Positions 1-36,005 of a DNA stretch of 36,005 nucleotides are shown piece after piece (position 1 is the first letter of the stretch; each line of letters begins with the position of its first letter). The stretch comes from a virus: IMG/VR virus record IMGVR_UViG_3300031857_000634, positions 1 to 36,005 of that record; one strand, written 5' to 3'. Both the position numbers and the translations under genes were made by a program. Below the pieces are notes generated by a model. It had not been told where the DNA came from. It ran no database searches and worked only from the letters and a program-made list of their open reading frames with translations.

Positions 1-1944
1 TTAATGAGTGCAGGAGACAAAATTAAACTAAATGGTATTCCAGCAGGAGGTAATGCAGCTACAAATTTAGGTATAGGTGAACGTACCGGTTTAACTGTAG
101 CTATTACAAGTTCTACTGGTACAAGTGCAATTTTATTTAATGCTACAGATACTTTAGCAGGCTTAATGAGTGCAGCAGATAAAGCTAAACTAAATGGTAT
201 TCAAGCAGGAGCAACAGCCAATACAGGAACTGTTGACAGCGTAGCCGGTAAGACAGGCGTAGTTACATTGACCAAAACCGATGTTGGGTTAGGTAACGTA
301 GATAATACGTCTGATGCAGACAAGCCAGTAAGTACAGCACAACAAGCTGCTTTAAATCTAAAAGCTAACATTGATTCTCCAAACTTTACAGGATCTGTAA
401 AAGAAAATAATAATCAAGTATTGCATGCTGGTAACTACAGTGGATACTCGCCAACACTAACCGGAGGTGGAGCAAGTGGCTCTTGGAGTATTTCTGTTAC
501 TGGAAACGCAAGCACTGCTACAACATTGCAAACATCTCGTACAATCAATGGTGTTGCTTTTAACGGTTCTCAAAACATTGTTGTTCAAGACAGTACAAAA
601 CTTCCACTAACTGGTGGTACATTAACAGGATCTGTAACTTTAAATGGTGGAAGTATTGGGATCGATGTTGCCCCAACAGATCCGGCCGTTTCAGGCAGAT
701 CAATACAAATAGTTAATGGCGGTGGTTTGTTGTGGGCAACAACTGGGAGTTTTGTAGTTGCAAACAATATTACAATAGATTCTTCTGGTAATGGTGTTTA
801 TCAATTAGCTACTGCTGCTTCTTCGTACTCACAAACTGCTGGCACTCATAGATGGTATACTGCAGCTGGTGGTACAGCGGGATCTGTGGCTAATATGGTA
901 GAAGGTCTGAGTTTGAATTCAACAGCTCTAGACTCTAAGGTTGCCATCAAAGAAAATAACAACCAAGTATTACATGCTGGCAACTATAGCAATTATGCAA
1001 TACCAGCTGTAGCACCTGGCACAAGCGGCAATGTGTTAACTTCCAACGGGTCTAGTTGGACTAGTCAAGCACCATCAGGAGGTGCTGGAAACTCAGTTAA
1101 CATACAAGAGTTCTCCACAGTAGGTACTTCTACTTGGACCAAACCAGCAGGTGCCAAGTTAATACATATTATTTTACAAGCCGGAGGTGGTGGGGGTGGA
1201 TCGGGACGTGTTCGAGCTTCAGCAAGTTTTAGTACAGAAACTGCTGGAGGAGGCGGCGGAGGTGGTGGAGGCGGTAGAACAGAGTTCTTTTTTCCAGCCA
1301 GTCTTTTTGCAAATACAGAAAATGTGGAAGTGGGTGCTGGTGGAAGTGGTGCAGCATCACAAACATCAATAACAAGTGGTAATGCTGGAAGTACGGGTGG
1401 CAATTCAACATTTGGAACCACAGTTCGCGCCAGAGCTCGCGGAGGCGTGGGCGGAAACGGAGGCTCGGCAGGTGCTGCTACTACTGGAGCACTTGCCGGC
1501 GGTGTAACCAGTACAGGAACACCTTCAGGTACTTTTGTCTATTCTGCTTCTGGTGGTACCGGATACAATATTGGTGGTTCTGGAGGCCGTGGAGGATACA
1601 ATGGTGGTGGTGGTGGTGGTGGTGGCGGGTATAATTCTAATAGCAGTATCGGCGGTGCTGGAGGTGCTGGAGGCTTGGGGGGTGCAATTATAGACTCTAG
1701 TACTAATAGTAGTGGTGGTGGTGGTGCTGGAGGTGCTTCTGGAAATCCTGGAACTGCCGGCTCTAATGCCACCGATCCATTTTTGGGTGGCAGTGGTGGT
1801 GGCGGTGGTTCTGGTGGGCAGCCCGGCGCCGCAGGTGGAATACCTGGCGGGGGTGGCGGAGGAGGTGGAGCCGGTTCAAATGCCGTTTCTGGAGCAGGTG
1901 GTAATGGTGGGCATGGTTTTGTTCGCATAACTACATATTTCTGA
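1..1944 (+). CDS. Glycine-rich tail fibre / adhesin (5' partial)
   Basis: Large fibre-like protein that probably contacts the host receptor. The frame is open through the left edge: the first codon is Leu and LMSAGDKIKLNGI is a copy of the repeat seen again at about residue 54 (LMSAADKAKLNGI), so the true start lies outside the window. Fibre-type repeats follow, including two copies of KENNNQVLHAGNYS (about residues 130 and 315). From about residue 390 to the end the protein is extremely rich in Gly (GGGGGGGG runs) and finishes GGHGFVRITTYF. Gly-rich tips of this type are known as phage adhesin and receptor-binding domains. It heads the tail block. The fibre repeats are seen directly; receptor binding is inferred. 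Confidence 0.85.
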   Translation, partial: LMSAGDKIKLNGIPAGGNAATNLGIGERTGLTVAITSSTGTSAILFNATDTLAGLMSAADKAKLNGIQAGATANTGTVDSVAGKTGVVTLTKTDVGLGNVDNTSDADKPVSTAQQAALNLKANIDSPNFTGSVKENNNQVLHAGNYSGYSPTLTGGGASGSWSISVTGNASTATTLQTSRTINGVAFNGSQNIVVQDSTKLPLTGGTLTGSVTLNGGSIGIDVAPTDPAVSGRSIQIVNGGGLLWATTGSFVVANNITIDSSGNGVYQLATAASSYSQTAGTHRWYTAAGGTAGSVANMVEGLSLNSTALDSKVAIKENNNQVLHAGNYSNYAIPAVAPGTSGNVLTSNGSSWTSQAPSGGAGNSVNIQEFSTVGTSTWTKPAGAKLIHIILQAGGGGGGSGRVRASASFSTETAGGGGGGGGGGRTEFFFPASLFANTENVEVGAGGSGAASQTSITSGNAGSTGGNSTFGTTVRARARGGVGGNGGSAGAATTGALAGGVTSTGTPSGTFVYSASGGTGYNIGGSGGRGGYNGGGGGGGGGYNSNSSIGGAGGAGGLGGAIIDSSTNSSGGGGAGGASGNPGTAGSNATDPFLGGSGGGGGSGGQPGAAGGIPGGGGGGGGAGSNAVSGAGGNGGHGFVRITTYF

Positions 1945-1952
1945 GGTTATTT

Positions 1953-2183
1953 ATGAGAAAACAATTTTTATTAAACACAGATGGATCTGTTCCAGCAGGT
2001 GTAGATATAAACCTGTTAAGATCTGAAAATATACCATTAGTAATTCCTACCCCAGTACCAGTACAGTCAGGTATGGTTGCAGTAGAACAAGACCCTAAAC
2101 CTGACGAGTATGGCGTACTGCGGCAAGTTTGGAAACTGGAACCTTTTGTTGCAGAAAATCAACCAACCCCTGAAGAACTATAA
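1953..2183 (+). CDS. Small tail-fibre-associated protein, 76 aa
   Basis: A short protein starting 9 nt after the preceding fibre gene, with GAGG 8 nt upstream of the ATG. It reads like the small fibre-partner or tail assembly chaperone proteins that follow fibre genes: MRKQFLLNTDGSVPAGVD, a Pro/Val-rich middle, then a segment VLRQVWKLEP that resembles EIWTQVWNTEP in the 143-aa chaperone candidate at 16250-16681. It lacks the longer C-terminal domain of that protein. A role in fibre folding or attachment is inferred from position and this short similarity only. Confidence 0.6.
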   Translation: MRKQFLLNTDGSVPAGVDINLLRSENIPLVIPTPVPVQSGMVAVEQDPKPDEYGVLRQVWKLEPFVAENQPTPEEL

Positions 2184-2215
2184 AACCCAAACCAAGCGTT
2201 CCATATTTTTTAGCT

Positions 2216-2244
2216 TGTACACTTGAGTACGATATGTTATAATA
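2216..2244 (+). promoter_or_regulatory. Sigma70-type promoter with extended -10
   Basis: TATAAT at 2239-2244 is preceded by TG one base upstream (an extended -10). A weak -35, TTGTAC (3 of 6), lies at 2216-2221 with a 17-nt spacer. It sits in the 107-nt gap before the gene at 2291, one of the few gaps in the block, and would start a unit running to the terminator at 6595-6627. Confidence 0.6.
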
Positions 2245-2290
2245 CAAACAAATACCAGCATAATTTTTAACCTTTTTAAAGGGCTATTAA

Positions 2291-2647
2291 ATGACAACAG
2301 AATTCAAAATTGTTATCGATAACATTCGTACTCATGATGTTCAAAACTTTGAAAAGGTAGTAAAACAAATTGATTTTACTATTAGTGGTACAAAACAATC
2401 AGAAACATTCTCTTTACCACAAAGCTTGGTTTTGACGGATAAACAAATAGAAAACTTTATTCCTTTTGAAGATCTTACAGAAGCCTGGGCCGTAGACTTG
2501 ATTGAAAAGAACTTTGATAACATAGAACAAGTAAAGTCACACATTGAATACGTACTAGATACTATGGTTTTAAAAAAGAATCTAGTTCAACAAAGTCTAC
2601 CTTGGGCTTCGGCAAGCAATGCTGTACGCCCTTTTGTTCTTTTTTAA
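2291..2647 (+). CDS. Conserved-type hypothetical protein, 118 aa
   Basis: I do not recognise this protein. It is soluble, without signal peptide or membrane segment, acidic in its first two thirds (MTTEFKIVIDNIRTHDVQNFEKVV), and ends in a hydrophobic tail. AAAGGG sits 9 nt upstream of the ATG. It is the first gene after the promoter at 2216-2244 and ends 12 nt before the 679-aa fibre-like gene, so a structural or assembly role in the tail is the likely context. No function can be assigned. Confidence 0.65.
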   Translation: MTTEFKIVIDNIRTHDVQNFEKVVKQIDFTISGTKQSETFSLPQSLVLTDKQIENFIPFEDLTEAWAVDLIEKNFDNIEQVKSHIEYVLDTMVLKKNLVQQSLPWASASNAVRPFVLF

Positions 2648-2659
2648 AGGGTATGATTT

Positions 2660-4699
2660 ATGAAAGTTATTAAACCAATTGAGGTGTTACGTGATACGTA
2701 CACAGATGTAAACACAAGAGATGTTGTACCAGCTTGGAACAGCGGTACTACATACGGAAGCAGTAGTACTTTTGATAAAGTATGGGTACAGTATCTTGGA
2801 GTGGTGTACGAGAGCATCAAGCCCGTCAATTTAAACAACACACCGTCTAGTGGCAGTACTTGGTGGAGAACTGTAACCACAACGTCCTCAGACGATTTTG
2901 CCGGTTCTGTTTATAACAGTGGTACTACCTACAGTACCGGAGACATAGTATACTACCAAACAAGTAGTACCGACTGGCCAAAGTATTATCAGAGTTTGCA
3001 AAATACCAACTTAAACAAAACACCACCAGATAATTTGACTGGAACAACACCCTACTGGCTAGATCTGGGATACACAAACACAAGTAAATTATACGATATT
3101 GAAACCAGTACACAGACCATTACAACCGACGAACTAATAACCACTTTTACTGCCCGCAAAGTTACTAGTGGTGGAATATTTGGTGCTTATGGTTCGAGAG
3201 TTTTATTAACAGCAAAATCAGAACGCAACCTGTACTCCAAAATAGACTGGAATACTACTGCGTCAGTTCATACTACAACTCCAACACTGAACTCAATGGT
3301 TTTTGCAGCAGACAAAAACATATTGTTGTTGTGCGGTAACAGCGGGTTTTTGAAGTACAGCAAAGACAATGGAGTTACTTGGATTAATTGTGTTACTCCT
3401 GCCACAGCGCCAAATTTAAAAACACTGAGTTACAGCAAGGATAACTCTGTTTTTATAGCTGCAGGTACGAGTAGTGATTCAAGCACTGCCATAATTTGGA
3501 AGAGTTTGGATGGTATTAACTGGACTAATATAACAGGATTGCCAACAGGTAGTGTTTCCTTAAACAAGGCTATCTGGATAAAGCAATTAAACAAGTTTGT
3601 AATTGCTGCCAGTAATGGAAATATTTATACTTCAGATGGTACAGCCACAACATGGTTAGCTTCAAGCGTCGGGGCTGGTACGACCGACTTGGTAGGAATT
3701 GTTTATAATCCAGCAAATGGACTAGTTCACGTAATAGGAAATAATACACTAAGATATAGCAGCGATTTGAATACTTGGACAGCTATAATGTGGCTAAACA
3801 ATATAAGAGATATTGCAGTTGTAAATAACAGTGATTATTCAACAACCGGTTCTACAACACAATATTGTATAGTAGCTGGAACTAGTGGGTCGCTGAGTAC
3901 TACTCATAAGAGCTCTGATGGTATCACTTGGTCAACAGCTGCAATACTGACTGGAATTCCAACAAATTATGTATCTTCTGGGGTAACATACTGCTATACA
4001 GAATCTAAGTGGGTATTAAACATAGGTGGGTATATACTAACCTGGGATGGCAGCGCGTCTACTAGTTATACAGATATTACACCCAGCAACAATCCAAATA
4101 CCAATCGTACAAGAGTGTACTACAATAACTCAACAGACAGTCTTTTCTTTTTTGGTAATAATAGCACTCTAGTAACAAGCCCAAACATTTACTTTAAAGA
4201 GTACAACTTGAATAGTTCCCTAGTAGATAATTGGTATGATTATTTTTACAAAGATTACACTCTTTTGAGCGAGTCAATTTTTGAAGATATTCCTGTTTAT
4301 ACGCGTACAAGAATTACTATTTGTGTTATTGGAGATGTAGTGCGGTGTGGTATTGCTTTTGCTGGTATAAGTAACAAAATAGGAACAACACAATATGGAG
4401 CGTCAGCCGGTATTATTGACTACAGCAAAAAAGAAACAGACGAGTTTGGTACCACTACGTTTATTAAGCGAGCTTTTAGCAAGCGAATGAATGTAAACTT
4501 AATTTTACTGAGCGCTGATTTGTACAGAGTACAAAAAGTTTTAAGCGATGTTCGTGCTACTCCGTGTATTTGGATAGGAAGTGACACAGATATTTACAAG
4601 AGTCTTACCATGTATGGGTATTACAGAGATTTTAGCTTGGAAATTCCATATCCAGAATATTCCTATTGCAGCCTACAAGTAGAAGGATTAACAGAATGA
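2660..4699 (+). CDS. Tail appendage protein with carbohydrate-binding-like modules and BNR-like repeats, 679 aa
   Basis: The N-terminus holds two tandem modules like carbohydrate-binding family 5/12 (chitin-binding type): about residues 25-75 (WNSGTTYGSSSTFDKVWVQY then YESIKPVNLNNTPSSGSTWW) and about 82-138 (YNSGTTYSTGDIVYY, YYQSLQNTNLNKTPP, YWLDLG). The middle (about residues 200-480) repeats S-x-D-G-x-x-W units such as SKDNGVTWINC, SLDGINWTNI and SSDGITWSTA, the pattern of BNR/sialidase-type beta-propellers. The C-terminal 150 residues are unassigned. The start follows AAGGG. The stop overlaps the next start as ATGA. Surface glycan binding is inferred; the modules are seen directly. Confidence 0.75.
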   Translation: MKVIKPIEVLRDTYTDVNTRDVVPAWNSGTTYGSSSTFDKVWVQYLGVVYESIKPVNLNNTPSSGSTWWRTVTTTSSDDFAGSVYNSGTTYSTGDIVYYQTSSTDWPKYYQSLQNTNLNKTPPDNLTGTTPYWLDLGYTNTSKLYDIETSTQTITTDELITTFTARKVTSGGIFGAYGSRVLLTAKSERNLYSKIDWNTTASVHTTTPTLNSMVFAADKNILLLCGNSGFLKYSKDNGVTWINCVTPATAPNLKTLSYSKDNSVFIAAGTSSDSSTAIIWKSLDGINWTNITGLPTGSVSLNKAIWIKQLNKFVIAASNGNIYTSDGTATTWLASSVGAGTTDLVGIVYNPANGLVHVIGNNTLRYSSDLNTWTAIMWLNNIRDIAVVNNSDYSTTGSTTQYCIVAGTSGSLSTTHKSSDGITWSTAAILTGIPTNYVSSGVTYCYTESKWVLNIGGYILTWDGSASTSYTDITPSNNPNTNRTRVYYNNSTDSLFFFGNNSTLVTSPNIYFKEYNLNSSLVDNWYDYFYKDYTLLSESIFEDIPVYTRTRITICVIGDVVRCGIAFAGISNKIGTTQYGASAGIIDYSKKETDEFGTTTFIKRAFSKRMNVNLILLSADLYRVQKVLSDVRATPCIWIGSDTDIYKSLTMYGYYRDFSLEIPYPEYSYCSLQVEGLTE

Positions 4700-5943
4700 T
4701 TACAACAATTTCAACCCTACCACAATCACCAAATCGTAACGATCCTGCAACTTTTAGTGACAAAGCAGACGCTCTTTTGGGGGCAATGCCTACTCTTGTA
4801 ACAGAACTAAATAGTTTTGTTAACGAAGTTAATACACTCAGTTTTAAAACTGCTTGTAAAGCCGCTACACTCGCTGCAATTACATTAAGTGGTACCCAAA
4901 CAATTGATGGGCAAAACATAGTTGCAGGCGACAGAGTATTGGTAAAAAATCAAGCCAGTCTGGCAGAAAACGGTATTTATACAGCAAGTATTAATGCTTG
5001 GACAAGAGCACCAGACATGGATACAGTTGCTGAAGTTGCTGGCAGCTTTGTACCTGTTACTTTTGGGGCACAGCAGGGTGGAAAGATCTACTATACCACT
5101 TTTAATGCCACTGGAGCTACTTTGGGAACAACAGCTATTCCTTGGAATAGTTTAACAGAAGCCAGTATTACTGGAATAGGTACTGTTGCAGTTGCAAATG
5201 GCGGCACTGGTATTGCAAGTTATGCAATTGGTGATTTGATTTACGCCAGCGGTACAACTACTCTTGTAAAGCTAGCAGCAGCAGCGAGTGGTAATGTTTT
5301 AAAAAGTGGCACTGCGCCTAGCTGGGGCAAAGTAGCTTTAACATCTGATGTGTCTGGTACGCTTCCTGTGGCGTCTGGCGGTACTGGCGCAGCCACTCTG
5401 ACCGCGAACAACGTCTTGCTGGGCAACGGCACCTCTGCTGTTCAGACGGTAGCGCCTGGTACGGCGGGCAATCTTTTGACCTCTGTTGGTGGCACTTGGG
5501 CAAGCGCTCCTCCACCGGCGGGTGGAGTGACAAGTCTCAACAGCCAGACAGGTGCTGTTGTAACGACCGGATTTGGTGATATCGGTAGTGTTGCGGTACT
5601 GATGATTGCAACTAATACCAATGTGGCGGTTGGTTCGACTGTTGCGGGTAGCGATCTTCGATACGGTTGGAATCCCAATTTTGGTGCAATGACCTACGGA
5701 GGTCTTACCGATTTTGCGACCAATCGTGGAAACAGTTCGGCAACATATAACGGCGGTGGCACTGCCCCGGCCGGGGGTGTCGGAACTTGGCGAAAGATAA
5801 GCTCTGGGAATACGTATTTTTCATCTGGTGGGTCTTACGCGGGAGTCAATTTAGTTTCTGCCTGCTGCGGCTCTTTTTTACAAGTTCAAGTATTTTCGGC
5901 TTCTTACGTTTGGGCCGCAGCCCTCTACGTCCGTGTTTCTTGA
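4696..5943 (+). CDS. Tail fibre protein, mosaic with GC-rich C-terminus, 415 aa
   Basis: The start at 4696 overlaps the upstream stop (ATGA) with AGAAGGA just before it, and is preferred to an in-frame ATG at 4666. The N-terminus carries a widespread fibre module (TLSGTQTIDGQNIVAGDRVL, then VKNQASLAENGIYT and WTRAPDMDT). Then come repeats built on VANGGTGI and VASGGTGA. The DNA changes character near 5340 (about residue 215): 5221-5280 has 25 G+C of 60, and 5341-5400 has 36 of 60. The final 200 residues therefore look imported, with the junction inside the GGTG repeats, a natural place for homologous exchange. Tip exchange would alter host recognition (inference). Confidence 0.8.
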   Translation: MITTISTLPQSPNRNDPATFSDKADALLGAMPTLVTELNSFVNEVNTLSFKTACKAATLAAITLSGTQTIDGQNIVAGDRVLVKNQASLAENGIYTASINAWTRAPDMDTVAEVAGSFVPVTFGAQQGGKIYYTTFNATGATLGTTAIPWNSLTEASITGIGTVAVANGGTGIASYAIGDLIYASGTTTLVKLAAAASGNVLKSGTAPSWGKVALTSDVSGTLPVASGGTGAATLTANNVLLGNGTSAVQTVAPGTAGNLLTSVGGTWASAPPPAGGVTSLNSQTGAVVTTGFGDIGSVAVLMIATNTNVAVGSTVAGSDLRYGWNPNFGAMTYGGLTDFATNRGNSSATYNGGGTAPAGGVGTWRKISSGNTYFSSGGSYAGVNLVSACCGSFLQVQVFSASYVWAAALYVRVS

Positions 5944-5951
5944 GGTGCATC

Positions 5952-6224
5952 ATGTTCAATGTTCAATATGCAACTGATCTGGTCTGGGCAGATGCGGATC
6001 AAACCAACTTCAAATGCAACGTCAAGCTGGCCGAGTTTGATGAAGTCATGCCGTGCGGTGTAAACGCAACGGATCGGTACGCACACATCAAAGAGCTTTG
6101 GACCAGGGGACTCGCGGGAGAGTACGGCCCCATCGCGCCCTATGTCGCGCCGCCTGAGCCGGAGCCCGAGTCCGTTGCACCTGTACAGGGACAGCCTACG
6201 CAGACGGGTGCGGAGCAGTTCTGA
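5952..6224 (+). CDS. Small fibre-associated protein, Pro/Glu-rich tail, 90 aa
   Basis: The start at 5952 is chosen because it lies 8 nt after the fibre stop with GAGGTG upstream. An upstream in-frame ATG (5787) would overlap the fibre gene by over 150 nt. The N-terminal 65 residues look globular (YATDLVWADADQTNFKCNVK); the last 25 are rich in Pro and Glu. It lies in the GC-rich island: 6121-6180 has 43 G+C of 60, against 19 of 60 at 2281-2340. It occupies the same fibre-downstream position as the 76-aa gene at 1953. A fibre-partner role is inferred. Confidence 0.65.
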   Translation: MFNVQYATDLVWADADQTNFKCNVKLAEFDEVMPCGVNATDRYAHIKELWTRGLAGEYGPIAPYVAPPEPEPESVAPVQGQPTQTGAEQF

Positions 6225-6502
6225 TGAAATCTGTTTCCTCCAAATACAGCGTGACCTACGACGGTGCGGTGATGAACATCTACCACGCCAACAAGGGCGA
6301 AGGTCTTCCGGCTCACGAACATCGGTACTCGCACCTGACCATGTGCCACTCCGGTCGCTGTGTTGTGCGGAAAGAAAAGGGCGAGCGCATCATCGACAAG
6401 AACTCTACGCCGCTGAACTTGGTTGCCGGGGAGTGGCATGAGATCGAGGCGCTGGAGGATGATACGGTGTTTGTAAACGTCTTTGCAGAGGGAAAGCAGT
6501 GA
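6224..6502 (+). CDS. Small cupin-fold protein, 92 aa
   Basis: The start overlaps the previous stop (TGATG), indicating coupled translation. The sequence fits a single small cupin barrel: LPAHEHRYSHLTMCHSGRC (about residues 28-46) supplies the first-motif histidines H31 and H33, and PLNLVAGEWHEIEAL (about 63-77) the second motif with its His. Cupins of this size bind a metal and serve as sensors, enzymes or structural units. Here it lies directly behind a fibre gene in a GC-rich, foreign-looking segment, so it probably travelled with the fibre tip. Its function in the virion or the infected cell is unknown. Confidence 0.65.
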   Translation: MKSVSSKYSVTYDGAVMNIYHANKGEGLPAHEHRYSHLTMCHSGRCVVRKEKGERIIDKNSTPLNLVAGEWHEIEALEDDTVFVNVFAEGKQ

Positions 6503-6633
6503 ACTTCGATGCAGCTTTCAACACCCTTCTCAATCCAGCACCCAACAGCCACCAACTTCGATATAGTATCACTATCGATTATATAAGAATAAATAAAATA
6601 CACCCACTAACCCTGGGTGTATTTTTTACTTGA
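6499..6633 (+). pseudogene. Possible truncated 5' end of an imported gene
   Basis: A GTG overlaps the cupin stop as GTGA, the coupling typical of this genome, and opens a frame beginning (M)NFDAAFNTLLNPAP. That beginning resembles the N-terminus of phage muramidases of the GH108 type, which commonly start near NFDxAFxxLLGHEGGY. After about 16 codons any likeness ends, composition returns to AT-rich, and the frame runs through the terminator and the -35 element to a stop at 6631-6633. I read it as a remnant at the right edge of the imported segment. The family resemblance is weak and from memory. Confidence 0.3.
6595..6627 (+). terminator. Rho-independent terminator
   Basis: Stem AATACACCCA (6597-6606) pairs with TGGGTGTATT (6614-6623) around a 7-nt loop and is followed by a T-run. 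It closes the unit ending with the cupin gene and lies just before the promoter at 6630. Confidence 0.8.
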
Positions 6634-6658
6634 CAATTTTTACCCTGTATAGTATAAT
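6630..6658 (+). promoter_or_regulatory. Perfect-consensus sigma70 promoter
   Basis: TTGACA at 6630-6635 and TATAAT at 6653-6658 are separated by exactly 17 nt, a full match to the bacterial housekeeping consensus. It sits between a terminator and the gene at 6703, giving a leader of about 38 nt. It would drive the whole rightward structural and lysis unit to 20925. Confidence 0.85.
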
Positions 6659-6702
6659 TATACCTATAAAAAAATCTATACTTGTTTTAAGCAGGAGTTA
6701 TT

Positions 6703-7287
6703 ATGACAGCACCTACCCGACTAAATTTAAAGATTTATCAGGGCAGTACCTTTAGGCAAATCTTACGTTGGGAAAGTGCTACAAAGGTATATGTTCCTGT
6801 AACCTCTATTACAAACGCAGCACCAATGGTAATTACAGCCAATGCTCATGGAGCCCCTCAAGGCTGGAGAGTAAAACTCAGCAATGTGAATGGAATGAAA
6901 GAAGCCAATAATCTAGACTATGTAATAGCCACCGGAACCACTACAAACACCGTTACTATAAACAGTGTAAACAGTATTGGTTTCGCTACTTATACTAGCG
7001 GAGGCGTACTGGAGTACAATCAGCCCGTTGATTTAAGTGGTGTAACAGCAAGAATGCAGATCAGACCAAAAGTAGACAGTGATCAAATATTAGACACTTT
7101 AACAACAGAAAATAATAAGATTGTTTTAGATAACGTTTTAAAAACTATTACAATAGAAATAGACGAATCTGTAACTGCATCGTACTCTTTTAAGAGTGCA
7201 GTCTATGATCTAGAAGTCGTCAAAAACAACGATGTTATCCCATTTTTAACAGGAACAATCCTGCTTACTAAAGAGGTAACACGATGA
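6703..7287 (+). CDS. Virion structural protein with E1-FCCH-like domain, 194 aa
   Basis: First gene after the consensus promoter, with AGGAG 8 nt before the ATG. The N-terminus (LNLKIYQGSTFRQILRW) is typical of phage baseplate or appendage proteins that begin with a beta-sandwich. About residues 38-100 (NAAPMVITANAHGAPQGWRV, then VNGMKEANN and VTINSVNSIGFATYTSGG) match a small beta-domain found in many phage structural proteins and annotated by similarity as E1_FCCH. The C-terminal half resembles a second sandwich with VTARMQIRPK. It probably anchors the following fibre genes. The next gene starts within its stop codon (ATGA). Confidence 0.65.
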   Translation: MTAPTRLNLKIYQGSTFRQILRWESATKVYVPVTSITNAAPMVITANAHGAPQGWRVKLSNVNGMKEANNLDYVIATGTTTNTVTINSVNSIGFATYTSGGVLEYNQPVDLSGVTARMQIRPKVDSDQILDTLTTENNKIVLDNVLKTITIEIDESVTASYSFKSAVYDLEVVKNNDVIPFLTGTILLTKEVTR

Positions 7288-7529
7288 GCTTTTACACTAC
7301 TATAGAAAACGATTCAACCTCTAGTCTAGTAGTTATTGATGATACCAGAGAAATCATTATTGTTAGTGGAGCTATTGGCCCAAAGGGGGATAGTGGCGGA
7401 ACCAACATAGGAAGTTATCCGGTTGTAGTATCAAATATTCAGGGCAATGATCTATTGTTGTTTAGCCAACCACAAAATGCTTGGGTAAACGTACCTCAGA
7501 CTTCAATAACAGACGGCGGAACTTTTTAA
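7284..7529 (+). CDS. Small hypothetical virion-associated protein, 81 aa
   Basis: Overlaps the preceding stop (ATGA), with GAGG 8 nt upstream. The protein is beta-rich: VVIDDTREIIIVSG, then a short collagen-like GPKGDSGG, then a C-terminal piece (LLLFSQPQNAWVNVPQTSITDGGTF) ending in a motif common at fibre N-termini and linkers. A linker or short fibre role fits its place between a baseplate-like protein and a fibre gene. It is not assigned to a family. Confidence 0.6.
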   Translation: MSFYTTIENDSTSSLVVIDDTREIIIVSGAIGPKGDSGGTNIGSYPVVVSNIQGNDLLLFSQPQNAWVNVPQTSITDGGTF

Positions 7530-7538
7530 GGAGGTTAG

Positions 7539-8822
7539 ATGGCGAATGTAATCAAATTAAAAAATTCCGGAAATCCAGGGGTTATTCCAACACCAGTACA
7601 GTTAGTACATGGCGAATTGGCTATTAACTATGCTGATGGTAAGTTATATTACAAAAAATCAGATAATACCATAGGCACAATAACCGCACAAGGCGGAAGC
7701 GGTTATGCACTAGCAGGTAACAACACAGATATTACCAGTCTTACAGGTATTACTGGTAATATCTCAACAATAAGTTATGTAGACTTTAATTTAAATAGTA
7801 ATGTTACTGACCAAGAAGGCCGGTTGTATTGGAATAACCAAGACAATACCTTGGATATTTCTCATTCTAGTACATTTAAATCTGCTGTCAATCAAACTTC
7901 AGTAGTTCCTCCATGTTTAAACAACAGTGGAACAGCGATTGCAAAAGGCAATCTTGTAATGGCCACAGGCAGTCAGGGCGATAAAATAACTATCGCAAAG
8001 GCTGTTACCAATGGAACTATAGCAGCACAGTACATGCTGGGTGTTGCAGGCGAAAATATAACATCAGGACAAGAATTTTCGCATATCATAACAACTGGTG
8101 TTGTTAGAGACATAAACACTGAAATTTGGCCTGTTGGAACTGTGTTATACCCAGATCCTGCAGTGCCTGGCGGCTTGACGAGTGTTGTTCCAACAGCCCC
8201 AAGTCTAAAAACTCCAATTGCAATAGTACTTCGTTCGCATCAAAATACTGGGCGAATTTATGTACGAATGACTTGGGCCAGTGGTTTAGGAATCACAGAC
8301 TCAAATGTTCAAGTCTCCAATGTACAAAATCAAAACGTTCTTCAGTATAACTCACTGTTGGGCGTTTGGCAGAATGTTCAAGATTTGTACTTAAATGGAG
8401 AGTTAAGCCACAAAGGATTGGTGTTAACAGAAGGTAATAAAATAGATCAGGTACTGACTATTACCAAAACTCTTACACTTACAACAGACTGGCAAGACAC
8501 AGGAATAGATTCCACAGACTTAGAAACTGGCACTTATATAGTCCAACTTTACGCAAACGACACTGGCTCAGGCGGAACAAATAGTAATGAGTATTACAGT
8601 GGCACAATGAGTTGGTACAGTGGACAAACAAATAGTTCATTAGAACTACCAACAGACGAAATTGTGTTACACAGAGCAGGGGGCAGTGGCGACGGAGCCA
8701 TGTACCTTAGAACCTATAGAACACCACTAGCGGATCCTAGTGATTTAAAACTTCAAATCTACTCAAACACGGCCAGTGCATCTAGCAGCAACTACGTGTT
8801 TAAATTTAGAAAAATGATATAA
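7539..8822 (+). CDS. Tail fibre / appendage protein, 427 aa
   Basis: Strong AAGGAGG upstream of the ATG. The N-terminus (VIKLKNSGNPGVIPTPVQLV, HGELAINYADGKLYYKKSD) is the capsid or tail attachment motif seen in many phage fibre proteins. A middle section (about residues 125-245, LNNSGTAIAKGNLVMATG through TGRIYVRMTW) resembles a compact beta-domain found in phage decoration and fibre proteins. The C-terminal 150 residues (WQDTGIDSTDLETGTYIVQL to SNYVFKFRKMI) form a beta-rich tip. The N-terminal attachment motif is recognised; the receptor role is inferred. Confidence 0.75.
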   Translation: MANVIKLKNSGNPGVIPTPVQLVHGELAINYADGKLYYKKSDNTIGTITAQGGSGYALAGNNTDITSLTGITGNISTISYVDFNLNSNVTDQEGRLYWNNQDNTLDISHSSTFKSAVNQTSVVPPCLNNSGTAIAKGNLVMATGSQGDKITIAKAVTNGTIAAQYMLGVAGENITSGQEFSHIITTGVVRDINTEIWPVGTVLYPDPAVPGGLTSVVPTAPSLKTPIAIVLRSHQNTGRIYVRMTWASGLGITDSNVQVSNVQNQNVLQYNSLLGVWQNVQDLYLNGELSHKGLVLTEGNKIDQVLTITKTLTLTTDWQDTGIDSTDLETGTYIVQLYANDTGSGGTNSNEYYSGTMSWYSGQTNSSLELPTDEIVLHRAGGSGDGAMYLRTYRTPLADPSDLKLQIYSNTASASSSNYVFKFRKMI

Positions 8823-8836
8823 CTTAGGAGCACGAC

Positions 8837-10735
8837 ATGGCTTTTAAAATTAAAGACGGTGTTAGAATAGGCACCACGGACATATTTGATAATGCTGGAA
8901 CGTTACTAGTTAACGCACCAACTGCAACCAAGTGGCTCAACGCAAGAACCATCACTCTTGGTGGTGATCTGAGCGGTAGCGTGTCCGTAGACGGGTCACA
9001 AAACGTTACACTAACTGCAACTATTGCTGCAGACTCTGTTGCTTTAGGCACAGATACAACAGGTAATTACGTAAGTCTGGTACAAAGCAGTGGAACTGGT
9101 ATTGTTGTTAGTGGAACCGCTGGAGAAAATGCAACATTTTCAGTTGCCCACGCAGACACCTCAACACAAGCTACTGTAACCAACAGTGGCAGAACATACC
9201 TTCAAAGCATTACACTAGATGATTTTGGACACATTACTGCAGTAACTAGTGCAACAGAGCCAACAGAAGGCAGTGGTACTCTTACCCTAAACATAGGCAG
9301 TGCTGGAGCAACTGGTAGTTCTGTAACAATTGCTACAGGTACTGGATTTAATGCTAACAGCAGCTCAAACGTTACATACAGTGTAAGCGTTGGTCCAGCC
9401 CTGAGCGGATTAGCCACAACAATGACAGGTGCTGGGTCAGGCTTCTTGAAAAAGACCGCGGCCGATACTTATACAATCGACACAAACACGTACTTAACGG
9501 CCGAATCAGACACGTTGGCCACAGTAACAGGACGTGGGGCAACAACAAGTACTGCATTGAGCTTAACCAACTCAACAGCAAGCTCTAATACAACCACTGG
9601 TGCTCTAGTAGTAACTGGCGGTGTTGGTATTGGCGGTGCTTTAAACGTTGGCGGAAACACAGGAGTTACCGGCAACTTAACCATCACCGGCAACTTGATT
9701 GTAAATGGCACAACCACAACAGTCAATTCAACCACAACAACCTTAGACGATCCCATTATTACTCTGGGTGGCGATAGTGCTCCTGGTACTGACGACAACA
9801 AAGATCGTGGTGTTGAGTTCCGTTGGCACAATGGTACCTCCGCTAAAATCGGTTTCTTTGGGTACGACGACAGCACAGGCAAGTTTACCTTTATTCCAGA
9901 TGCTACAAACTCTTCAGAAGTGTTCTCTGGCACTACTGGAGAAATTGATGCAAAGATTGATTGGAGTAACATTCTTAATACTCCAGCCGCAGCAACAGTA
10001 AATAACGGTACATTAACATTAACAGCATCAGCTGGTGCAACAAACACTTCAGTTACTATTGGTACAGGTACTGGCTTTAGTGCAAACGATTCAAACAACG
10101 AAACTTATGACATTGATGTAGGCCCTGCATTAAGCAACTTGGCTACAACAATGACTGGTGCTGGTAGTGGTTTTTTAAAGAAAACAGCACAAGACACTTA
10201 TACTGTTGATACAAACACATACTTAACGACCGAGTCCGACACATTATCTAGTGTAACAGCCCGGGGAAATACTACTACTGATATCATCATCGCTGCAAAT
10301 ACTACACAAAGTACCAGCTCTCTTACAGGTGCTATTGTAGTAGGCGGTGGTTTGGGTGTTGCAAAGAACATTACAACAAAAGCATCGGTTGTATATAACA
10401 ATTCAAGTGACGCAAAAATCAGTGAAGATTCTGGTCTATCAGCAACAGTAGCAACCACAACTACTACAGATTTGGATACTTGGGCAGTTGCAACTTATCG
10501 CAGTGCACGTTACTTGGTACAGATCACACAAGGATCAAACTATCAAGTTAGCGAAGTATTGGTATTACACAACGGTACTACTACAACAATGACTGAATAT
10601 GCTGTATTGGAAAGCAACGGTGCCTTGGGTACATTGACCAGCGACATAAATGCAGGTAATGCCCGCCTACGAGTTACGATGGGCACCTCAACTTCTGCTA
10701 CTGTCAAGATTCATCGCACTCTGGTAACAGTATAA
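8837..10735 (+). CDS. Long tail fibre protein with internal duplication, 632 aa
   Basis: Start preceded by AGGAG. The N-terminus MAFKIKDGVRIGTTDIFDN is an attachment motif shared in style with the neighbouring fibres. The shaft contains a duplicated block of about 85 residues: residues about 153-240 (TIATGTGFNANSSS, LATTMTGAGSGFLKKTA, TIDTNTYLTAESDT) recur at about 395-480 (TIGTGTGFSANDSN, LATTMTGAGSGFLKKTA, TVDTNTYLTTESDT). The C-terminus (about residues 535-632, DTWAVATYRSARYLVQITQG to KIHRTLVTV) is a non-repetitive beta-domain likely to form the tip. The duplication suggests that the fibre was lengthened by repeat copying. Confidence 0.8.
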   Translation: MAFKIKDGVRIGTTDIFDNAGTLLVNAPTATKWLNARTITLGGDLSGSVSVDGSQNVTLTATIAADSVALGTDTTGNYVSLVQSSGTGIVVSGTAGENATFSVAHADTSTQATVTNSGRTYLQSITLDDFGHITAVTSATEPTEGSGTLTLNIGSAGATGSSVTIATGTGFNANSSSNVTYSVSVGPALSGLATTMTGAGSGFLKKTAADTYTIDTNTYLTAESDTLATVTGRGATTSTALSLTNSTASSNTTTGALVVTGGVGIGGALNVGGNTGVTGNLTITGNLIVNGTTTTVNSTTTTLDDPIITLGGDSAPGTDDNKDRGVEFRWHNGTSAKIGFFGYDDSTGKFTFIPDATNSSEVFSGTTGEIDAKIDWSNILNTPAAATVNNGTLTLTASAGATNTSVTIGTGTGFSANDSNNETYDIDVGPALSNLATTMTGAGSGFLKKTAQDTYTVDTNTYLTTESDTLSSVTARGNTTTDIIIAANTTQSTSSLTGAIVVGGGLGVAKNITTKASVVYNNSSDAKISEDSGLSATVATTTTTDLDTWAVATYRSARYLVQITQGSNYQVSEVLVLHNGTTTTMTEYAVLESNGALGTLTSDINAGNARLRVTMGTSTSATVKIHRTLVTV

Positions 10736-10765
10736 TTTTAACAACCTCGTGGATAGGGAAACGGG

Positions 10766-12190
10766 ATGGCTAACGAATTCAAAGTAAAAAACGGGATTAA
10801 ATTTCCAGACAACACAATCCAAACTACCGCTGCTGCCGGCAGCGGTACTAGTTCATTAGTAAGCGGCACAGCAGTAAATAGTACTAGTGGCACAACAATT
10901 GATTTTACCAGTATTCCATCTTGGGTAAAACGCGTTACTGTTATGTTTAGTGCTGTAAGTACAAGTGGTACTTCGTCTTTATTGGTTCAAATCGGCGATA
11001 GTGGCGGAATCGAAACCACAGGGTACGATAGTTATGCATTGTACGCCCCTTCTAGTGGTGGATTTATTTCGTCCACTTCTGGATACGTTCTAGAACCAAC
11101 AGGATATTTGAGCGGCACAATCGCCAGGTATGGTATGATTGTACTAGCCAATTTAACAGGTAACAACTGGGTAGCATCTTCGAATTTGTACGAAGGATCT
11201 GGCGGTGTTGTAGCAATGGCCGCCGGAGGAAAAACCCTTTCTGCAGTATTGGATCGTGTTCGTGTTACCACAGTTAATGGTACCGATACTTTTGACGGCG
11301 GCACTATCAACATATTATATGAAGGTGGTGGCGTTGGAGGCACGCTGGATTCAATAACAGACGTTAGCGCCCCGGCTCCTTCTAATGGCCAAGCACTGGT
11401 TTGGAACAGTACTACTAGTCAATGGGAAGCTCAAACTGTAAGTGGTGGTGGTGGAACAGGTATTTCTTGGAGTAAAAAGACTAGTAACTATACTGCGTCA
11501 AGCGGAGACTTTTTATTAACCGATACAGGATCTGGCAGTTTTACCGTAACATTGCCGTCTTCACCAACTACTGGAAATTTTGTTGTAGTAGCAGATGCCA
11601 ATGATTGGAAAACAAACAATCTAATAATTGCAAGAAACGGTAGTACAATAGAAGGATTATCTGAAGACTTGTATTTAAATATAAAAGGAATCCAGGTAAG
11701 TATTATATTTGATGGCACTACTTGGGAAGTGTTTGCTTTTGCAGCACCTTCTATAGATATTACAAACGATACTTCTACCAATACTACACAGTATCTTACA
11801 ATGTCGCGAGCCACAAGTGGGGCTCTGAACGGTGCCTATGTTAGCAATAGTGGTTTAACATTTAATCCAAGTACTGGTACTCTGTCTTCTACCAATTACA
11901 ACTCTTTATCAGATAAAAACCTTAAAAAGAATATACAGCCACTAGAAGATTATGGCTTTATATTAGATCAATTAAACCCTGTAAAATTTCAATGGAAGTC
12001 GAACGACAAAACAGGATTTGGTTTAATAGCTCAAGAGGTTGAAAAAGTATTACCAGAAATAGTAGAAGATAATGATACTTATAAAACAGTAAGCTATCAA
12101 CAGCTTATACCATTTTTATTAGCGTGTGTTAAACAACAGCAAAAAGAACTAGAAGAATTAAAGGAGATAGTAAATGGCAACATTAACTGA
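10766..12190 (+). CDS. Tail fibre with C-terminal S74 self-cleaving chaperone domain, 474 aa
   Basis: The N-terminus (MANEFKVKNGIKFPDNTIQT) is a fibre attachment motif. The body is beta-rich, with fibre repeats (ITDVSAPAPSNGQALVWNS). The last 93 residues are a Peptidase_S74 intramolecular chaperone: it starts SDKNLKKNI, with Ser382 and Lys387 five residues apart like the known catalytic dyad, then FGLIAQEVEKVLPEIV and a coiled-coil end. In this family the domain drives trimerisation and then cleaves itself off before the serine. The domain is recognised; cleavage here is expected rather than shown. The stop lies 17 nt inside the next gene. Confidence 0.85.
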   Translation: MANEFKVKNGIKFPDNTIQTTAAAGSGTSSLVSGTAVNSTSGTTIDFTSIPSWVKRVTVMFSAVSTSGTSSLLVQIGDSGGIETTGYDSYALYAPSSGGFISSTSGYVLEPTGYLSGTIARYGMIVLANLTGNNWVASSNLYEGSGGVVAMAAGGKTLSAVLDRVRVTTVNGTDTFDGGTINILYEGGGVGGTLDSITDVSAPAPSNGQALVWNSTTSQWEAQTVSGGGGTGISWSKKTSNYTASSGDFLLTDTGSGSFTVTLPSSPTTGNFVVVADANDWKTNNLIIARNGSTIEGLSEDLYLNIKGIQVSIIFDGTTWEVFAFAAPSIDITNDTSTNTTQYLTMSRATSGALNGAYVSNSGLTFNPSTGTLSSTNYNSLSDKNLKKNIQPLEDYGFILDQLNPVKFQWKSNDKTGFGLIAQEVEKVLPEIVEDNDTYKTVSYQQLIPFLLACVKQQQKELEELKEIVNGNIN

Positions 12191-12449
12191 TTTATTGGGC
12201 TCTACTTTTAGTGGGTTGGGCTTTACCTTTTATCCTTCTTTTAATTTAGCAACTGTTTACAATAAAAATGACGTAGTTCATTACAGTACAAATGGAAATA
12301 CTTATGTGGCTATAGCTAACGGTATATCCACGGGAACTACTCCAGACCTGGATACTTCTAACTGGGCACTGTTTGTTCCAAAGGGTGATACGGGCGGTGG
12401 TGGAATTACAACAGGAAAAGCCATTGCAATGGCCATAGTTTTTGGATAA
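12174..12449 (+). CDS. Small carbohydrate-binding-like protein, 91 aa
   Basis: The start at 12174 has AAGGAG upstream, inside the S74 gene (17-nt overlap). Residues about 22-70 (YPSFNLATVYNKNDVVHYST, NTYVAI, DTSNWALFVPKG) match the aromatic layout of a chitin-binding-like CBM5/12 module. They lead into GDTGGGG, a short collagen-like linker, and a hydrophobic end. In other phages this module sits inside longer fibres; here it stands alone. It may attach to, or be a relic of, a longer fibre. Glycan binding is inferred. Confidence 0.65.
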   Translation: MATLTDLLGSTFSGLGFTFYPSFNLATVYNKNDVVHYSTNGNTYVAIANGISTGTTPDLDTSNWALFVPKGDTGGGGITTGKAIAMAIVFG

Positions 12450-12461
12450 GGATAATAAAAA

Positions 12462-12827
12462 ATGGCAAATCCTAATATTGTAAACGTAGCAACCATACTT
12501 GGAAGAACTGTTGGTGCTGCTTTAACTACAACTAGTGCCGACATTGTAACCAACAGTGCGGGTAGTAACAAGATTTTTAAAATCAACTCCGTCTATGTGT
12601 CTAATGTAGACGGAACCAATAATGCGACTGTTGATGTTACTTTTTACGATGCCAGCGCAACAACAAGTTATTATTTAGCGGATGCGATTGTTGTGCCTGT
12701 TACATCAACCTTAAAAGTAGTAACAAAAGATGCTTCTATTTACTTAGAAGAGGGCGATAAAATTGCAGCACTAGCCAGTGCTAATAATGATTTACAGATC
12801 GTTGTTAGTTACGAGGAGATCAGCTAA
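12462..12827 (+). CDS. Virion structural protein, beta-sandwich type, 121 aa
   Basis: AAGGA upstream. The sequence alternates short beta-strands (GAALTTTSADIVTNSAGSNK, INSVYVSNVDGTNNATVDVT, ALASANNDLQIVVSYEEIS). It reads like small phage decoration or connector proteins that begin VGxxLTTTxxxIYT and contain a VSNVDGTNNATVDV strand pair, which I recall from marine phage genomes. No enzymatic motifs. Its stop overlaps the start of the glycine-rich protein (TAATG). A structural role is inferred from composition and context. Confidence 0.6.
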   Translation: MANPNIVNVATILGRTVGAALTTTSADIVTNSAGSNKIFKINSVYVSNVDGTNNATVDVTFYDASATTSYYLADAIVVPVTSTLKVVTKDASIYLEEGDKIAALASANNDLQIVVSYEEIS

Positions 12828-13744
12828 TGAACGGTAATTTAATAGGTGCTGTAAATTTACCAACTATTAGTTCTGCTTCAGGTGTATGGACTATTGAAGA
12901 AGTAAAACTAGCACGGCAGCAGAGTATTTGGCCAGGACTCATAGTTATAGACTACTTGATAGTTGCAGGCGGTGGCGGTGGTTCTGATTATGGTGCTGGT
13001 GGCGCCGGCGGATATAGAACAGGTACTATTAATACTGGTGTGTTTAATAACAGTTTTACTATTACTGTTGGTGCAGGTGGTTCCGGTGCAGCCACAGGCT
13101 CTAACGGATCAGACTCTGTACTAGGTACATTTGTATCATCAGGCGGCGGTAGAGGGGGAAAAGCAAACACAAGCCCGGGGCAAAATGGCGGATCTGGTGG
13201 CGGTGGTGGTTATGCAAGTACAGGCAATCCCGGAGGTTTGGGTAACACCCCAGCAACTACTCCATCACAAGGTAATAACGGTGGAGCAGGTTATAATCTA
13301 AACGGTGCACCATTTGCAGCAGGTGGCGGAGGTGGTGCAGGTGCAGTGGGTCAGGCAGGTCAATCCACCATTGGTGGTGCGGGTGGTGCGGGGTCTTCTT
13401 CAACAATAACAGGTTCGTCAGTCACTTACGCAGGAGGTGGTGGGGGAGGACATTTCAGCGGAACCGGAGGAAATGCAAGTGGTGGTACCGGTGGGGGTGG
13501 TACAGGTGGTAAAAATAGCTCTGGTACAACTGCAGGCACTGCAAATACTGGCGGCGGCGGCGGCGGTTCTGGTGTAACTAGCGGTTCTGGAGGATCTGGT
13601 GGTTCGGGGGTAGTAATTATAGCATATCTTGATTCTTTTCCGGCATTAAGTAGTATAGATGTTGGGTTAACATACGACCAACCTTCAAGATCAGGTTACA
13701 GAGTATATAGATTTACTGCAGGTACCGGAACCGTTACGGTTTAA
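12827..13744 (+). CDS. Glycine-rich adhesin-like tail protein, 305 aa
   Basis: GAGGAG precedes the start, which overlaps the previous stop. After about 40 residues comes a long Gly-rich region beginning DYLIVAGGGGGSDYGAGGAG (about residues 44-63) and running to GGSGVVIIAYLDS at about 265. This is the layout of the Gly-rich domain of phage adhesins. The C-terminal 35 residues (SGYRVYRFTAGTGTVTV) close the fold with the YxxYxFTAGxGTxT pattern common in such tips. It is the second Gly-rich adhesin of the window but shares no long segment with the first (1-1944). Confidence 0.75.
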   Translation: MNGNLIGAVNLPTISSASGVWTIEEVKLARQQSIWPGLIVIDYLIVAGGGGGSDYGAGGAGGYRTGTINTGVFNNSFTITVGAGGSGAATGSNGSDSVLGTFVSSGGGRGGKANTSPGQNGGSGGGGGYASTGNPGGLGNTPATTPSQGNNGGAGYNLNGAPFAAGGGGGAGAVGQAGQSTIGGAGGAGSSSTITGSSVTYAGGGGGGHFSGTGGNASGGTGGGGTGGKNSSGTTAGTANTGGGGGGSGVTSGSGGSGGSGVVIIAYLDSFPALSSIDVGLTYDQPSRSGYRVYRFTAGTGTVTV

Positions 13745-13759
13745 ATAAAGAGAATAAAA

Positions 13760-14134
13760 ATGGCACACTATGCTTTTATAGATGACAATAATATAGTCAC
13801 AGAGGTTATTGTAGGAAAAGATGAGAATGAAGGTTTAATTAATTGGGAGGAATACTACGGTAATTTTAGAAAAAAACGCTGCCTTCGCACTTCTTTTAAT
13901 ACATACGGTAATAAGCACTTAAATAATGGCACACCGTTTAGGAAAAATTATGCAGGTGTAGGATATACCTATGACACTCGACTAGATGCATTCATTCCAC
14001 CTAAACCATATAGCAGTTGGGTATTAGATGAAGAAACATGTATTTGGCAAGCACCTGTTCCCATGCCGAATGACGGATCGTCGTATATTTGGGATGAAGA
14101 ATCAACGTCTTGGAAAAATAATAATATCAATTAA
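13760..14134 (+). CDS. Conserved phage tail-associated protein (marine phage type), 124 aa
   Basis: A compact protein whose pattern I recognise from marine myovirus and pelagiphage tail regions: MAHYAFIDDNNIVTEVIVG at the start, RTSFNTYGNKHL and FRKNYAGVGYTYDTRLDAFI in the middle, then PYSSWVLDEETCIWQAPVP and a Trp-rich end. The repeated SWVLDEETCIW / YIWDEESTSW units suggest two small WD-like strand motifs. It is usually found near fibre genes with no known biochemical role. The Shine-Dalgarno sequence is weak (AGAGA). Confidence 0.7.
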   Translation: MAHYAFIDDNNIVTEVIVGKDENEGLINWEEYYGNFRKKRCLRTSFNTYGNKHLNNGTPFRKNYAGVGYTYDTRLDAFIPPKPYSSWVLDEETCIWQAPVPMPNDGSSYIWDEESTSWKNNNIN

Positions 14135-14160
14135 ATAAGCCGAGTTCAAAAGGAGCGAAG

Positions 14161-14691
14161 ATGGCTATTAAAGTACAAAATACTACTGTAATAAATGACA
14201 GTAGACAGTTAGAAAATATAAGTAATTTAAAGACTGTTAACAGTCAAAGTATATTGGGGGCTGGCGATATTTCTATTACTGGTATTCCAACAGCCGGTAC
14301 AACGGGACAAGTACTTACAAAAAATAGTTCTACAAACTACGATGTTTCTTGGATAAATCCAGGAAATGAAGTAACCTCAACTGTTACCAGTAGTGCAGGT
14401 GCTGCTACCATAAATACCAGTCTAGCAACTGTATTTTTGCATTCTTTAACAGAGAATACCACATATACATTTTCTAATCCTCCTGCAAGCGGAACTGGAT
14501 ATACTATTACTTTAAAAATAGTACAAAACAGCACTCCTCGTACAATTACTTGGCCAGCCAGTGTAAAATGGGTAGCTGCATCACCGCCAACACTATCAAC
14601 AGGAAGCGGCGACGTTGACGTATTTGCGTTTTTTACGCATGATGCAGGAACTAACTGGTATGGTTTTGTTGCTGGACAGGATCTGTCATGA
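14161..14691 (+). CDS. Short tail fibre / appendage protein, 176 aa
   Basis: AAGGAG upstream. The N-terminus (MAIKVQNTTVINDSRQLENI, then SQSILGAGDISITGIPTAGTTG) is the attachment and linker type shared with longer fibres. The remaining 100 residues (TTINTSLATVFLHSLTENTT-like strands to WVAASPPTLSTGSGDVDVFAFF and WYGFVAGQDLS) form a beta-sandwich that recurs in phage fibre tips. The stop overlaps the next start (ATGA), so it is translationally coupled to the repeat-propeller protein and may form its base. Confidence 0.7.
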   Translation: MAIKVQNTTVINDSRQLENISNLKTVNSQSILGAGDISITGIPTAGTTGQVLTKNSSTNYDVSWINPGNEVTSTVTSSAGAATINTSLATVFLHSLTENTTYTFSNPPASGTGYTITLKIVQNSTPRTITWPASVKWVAASPPTLSTGSGDVDVFAFFTHDAGTNWYGFVAGQDLS

Positions 14692-16238
14692 GTTCCAATA
14701 GAAAGATATTAATGGCAGCTGCTGGTAACACTAAGCCTGGGTGGGAATTGGACAAAGCAGTTTTACCAAATTTTTTGAATGTTAATAGTCAGACCGCCAA
14801 TGCATTTGGAATGTTCTTTAGCCCTGATGGCTTAAACTTGTATATTGGAGGTGATTCTTCAGTATTTCAGTATGTGTTGAGTACTGCTTGGTTGGTATCC
14901 ACAGCTACATACACAAGATCTTTTACTTTTACAAATTCAATAGTGGGTGTACATTTTAGTACAGACGGTACTAAAATGTTTATAATAAATCCGAATCACT
15001 TAATAACAAGGTACACAGTGAGCACTCCTTGGAATATAAGTACTCTTACCTATGGTGGAGAAATTCAACTCTACTCGTACGATACCTCACCCCAAGATCT
15101 ATTTTTTAGCTCTGATGGTACTATCATGTATACTTTAGGATCTACAACTGACTCCGTGTATCAATTTACTTTAGGATCTGCCTGGAGTTTGTCTAGTGTA
15201 ACGTATGTTCAAAGCTTTTCAGTCACAGCACAAGACACAACGCCAACTGGTTTATTTTTTAAAGCAGACGGCACTAAGATGTACGTCATGGGACTTGCAG
15301 GAGACGATATAAATGAATACGCTCTTAGTACTGCATGGAATATAAGTACAGCAAGTTTTGTGCGAGTCAGCGGAGGTACTCCAGAAGGAAGTCCAGGTGG
15401 TTTATTTTTTAAACCTGATGGTTCTGTGGTATATTTTGTCGGAAGTGGTCTAGACACAGTTTATACCTATATTGCTACAACTCCTTGGAATGTATCCACG
15501 CTTAAAACAGACAGATTTTTTAGAGTTGCAACCCAAGAGACGAGTCCGCAAGCAATATTCTTTAAACCAGATGGTACAAAAATGTACGTCATGGGATCTA
15601 CAGGAGACGATGTCAATGAATACAGTCTTAGTACTGCCTGGGATATATCCAGTGCTACTTATGTAAGAATATTTGTTGTTTCAACACAAGAAACAACGCC
15701 AACTGGTTTATTTTTTAAAGCAGACGGTACTAGAATGTACGTAGTAGGTAGTACTGGCGACGATATAAACGAATACAGTCTTAGTACTCCATGGGATATA
15801 AGTACTGCTACTTATGTAAGAGTTTCTTTAGCGCTAACGGAAACTAATCCACAAGCACTATTCTTTAAACCAGATGGTACTAAGATGTATTTAATAGGTA
15901 GTACATACGATCAGGTGGCGGAATACGACTTGTTAACTGCATGGAATGTAAACACTCTAGCCTCTGTAGGAACATTCTCTCCTGGATTCGACACTGGGCC
16001 TACAGGAATATTTTTTAAACCAGATGGTTCTAGAATGTTTCTTTATGGATTTGGTAATGACAAAGTTTATTCTTATAATCTAAGTACTGCATGGAATATT
16101 TCAACGGCATCATACTACCAACAATTGAGTTTAAAAAATCTGGATGAAATAATAAATGATATTTATATAAGACCAGACGGTAAAAAGTTGTATGCTGTAG
16201 GCAGTACAATTGATGCAGTTTTTGAAATAAATTTATAA
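14688..16238 (+). CDS. Ten-repeat beta-propeller-like tail protein, 516 aa
   Basis: After about 35 residues the entire protein is made of ten roughly 50-residue repeats of the form GLFFKPDGTKMYVMGS, D-D-V-N-E-Y-x-L-STAWD, IS-x-ATYVR. Copies begin near residues 42, 87, 137, 188, 238, 288, 339, 389, 439 and 489, the last one shortened. This FxPDGxxMYV plus YxLSTAW pattern resembles YVTN/NHL-type propeller repeats; the count would allow one large or two small propellers. No catalytic motif is visible. Found among fibre genes, it is probably a receptor- or glycan-binding head. The fold is inferred from the repeats. Confidence 0.75.
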   Translation: MSSNRKILMAAAGNTKPGWELDKAVLPNFLNVNSQTANAFGMFFSPDGLNLYIGGDSSVFQYVLSTAWLVSTATYTRSFTFTNSIVGVHFSTDGTKMFIINPNHLITRYTVSTPWNISTLTYGGEIQLYSYDTSPQDLFFSSDGTIMYTLGSTTDSVYQFTLGSAWSLSSVTYVQSFSVTAQDTTPTGLFFKADGTKMYVMGLAGDDINEYALSTAWNISTASFVRVSGGTPEGSPGGLFFKPDGSVVYFVGSGLDTVYTYIATTPWNVSTLKTDRFFRVATQETSPQAIFFKPDGTKMYVMGSTGDDVNEYSLSTAWDISSATYVRIFVVSTQETTPTGLFFKADGTRMYVVGSTGDDINEYSLSTPWDISTATYVRVSLALTETNPQALFFKPDGTKMYLIGSTYDQVAEYDLLTAWNVNTLASVGTFSPGFDTGPTGIFFKPDGSRMFLYGFGNDKVYSYNLSTAWNISTASYYQQLSLKNLDEIINDIYIRPDGKKLYAVGSTIDAVFEINL

Positions 16239-16249
16239 AAGGAATAATA

Positions 16250-16681
16250 ATGCATTTAAAAATCCTACCAGACAATTCTGTATTATTTCCATACAGTTTA
16301 TCTGATCTATACAACTCAAATCCAAATACAAGTTTTCCCTCAACATTATCAGAAGAACTATTAAATAGTTATAAAATATATTCTGTAAAAGCAACTCCAC
16401 CAATACAAATCGACCCTAAAACGCATAAACTGGTACAAAGTGCAGAAAAAGTAGGTGAAATCTGGACTCAGGTTTGGAATACTGAACCACTGAATGTTGA
16501 AACCGCCAGCCTAAACGTACGAGCACACAGAAATAAATTGTTAACAAAATCAGACTGGACACAAACAGAAGACAGTCCTGTTAACAAGGCCTCTTGGAAG
16601 ACATATCGTCAAGCACTACGAGATATTAGTCTTCAAACCAACTTTCCCCATGAAGTAACGTGGCCGACACCACCAAATTGA
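16250..16681 (+). CDS. Phage tail (fibre) assembly chaperone, 143 aa
   Basis: AAAGGA upstream. The C-terminal domain (about residues 95-141) reads NKLLTKSDWTQTEDSP, then WKTYRQALRDISLQTNFPHE and VTWPTPPN. This is the signature of the phage tail assembly chaperone family (Pfam Phage_tail_APC): R-x-x-LL-x-x-SDWTQ, W-x-x-YRQxLRDI and the VxWPxxP end. The N-terminal half has an EIWTQVWNTEPL segment. Proteins of this family follow fibre genes and help fibres fold or assemble. It closes the fibre block, just before the lysis genes. Confidence 0.8.
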   Translation: MHLKILPDNSVLFPYSLSDLYNSNPNTSFPSTLSEELLNSYKIYSVKATPPIQIDPKTHKLVQSAEKVGEIWTQVWNTEPLNVETASLNVRAHRNKLLTKSDWTQTEDSPVNKASWKTYRQALRDISLQTNFPHEVTWPTPPN

Positions 16682-16703
16682 GATTTAAATAAAGGAGTCC
16701 ACT

Positions 16704-17168
16704 ATGGACCCTATTACTGCAATAGCTATGGCGAGTACTGCATTGGGTACAATTAAAAGCGCTATAAACACTGGAAAGGAAATTCACGAAGTAACCAGTG
16801 AAATAGGCAAATTTTTTGGAGCGGTAACAACCGCAAGGAGTATTCCAAAAAAGAAAAAGTCTATTTTTAAAAAGTTATTGGATAAAGGGTCCGTAGAGCA
16901 AGAAGCTCTGGAAACAATTGTCAATCAGAAAAAACTGGAGCAAATGGAGTCTGAACTACGTGAGTTAATCGTGTATACTTATGGTGTAGAAACCTACAGA
17001 GACATGATTATCTTGCGTAGAAAGATAAAACTGGACAGAGAATTAGAGGAAAAGAAAGAGCTTTTGAAAAGAAAAGAACTGTTTGAAAACTATATTTATG
17101 CAGCCGTTATAATGGGATGTGTTGGTGTAATAGCTTGGATAACAATCGTAATACTACAAAATATATAA
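16704..17168 (+). CDS. Single-span membrane protein with coiled-coil region, 154 aa
   Basis: AAGGAG upstream. The N-terminus is alanine-rich and amphipathic (MDPITAIAMASTALGTIKSA). A basic patch (IPKKKKSIFKKLL, about residues 50-62) follows, then a charged helical stretch (about 65-125), and one membrane span at about 130-150 (YIYAAVIMGCVGVIAWITIV) with only a few residues after it. I recall similar MDPITA- proteins next to lysis genes in marine phages, with no known function. Position suggests a role in lysis or envelope interaction; this is inference. Confidence 0.6.
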   Translation: MDPITAIAMASTALGTIKSAINTGKEIHEVTSEIGKFFGAVTTARSIPKKKKSIFKKLLDKGSVEQEALETIVNQKKLEQMESELRELIVYTYGVETYRDMIILRRKIKLDRELEEKKELLKRKELFENYIYAAVIMGCVGVIAWITIVILQNI

Positions 17169-17172
17169 AATC

Positions 17173-17640
17173 ATGGAACAAGTATTGTGGATTTTAGGGT
17201 TCTTGCCCAAAGCTTTCTGGTTTCTTTTGTTGATAATCTCTTTTTTAGTGTTGTTATTGAATAGGCTTTTAAATAAAATTCCAGGATTTTATTTGTACAG
17301 TGGTTACATAAAAACCGCCTCCGTAATAGCACTGATTGTTTCTTCTTGGTTTATTGGATACAACTACAATGAAACCAAGTGGCAAACAGAAATAAAAGAA
17401 ACAAAACAAAAGATAGAAGTACTGGAACAAAAGAATAAAGACTTGAGTAACACACTAGAAACCCGTTCTCAAGAAAAGATTGTTGAAATACAAGAAAAAA
17501 CAAGAAACGTAATAAAGTTTGTAGAAAAGCAAGTGCTCCAAGACAAAGAAGTAATTAAGTATGTAGAAAGTTGTCCAAAACTGCCAGATGCTGTATTAGA
17601 AGCACATAATAGAGCAGCTCACTTGGAGAAGCAAAAATGA
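17173..17640 (+). CDS. i-spanin (Rz-like) candidate, 155 aa
   Basis: Two hydrophobic stretches (about residues 12-35 and 47-64, VIALIVSSWFIGY), then a charged helical region of about 90 residues predicted to be periplasmic and coiled-coil (KETKQKIEVLEQKNKDLSNT onward). This is the layout of an inner-membrane spanin subunit, though one span is usual. Its stop overlaps the start of a small lipoprotein gene (17637-17640), the classic Rz/Rz1 pairing. Together they would fuse inner and outer membranes at the end of lysis. No clear Shine-Dalgarno. The assignment rests on topology and neighbours, not sequence identity. Confidence 0.65.
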   Translation: MEQVLWILGFLPKAFWFLLLIISFLVLLLNRLLNKIPGFYLYSGYIKTASVIALIVSSWFIGYNYNETKWQTEIKETKQKIEVLEQKNKDLSNTLETRSQEKIVEIQEKTRNVIKFVEKQVLQDKEVIKYVESCPKLPDAVLEAHNRAAHLEKQK

Positions 17641-17894
17641 AAATTTTTGTAGGTTTAGTACTGAGTTTGTTATTAACCGGCTGTTGGAAAACTATTCCCA
17701 CTTTTCCAACACCTCCGCCTTCAGCCATGGAAAGTTGCCCCGTTTTAGAAAAAGCAAATGACGCAGATTTAGAGTCTTTTATTAAAACAGTAATAAAAAA
17801 CTATGAGTCTTATTATTTGTGTAAAAATAAAACAGATACTTGGATAAAGTGGTATAGTGATACTTCAAAAAACTATAAGGAATCTATTAAATGA
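17637..17894 (+). CDS. o-spanin (Rz1-like) lipoprotein candidate, 85 aa
   Basis: A lipoprotein signal peptide with lipobox LLTGC places the acylated Cys at residue 16. A Pro-rich segment (TFPTPPPSAM) follows directly, as in many Rz1 proteins. The rest is a short helical tail with two further Cys. It starts inside the stop of the i-spanin candidate with GGAG upstream, and its own stop overlaps the endolysin start (ATGA). The mature protein would sit in the outer membrane, which implies a Gram-negative host. Confidence 0.7.
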   Translation: MKIFVGLVLSLLLTGCWKTIPTFPTPPPSAMESCPVLEKANDADLESFIKTVIKNYESYYLCKNKTDTWIKWYSDTSKNYKESIK

Positions 17895-18502
17895 TTTCAG
17901 AAGATAAATTAAAGGAATTGATTCCTAAAAACAAATATGTCCCTCAGTGGTCAAAAGCTTTGAATTTAATACTTCCAGACTACGAGATTAATAGTACACT
18001 GAGAATTGCTGCATTTTTAGCACAGTGTATTCATGAAAGTGGTGGTTTTATTTTCTTAACAGAAAACTTAAACTACAAGGCTGAAAGTTTAATGAGAGTA
18101 TGGCCACGTCATTTCCCTACTTTAGAAATTGCAAAAAGCTATGAGCGTAATCCACAAAAGATTGCAAATAAGGCGTACGCAAACAGAATGGGTAATGGGG
18201 ATGAAAACAGTGGCGACGGTTGGCGATACTGCGGACGCGGGTTAATTCAATTGACTGGTAAATCAAACTATCAAGCATTTGCAGACTCAATTGAAACACC
18301 ACTACAAGATATTCCAGAGTATCTTCAGACATTTGAAGGAGCAGTTCAAAGTGCTTGCTGGTTCTGGGAAACAAATAACTTGAATGTGTTAGCTGACAAA
18401 AAAGATATTTTGGGATTAACTAAAAAGATCAATGGCGGAACTATTGGATTAGATGATAGAATAAAACACTACGAACATGCACTCCATGTTTTAGGAGGCT
18501 AA
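17891..18502 (+). CDS. Endolysin, glycoside hydrolase family 19 type, 203 aa
   Basis: A GH19 (chitinase/lysozyme superfamily) catalytic domain spans the full length. HESGGFIFLTENLNY (about residues 48-62) carries the two expected acidic residues Glu49 and Glu58, and YCGRGLIQLTGKSNY (about 113-127) is the substrate-groove motif. WFWETNNLN and TKKINGGTIGLDDR are the later family blocks. It would cleave the glycan strands of peptidoglycan. No signal peptide, so export depends on a holin. The start overlaps the o-spanin candidate stop. Length is normal for a single-domain phage enzyme. Confidence 0.9.
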   Translation: MISEDKLKELIPKNKYVPQWSKALNLILPDYEINSTLRIAAFLAQCIHESGGFIFLTENLNYKAESLMRVWPRHFPTLEIAKSYERNPQKIANKAYANRMGNGDENSGDGWRYCGRGLIQLTGKSNYQAFADSIETPLQDIPEYLQTFEGAVQSACWFWETNNLNVLADKKDILGLTKKINGGTIGLDDRIKHYEHALHVLGG

Positions 18503-18504
18503 TA

Positions 18505-18804
18505 ATGTTAAACGACAAAAAATTGTTTTTGGGATTATTGGCACTATTAATAATTCCTATCACGGCATCCTTTATAATGTTTGGAAAAGATCATTTTAGA
18601 TATCAATGTCAGGATCCAAAAAATTGGAGCTCAGAACAGTGTAAGCCGCCTATATGTGATGTTACGCGCTCTTGCCCAGAACACGTATTTAAAGGTCAAA
18701 GAGATCCGCGATTAGGGCCACCACCACCAGTCGTATTTACCGCACAGCCTCCAAGCTGTCCTAGTAGTTGTGTTGCAGGAGCACAAGATGGAAAACAAAA
18801 ATAA
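18505..18804 (+). CDS. Cys-rich membrane-anchored protein in lysis cassette, 99 aa
   Basis: AGGAGG precedes the ATG, right after the endolysin. One N-terminal span (about residues 7-26, FLGLLALLIIPITASFIMFG) is followed by a region outside the membrane with six or more Cys in close pairs (YQCQDPKNWSSEQCKPPICD, then VTRSCPEHVF, then SCPSSCVAG) and a Pro-rich linker (GPPPPVVF). The paired Cys suggest disulfides in the periplasm. I recall similar proteins near endolysins of marine phages, but no function. It overlaps the next gene by 17 nt. Confidence 0.6.
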   Translation: MLNDKKLFLGLLALLIIPITASFIMFGKDHFRYQCQDPKNWSSEQCKPPICDVTRSCPEHVFKGQRDPRLGPPPPVVFTAQPPSCPSSCVAGAQDGKQK

Positions 18805-19204
18805 TTTTATGTACACAGAAGAACAGCTCATGGCAAGATTAAAGTTTTTTATAGGTGTATGTCTTGCACTAACACTGTTCGGAATTGTGTTTGTGGTACT
18901 GTACAGCATTATATTTGTTGCTCAACCATTGAATGCAATAAGTCCAATAGATCAAAAGTTCTTTGAATTGATTGTTCCTATCGCAACTTTTTTGACTGGT
19001 ACATTGAGCGGTATTATGTTGGCTGGCAATAAAAAAGAAGATCAAGAAGCAATGTTGAGTGCTCAAAAACTGGCAAACGACAACTTTGCAGAAACAAAAA
19101 AGACTATTGCACGAGTTCATGAAGAAAAAAAGGAACCGGCTTTAGGTCTTCCACAACCACAAGTGTTAAAAGCCCCCATCCAACCACCACATCCGGAGAT
19201 TTAA
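18788..19204 (+). CDS. Holin candidate, two membrane spans, 138 aa
   Basis: The start at 18788 is chosen because AGGAG lies 6 nt upstream; an in-frame ATG at 18770 has no such site. Two hydrophobic spans, about residues 17-40 (FFIGVCLALTLFGIVFVVLY) and 60-76 (LIVPIATFLTGTLSGIML), are followed by a hydrophilic C-terminal tail of about 60 residues with charged helix and Pro-rich end. Topology and placement next to a signal-less endolysin make it the best holin candidate here. Other membrane proteins of the cassette could serve instead. Confidence 0.5.
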   Translation: MENKNNFMYTEEQLMARLKFFIGVCLALTLFGIVFVVLYSIIFVAQPLNAISPIDQKFFELIVPIATFLTGTLSGIMLAGNKKEDQEAMLSAQKLANDNFAETKKTIARVHEEKKEPALGLPQPQVLKAPIQPPHPEI

Positions 19205-19205
19205 A

Positions 19206-19403
19206 ATGAAAAAAGTTTTTGCACTGTTAGTTTCTTTTAGTTTGTTGATGCCGGTATATGCGGCAGAAACAAAAGAAGTATGTAAGCCCAAGATGACAAA
19301 AGATAACAAAGAGGTTTTGGATAAAAATAAGAAACCTGTTATGGACTGCAAAAAAATAAAAGTTCATAAAAAGCATGAAGGAACTCCTGTACCTTCAAAA
19401 TAA
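19206..19403 (+). CDS. Small secreted basic protein, 65 aa
   Basis: A signal peptide (MKKVFALLVSFSLLMPVYA) with likely cleavage after AYA-type residues gives a mature peptide of about 46 residues that is Lys-rich, with two Cys (KEVCKPKMTKD and VMDCKKIKVH). GGAG precedes the ATG. It ends the lysis group, just before phoH. The role is unknown; periplasmic action late in infection is inferred from the signal peptide and neighbours. Confidence 0.6.
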   Translation: MKKVFALLVSFSLLMPVYAAETKEVCKPKMTKDNKEVLDKNKKPVMDCKKIKVHKKHEGTPVPSK

Positions 19404-19426
19404 TCTTTAACTAACCAAGGAATAGC

Positions 19427-20113
19427 ATGGCAGTATCAAGTGGTAAAAAAGCTAGAAAAGCTCATAACTCGGAAGACTCTTTTTTTGCAACAGAATTTAA
19501 AGAAGTCAAACCACTTAATTATATCCAAGAAACATATTTAGATGCTATAAAACATAACGATATAGTGTTTGGTGTAGGAAGTGCGGGTACTGGTAAAACC
19601 TACATTGCTGCAAATTATGCGGCACATGAACTGTATCACAGAAACATAGAAAAAGTAATATTAACACGCCCAAACATTGAAACAGGTAAAAGTTTGGGCT
19701 TCTTACCGGGTACATTGGAAGAAAAATATCAACCATACTTAGAACCATTTGACTCAATATTTTCTAGATCTCTTGGCAAAGGATTTTACGAATACTGCTT
19801 GAAGAACAAAAGAATTGAGCCACGCCCATTGGGCTTTATGAGAGGAACTACGTTTGAAAATTGTGTTGTTTTAGTCGACGAAGCTCAAAATTGCACAAAG
19901 ACCGAACTAAAAATGTTATTGACAAGAGCAGGTAGAAATTGTAAAATAATAGTTTCAGGAGACACCGACCAGTGTGATATTGAAAACAGTGGCCTGCAGG
20001 ATGCAGTGAACAGACTGAGTCACATAGAAGGAGTAGAAGTAGTTCGCTTCTTAGACTCTGACATTGTTCGCAGTAGACTTTGTAAGAATATAATTATGGC
20101 TTATAGGAATTAA
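19427..20113 (+). CDS. phoH: PhoH-like P-loop ATPase, 228 aa
   Basis: A complete PhoH domain: Walker A GSAGTGKT at residues 51-58, the PhoH signature ILTRPNIETGKSLGFLPG (about 77-94), KYQPYLEPFDS, and Walker B VVLVDEAQN (about 148-156) with the following SGDTDQCD sensor block. phoH is a frequent auxiliary gene in marine phages; ATPase/helicase activity is known for some members, but its role in infection is unsettled. AAGGA precedes the start. It is in the same rightward unit as the lysis genes, two bases before the next gene. Confidence 0.9.
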   Translation: MAVSSGKKARKAHNSEDSFFATEFKEVKPLNYIQETYLDAIKHNDIVFGVGSAGTGKTYIAANYAAHELYHRNIEKVILTRPNIETGKSLGFLPGTLEEKYQPYLEPFDSIFSRSLGKGFYEYCLKNKRIEPRPLGFMRGTTFENCVVLVDEAQNCTKTELKMLLTRAGRNCKIIVSGDTDQCDIENSGLQDAVNRLSHIEGVEVVRFLDSDIVRSRLCKNIIMAYRN

Positions 20114-20114
20114 A

Positions 20115-20885
20115 ATGGAAGAACTAAAAAGTTGCCCTGTTGGTACACTGTACTCAGAGGTAAATCTACAAAATCATATTTTTGCCTTAGAACTTGGTGA
20201 GTACGGACCAGCAGACCCTCGTCAGCCCAACACAGAGTTTTGGCAAAACAAAATGAAGATCTGGGATGTAAATGAGGGCACCGCAATAATGAGAGTTTGC
20301 ACCAGCTGTCATTTTGCAGATAAAACTGCAGAAATGCAAGACTGCATTATTGAGGGACCAGGCGGCGAGTTCAAAGAAAGCGATCTTCCATTGAACCCTG
20401 TTTGGGCAGAGATTGATGGATTACCATACTACTACTGTACCAGATGGAACATGACAATCAATCCATTACGTACATGCAATGGTTGGCAACCAGAAGACTG
20501 GGAACCAGACGAAGACGAAGACGAGGAACACTCTAAAAACTACGTCGAAAAAGCACTTACTTACAAACCTACAACCGGAATGGCAAGTGCAGCAAGACGA
20601 GCATTAAAGTGGAAAGACGAAGGTCGTCGTGGTGGTACACGAGTAGGATTGGCACGAGCCAATCAGCTTGTACGCCGTGAAAACCTGAGTGAGAGTACTG
20701 TGTTACGCATGTATTCTTTCTTTAGTCGACACGCTGTTGACAAACAAGCAACAGGATTTAGTAGTGGCGAAGAAGGTTTTCCTAGCCCTGGCCGAGTTGC
20801 GTGGGACTTGTGGGGTGGTGACGCTGGCGAGAGTTGGAGCAAAGCCAAGCGTGATCAAATCATGAGAAGACGAGAAAGCAAGTAA
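20115..20885 (+). CDS. Conserved phage protein with Cys cluster and C-terminal helical domain, 256 aa
   Basis: Two regions. The N-terminal half has a Cys pattern that could bind metal: C62 and C65 (RVCTSCHFAD), C77, C108 and C121 (LRTCNGW). A run of acidic residues (DEDEDEE, about 131-137) links to a C-terminal domain (about 155-256): ASAARRALKWKDEGRRGG, TRVGLARANQL, VLRMYSFFSRHAVDKQATGF and AWDLWGGDAGESW. I recall this C-terminal pattern from many phage proteins, often beside head-maturation genes, and the Cys pattern from separate small phage proteins. This may be a fusion of the two. Function unknown. Confidence 0.65.
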   Translation: MEELKSCPVGTLYSEVNLQNHIFALELGEYGPADPRQPNTEFWQNKMKIWDVNEGTAIMRVCTSCHFADKTAEMQDCIIEGPGGEFKESDLPLNPVWAEIDGLPYYYCTRWNMTINPLRTCNGWQPEDWEPDEDEDEEHSKNYVEKALTYKPTTGMASAARRALKWKDEGRRGGTRVGLARANQLVRRENLSESTVLRMYSFFSRHAVDKQATGFSSGEEGFPSPGRVAWDLWGGDAGESWSKAKRDQIMRRRESK

Positions 20886-20887
20886 AT

Positions 20888-20925
20888 AAAAAAGCCCGCT
20901 TAGATAATACTAAGCGGGCTTTTTG
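20888..20925. terminator. Bidirectional terminator between convergent units
   Basis: AAAAGCCCGCTTAG (20890-20903) pairs perfectly with CTAAGCGGGCTTTT (20910-20923) around a 6-nt loop, with A and T runs on both sides. It ends both the rightward late unit and the leftward unit closing with the 69-aa gene. Confidence 0.9.
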
Positions 20926-20927
20926 TT

Positions 20928-21137
20928 TTAGTCGTCGTGTTCATGAACAAGGTGTTTGTAGTGTTTCATTGTTAACACAGCACCCTTCTTTTCTTCTGTT
21001 AAACGCACAATCTTTTCCATTAATTCGTGCAAGTCTTCGTCTGTTGCATCTGTTGCGTATTCCATAAGCCGTAGCAGCAGTGGAATATTTAGTTTAACAA
21101 CATCTTCTGTATCCTGACGTACAATAAATAGCATCAT
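20928..21137 (-). CDS. Small hypothetical helical protein, 69 aa
   Basis: I do not recognise it. It is short, helical and charged (LRLMEYATDATDEDLHELME, then KIVRLTEEKKGAVLTMKHYK), with a His/Asp-rich end (HEHDD) and no membrane segment. The ATG at 21137 is followed directly by a second ATG, and only a weak GAAAG precedes them. It is the last gene of the leftward cassette and abuts the terminator. Its size and helical look would suit a regulator or assembly factor, but nothing decides it. Confidence 0.55.
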   Translation of the reverse strand: MMLFIVRQDTEDVVKLNIPLLLRLMEYATDATDEDLHELMEKIVRLTEEKKGAVLTMKHYKHLVHEHDD

Positions 21138-21153
21138 GATCTTGTGCTTTCAA

Positions 21154-21558
21154 TTAAACTGCGTTCCAGTTTGTTCCATTAAAAACTAATGTAACACTTC
21201 CGTCTGTTGCTGCTAAAATTGTATAGCTTGCTGCATTTTCAATCGTTTCTGCTCCGTTTGGAACAATGGTAATGTCACTTGTTTGACCGGCTTCTGATTT
21301 GATTACAACTGTTCTGCCATTAGTGCCTGCAGTTAGGTTGATCGTAACACCACCCCCAGCCCCTTGCACGCCCAAATAATAATTTGGAGTAGTACCAGCA
21401 CTGTCCAGTGTATACGGACTGGCTGCATCAGTAACTGTGTAAACATTAACAGTGTCGTTTCCTACAACAGAAATGATACCGTTGGTTACACTGATATTTG
21501 TTCCAACTTTAACTACACCGTAGCCTGTAGTTGAGGCTAATGGACTATTGAATGCCAT
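21154..21558 (-). CDS. Short fibre-like structural protein, 134 aa
   Basis: AAAGGA precedes the start. The N-terminus (ASTTGYGVVKVGTNISVTNG) is nearly the same as that of the 185-aa protein two genes upstream (ASATDYGVVKVGSGISVTNG), a linker motif common in phage fibres. The C-terminal domain (TPNYYLGVQGAGGGVTINLT through DGSVTLVFNGTNWNAV) repeats in the 101-aa and 164-aa proteins of the same cassette. It appears to be one member of a small family of modular appendage or collar proteins. Function inferred. Confidence 0.65.
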   Translation of the reverse strand: MAFNSPLASTTGYGVVKVGTNISVTNGIISVVGNDTVNVYTVTDAASPYTLDSAGTTPNYYLGVQGAGGGVTINLTAGTNGRTVVIKSEAGQTSDITIVPNGAETIENAASYTILAATDGSVTLVFNGTNWNAV

Positions 21559-21575
21559 GATTTTTTCCTTTAGAG

Positions 21576-21881
21576 TTATCCTGCTATTGTTTTCCAGTTA
21601 ATACCGTCATATAATAACAACAGTCGGCCGAACTGGGTGTTTATAATAGCAAATGCTGCACCATCAACGGTCTTGCCACCAGGTGCTGTGATTGTAATTG
21701 GGTTGACTTTGGAATTGCCCGAAAAATCTTTGACGTAATAACTTCTGCCTTTTTTGTCGCCAGAAACTGCTGGTAGTATTATGGACGAACTTGTGGCCAC
21801 ATTACTCAGTATTACTTCGTCATCGGTAGTAATGATATAAGGAGTAGTGGTAATTATTTTGGTATCATAATTTATGGCCAT
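21576..21881 (-). CDS. Single-domain fibre-like structural protein, 101 aa
   Basis: It consists almost wholly of the beta-domain shared within this cassette: TTPYIITTDDEVILSNVATS, YVKDFSGNSKVNPITITAPG and RLLLLYDGINWKTIAG align with [20 protein letters not shown] and [12 protein letters not shown] of the 164-aa protein. This domain also occurs in many phage tip proteins. An AGGATAG site inside the upstream gene precedes the ATG, so translation is probably coupled. The role is likely structural. Confidence 0.65.
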   Translation of the reverse strand: MAINYDTKIITTTPYIITTDDEVILSNVATSSSIILPAVSGDKKGRSYYVKDFSGNSKVNPITITAPGGKTVDGAAFAIINTQFGRLLLLYDGINWKTIAG

Positions 21882-21882
21882 T

Positions 21883-22440
21883 TTAGTCTATCCTTGTTAC
21901 CGTGACTTTGGCAGCATACCCAGTTGGTCGTGTTGGATTAACCTGTGCAGCAATAGGAGAAAAACCGGTTGTTATATCGGGACTACTCCAGCACATTTGA
22001 ATATTATCACCAGCTGATAGTGCTAGTGTAAAATTACCACTTAAAAATACAATAGATAACACGTTGGTTAGTTGCAGCTCTTGAGTACTACCAACCACAT
22101 CTACACCGTTTTTTCTTAACCAAATACTAAGCGTTGCAGTTCCACCACTGGTTTTTGTAGTAATTAAATCAAATATTTGAGTGTATGTTCCAGCATTGCT
22201 GACAACAATACTATCACCGCCGCCAATGCTAACACCATTTGAAGGACCCAAAGTATCAAAGGTTACTATGTTGACTGCATTAGCAACTGGATTGGACTGA
22301 GGTGTACTGCTACTAATAAAACCGTAATTGTTAGATCCCGCAGCTCCAGCACTGATTATTCCATTTGTTACACTAATACCACTTCCTACTTTTACGACTC
22401 CATAGTCTGTGGCACTAGCTATATTCTGATTGTAGCTCAT
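21883..22440 (-). CDS. Fibre-like protein with TNF/C1q-like beta-domain, 185 aa
   Basis: The start at 22440 overlaps the upstream stop as ATGA and is preferred to an in-frame ATG 12 nt earlier. The N-terminal linker (residues about 7-30) is shared with the 134-aa protein. The rest (VANAVNIVTFDTLGPSNGVS, GTYTQIFDLITTKTSGGTAT, LSIWLRKNGVDVVGS, LALSAGDNIQMCW) has the strand pattern of the C1q/TNF-like jelly-roll used in phage trimeric tips, with the WLRKNG turn typical of that fold. The fold call is by pattern only; host binding is inferred. Confidence 0.65.
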   Translation of the reverse strand: MSYNQNIASATDYGVVKVGSGISVTNGIISAGAAGSNNYGFISSSTPQSNPVANAVNIVTFDTLGPSNGVSIGGGDSIVVSNAGTYTQIFDLITTKTSGGTATLSIWLRKNGVDVVGSTQELQLTNVLSIVFLSGNFTLALSAGDNIQMCWSSPDITTGFSPIAAQVNPTRPTGYAAKVTVTRID

Positions 22441-22931
22441 ACCACGTTCCATTCTATTCCGTTGTAGATCAAACTAATAGATCCCCAGTCTGTATTTAGA
22501 GTATAACTTGGTTGAATATCTATTGTTGAGGACGTTGCAGTTATTGTAATAGGATTTGTATTTGCAGCTCCAACACTATCTTTTACAATAAACACTTTGC
22601 CTAGAGTACCAGCTGGTAAGTTTATTGTAACTGTGCCATCATAAATAACGCCTAAAAAGTATTCGTCAACAGTGGCGTTGTATGTGGGGTCGTCTATTAA
22701 AGTAACAGGAACGTTTGCAAGTGTGCCGGGGGGTCCTTGTGGACCTTCTGGTCCCTGCGGCCCTGGCGGACCCGGTGGTCCAGGAGGACCAAGCATACCG
22801 CCGTTATAATTAATAAAAAGGTCATTATCTTCGAGTAGGGGTGGCGGAGAACATGGAGCTACTGGCGGTACTGGAGGTATTACAGGACACCAACCAATAA
22901 TGGGCAATAAGTGCTGTCTTTGGTTTATCAT
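22437..22931 (-). CDS. Collagen-like short fibre protein, 164 aa
   Basis: AGGAG precedes the ATG. Three parts: a Pro-rich N-terminus ([18 protein letters not shown], about residues 16-33), a collagen-like Gly-x-Pro tract of about seven triplets (about 48-69, beginning [13 protein letters not shown]), and the C-terminal beta-domain shared with the two shorter genes downstream (to [12 protein letters not shown]). Collagen tracts in phage proteins form trimeric stalks, so this is a stalk-plus-tip design in miniature. Its stop overlaps the next gene's start. Confidence 0.7.
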
Positions 22932-22952
22932 AGATAACTCCTAGTAAAAGCG

Positions 22953-22980
22953 CCCCCAGGTCTTTTGAACATGGGGGCCA
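22953..22980 (-). terminator. Hairpin, possible weak terminator
   Basis: On the minus strand, GGCCCCCATG pairs with the later CTGGGGGC around a loop of about 10 nt, followed by only a short T-run (GCTTTT). It lies between the coiled-coil gene and the collagen-like gene and may lower expression of the downstream cassette. Confidence 0.5.
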
Positions 22981-22995
22981 ACCGTTAATTAGAGA

Positions 22996-23895
22996 TTATC
23001 TAATATTTGTATTTGTGTTTGCTGGATTAGCGGTTTGTGTTCCACTACCAACATTGATTGCTGAGTTAGTGCTCTGAATTTGTTGGGCAATACCCCAGAG
23101 AGCATTGTAAAGCTGACCGTATTGTTGTTGCTGTTGAGCTTGCTGTTGCATCTGATTGATGTTGTTGGTTGTGTTGACCTCAACACCACGAGTACGTTCG
23201 GCTGTATCGAAACGTGCCTGTAGAGCAATAACTGCTGCATTAGCATCGCTTAGCTGACGATTTAGTGTGGCCTCATACTGTTGAGTAATAAGAGCACGTG
23301 TTTTTTCGCCGTCGTTAGAAATGTCTTTGGACAGTTCGTAACGATTTTGCATTACTTGCTGCTGAACACCATTTAACTGCTGAGAAAGCATCATTGTGCC
23401 TTGACTAACATTGTCTTTGACACCTTGAATAGCAATTAGATTTGCGCTAGTAGCTGAGTTAATTGCATTTGTTAGCTGGCCTGTTTGTGTGGCATTGCTA
23501 GTTTCTGTGGTTGCAGTGCCTAGAGCAACAGAACGATTAACATCGCCAATTGCTTGCATGAGGCTCATGTTAGCGTCAACTTGCTCAGGCGGACTACGTA
23601 GAGTTGCTCCAGCACCACTGCCGTCGTTTCCGAAAAAGTTTCCGTTGTTGCGTAGAAGGCTTCCGAGGATAAGACCTCCAATTAGTCCGCCTCCGCCACC
23701 GCCCCCGAAAAGACCGTCGCCGCCGCCGCCGCCGCCCATAATCATGCTTGGAGTTAATACTTCTGCCATTTCATTTTCCTTTTCAGTAATTTTATCAGCC
23801 AGTTTCTTGTAATAACGCTTAGCTGATTCTTCTAATTTTCTTACATCTGCTGCTATGCTGTCCATAGTAGCAGGTACAACTGCTTCTTCTGCCAT
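22996..23895 (-). CDS. Glycine-rich coiled-coil structural protein, 299 aa
   Basis: The start at 23895 is chosen for its AAGGAAGG site and the codons that follow (MAEEAVVPAT); an earlier in-frame ATG at 24003 has none. Residues about 7-40 are helical and charged. A Gly tract follows (about 53-75, GGGGGGDGLFGGGGGGG), with a hydrophobic patch LIGGLILGSLL. The last 180 residues are predicted helical, with many Gln and Asn (QQAQQQQQYGQLYNALW). There is no enzyme motif. It leads the leftward structural unit, behind the promoter near 23975-24003. It may be a virion protein that inserts in, or crosses, a membrane; this is inferred from composition. Confidence 0.6.
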   Translation of the reverse strand: MAEEAVVPATMDSIAADVRKLEESAKRYYKKLADKITEKENEMAEVLTPSMIMGGGGGGDGLFGGGGGGGLIGGLILGSLLRNNGNFFGNDGSGAGATLRSPPEQVDANMSLMQAIGDVNRSVALGTATTETSNATQTGQLTNAINSATSANLIAIQGVKDNVSQGTMMLSQQLNGVQQQVMQNRYELSKDISNDGEKTRALITQQYEATLNRQLSDANAAVIALQARFDTAERTRGVEVNTTNNINQMQQQAQQQQQYGQLYNALWGIAQQIQSTNSAINVGSGTQTANPANTNTNIR

Positions 23896-23974
23896 ATTTT
23901 CCTTCCTTTGTAAGTTTTGCAGGAAGTTCGTTTCGTTGATTTTTATATTTGTTATTTTACCACCAACTTTTACT

Positions 23975-24003
23975 ATTATACTATTTTTGCTGGTAAAAAA
24001 CAA
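23975..24003 (-). promoter_or_regulatory. Sigma70-type promoter for the leftward structural cassette
   Basis: On the minus strand TATAAT (23975-23980) follows TTGTTT (23998-24003) with a 17-nt spacer. The -10 is perfect and the -35 weak (3 of 6). It lies just after the terminator at 24031 and 79 nt before the start at 23895. Confidence 0.55.
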
Positions 24004-24030
24004 TATGTAATTTTTTATGACAATAAAAAA

Positions 24031-24063
24031 AAAAAGCCTGCTAAAAATTTAGCAGGCTTTTTT
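24031..24063. terminator. Strong bidirectional terminator
   Basis: AAAAAGCCTGCTAAA pairs with TTTAGCAGGCTTTTT around a 2-nt to 4-nt loop, with long A and T runs. On the minus strand it ends the unit carrying the ribonucleotide reductase gene. Confidence 0.9.
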
Positions 24064-24064
24064 G

Positions 24065-26089
24065 TTAACGTATTGGACAAGCGCCAGTACTGCAGTCTTG
24101 ATCTAGCAATTCATCGAAACTATTGCTGGTTTCAATATCTACTGGTAACAACTTACGAACATATTCTTCGTATGACTCTTTGGTAGTTACTTCTTGAGGC
24201 AGGTAAGGATATCCCAAATCTTTAGCAGTCTTGCTTGGATCGTTACGGAACAAGAAACTTACGGCAACATAACTATCCCAGTTTTGGTATAGCCAGTTTA
24301 CAATTTCTTCTGTTTCATCCACGCTGTAAGAAATTGTACAGCTTACATTTTGTTGACAGTAGTTGTCCATCAACATCTTGTAAACTTCTAGCTGCTGAAC
24401 AGCGGAATCCAAGTTTACTTCTTTGTTATCGACTACATCAAACTCTACTCCGTCATTTTTGACCGGAAATGTAATCAGTGTAGCACTGTCGTCGTAGGGA
24501 TGGTTAAAAACATTATAGTTTGCACTACGTAGCTTTTCCACTAGTGGATCGTACTTTGAAAAAGCAACATTGTTGAAAATGTACTTTCCAAGCGGCTTGT
24601 GCATTCCCTCCAGTGAATCATAACACTTTGATTGTGTGCCTTCAGGCTTCAAAGCAGTAATATTCTTTGGATAGGACAAGTCCAGTTCTTTAGCCATTTC
24701 GTAGGCAGCGGCTGTAACAACACGCTCTAAACGTCGATAGTCATAGGCCTTCATGTCGTTGCGACCGGCTACACCCATCAGACTAACACCACACAATCGT
24801 AGGTGTTCGTTGTTTAAGTGCCAGCTTTCTTGTAATATACCGTCTCTGAAATCTACAACAGTCTGACGGTAGTTGGCGCGAGCAATAATTTTTGCTGCAC
24901 GCAATAGCCCCAAATTGTCGTTTTTGAACTTCAACACATCAATACTGACCAGATTGCAGAAGCCCTTGTTTGGCAACAAGATCTCTGCACAAGGATTCAT
25001 TCCCACTGCCCAAGGTGCACGAGCACGAAGTTGTTGGCCGTTGATTAGTCCAGGCTCACCATTTCCGCCTTTATTGATCTTTTCAAACCAAGCAGTCAGC
25101 TCTTCGTAGCTGGGCTTTTTCCAGAAAATAATAGAATTATTACTCTGTGCACGGTGGTTATTGCCATTTTCCCAAATGTTGTACTTTGCTTCTGCAAAGT
25201 CGTAGATCACAGGACTGTGGTCGTCCAACACAGCAATCTGTGCGCTCCGACGAGTGCTCAACACAGTACCCAATAGATTTACAATATCTAAGATGTCGAT
25301 TTCTGATAGTAATGAATCGGCCTTTGCATTTAAGATTTCATAGACCTTTGTATAGGCTTTTGTCAAACCAACATCACCCTGACTCAACCAGCCGTAGTTC
25401 TTTAAACGAACGCCAGGCTTGCGAATCTGTGAAAAGTCCAACACCAGCTTTTGGGCTGCAAACTTGCCAGCCAACAACTTGCCGATACTCTTGGCCCATG
25501 CCTCAGCTGAGTCTCCGATTCTAATGGTCCAGGTCTTGGTAGTATTGTCCCAAGTCTCTGTATTAGTTTCGATTCCTTTATCGGTAGAATTATTACTGCG
25601 TACAATCTCCAGTTCTGGAATGTACTTTCGGAATCCTGTTAGTGAACCGCTAACAGGACGGAAGCCTACTCCACAGCCCTGCAGTAGTAACCAGAATACA
25701 TCTACTACGTCGTATACAGTTTCCACATTTGTAAAACTGCAATTAAACATGCTGGCTTCACGACGACGAGCAATGTCTGTTCCACCCAACCACAGAGTAC
25801 GACCCGCAACCGCTACTTTGCGATCGTGTAGTAGTGCCTTCAACTCTTGCAGTTCCGACTCTTCTTTTTCAGTTAAAGCTACCCAGTCTTTTGACTCGCG
25901 TACAATGTTGTGAAGTGCAACATCTGGGATTAGGTTGTGTGTTTTTGCTCGTTCCCACAAAAACCGTTGATGATTTACAACTCGTTCAACAGTTTGAGCC
26001 CAAGTCTCAAAAACTGTGCCTTCATCGTTTAATGGACGGTTGTAGGTTCGTCGTGTGATTACTTGTGCTCTTGTACTAGGATTATTCAT
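24065..26089 (-). CDS. nrdJ: Class II (cobalamin-dependent) ribonucleotide triphosphate reductase, 674 aa
   Basis: Makes deoxyribonucleotides for phage DNA using adenosylcobalamin, so it needs B12 from the host. It is the monomeric type (like Lactobacillus leichmannii RTPR). MNPCAEI contains the radical Cys367 with Glu369, and FCNLVSID the redox Cys378, 11 residues apart as in the reference enzyme (408 and 419). Cys117 (MFNCSFTNV) is the partner. The C-terminal shuttle pair is C666-x4-C671 (DCSTGACPIR), to be re-reduced by a thioredoxin or glutaredoxin. The start lies 8 nt inside the upstream gene. It is last in the exonuclease-dUTPase unit. Confidence 0.92.
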   Translation of the reverse strand: MNNPSTRAQVITRRTYNRPLNDEGTVFETWAQTVERVVNHQRFLWERAKTHNLIPDVALHNIVRESKDWVALTEKEESELQELKALLHDRKVAVAGRTLWLGGTDIARRREASMFNCSFTNVETVYDVVDVFWLLLQGCGVGFRPVSGSLTGFRKYIPELEIVRSNNSTDKGIETNTETWDNTTKTWTIRIGDSAEAWAKSIGKLLAGKFAAQKLVLDFSQIRKPGVRLKNYGWLSQGDVGLTKAYTKVYEILNAKADSLLSEIDILDIVNLLGTVLSTRRSAQIAVLDDHSPVIYDFAEAKYNIWENGNNHRAQSNNSIIFWKKPSYEELTAWFEKINKGGNGEPGLINGQQLRARAPWAVGMNPCAEILLPNKGFCNLVSIDVLKFKNDNLGLLRAAKIIARANYRQTVVDFRDGILQESWHLNNEHLRLCGVSLMGVAGRNDMKAYDYRRLERVVTAAAYEMAKELDLSYPKNITALKPEGTQSKCYDSLEGMHKPLGKYIFNNVAFSKYDPLVEKLRSANYNVFNHPYDDSATLITFPVKNDGVEFDVVDNKEVNLDSAVQQLEVYKMLMDNYCQQNVSCTISYSVDETEEIVNWLYQNWDSYVAVSFLFRNDPSKTAKDLGYPYLPQEVTTKESYEEYVRKLLPVDIETSNSFDELLDQDCSTGACPIR

Positions 26090-26399
26090 TTCTTGGTTTC
26101 CACAATTTGCTAAATTTTAATACATTTGGTACGTCTTGTCTTGGACACACCACAATACAGCTTTTGACACCATCCAGTGTTTTGCTTTCATGTGCTAAAT
26201 ACACCAGTTCTAAAGCTGCGATCTTCTCAAATTCTTTTTTGTTTACTCTTACAACACACTTTTTAAAGGAATTGTTTAGCCACAGATTATAGTCTAGTAT
26301 GTCCTTAAAAAGTAAATGCGCACCCAATACTGAGTGCGCAACAAGAGTCGGTGTTATAAAGTCCGGTACGTCTTCTAACACCGCTATATACAGCTTCAT
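26082..26399 (-). CDS. PTH2-like small protein, 105 aa
   Basis: The sequence resembles the peptidyl-tRNA hydrolase 2 fold: a first strand MKLYIAVLEDVPDFI, the helix VAHSVLGAHLLF in the place of the family's AH(A/S)xxGA motif, a strand CVVRVNKKEFEKIAAL, and SKTLDGVKSCIVVCP near the position of the GRTQIxPGxxTVxxIGP end. It lacks the basic residues around that last motif, so it may not be an active hydrolase. It ends WKPRNE. ATG overlaps the dUTPase stop (ATGA). The fold is inferred; a role in nucleotide metabolism is only suggested by its neighbours. Confidence 0.5.
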   Translation of the reverse strand: MKLYIAVLEDVPDFITPTLVAHSVLGAHLLFKDILDYNLWLNNSFKKCVVRVNKKEFEKIAALELVYLAHESKTLDGVKSCIVVCPRQDVPNVLKFSKLWKPRNE

Positions 26400-26965
26400 T
26401 GCTTTCCAGTACTGCCAAATCCGCCAGCACCACGAGCTGTGTTATTCCATTGTTCTTCTGTGGAATAATTGTCTACTTTTATCATTGCGTAAGGAACAGG
26501 CATTACAACCAACTGTACTACGCGCTCATTTTTGGGAATTATTACTCCATTTTCAAATTCGCCCACGTACATCAAGCTGGCCAAGATCTCTCCTCGATAA
26601 TCAGAGTCGATTACGCCAACAGAATTGGTCATAACAATGTTATTTTTGCTCAGTGAACTGCGAGGAAATAACAGTCCTACATGATTTTCTGGAATAATTG
26701 CTCTGACCCCAGTACCTACCAGTGTGCGCTTGTTTGGCTTTAAAACAACTTCCTCTTTAGACCTTAAATCAAACCCAGCACTTCCGTTTGTGCCTTTTTG
26801 AGGAATCAAGTCTCCGTGTTCTACCTTTACCACTAGTGGCATATACGGCTTTGTAACTCTCACACTAGTACCACCATCTGCACAACCACTGTAGTAGTAG
26901 GTGTCTTCGTTTGTGTATTTAAACACTCCTCCAGTTACATCACCAAATTTAAAATGTTCAACCAT
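26396..26965 (-). CDS. dut: dUTPase with N-terminal extension, 189 aa
   Basis: Hydrolyses dUTP to dUMP, keeping uracil out of DNA and feeding dTMP synthesis. All five trimeric dUTPase motifs are present: GSAGFDLRS (61-69), PRSSLSKN (101-108), GVIDSDYRGEI (117-127, with catalytic Asp120), ERVVQLVVMP (147-156) and RGAGGFGSTG (178-187). About 40 residues precede the normal start of the fold (VEHFKFGDVTGGVFKYTNED, then YYYSGCADGG), which I do not recognise; typical single-domain enzymes are about 145-155 aa. It overlaps the exonuclease gene by 8 nt. Confidence 0.9.
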   Translation of the reverse strand: MVEHFKFGDVTGGVFKYTNEDTYYYSGCADGGTSVRVTKPYMPLVVKVEHGDLIPQKGTNGSAGFDLRSKEEVVLKPNKRTLVGTGVRAIIPENHVGLLFPRSSLSKNNIVMTNSVGVIDSDYRGEILASLMYVGEFENGVIIPKNERVVQLVVMPVPYAMIKVDNYSTEEQWNNTARGAGGFGSTGKQ

Positions 26966-27806
26966 TGCTTTTTAATACCTCTTTAATAGTGTTGCAGTTT
27001 GTTTCGCCTAATGCTTCGTCGCAAAATTCCAACAAATCCATTAGTTTATAGTTGTTTAGTAGTTGCGCGGCCCCAAAATCGTTAAGATTACTGATATACT
27101 TATAACGACTGCTAATGGGCATATTAGCAATAATATCGTAACAAGTTCCGTACTCTTTAACAAGAGCCTGTGCTTTCTTAGGACCAATGCCAACAACACC
27201 AGGAATGTTGTCACCAGCATCACCCATAAGACACTTGATAGAGATATGGTCATCTGGATCGTAGTCATAGTGAGTACTCCAGTTATCCCAAGTGACCTCT
27301 TTACGTGTTACGTAAGAGAACCTCATTACATCAGGTCTAATCAACAAATCCCAGTCTTTATCGCTAGAGATCAAAACAATATTTTTGAATCCAAACTGCT
27401 TTTTGTGTTTTACAACATAAGCAGCAATATCGTCGGCTTCACACTTGTCAAACCTAAAAACAGGATATTTGTTTTTGTTTTGATAGTCTTCTATTGTTCT
27501 GTTGAACTCGTTAAAGAACATTTCAAACGCTTTGCGTTCTTCTTCGGTTTGAGTTTCAAACTTGTCTTTGCGATTTTGCTTGTAGGTTGGTAGTAGATTC
27601 TTTCTGTAGCTGCTGCTACCACTATCACAAGCCAAGATTACTTTGGATGCTTTGTAAGACCTTTTTAGACTTTCTACTGTTTTTTGATATTCGTCTAGAA
27701 ACTCAGCTGCTCCGCTGTGCTTCCAACGAAATCCCAAATTTAAGCAGTCTACAATCATTACCGTAGATTCTGCTTCTTGTGTTAGATTGTTAAATGTTTT
27801 GCTCAT
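26958..27806 (-). CDS. 5'-3' exonuclease / flap nuclease (PIN-FEN family), 282 aa
   Basis: Resembles the T4 RNase H and T7 gp6 group that removes RNA primers and degrades host DNA. Metal-binding acids are visible: D20 (VMIVDCLNLGFRW), EADDIAAY (123-130), SSDKDWDLL (148-156) and GDAGDNIPGVVGIGPKKAQAL (195-215), the last leading into the helix-hairpin-helix DNA clamp. The annotated ATG at 27806 has no Shine-Dalgarno and coincides with the predicted transcription start. Family members usually start close to the MIVDCLN strand, so Met17 (27758) is the alternative start. First gene of the unit ending in nrdJ. Confidence 0.9.
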   Translation of the reverse strand: MSKTFNNLTQEAESTVMIVDCLNLGFRWKHSGAAEFLDEYQKTVESLKRSYKASKVILACDSGSSSYRKNLLPTYKQNRKDKFETQTEEERKAFEMFFNEFNRTIEDYQNKNKYPVFRFDKCEADDIAAYVVKHKKQFGFKNIVLISSDKDWDLLIRPDVMRFSYVTRKEVTWDNWSTHYDYDPDDHISIKCLMGDAGDNIPGVVGIGPKKAQALVKEYGTCYDIIANMPISSRYKYISNLNDFGAAQLLNNYKLMDLLEFCDEALGETNCNTIKEVLKSNG

Positions 27807-27812
27807 TTATAA

Positions 27813-27841
27813 ATTATATACTATTGTGATGTTTTTATCAA
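27813..27841 (-). promoter_or_regulatory. Near-consensus sigma70 promoter, possibly leaderless
   Basis: On the minus strand TTGATA (27836-27841, 5 of 6) and TATAAT (27813-27818) have a 17-nt spacer. The -35 overlaps the stop of the upstream nuclease gene. The expected start point, about 7 nt after the -10, falls on the A of the ATG at 27806. Confidence 0.75.
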
Positions 27842-28290
27842 GTCACAAATTTGGGATTTGTGTGGGTTATCCAGTCTTCTAGTATCGACACAAAAAACTG
27901 ATGCGGATCTCTGGAAATATAAACAAAGTTATAGTCCACATCAGGAAAGTCCTCAAATCCAACAAAGATTTTGCTGCGATCGTGTTTGAATAACAGCAGT
28001 GGCTTTTTATTTACTTGAACGGCCTGTCTAACAGCTTGAGACCACCAATCAATTATAGTAGGATTTTTACTTGTTAGTATTTCCGACGTCAAATGATCTT
28101 CTTTGTAGTGTTTGCATTCTACACAGAATACGTTGGTAACTCCAGGCACGTACAGATCTCCCTTTAATAGGTGTTTAGGATCTAGTGCCCCGCTGCCTGG
28201 AGTTCTTTGCCAGCCCAAGCCCGTTAGGGCTTTGAGCTTGTCTTTTATTAGTGTTTCTGCTCTTGAACCTTTGTCTCTGCTGTCAACCAT
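27838..28290 (-). CDS. PDDEXK-superfamily nuclease, 150 aa
   Basis: A small restriction-endonuclease-fold protein, possibly a Holliday-junction resolvase or recombination nuclease. KGSRAETLIKDKLKAL (about residues 7-22) is the usual first helix with its Glu12. GDLYVPG places Asp45, and FCVECKHYK places Glu58 and Lys60, the D-ExK active site. DWWSQAVRQAVQVNKKPLLL (about 80-100) fits the following helix and strand. The start has AAGGATAG upstream and overlaps the gp46 gene by 8 nt. That coupling argues for work with the gp46/gp47 recombination complex. The exact substrate is unknown. Confidence 0.75.
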   Translation of the reverse strand: MVDSRDKGSRAETLIKDKLKALTGLGWQRTPGSGALDPKHLLKGDLYVPGVTNVFCVECKHYKEDHLTSEILTSKNPTIIDWWSQAVRQAVQVNKKPLLLFKHDRSKIFVGFEDFPDVDYNFVYISRDPHQFFVSILEDWITHTNPKFVT

Positions 28291-30082
28291 TCTCTATCCT
28301 TGATATATTCTTTGTTTTTACAACATGAATCTTTTCTAACAAAGGATGAGAAAATCCGTGAGAGATAATAAAAGTGTTCAAGTAAGGTTCTTGTAACAAC
28401 ACTTCTATTAGCTTTTCTTTGCCTTCTAGGTCTAGATTCTCAATTGTTTCATCTAAAATCAACACATTGATTCGTGTATTGCTAATACCCTGCATTAATT
28501 TGCGAATTCCCAACAGTGCAGCTGCATTTACTCGTGCACGCTCACCACTGCTCAGTGCAGTCATTTCTATGTCTTTGCCGTTGTCTGTTACTACAACGTT
28601 CAATTTGTCACTGTCATTGATTTTAAAACTGAGCTGAAACCTTCCATCACTCAATGTACTCAAGTAACGGTTGATTAAATCTTCTAAGTCTTTTACCAAA
28701 CACTCTATCTTGTACGCAATCAATCCAGTACTGCTAAAAGTTTTTGTCAAAACGCCGATTTTGGAGATTTTATCTTCTAACAGCTTTTTGGACTCAAACA
28801 GTTCTAACAACTCTTTGTTGTGGTCTACCAATTGTTCTTTTATCAACACCACTCTTGCATTGTGAGCCAATACTTCGTTGTTTGTTTTTGTGGCTGCTGC
28901 AATAGAGGCTTCAATATCTTTTATTTTGATACTATTGACAGCTATTTCTTTTTCTAGTTCTTTTTGATCTGTTGTTGTCTTTTCCATTGTTGGATCGTAC
29001 AGATTGTAGTATTCTTCATACTGCTTTTTAGAACGCTCTTTACGTTCCCATTCTGAAACGTCCTTGTAAAAACTAGAAATAACTTCTTCAAGCATCTTGG
29101 ACTTGCTTAGTCCGGCCTCACAGATTTCATTGTGTTCTTGTACCAGTTCGTTGATCTTGGTCTGATCAATCTTCTGCAAACAGGTAGGACAAGAAGACCC
29201 TAACCTGTTCATTTTTAGTATAAAAGCAGAACTGTCTTTTACTGCTTTGTCGTGTTCTGCTTTTTCAGTAATCAGTGTGTTGACTAGTAGCTTCGGCTTT
29301 TCACCCGGTAGTTCAACAATTATGGAATCTAATAACTCTTTGTATTTGTTGTTTTGAATTACACGCTTGTTGAGCTTTTCTAAGTTTCTCAGCCTGTCCA
29401 ACAATACAGCATTCTTTTCTTCCAAGTCTTTTGGGTAATTCAACACCTCTACTAACGCTTTTTGTTCTTGTGGCTCTTTGGAGTACTTTTTGATCAAACT
29501 ATCTGTTGTGTTTATTTTGGTGTTTATAACAGCCAGGTTCTTGTCTAGAGTTTTTAATTCTTCCTTAAAGTACTCACCAATCTCAACGTACTTGTTCAAA
29601 TTCAACAAATCAATCAAAAACTTTTTGCGGTTTGTGTCAGTTGCTGTTAGAAACTCTAAACTTGCAGCACTGCTTTGGTATACAATCTGACAAAACGTTT
29701 TGTGATCGTACCCTATCAAACCCTCTATTGCTTTAAATGTGGCCGTTGCAGTGTGGCTGGAAATGTCTGTGTTGTCTTTTAGTAGCACAACTGTTTGAGT
29801 AGCACCTCTAACAGTTTTTATGTTGTAAACACTGTTGTCTTTTTCAAACTCCAATTCAATAGAGTACGTCTTTGCTTTGGAGTTGCGGTTTAAGATATCG
29901 GCTTTTTTAATGTTTTTGCTGTTTTTGTTGTACAACACTTCTTCCAATATAAGTGCTATACTACTCTTGCCGTGGCCGTTAAATCCTACAATCTGCGTTA
30001 AGGGACTGCTATCAAAATTAATATAGTTGTTTTCTCCATAAGAAAAAACATTGCTCCAACTCATCTTTTTTAGTTTAATCAT
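28283..30082 (-). CDS. Recombination endonuclease large subunit, SbcC/Rad50-like (T4 gp46), 599 aa
   Basis: ATPase subunit that with gp47 resects double-strand ends and, in T4, drives recombination-dependent replication and host DNA breakdown. Walker A GFNGHGKS is at 33-40. Long coiled-coil arms (about 170-290 and 305-460) flank the zinc hook CPTC (Cys298, Cys301). The ABC signature LSSGERARVNAAALLGIRKL lies near 518 and Walker B NVLILDETIENLD near 545. Its length is close to T4 gp46 (about 560). The ATG overlaps the glutaredoxin stop (ATGA). Confidence 0.92.
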   Translation of the reverse strand: MIKLKKMSWSNVFSYGENNYINFDSSPLTQIVGFNGHGKSSIALILEEVLYNKNSKNIKKADILNRNSKAKTYSIELEFEKDNSVYNIKTVRGATQTVVLLKDNTDISSHTATATFKAIEGLIGYDHKTFCQIVYQSSAASLEFLTATDTNRKKFLIDLLNLNKYVEIGEYFKEELKTLDKNLAVINTKINTTDSLIKKYSKEPQEQKALVEVLNYPKDLEEKNAVLLDRLRNLEKLNKRVIQNNKYKELLDSIIVELPGEKPKLLVNTLITEKAEHDKAVKDSSAFILKMNRLGSSCPTCLQKIDQTKINELVQEHNEICEAGLSKSKMLEEVISSFYKDVSEWERKERSKKQYEEYYNLYDPTMEKTTTDQKELEKEIAVNSIKIKDIEASIAAATKTNNEVLAHNARVVLIKEQLVDHNKELLELFESKKLLEDKISKIGVLTKTFSSTGLIAYKIECLVKDLEDLINRYLSTLSDGRFQLSFKINDSDKLNVVVTDNGKDIEMTALSSGERARVNAAALLGIRKLMQGISNTRINVLILDETIENLDLEGKEKLIEVLLQEPYLNTFIISHGFSHPLLEKIHVVKTKNISRIENG

Positions 30083-30327
30083 TTTTTATTCATAAAGTAA
30101 AGTTCTAGCCCTCCAAGACCACCAACGTGTTCGCCTTCAACAAAAATCTGTGGCACACTTCGTGCATTGGGTAATACCTCAAACAGATCTTTTTTAGTCC
30201 AGGTGCCTTCGCCTATCAGTCTGTAGTCTACCACATAGTCCATGCTTTCTAGTATTGCTTTTGCTTTTTTGCACGCAACACAGTTTGTTTGACCCCAAAC
30301 TACAGCAGTTTTACCACTTTGATTCAT
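30079..30327 (-). CDS. Glutaredoxin, 82 aa
   Basis: A dithiol glutaredoxin: active-site CVAC (residues 16-19) after the first strand TAVVWGQTN, the cis-Pro strand SVPQIFVEGEHVGG and a terminal helix. It can pass electrons to the C-terminal Cys pair of the reductase encoded about 4 kb downstream on the same strand. It is sandwiched between the two subunits of the gp46/gp47 nuclease, overlapping gp47 by 17 nt and gp46 by 4 nt. So it is produced together with recombination genes rather than with nrdJ. Assignment to the reductase is inference. Confidence 0.88.
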   Translation of the reverse strand: MNQSGKTAVVWGQTNCVACKKAKAILESMDYVVDYRLIGEGTWTKKDLFEVLPNARSVPQIFVEGEHVGGLGGLELYFMNKK

Positions 30328-31276
30328 GATTTTTAAACTCCTCTATTACAGAACCCACAACTTCTTCGTTTAATCCAAGTGCGTATGTTAAGTACTCCTC
30401 TACTTCTTGTTGCAGTGTCATATTGGAGTCTAAAATAAGTGTTAGGTCATTTACTGTTTTTACTAATTTTTTGTCTACGAGTTCGCTGTCTTCTATGTTT
30501 ATCAACTCAGAAAGATTGCCTTCTACCTCATAAACAACATGATCAAAAGTACCTGGCGTCATTTCTTCACCAGCCTTGACCGTTTTACGAATTAATTGAG
30601 GTAGGTTTAATTTGTGCCAAGTATGGGTCAAGTCATCAGTGTCTAACACTACTACACCAGTTTCTATGGTATTACGGTGAAAGCTTGTAGAAAGTGGACT
30701 ACCGGGATAGACAATATTACGCTGACTATTGCTATAACTGTGTAGATCGCCGGCAAGAACCACCTGCCATCTGGAGAAAATATCGAGATCAACTTCTGCT
30801 TTAACATGGGGCGGAATATCTCCTCTGACATGGGTACATAAAATCTTGTTGTGTAGGCTGTGAAAAGCGTTGTCTTGCTCTTTTTCGTATTCCTTTAACT
30901 TGTTGTAAGGAATAATATCGATTGGTAGAACTGGATGTGACCAGTAGTCGTCTACGACTGTCACTAATTTATTGACTTTGTTTGTGACCGCTTTTAGGCT
31001 GGTCAAAAATGTTGTGTTCTTTTTAACAGCTTCGTGATTTCCGCTGTAGATAAAAGTAGGAATCTTGCAACTGGCGACAAAATTAAAGTAGATTTCTAAC
31101 TCGTCCATGTTGGGTAGTTTGTCGAACACATCACCACCGACAACGAACAAGTCACAACCTTCTTGCAAGTCCCATAGCTGATCCAACAACATTTCGTAGC
31201 GGTTTAGGGTCCAGGTTGTGGGAACATTCTTTTGACCGATCTTTATGTGTATGTCTGCTGTGAATAGTAATTTCAT
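30311..31276 (-). CDS. Recombination nuclease subunit, SbcD/Mre11-like (T4 gp47), 321 aa
   Basis: Metallophosphoesterase nuclease partner of gp46. The motifs are in order: DIH (residues 8-10), GGDVFDK (47-53), SGNHEA (78-83), CTHVRGD (about 147-153), GDLHSYSN (about 180-187) and VYPGSPLSTSF. The C-terminal 100 residues form the capping and gp46-binding region. Length matches the phage family (T4 gp47 is about 340). It lies just beyond the terminator that follows ssb; I see no convincing promoter, so read-through may supply it. Confidence 0.9.
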   Translation of the reverse strand: MKLLFTADIHIKIGQKNVPTTWTLNRYEMLLDQLWDLQEGCDLFVVGGDVFDKLPNMDELEIYFNFVASCKIPTFIYSGNHEAVKKNTTFLTSLKAVTNKVNKLVTVVDDYWSHPVLPIDIIPYNKLKEYEKEQDNAFHSLHNKILCTHVRGDIPPHVKAEVDLDIFSRWQVVLAGDLHSYSNSQRNIVYPGSPLSTSFHRNTIETGVVVLDTDDLTHTWHKLNLPQLIRKTVKAGEEMTPGTFDHVVYEVEGNLSELINIEDSELVDKKLVKTVNDLTLILDSNMTLQQEVEEYLTYALGLNEEVVGSVIEEFKNHESKW

Positions 31277-31289
31277 GGTTTTTATAGTA

Positions 31290-31327
31290 AAAGAAGCCCC
31301 TAGGCTTTAGGCTTAGGGGCTTCTTTG
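31290..31327. terminator. Terminator after ssb
   Basis: GAAGCCCCTA pairs with TAGGGGCTTC around a loop of about 11 nt, with A and T runs outside. It lies 2 nt after the ssb stop on the minus strand and would separate the ssb unit from gp47. Confidence 0.8.
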
Positions 31328-31328
31328 T

Positions 31329-31964
31329 TTATAGATCTTTGACTGATTCTTTGTCTACTGTTGCAGGAACTTCTTCGTCTACACCACTAGCAAACTTTTC
31401 TAGAAGTGCTAGTACGTCGTCGGGTGTTGGACGGGGGTACTTTGTGTCAATGCTTTCCGCTGCGTCCGCAACAGCCTGTTCGTCCTTTGATAGAGCCCTG
31501 CGCTTGCACTTCAAAACTGCAAGAGTGTATTCTACATTGAAAGGTAGAGGGCCAGTCTTTTGACGCTTGAACACTACGTCCCAACCAGTATCGTAATCAG
31601 TAGGATCGCCCAGGTCTTCTGCAGCAGTTAGGATCTGCTCAAACAGCTTCTTTTTAAGGTTCAATACCTTGACCTTGCCGTCCTTTGGATCAATACAGTT
31701 GATGCTGTAAGACCAAGAGCACTTGGCTTCTGGATAAAACGTTGGTACGTGATCTGTTTCTTTGTTTGTAAACTTTTCTTTGTCACGATCAAAAGCCAGG
31801 CATTCTACGGGAATATCTTTGTTGTTGCTTCCCTTTAGCCAGTAAACATACCGTGGCAGTACTCCGCCAACTAGTCGTACTACATTCTCGCCATCTTTGT
31901 ACTCGTATGCTTCTACTGACTTCTTTACTGCCTTGCCCTTTGTTTCGTTAAACTTTAGTGCCAT
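31329..31964 (-). CDS. Single-stranded DNA-binding protein, gp32-like marine phage type, 211 aa
   Basis: Protects single-stranded DNA at the fork and in recombination. The central OB-fold region is recognisable from marine T4-like and related phages: VVRLVGGVLPRYVYWLKG (about residues 28-45), PVECLAFDRDKEKF, CSWSYSINCIDPKDGKVKVL, LFEQILTAAEDLGDPTDYDT and NVEYTLAVLKCKRR. The C-terminal 45 residues are acidic, as in proteins that recruit partners through an acidic tail. GAGGAAG precedes the ATG, 17 nt inside the previous gene. The unit has its own promoter and terminator, fitting the large amounts needed. Confidence 0.82.
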   Translation of the reverse strand: MALKFNETKGKAVKKSVEAYEYKDGENVVRLVGGVLPRYVYWLKGSNNKDIPVECLAFDRDKEKFTNKETDHVPTFYPEAKCSWSYSINCIDPKDGKVKVLNLKKKLFEQILTAAEDLGDPTDYDTGWDVVFKRQKTGPLPFNVEYTLAVLKCKRRALSKDEQAVADAAESIDTKYPRPTPDDVLALLEKFASGVDEEVPATVDKESVKDL

Positions 31965-32346
31965 GATCTTCCTCGTGTTTAAACTTTATTTGTTTGTTGG
32001 TGATTGTTAGTAACGGATTGTTTTTTATGTTTTGTATATTTAAATCCGGAAAAAAACTTAAATCTAAGTATTTTATCTTGTATGTTCTATACAGTAACAG
32101 ATCGCGACGTCCTGCTAGTTTAATGTATTGTACTATGTCTGAGAGTTTGCGATCTGTACTATATAAAACCGGATTCGGATTTAAAATAAAACTATTTCCT
32201 GCAAGTGACTTTGTTAGTGGCTTGTATTTTTCTTTCTTGGGTACTACTATTGTTTTTTCGTGATGATACTTTAACAGTTTTAAAAACTTTTCATCATTAT
32301 TTTCAGCTTCTTGCTCTAGAAGACTCAAATTAAAAAATAAAGCCAT
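31948..32346 (-). CDS. Hypothetical protein upstream of ssb, 132 aa
   Basis: The start at 32346 is chosen because GAGG lies just upstream; an in-frame start at 32394 would overlap the promoter. I do not recognise the protein. It is basic, with no membrane span, and holds a helical N-terminus (LSLLEQEAENNDEKFLKLLK), a Lys-rich segment (VVPKKEKYKPLTKS), and a C-terminal LLLYRTYKIKYLDLSFFPDL. It is transcribed with ssb and overlaps it by 17 nt. A DNA replication or loading accessory role is possible from context only. Confidence 0.6.
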   Translation of the reverse strand: MALFFNLSLLEQEAENNDEKFLKLLKYHHEKTIVVPKKEKYKPLTKSLAGNSFILNPNPVLYSTDRKLSDIVQYIKLAGRRDLLLYRTYKIKYLDLSFFPDLNIQNIKNNPLLTITNKQIKFKHEEDHGTKV

Positions 32347-32365
32347 ATTCGCCTCAAGAACAACT

Positions 32366-32394
32366 ATTATAGCACTTTGGCTATGTCGTTGCAA
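32366..32394 (-). promoter_or_regulatory. Sigma70-type promoter for the ssb unit
   Basis: On the minus strand TATAAT (32366-32371) follows TTGCAA (32389-32394, 4 of 6) with a 17-nt spacer, 19 nt before the ATG at 32346. It lies in the small gap after the 100-aa membrane protein gene. Confidence 0.65.
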
Positions 32395-32403
32395 GTGTAA
32401 ATT

Positions 32404-32706
32404 TTAGTTAGGTTTGTTATTGTTGTTAATAACTGGTTTGTTGTAGTAATAGGTTAGTTTTTCCCATAGTTTTAATAAACCAGGAGTATAGAGATCTACT
32501 ATTAATGCGAAAATATTTATTACAGGCATAAAAGAAGCAACAAGCCTTAACACTACGTCACCCCACGTGAGTTTGACAACGTAGTAGTCTAAGTTATCTC
32601 TGCTTTTATCTCGCTTATAATCTTGGTAGGTTTTGTAAGTATATCCAATCAAACACAGTATTGTTGGTAAAACATACACTAGTATTATTAAATTAAAGTT
32701 GGTCAA
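32404..32706 (-). CDS. Small membrane protein, 100 aa
   Basis: Two hydrophobic spans, about residues 5-22 (NLIILVYVLPTILCLIGY) and about 52-72 (VVLRLVASFMPVINIFALIV), with a charged segment between (YKRDKSRDNLDYY) and an Asn/Lys-rich tail. No family recognised. It starts 14 nt inside the helicase end, so it is co-translated with exon 2, an odd place for a membrane protein. It might be an early function against the host envelope or a superinfection factor; that is speculation. Confidence 0.55.
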   Translation of the reverse strand: MTNFNLIILVYVLPTILCLIGYTYKTYQDYKRDKSRDNLDYYVVKLTWGDVVLRLVASFMPVINIFALIVDLYTPGLLKLWEKLTYYYNKPVINNNNKPN

Positions 32707-33643
32707 TTTTCCATCCTTTGCTCAAGTAAAATCCCATCTTTATAGCCTGTTGTTTCTTTTCTGCAGGACTATTGAAATGTAAATCAATGACTACGGGATC
32801 CTGTTTGTCTTCATGCATTCTCATTACTCGTCCAATGATCTGCTCTAAGTTTACTAGGTTAGAGCTTGGTACTGGCAGAATAACGCAACTCAAACGGTTG
32901 ATTGAAATCCCTTCTGAGAATATCTGACGCGATCCAGCAATACACAACACTTTGCCGTTGTTGACTTTTTCTGCGATTTGCTGTCGTTCTTCAAAAGAGG
33001 TTTTGCCTGTAACAAGCGCGCAATCTTCACCAAGTTTTTCCTTTAAATTTTCTAGAAATTCTACTCTATCAGCAATAACTAAAACACTGTGCTTTTGAAG
33101 GATTTGTGCTCTAGCTACGCCAGCTACAAAGTTTTGATAGTCTTCGTCGTACAATAATTCGTTTATTTTTTCAACCCAAGTCTTTGAACTACTCAATCGT
33201 AGTCCTGTGTTCAGTATTTTAACTGTGGGGTTCAACGTATTGCTTTGTGGTGGACGAATTACTTTTGTTCCAAAAAAGTCTTTGAACAAAACGTGCTTTT
33301 TGTCTTTTCGTTCCATTGTCCCACTCAGTGCAATTCTATAACGAGAATACATAGAGTCTAAAAACTCGTGAAACGTTTCAGCTGGAACGTGGTGTGCTTC
33401 GTCTAGGATAATGGTTCCAAACTCTTTTTGAATTTGTGGAACCATTTTAATAGCAGTCTGAATGTTTGCTATAACAATAAAATGATCTTCGATGTCAAAC
33501 ACACCGCTGCCAATGATGCCAGGCTTCATTCCAAATAGCTTTTCTACTTCTGTAGCCCACTGATCTCGTAGGAAAGTATTGTGAGTTAAGACCAGTGTTT
33601 TTTGTTCTAGTTTTTTAGCAATGTGCAATGCAGTAAATGTTTT
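32693..33643 (-). CDS. UvsW-like DNA helicase, exon 2 (316 codons)
   Basis: The main part of a superfamily 2 helicase. It begins at AAA (33643) directly after the intron and continues TFTALHIAKKLEQKTLVLTH. Then come the DEAH-type box TIILDEAHHVPAETF, motif III ALSGTMERKDKKH, HSVLVIADRVEF, ISINRLSCVILPVPSSN and motif VI NLEQIIGRVMRM. Together with exon 1 the protein has 438 residues. In T4, UvsW unwinds branched and R-loop DNA and shifts replication from origins to recombination. No start codon with a Shine-Dalgarno exists here; an in-frame TTG at 33628 is only a sense codon after splicing. Confidence 0.88.
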   Translation of the reverse strand, partial: KTFTALHIAKKLEQKTLVLTHNTFLRDQWATEVEKLFGMKPGIIGSGVFDIEDHFIVIANIQTAIKMVPQIQKEFGTIILDEAHHVPAETFHEFLDSMYSRYRIALSGTMERKDKKHVLFKDFFGTKVIRPPQSNTLNPTVKILNTGLRLSSSKTWVEKINELLYDEDYQNFVAGVARAQILQKHSVLVIADRVEFLENLKEKLGEDCALVTGKTSFEERQQIAEKVNNGKVLCIAGSRQIFSEGISINRLSCVILPVPSSNLVNLEQIIGRVMRMHEDKQDPVVIDLHFNSPAEKKQQAIKMGFYLSKGWKIDQL

Positions 33644-33672
33644 CGTTTGTGGACTATACCTTTATCTTACTA

Positions 33673-34431
33673 TTATAGAACTAAAGAAGCTGTATCGTAT
33701 TTTCTATCTAATCTAGTTTTTTCTGTAGAGTTAGCGTATAAAAGACTTAGTATATCTTTACTATCGTCCAAATTAAAACGTATAGTGTATACACTACCTT
33801 TTTTATTATTTTGCAACGTTATTTTTTGTGGAATAATTCTATTTATGAGAATACCACATAACTCTACATATTCTTCTAAGAAATTTCTATTTGCAGAACA
33901 CAGATGGAGAGCTACTCTTTTAGAGGCACTTTTTTCTAAGTGCCCATCTCCGTCTATATAACCGCGCATAAATTCAAGAAATAGGTGTGGTTCTTCAAAC
34001 TCAGGCATTTTATAAGTAAAAGTTTTTGCTTGAGTTATATTGAATTTACTCTCTAAATCTTTTACCATTTGTTCACTATTAAATCTAATTCTAAATGCAG
34101 TATTATTCATAAAAGGACATATATCGTGCCCAGACTCTACCGCATTTTTAAATTTTTCTAGATGTTTATAGTCTTGCGCCTGTAGGGCCAACCCCACTCT
34201 GTTTCTTTCTTTCTCTATCCAACCATCGGCCGCTAAAAATCCGGCCCAGTAATATACTGCTTTTTCTTTACCTGAAAAATAGTACTCATTCAATGGTTTT
34301 TTCTTAGAATAGTCTAGACCCCAAGATTTCGTCCTATAATTAACCTGTCTTTCTGTCAGGTCAAAAATAGTTCCTATTTCTGAGAAAGTCTTTCCTTGTT
34401 GTCTTAGATTTAAAAATTCTTCTTTAGTCAT
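33673..34431 (-). CDS. LAGLIDADG homing endonuclease with N-terminal helix-turn-helix, 252 aa
   Basis: Encoded within the group I intron, between P7 strands. The first 40 residues form a helix-turn-helix-like unit (FLNLRQQGKTFSEIGTIFDL, TERQVNYRTKSWGL). Two LAGLIDADG motifs follow: YWAGFLAADGW (about 61-71, Asp69) and RGYIDGDGHL (156-165, Asp162), spaced as in a single-chain double-motif enzyme. It would cut intronless helicase alleles at the insertion site and spread the intron by repair. The HTH may add DNA contact or regulate its own gene. A hairpin (34497-34521) precedes it. The ribosome site is weak (GGGG). Confidence 0.88.
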   Translation of the reverse strand: MTKEEFLNLRQQGKTFSEIGTIFDLTERQVNYRTKSWGLDYSKKKPLNEYYFSGKEKAVYYWAGFLAADGWIEKERNRVGLALQAQDYKHLEKFKNAVESGHDICPFMNNTAFRIRFNSEQMVKDLESKFNITQAKTFTYKMPEFEEPHLFLEFMRGYIDGDGHLEKSASKRVALHLCSANRNFLEEYVELCGILINRIIPQKITLQNNKKGSVYTIRFNLDDSKDILSLLYANSTEKTRLDRKYDTASLVL

Positions 34432-34496
34432 ACTATGTACCCCATATGTGGTTTTGATACAAAGTAAGATATTCGCCGTGTTATACTACTATTAAA

Positions 34497-34521
34497 TACC
34501 TTACCAAGGTATTTAATTTTA
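34497..34521 (-). repeat. Perfect hairpin just upstream of the intron endonuclease gene
   Basis: On the minus strand TTAAATACCTT (34521-34511) and AAGGTATTTAA (34507-34497) are perfect complements around a GGT loop. It lies inside the intron after the R element, 66 nt before the endonuclease ATG. It could be a peripheral intron stem (P8 region) or a control element for the endonuclease. Confidence 0.7.
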
Positions 34522-34712
34522 CCCCATCCAACAAAAATCTTCAAGGATAATTTTTCGTATCCCAGTCCAGTTCCGTTCTGGAGCTGCTGTGAGTCTCTGA
34601 ACCATTTGAAGGCATTCCTGCCAACTCTGGCTGCTGATTGTCCTGTTTAGGCTTTCCAGCAATTGAGCGAATTTATTACTAATTAGTCGCCTAATTAGAG
34701 GGCAAAACATTT

Positions 34713-35078
34713 ACCCCAGCCTACTAGGGCATTAATAAAGCAAGTGTCGTTTACTTCTTCGTATACAGGAGTTTGTGTGTCACGCAGTTCCAACAGTGTT
34801 TTAGGAAACGGAACTTCGTTTTTTACTCGCTTGTCTACTATTAAGTAGTCTTGTGGAATCAAGTCTGTTCGACCTTGTGGAATGCTGATTACGTCACCTG
34901 GTAGTAACTTGTAGTTTTTAATAATTTCTAGTCTTTTTGTTTTGCTAGTTTTTGCACTTCCGCCAATATTGTGTTCTATTACATAAGTGAGTTCACTCAT
35001 TATGAAATTTTTGTACTCGCGGTCTTTGCACTTAAAGTATATTCGATTGCTTATGATTGCTTTGTTTTGTTCTGTCAT
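34713..35078 (-). CDS. UvsW-like DNA helicase, exon 1 (122 codons)
   Basis: N-terminal portion of the helicase, from the ATG at 35078 (overlapping the upstream stop, ATGA) to Gly122 in CFINALVGWG, where the P-loop is cut. Without splicing the frame runs only five codons into the intron (KCFAL) and stops. The domain before the P-loop (RIYFKCKDREYKNFIMSELT, then RLEIIKNYKLLPGDVISIPQ, LIPQDYLIVDKRV, PFPKTLLELRDTQ) has the RNA/DNA-binding and Q-motif layout of UvsW-type proteins. Joining it to exon 2 restores VGWGKTFTAL. Its first codons follow the 173-aa gene. Confidence 0.85.
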
Positions 35079-35596
35079 ACTGCTCTTACTGTGTCGTCGT
35101 ACTTTTTATCGAACATTCCGTACAACACTGTGCCTTCTGGAAGAAGTAAAATTCCTGCCCATTTTTGGTCTTCGGTTGGCGCGTACAAAGTTTTAAATCT
35201 TGTTACCATGCCTTCTACTTCAATCAACACACCTGCACTGTGTTGTATTACTTTTTTTATCTTTTTGAACACCAGTGGCACACGTCTTGTCTTTTTATAG
35301 TTAAAGACCTTGCCATTGCTGTCTATAAACCAAGTGTTGCCTTTGCTTATCTTGATGAGATCGCCTACAAAATATACCCCATATTTTATATTGTACAACA
35401 TATCGCCAGACTTAAAAACTTGTAGCCTTCTTTCTGCAAGAGTGTTTCCCGGTTTGTTTTTGTCGTCAATGATCTTTATTATGTTGACGTCGTCTTCCAG
35501 GTTCTTTTTTCTGTACAAAAAGAAGGTTACGTTGTTTTCAGTAATGGGTTCTTTACCTAACAGATATGCCGGAAAAGCTATATCTGCTAAATTCAT
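35075..35596 (-). CDS. Hypothetical protein between polymerase and helicase, 173 aa
   Basis: I do not recognise it. It is soluble, basic and rich in beta strands: VTFFLYRKKNLEDDVNIIKI, YNIKYGVYFVGDLIKISKGN, WFIDSNGKVFNYKKTRRVPL. Toward the end comes a Gly/Val turn (AGVLIEVEGMVTRFKTLYAP). The NTWFIDSNGKVFNYKKTRR segment could be a small nucleic-acid-binding barrel, but no motif proves this. It overlaps both neighbours by 4 nt (ATGA), so it is translated together with the DNA polymerase and the helicase, and a replication role is likely. Confidence 0.6.
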   Translation of the reverse strand: MNLADIAFPAYLLGKEPITENNVTFFLYRKKNLEDDVNIIKIIDDKNKPGNTLAERRLQVFKSGDMLYNIKYGVYFVGDLIKISKGNTWFIDSNGKVFNYKKTRRVPLVFKKIKKVIQHSAGVLIEVEGMVTRFKTLYAPTEDQKWAGILLLPEGTVLYGMFDKKYDDTVRAV

Positions 35597-36005
35597 TTTT
35601 TAGTCAACAGTTCCCCGTTTTTTACTTCGTAGTACTCATCGTACTTTCCAAAGCTGTAGTCGGTTCCCACATCTTGATCTACACCGATCGGAGTATTTGG
35701 AATACTGCAGCCTCGATCGCGCTGAGTACAAGTCTTCAATACTTCACAGTAGCGCTCAACGTGTTCGTCTTTTACTAGTGCAACAATGGAGTCGTGTACT
35801 AGCATAAAGATTTTAGCATCCAGCTTCAAACGATTGATTTCGTCTTGAGCGTCCATTGCACCCAATAAGTTGATATCACTACAAACGCTCTGTATTTCGG
35901 CATTGATTCCGCTTCTTACTTCGTGCGAAGCAATGCCCTTGTCTGCTGAAAACACATTTTCCAATCGTCGTTTACGACCAAAGAAGCTGTATGTATAGCC
36001 GTTGG
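35593..36005 (-). CDS. Family A DNA polymerase, C-terminal part (5' partial)
   Basis: The frame is open at the right edge and has no real start in the window; an in-frame TTG at 35964 is internal. The visible 136 residues carry the end of the family A fingers and palm: GYTYSFFGRKRRLENVF matches the T/GRRRxL region after motif B, HEVRSGINAEIQSVCSDI (the ExRxxxNxxIQxxAxD block) and FMLVHDSIVALV, motif C with the catalytic His-Asp. This resembles T7-type and Pol I-type replicative polymerases, while the neighbouring genes are T4-like. Start, exonuclease domain and length are outside the window. Confidence 0.88.
   Translation of the reverse strand, partial: NGYTYSFFGRKRRLENVFSADKGIASHEVRSGINAEIQSVCSDINLLGAMDAQDEINRLKLDAKIFMLVHDSIVALVKDEHVERYCEVLKTCTQRDRGCSIPNTPIGVDQDVGTDYSFGKYDEYYEVKNGELLTKK

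Follow-up and report, generated by a model that had tools for sequence, protein, structure and literature searches.

The window, that is, the whole 36,005-nt stretch of DNA analysed here, belongs to an uncultured T5-like phage and contains a helicase gene interrupted inside its Walker A motif, which raises the question of what the interrupting segment is and how an intact helicase would still be made. The reading favoured here, with a probability of about 0.93, is that a mobile, LAGLIDADG-bearing group IA intron has homed into the Walker A of a T5 D10-type helicase, and that splicing would restore the protein. The intron is probably mobile and self-splicing, and its kind is already known from Staphylococcus phages.

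The helicase gene and its splice sites

Exon 1 (34713..35078, minus strand, as are all features below) comprises codons 1-122 and terminates in ...GGCTGGGGT; its first codon overlaps the stop of the ORF before it, and the gene order, PolA-ORF-helicase, is T5-like. Exon 2 (32693..33643) comprises codons 123-438, starts with the Walker A lysine and contains the ResIII and Helicase_C matches. Read without splicing, exon 1 stops at GWGKCFAL*; an intein at this helicase was rejected because exon 1 reads into this stop. The joined exons encode an uninterrupted helicase of 438 aa containing ...ALVGWGKTFTAL..., and exon 1 runs on into exon 2 in two other contigs, L003 and L004. Once joined, the product has an intact Walker A and full-length homology to T5 D10/UvsW-type helicases, matching phrog_16 DNA helicase with an E of 1.3e-62; it is a phage helicase, as an earlier note on this DNA had proposed, but the label UvsW-like is to be corrected, the nearest type being T5 D10 (39.5% identity over 98%). 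Gene calling with no model for introns would present the gene as two broken ORFs.

The 1069-nt segment between the exons (33644..34712) is assigned to the group I introns, as had been claimed, on the basis of an Rfam Intron_gpI match (E 2.3e-9), of empty-site alleles without the intron and of a covarying structure. It is inserted between the codons of G122 and K123, thus in the Walker A motif, the best-conserved place in the helicase gene, where the earlier note had placed it; G122, K123 and T124 are invariant in 14/14 aligned helicases, the window's helicase being one of the 14. As the intron and exon 2 share the initial letters AAA, the DNA by itself leaves the insertion point uncertain by 0-3 nt; the intron's U.G pair at the 5' junction and its final G are both present and fix the splice positions at 34713/34712 and 33644/33643. 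These agree with the sites predicted earlier, as do the uninterrupted 438-aa join, P1 and P10.

Structure of the intron RNA

The suggested Rfam search was run: at the gathering cut-off, Intron_gpI returned nothing for the window intron, while the search by E-value gave 43.3 bits (E 2.3e-9), the curated cut-off being 50. Five other introns at the same helicase site scored 44.4, 36.7, 30.2, 38.5 and 42.3 bits, all under 50, whereas the PolA-site intron of contig L063 exceeds the cut-off with 61 bits. The Intron_gpI alignment tracks the helices up to P3 and then strays into the ORF, because the ORF sits within P8 and P9 is absent. A query of 61.7 kb missed the introns of L042, L068, L082 and phage Romulus; such misses mean little, since shorter queries caught all four. 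A chance match is very unlikely, given the empty-site alleles and five further introns at the same codon boundary. That all six introns fall under the gathering cut-off and miss P9 counts against the favoured reading.

The internal guide sequence GCCC (34700..34703) forms P1 with exon GGGU (34716-34713), with the U.G pair at the splice site; the predicted P1, GGGGU with GCCC, is present, and alifold lengthens it to GGGGUA/UGCCCU. Intron nt 1-9, AAATGTTTT (34704..34712), are complementary to exon-2 nt 1-9, AAAACATTT (33643-33635), so that the P10 described earlier as 7 bp has at least that length. Downstream follow P2 (34679..34698), a hairpin with a GCGA tetraloop, and the 5' strand of P3, AUUCGCU (34666..34672), whose partner is at 34477-34471. 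The 5' strand of P7, the guanosine-binding helix, is AGACU (34592..34596, partner 33655-33651), and is followed by the P7.1 hairpin (34561..34592). The 5' strand of P8, UAUCUUACU (34463..34471), pairs with 33671-33663, and its loop houses an endonuclease ORF. The last segment, 33644..33655, consists of the 3' strand of P7, AGUCC, and of the 7 nt ACAAACG that lead to the 3' splice site and end in the terminal G, leaving no space for P9. The P7 strands were identified by eye and in the Rfam alignment, as alifold cannot represent a pseudoknot.

Across 21 introns, chosen by core and end patterns, alifold found P3, P4, P5, P6 and P8, that is, a pseudoknotted P3-P7 core with P4-P6 and P8. The consensus has 68 pairs with 98.9% of cells paired, versus 84.5% in 200 shuffles, and two-sided changes occur in 36 pairs (shuffles: mean 21.9, maximum 29); the shuffles do not preserve relatedness, and the structure derives from the same sequences. 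Two-sided changes are found in 7/7 pairs of P2 and in 7 of the 12 pairs of P7.1. Anatomy and structural covariation of the intron are thereby shown. The U.G pair and terminal G are present in 21/21 introns, although the ends were located by patterns that require those letters. P7.1 and P7.2 are both in the consensus; their presence marks subgroup IA (IA1/IA2) in the part of PMC3428280 available to us, and by this feature the window intron is of the IA type.

The P9 hairpin is usual in the P3-P9 domain of group I introns and is not treated here as defining. It is absent in 6/6 helicase-site introns, where P7 is followed by 4-7 nt before exon 2, and present in all 15 examined PolA introns of the shared core family. 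A thin search of the open-access literature found no paper on P9-less group I introns; the missing P9 would inform the minimal needs of a group I ribozyme.

The P7.2 arm includes a sigma-70-like promoter candidate, TTGAAG-17-TAAAAT (34516..34544), matching at 9/12 positions and lying upstream of the endonuclease ORF. Taken alone it is not significant, with 6 sites in the stretch versus 4.9 expected in shuffles. A site of 10-12 of 12 occupies the same place in 16 other introns; of the helicase-site introns, 4/6 have a sigma-70-like promoter within the arm. In 4/18 arms, a site as good arises in 5% or more of the shuffles (window 30%, L053 80%, L074 8.5%, L085 6.5%), these being single-letter shuffles and the introns being related to one another.

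The endonuclease ORF

The loop of P8 contains an ORF of 252 aa (33673..34431) with an N-terminal helical region, which the earlier note did not mention. Two motifs, AGFLAADG and RGYIDGDG, were recognized by eye; Pfam LAGLIDADG_3 matches the second (E 2.5e-11), and the ORF also matches the phrog_4645 endonuclease (E 1.2e-40). Foldseek with the predicted structure gave I-Tsp061I (2dch) as top match (E 1e-8), besides further LAGLIDADG enzymes, and 2dch was also found by sequence search of solved structures (E 0.0014); a designed TIM barrel in the latter search (E 0.005) was taken as a chance match. By its two motifs and modelled fold the ORF is a LAGLIDADG homing endonuclease, with cleavage predicted. 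The helicase-site endonucleases, which share 52-77% identity in the pairs printed and 28-34% with those of PolA introns, form a sequence group specific to the helicase site; the genome contigs yielded only two remote endonucleases, of 30 and 32%.

Related introns at the helicase and PolA sites

Six distinct introns occupy the G|K boundary in the window and 8 IMG/VR contigs, and their core is common to introns in PolA. At the helicase site, P10 averages 7.2 bp with the intron's own exon, 5.5 with the same-site exons of other phages and 4.0 with the other site, P1 and P10 pairing being measured after the intron ends were set; in L063 and L068, changes in the P10 partner track exon 2. The helicase and PolA introns of L063 (L080 is the same sequence) share an identical core run of 148 nt, the maximum between genomes being 60, and core exchange between these twin introns is clear from the sequences. 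For L070, a 53-nt run is only suggestive of such exchange, and a core other than that of the PolA twin is the closest. The split helicase of L090 and L058 was considered as a second intron site and rejected: L090 contains an intein, judged by eye from its CLDYETTV start and VSN|C end.

These observations lead to a tentative proposal, to which we give rather less than an even chance, of a P9-less, site-specific family in which an extended P10 would replace P9, a P7.2-arm promoter would often be present, and the core would be renewed from the neighbouring PolA sister intron, the guide and endonuclease of each intron being kept.

Empty-site alleles and mobility

In L003 and L004 the helicase lacks the intron, is identical to the window's at 437/438 residues, and has DNA identities of 97.3 and 97.6% to the joined exons. 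One empty-site contig is 96.4-98.0% identical to the window's phage over about 17.4 kb, and two 19-kb stretches of intron-bearing and empty phages align at 96.4 and 98.0%, the alignment being broken at the intron; filled and empty alleles thus exist in nearly identical phages. The loci surveyed were the best 80 of 580, in a ranking that disfavours split genes, and for this reason no occupancy rate is given.

Filled and empty alleles differ at junction positions -1, 3, 6, 16 and 33 (5 in 36 nt, local P 0.003), with equally dense clusters elsewhere in the 4-kb stretch (P 0.74). The intronless site occurs in nature in two versions, GGC|AAGACC in L003 and the GGT|AAAACA type. These differences are suggestive of co-conversion, and unexceptional across the region; silent changes making the empty allele resistant are an equally good reading. 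Since intronless relatives often have GGT AAA AC as well, these positions do not show which way the change went.

The homing strategy suggested by the earlier note is supported, as an inference. Under the favoured reading, a mobile IA intron would have homed into the codons for Walker A in a branch-migration helicase of the T5 D10 type. Its RNA would fold through P1-P8, with P7 binding guanosine; the chain would be cut after GGGGU and G122 joined to K123, the long P10 positioning exon 2, so that the helicase is restored. The LAGLIDADG enzyme from the P8-loop ORF, perhaps partly transcribed from the P7.2-arm promoter, would cut intronless copies at the same conserved site, and repair would copy the intron in. 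We infer splicing, cleavage, homing and promoter use.

Known systems

The td, nrdB and nrdD introns of phage T4 are likewise mobile, belong to group I, carry endonuclease ORFs and interrupt genes of DNA metabolism; their endonuclease families and genes are other than the window's. Group I introns in PolA also interrupt a conserved motif of a gene for replication, although a different one; they are named in papers for SPO1, Bastille, Pf-WMP3 and KASIA, and splicing was demonstrated for the last two, whose introns carry HNH enzymes rather than LAGLIDADG. Among cultured T5-like phages, Providencia phage PR1 and Proteus phage PM135 have a LAGLIDADG ORF between two Pol pieces; PM135 gave 34.3 bits with Intron_gpI, and PR1 no match at E 0.01, both with the 61.7-kb query known to miss introns.

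The statement in the earlier note that it knew no standard example in such a helicase does not hold: Silviavirus Romulus has a group I intron (247 nt, Intron_gpI 91 bits) at the same G|K. Available portions of two papers describe the Silviavirus helicase gene as having introns (PMC5526547) and as being split, containing a group I intron, or both (PMC7497331). Silviaviruses (Romulus, Remus, KSAP7/11) thus share with the window a group I intron at G|K in the Walker A of an SF2 helicase. However, their intron has P9, no endonuclease ORF and a different core, while that of the window lacks P9 and has its ORF in P8; their helicase is far from D10, and their host is Staphylococcus.

The L090 intein, at DE|CHH, is a mobile element in motif II, another of the ATPase motifs, in a helicase of this family, and a helicase intein of CB7 is described in part of PMC7344957. 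Inteins are in frame and splice as protein, whereas the insertion in the window contains an RNA core and has stops that interrupt the reading.

Alternative explanations

The missing P9 would suit a splicing-dead relic, with the helicase made of two assembling polypeptides like NrdA of Aeromonas phage Aeh1 (described in part of PMC7344957). This is very improbable, as P1, P2, P7.1 and P8 are preserved through two-sided changes, P10 tracks the exon and the endonuclease ORF is intact; moreover, the break parts G122 from K123 of the P-loop, and of the starts listed for the exon-2 ORF the first, TTG at 33628, lies past the P-loop lysine. Equally little credit is given to a regulatory role for which the intron would have been retained, gating the synthesis of helicase and hence the switch to recombination-dependent replication. 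D10/UvsW-type helicases do work in branch migration (available text of PMC5180179), and six lineages retain the intron; yet phages of nearly the same sequence go without it, so that it is not needed, and same-core relatives lie in other genes, as expected of a selfish family. The matched phages with and without the intron, 96-98% alike near the site, make cost, homing and any regulatory effect of a P-loop intron measurable. Least credible is an assembly chimera: all sequences of the family come from metagenomic contigs, but intron and flanks recur at 100% in a 91.6-kb contig, and five diverged versions occupy the same boundary in others.

A different question is whether the window and Silviavirus have introns at one site because both descend from a single P-loop intron, or through separate captures. 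Descent is favoured by the GGT|AAAACA boundary common to the two and by resemblance in the guide stretch, TTTTGCCC; we nevertheless regard it as unlikely, though well above the preceding alternatives: the Romulus intron, with its P9, no ORF and a core different by eye, is set in a helicase alignable in the C-terminal part only. The same boundary is occupied in T5-like and Staphylococcus phages, and motif II by an intein, a pattern that shows how strongly mobile elements are drawn to invariant ATPase motifs.

Helicase gene and intron structure

On the minus strand of the window, a C-terminal PolA piece (35964-35593, with a DNA_pol_A domain) is followed by an ORF matching phrog_4386 (35596-35075) and then by a helicase in two pieces, read from the sequence as exon 1 (35078-34713, 3′ end GGCTGGGGT) and exon 2 (33643-32693, first bases AAAACATTT); the cultured T5-like phages PR1 and PM135 also have PolA, a small ORF and the helicase in this order. 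Unspliced exon 1 reaches a stop as GWGKCFAL*, while joining of the exons gives a 438-aa product with VGWGKTFTAL, bearing out the proper Walker A proposed in the earlier note. The joined protein carries the Pfam ResIII and Helicase_C domains, its best PHROG is phrog_16 DNA helicase (E 1.3e-62), and it has 3869 matches against 50,697 phage records, the best 40 of which show 39.5-40.7% identity and include T5 D10 (39.5% over 98%), described in an excerpt of PMC5180179 as a branch-migration helicase. G122, K123 and T124 are invariant in 14/14 aligned helicases, and this constancy makes the insertion site attractive.

The intervening 1069 nt (34712-33644, minus strand) are a group I intron. The suggested Rfam check gave a minus-strand match of E 2.3e-9, at 43.3 bits and thus under the gathering score of 50, at which the Rfam search of the window had no match. 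Direct reading yields P1 (exon GGGGU with intron GCCC), a pairing already claimed, together with P2 with a GCGA tetraloop, P3 (AUUCGCU/GGCGAAU), P7 (AGACU/AGUCC), P7.1, P7.2 and a P8 of 9 bp (UAUCUUACU with AGUAAGAUA), whose loop contains a 252-codon ORF. This ORF is a LAGLIDADG enzyme, with matches to Pfam LAGLIDADG_3 (E 2.5e-11) and the endonuclease family phrog_4645 (E 1.2e-40); six sequences went into its AlphaFold2 model (mean pLDDT 84.5), which in the PDB is closest to I-Tsp061I, an intron-encoded homing endonuclease (E 1e-8, TM 0.54/0.65), with many further LAGLIDADG enzymes ranked below.

Empty sites and sister introns

A scan of IMG/VR that took the joined helicase as query gave 37 loci, among them two intronless alleles (L003 and L004) that read through without the inserted segment; 437 of 438 residues are identical to those of the window, and 36/1317 and 32/1317 bases, respectively, differ from the joined exons. 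An intron-bearing contig, which shows no difference from the window in 11.2 kb of comparison, aligns over the matching stretch with 19 kb of the L003 contig in two blocks, at 96.4% and 98.0%, broken at the intron, indicating that nearly the same phage exists with and without it; PolA is uninterrupted in both contigs. Five differences lie within 36 nt near the junction (positions -1, 3, 6, 16 and 33; local P 0.003), but equally dense clusters are found elsewhere in the 4 kb (P 0.74). With exon 2 of the empty allele the window guide would pair over 5 contiguous bp, versus 9 with its own.

Eight IMG/VR contigs have an intron at the same codon boundary, with concordant results from the core-pattern scan (45 stretches, 48 core matches) and the endonuclease-alignment scan (8 loci); the first endonuclease scan had recovered 3 of the 8. 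With the window, they represent six distinct sequences, 59-79% alike (identical groups being L052 and L082; L063 and L080; the window, L006 and L065; L040, L015 and L070; L042 and L092), all six scoring under the Intron_gpI cut-off (30.2-44.4 bits). P10 tracks the exon: GUCUU pairs with AAGAC in L063, GAAGUUUU with AAAACUUU in L068, and AAAUGUUUU with AAAACAUUU in the window. L068 (1161-1259, minus strand) also has a sub-threshold Rfam match, at E 0.63, to an sRNA of Clostridioides difficile whose description places it in a helicase gene; this is most likely due to chance.

In exon 2, a 51-nt tract is identical between the window (33031-32981) and L040 (from 4390) over a background of 83% identity, a pattern to be expected from mosaic recombination among phages. 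In another contig, L090, a helicase of the same family (6593-7656) is broken at motif II (DE|CHH) by an in-frame intein, with ends read by eye as CLDYETTV...VSN|C; L058 is probably split in this way too.

The same core in PolA and RtcB

Where the host gene of the other core matches was read, it was mostly PolA, at FGI|LYGSG-like sites, and in some cases RtcB. A structural alignment, with the ORF cut out, comprised 21 introns (6 helicase-site and 15 PolA-site); duplicates, introns cut by contig ends and those missing the end pattern, including RtcB-site and more divergent Pol-site introns, were left out. RNAalifold drew 68 pairs, with 98.9% of cells paired; 200 shuffles gave 84.5%, with a maximum of 85.8%. 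Two-sided changes occur in 36 pairs, compared with 21.9 on average and 29 at most in the shuffles, which do not keep relatedness. All 15 PolA-site introns have 28-30 nt after P7, with a covarying P9 hairpin; in the six helicase-site introns the gap from P7 to the splice site is 4-7 nt, so that P9 is unable to form.

Endonuclease identity is 28-34% between helicase-site and PolA-site introns and 52-77% among the helicase-site pairs printed. L063 contains both introns (1932-2400 in PolA and 4153-5175 in the helicase), sharing an identical run of 148 nt; the longest such run between genomes is 60 nt. Each of the two nevertheless keeps the guide, ORF and 3′ end of its own site. Its PolA intron has lost most of the endonuclease ORF. 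In L070, the second genome with both introns, the identical run is 53 nt. The helicase intron accompanies an uninterrupted PolA motif in L068, L082, L092 and the phage of the window. In PR1 and PM135, two PolA pieces are separated by a LAGLIDADG ORF, and PM135 scores 34.3 bits with Intron_gpI.

Same-core introns also interrupt a phage RtcB RNA-ligase gene directly before the DxGCGM motif, at loci L055 (repeated by L072 and L095), L057 and L061 (repeated by L062); Pfam RtcB matches a single piece of L057 (E 2.6e-15) and of L061 (E 5.2e-43), the two loci tested.

Mechanism and precedent

Judging from sequence, the intron RNA most likely self-splices, which would restore the helicase, and the endonuclease would spread the intron to empty alleles. 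For other phage group I introns, an excerpt on KASIA gives RT-PCR evidence of splicing (PMC8541194). That splicing gates recombination-dependent replication is a conjecture.

The earlier note knew of no standard example in a UvsW-like phage helicase, a claim contradicted by the Silviavirus Romulus record NC_020877, where a 247-nt intron (Intron_gpI 91 bits, E 6.5e-24) separates the G from the K of QATNAGKT; a phage helicase P-loop interrupted by a group I intron is therefore not new. A 401-base query around it is at least 80% covered in 52 phage records, and in an excerpt of PMC7497331 the helicase of Remus and Romulus is among the genes that are split and/or contain a group I intron, with no mention there of the Walker A position. 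What may be new is the T5-like, endonuclease-bearing, P9-less family, since endonuclease matches in the phage collection, a search that possibly left out records very near the window, are distant: 29 records match at E 1e-5 with identities up to 36.7%, and the 13 covering 80% reach at most 30.8%. No account of group I introns lacking P9 came up in a literature search, weak evidence that there is none.

Promoter-like site in the P7.2 arm

A long P7.2 arm is present in 18 introns, and in 17 of them (4 helicase-site, 13 PolA-site) the best sigma-70-like site starts 45-47 nt into the arm. Only L053 departs from this, having lost both its ORF and the -10 box. Over the 18, the best scores average 10.5 of 12, versus 8.2 for shuffled arms; the window's site scores 9, reached by 30% of its shuffles, the figure being 8.5% for L074 and 6.5% for L085. 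A short arm occurs in L064, which has no ORF, and also in the helicase-site introns of L063 and L068, which keep theirs, so that the link between ORF and promoter arm is not strict. Directly downstream of the promoter-like site, the window's P7.2 arm contains a near-perfect palindrome, ATTAAATACCTTGGTAAGGTATTTAAT (34517-34491).
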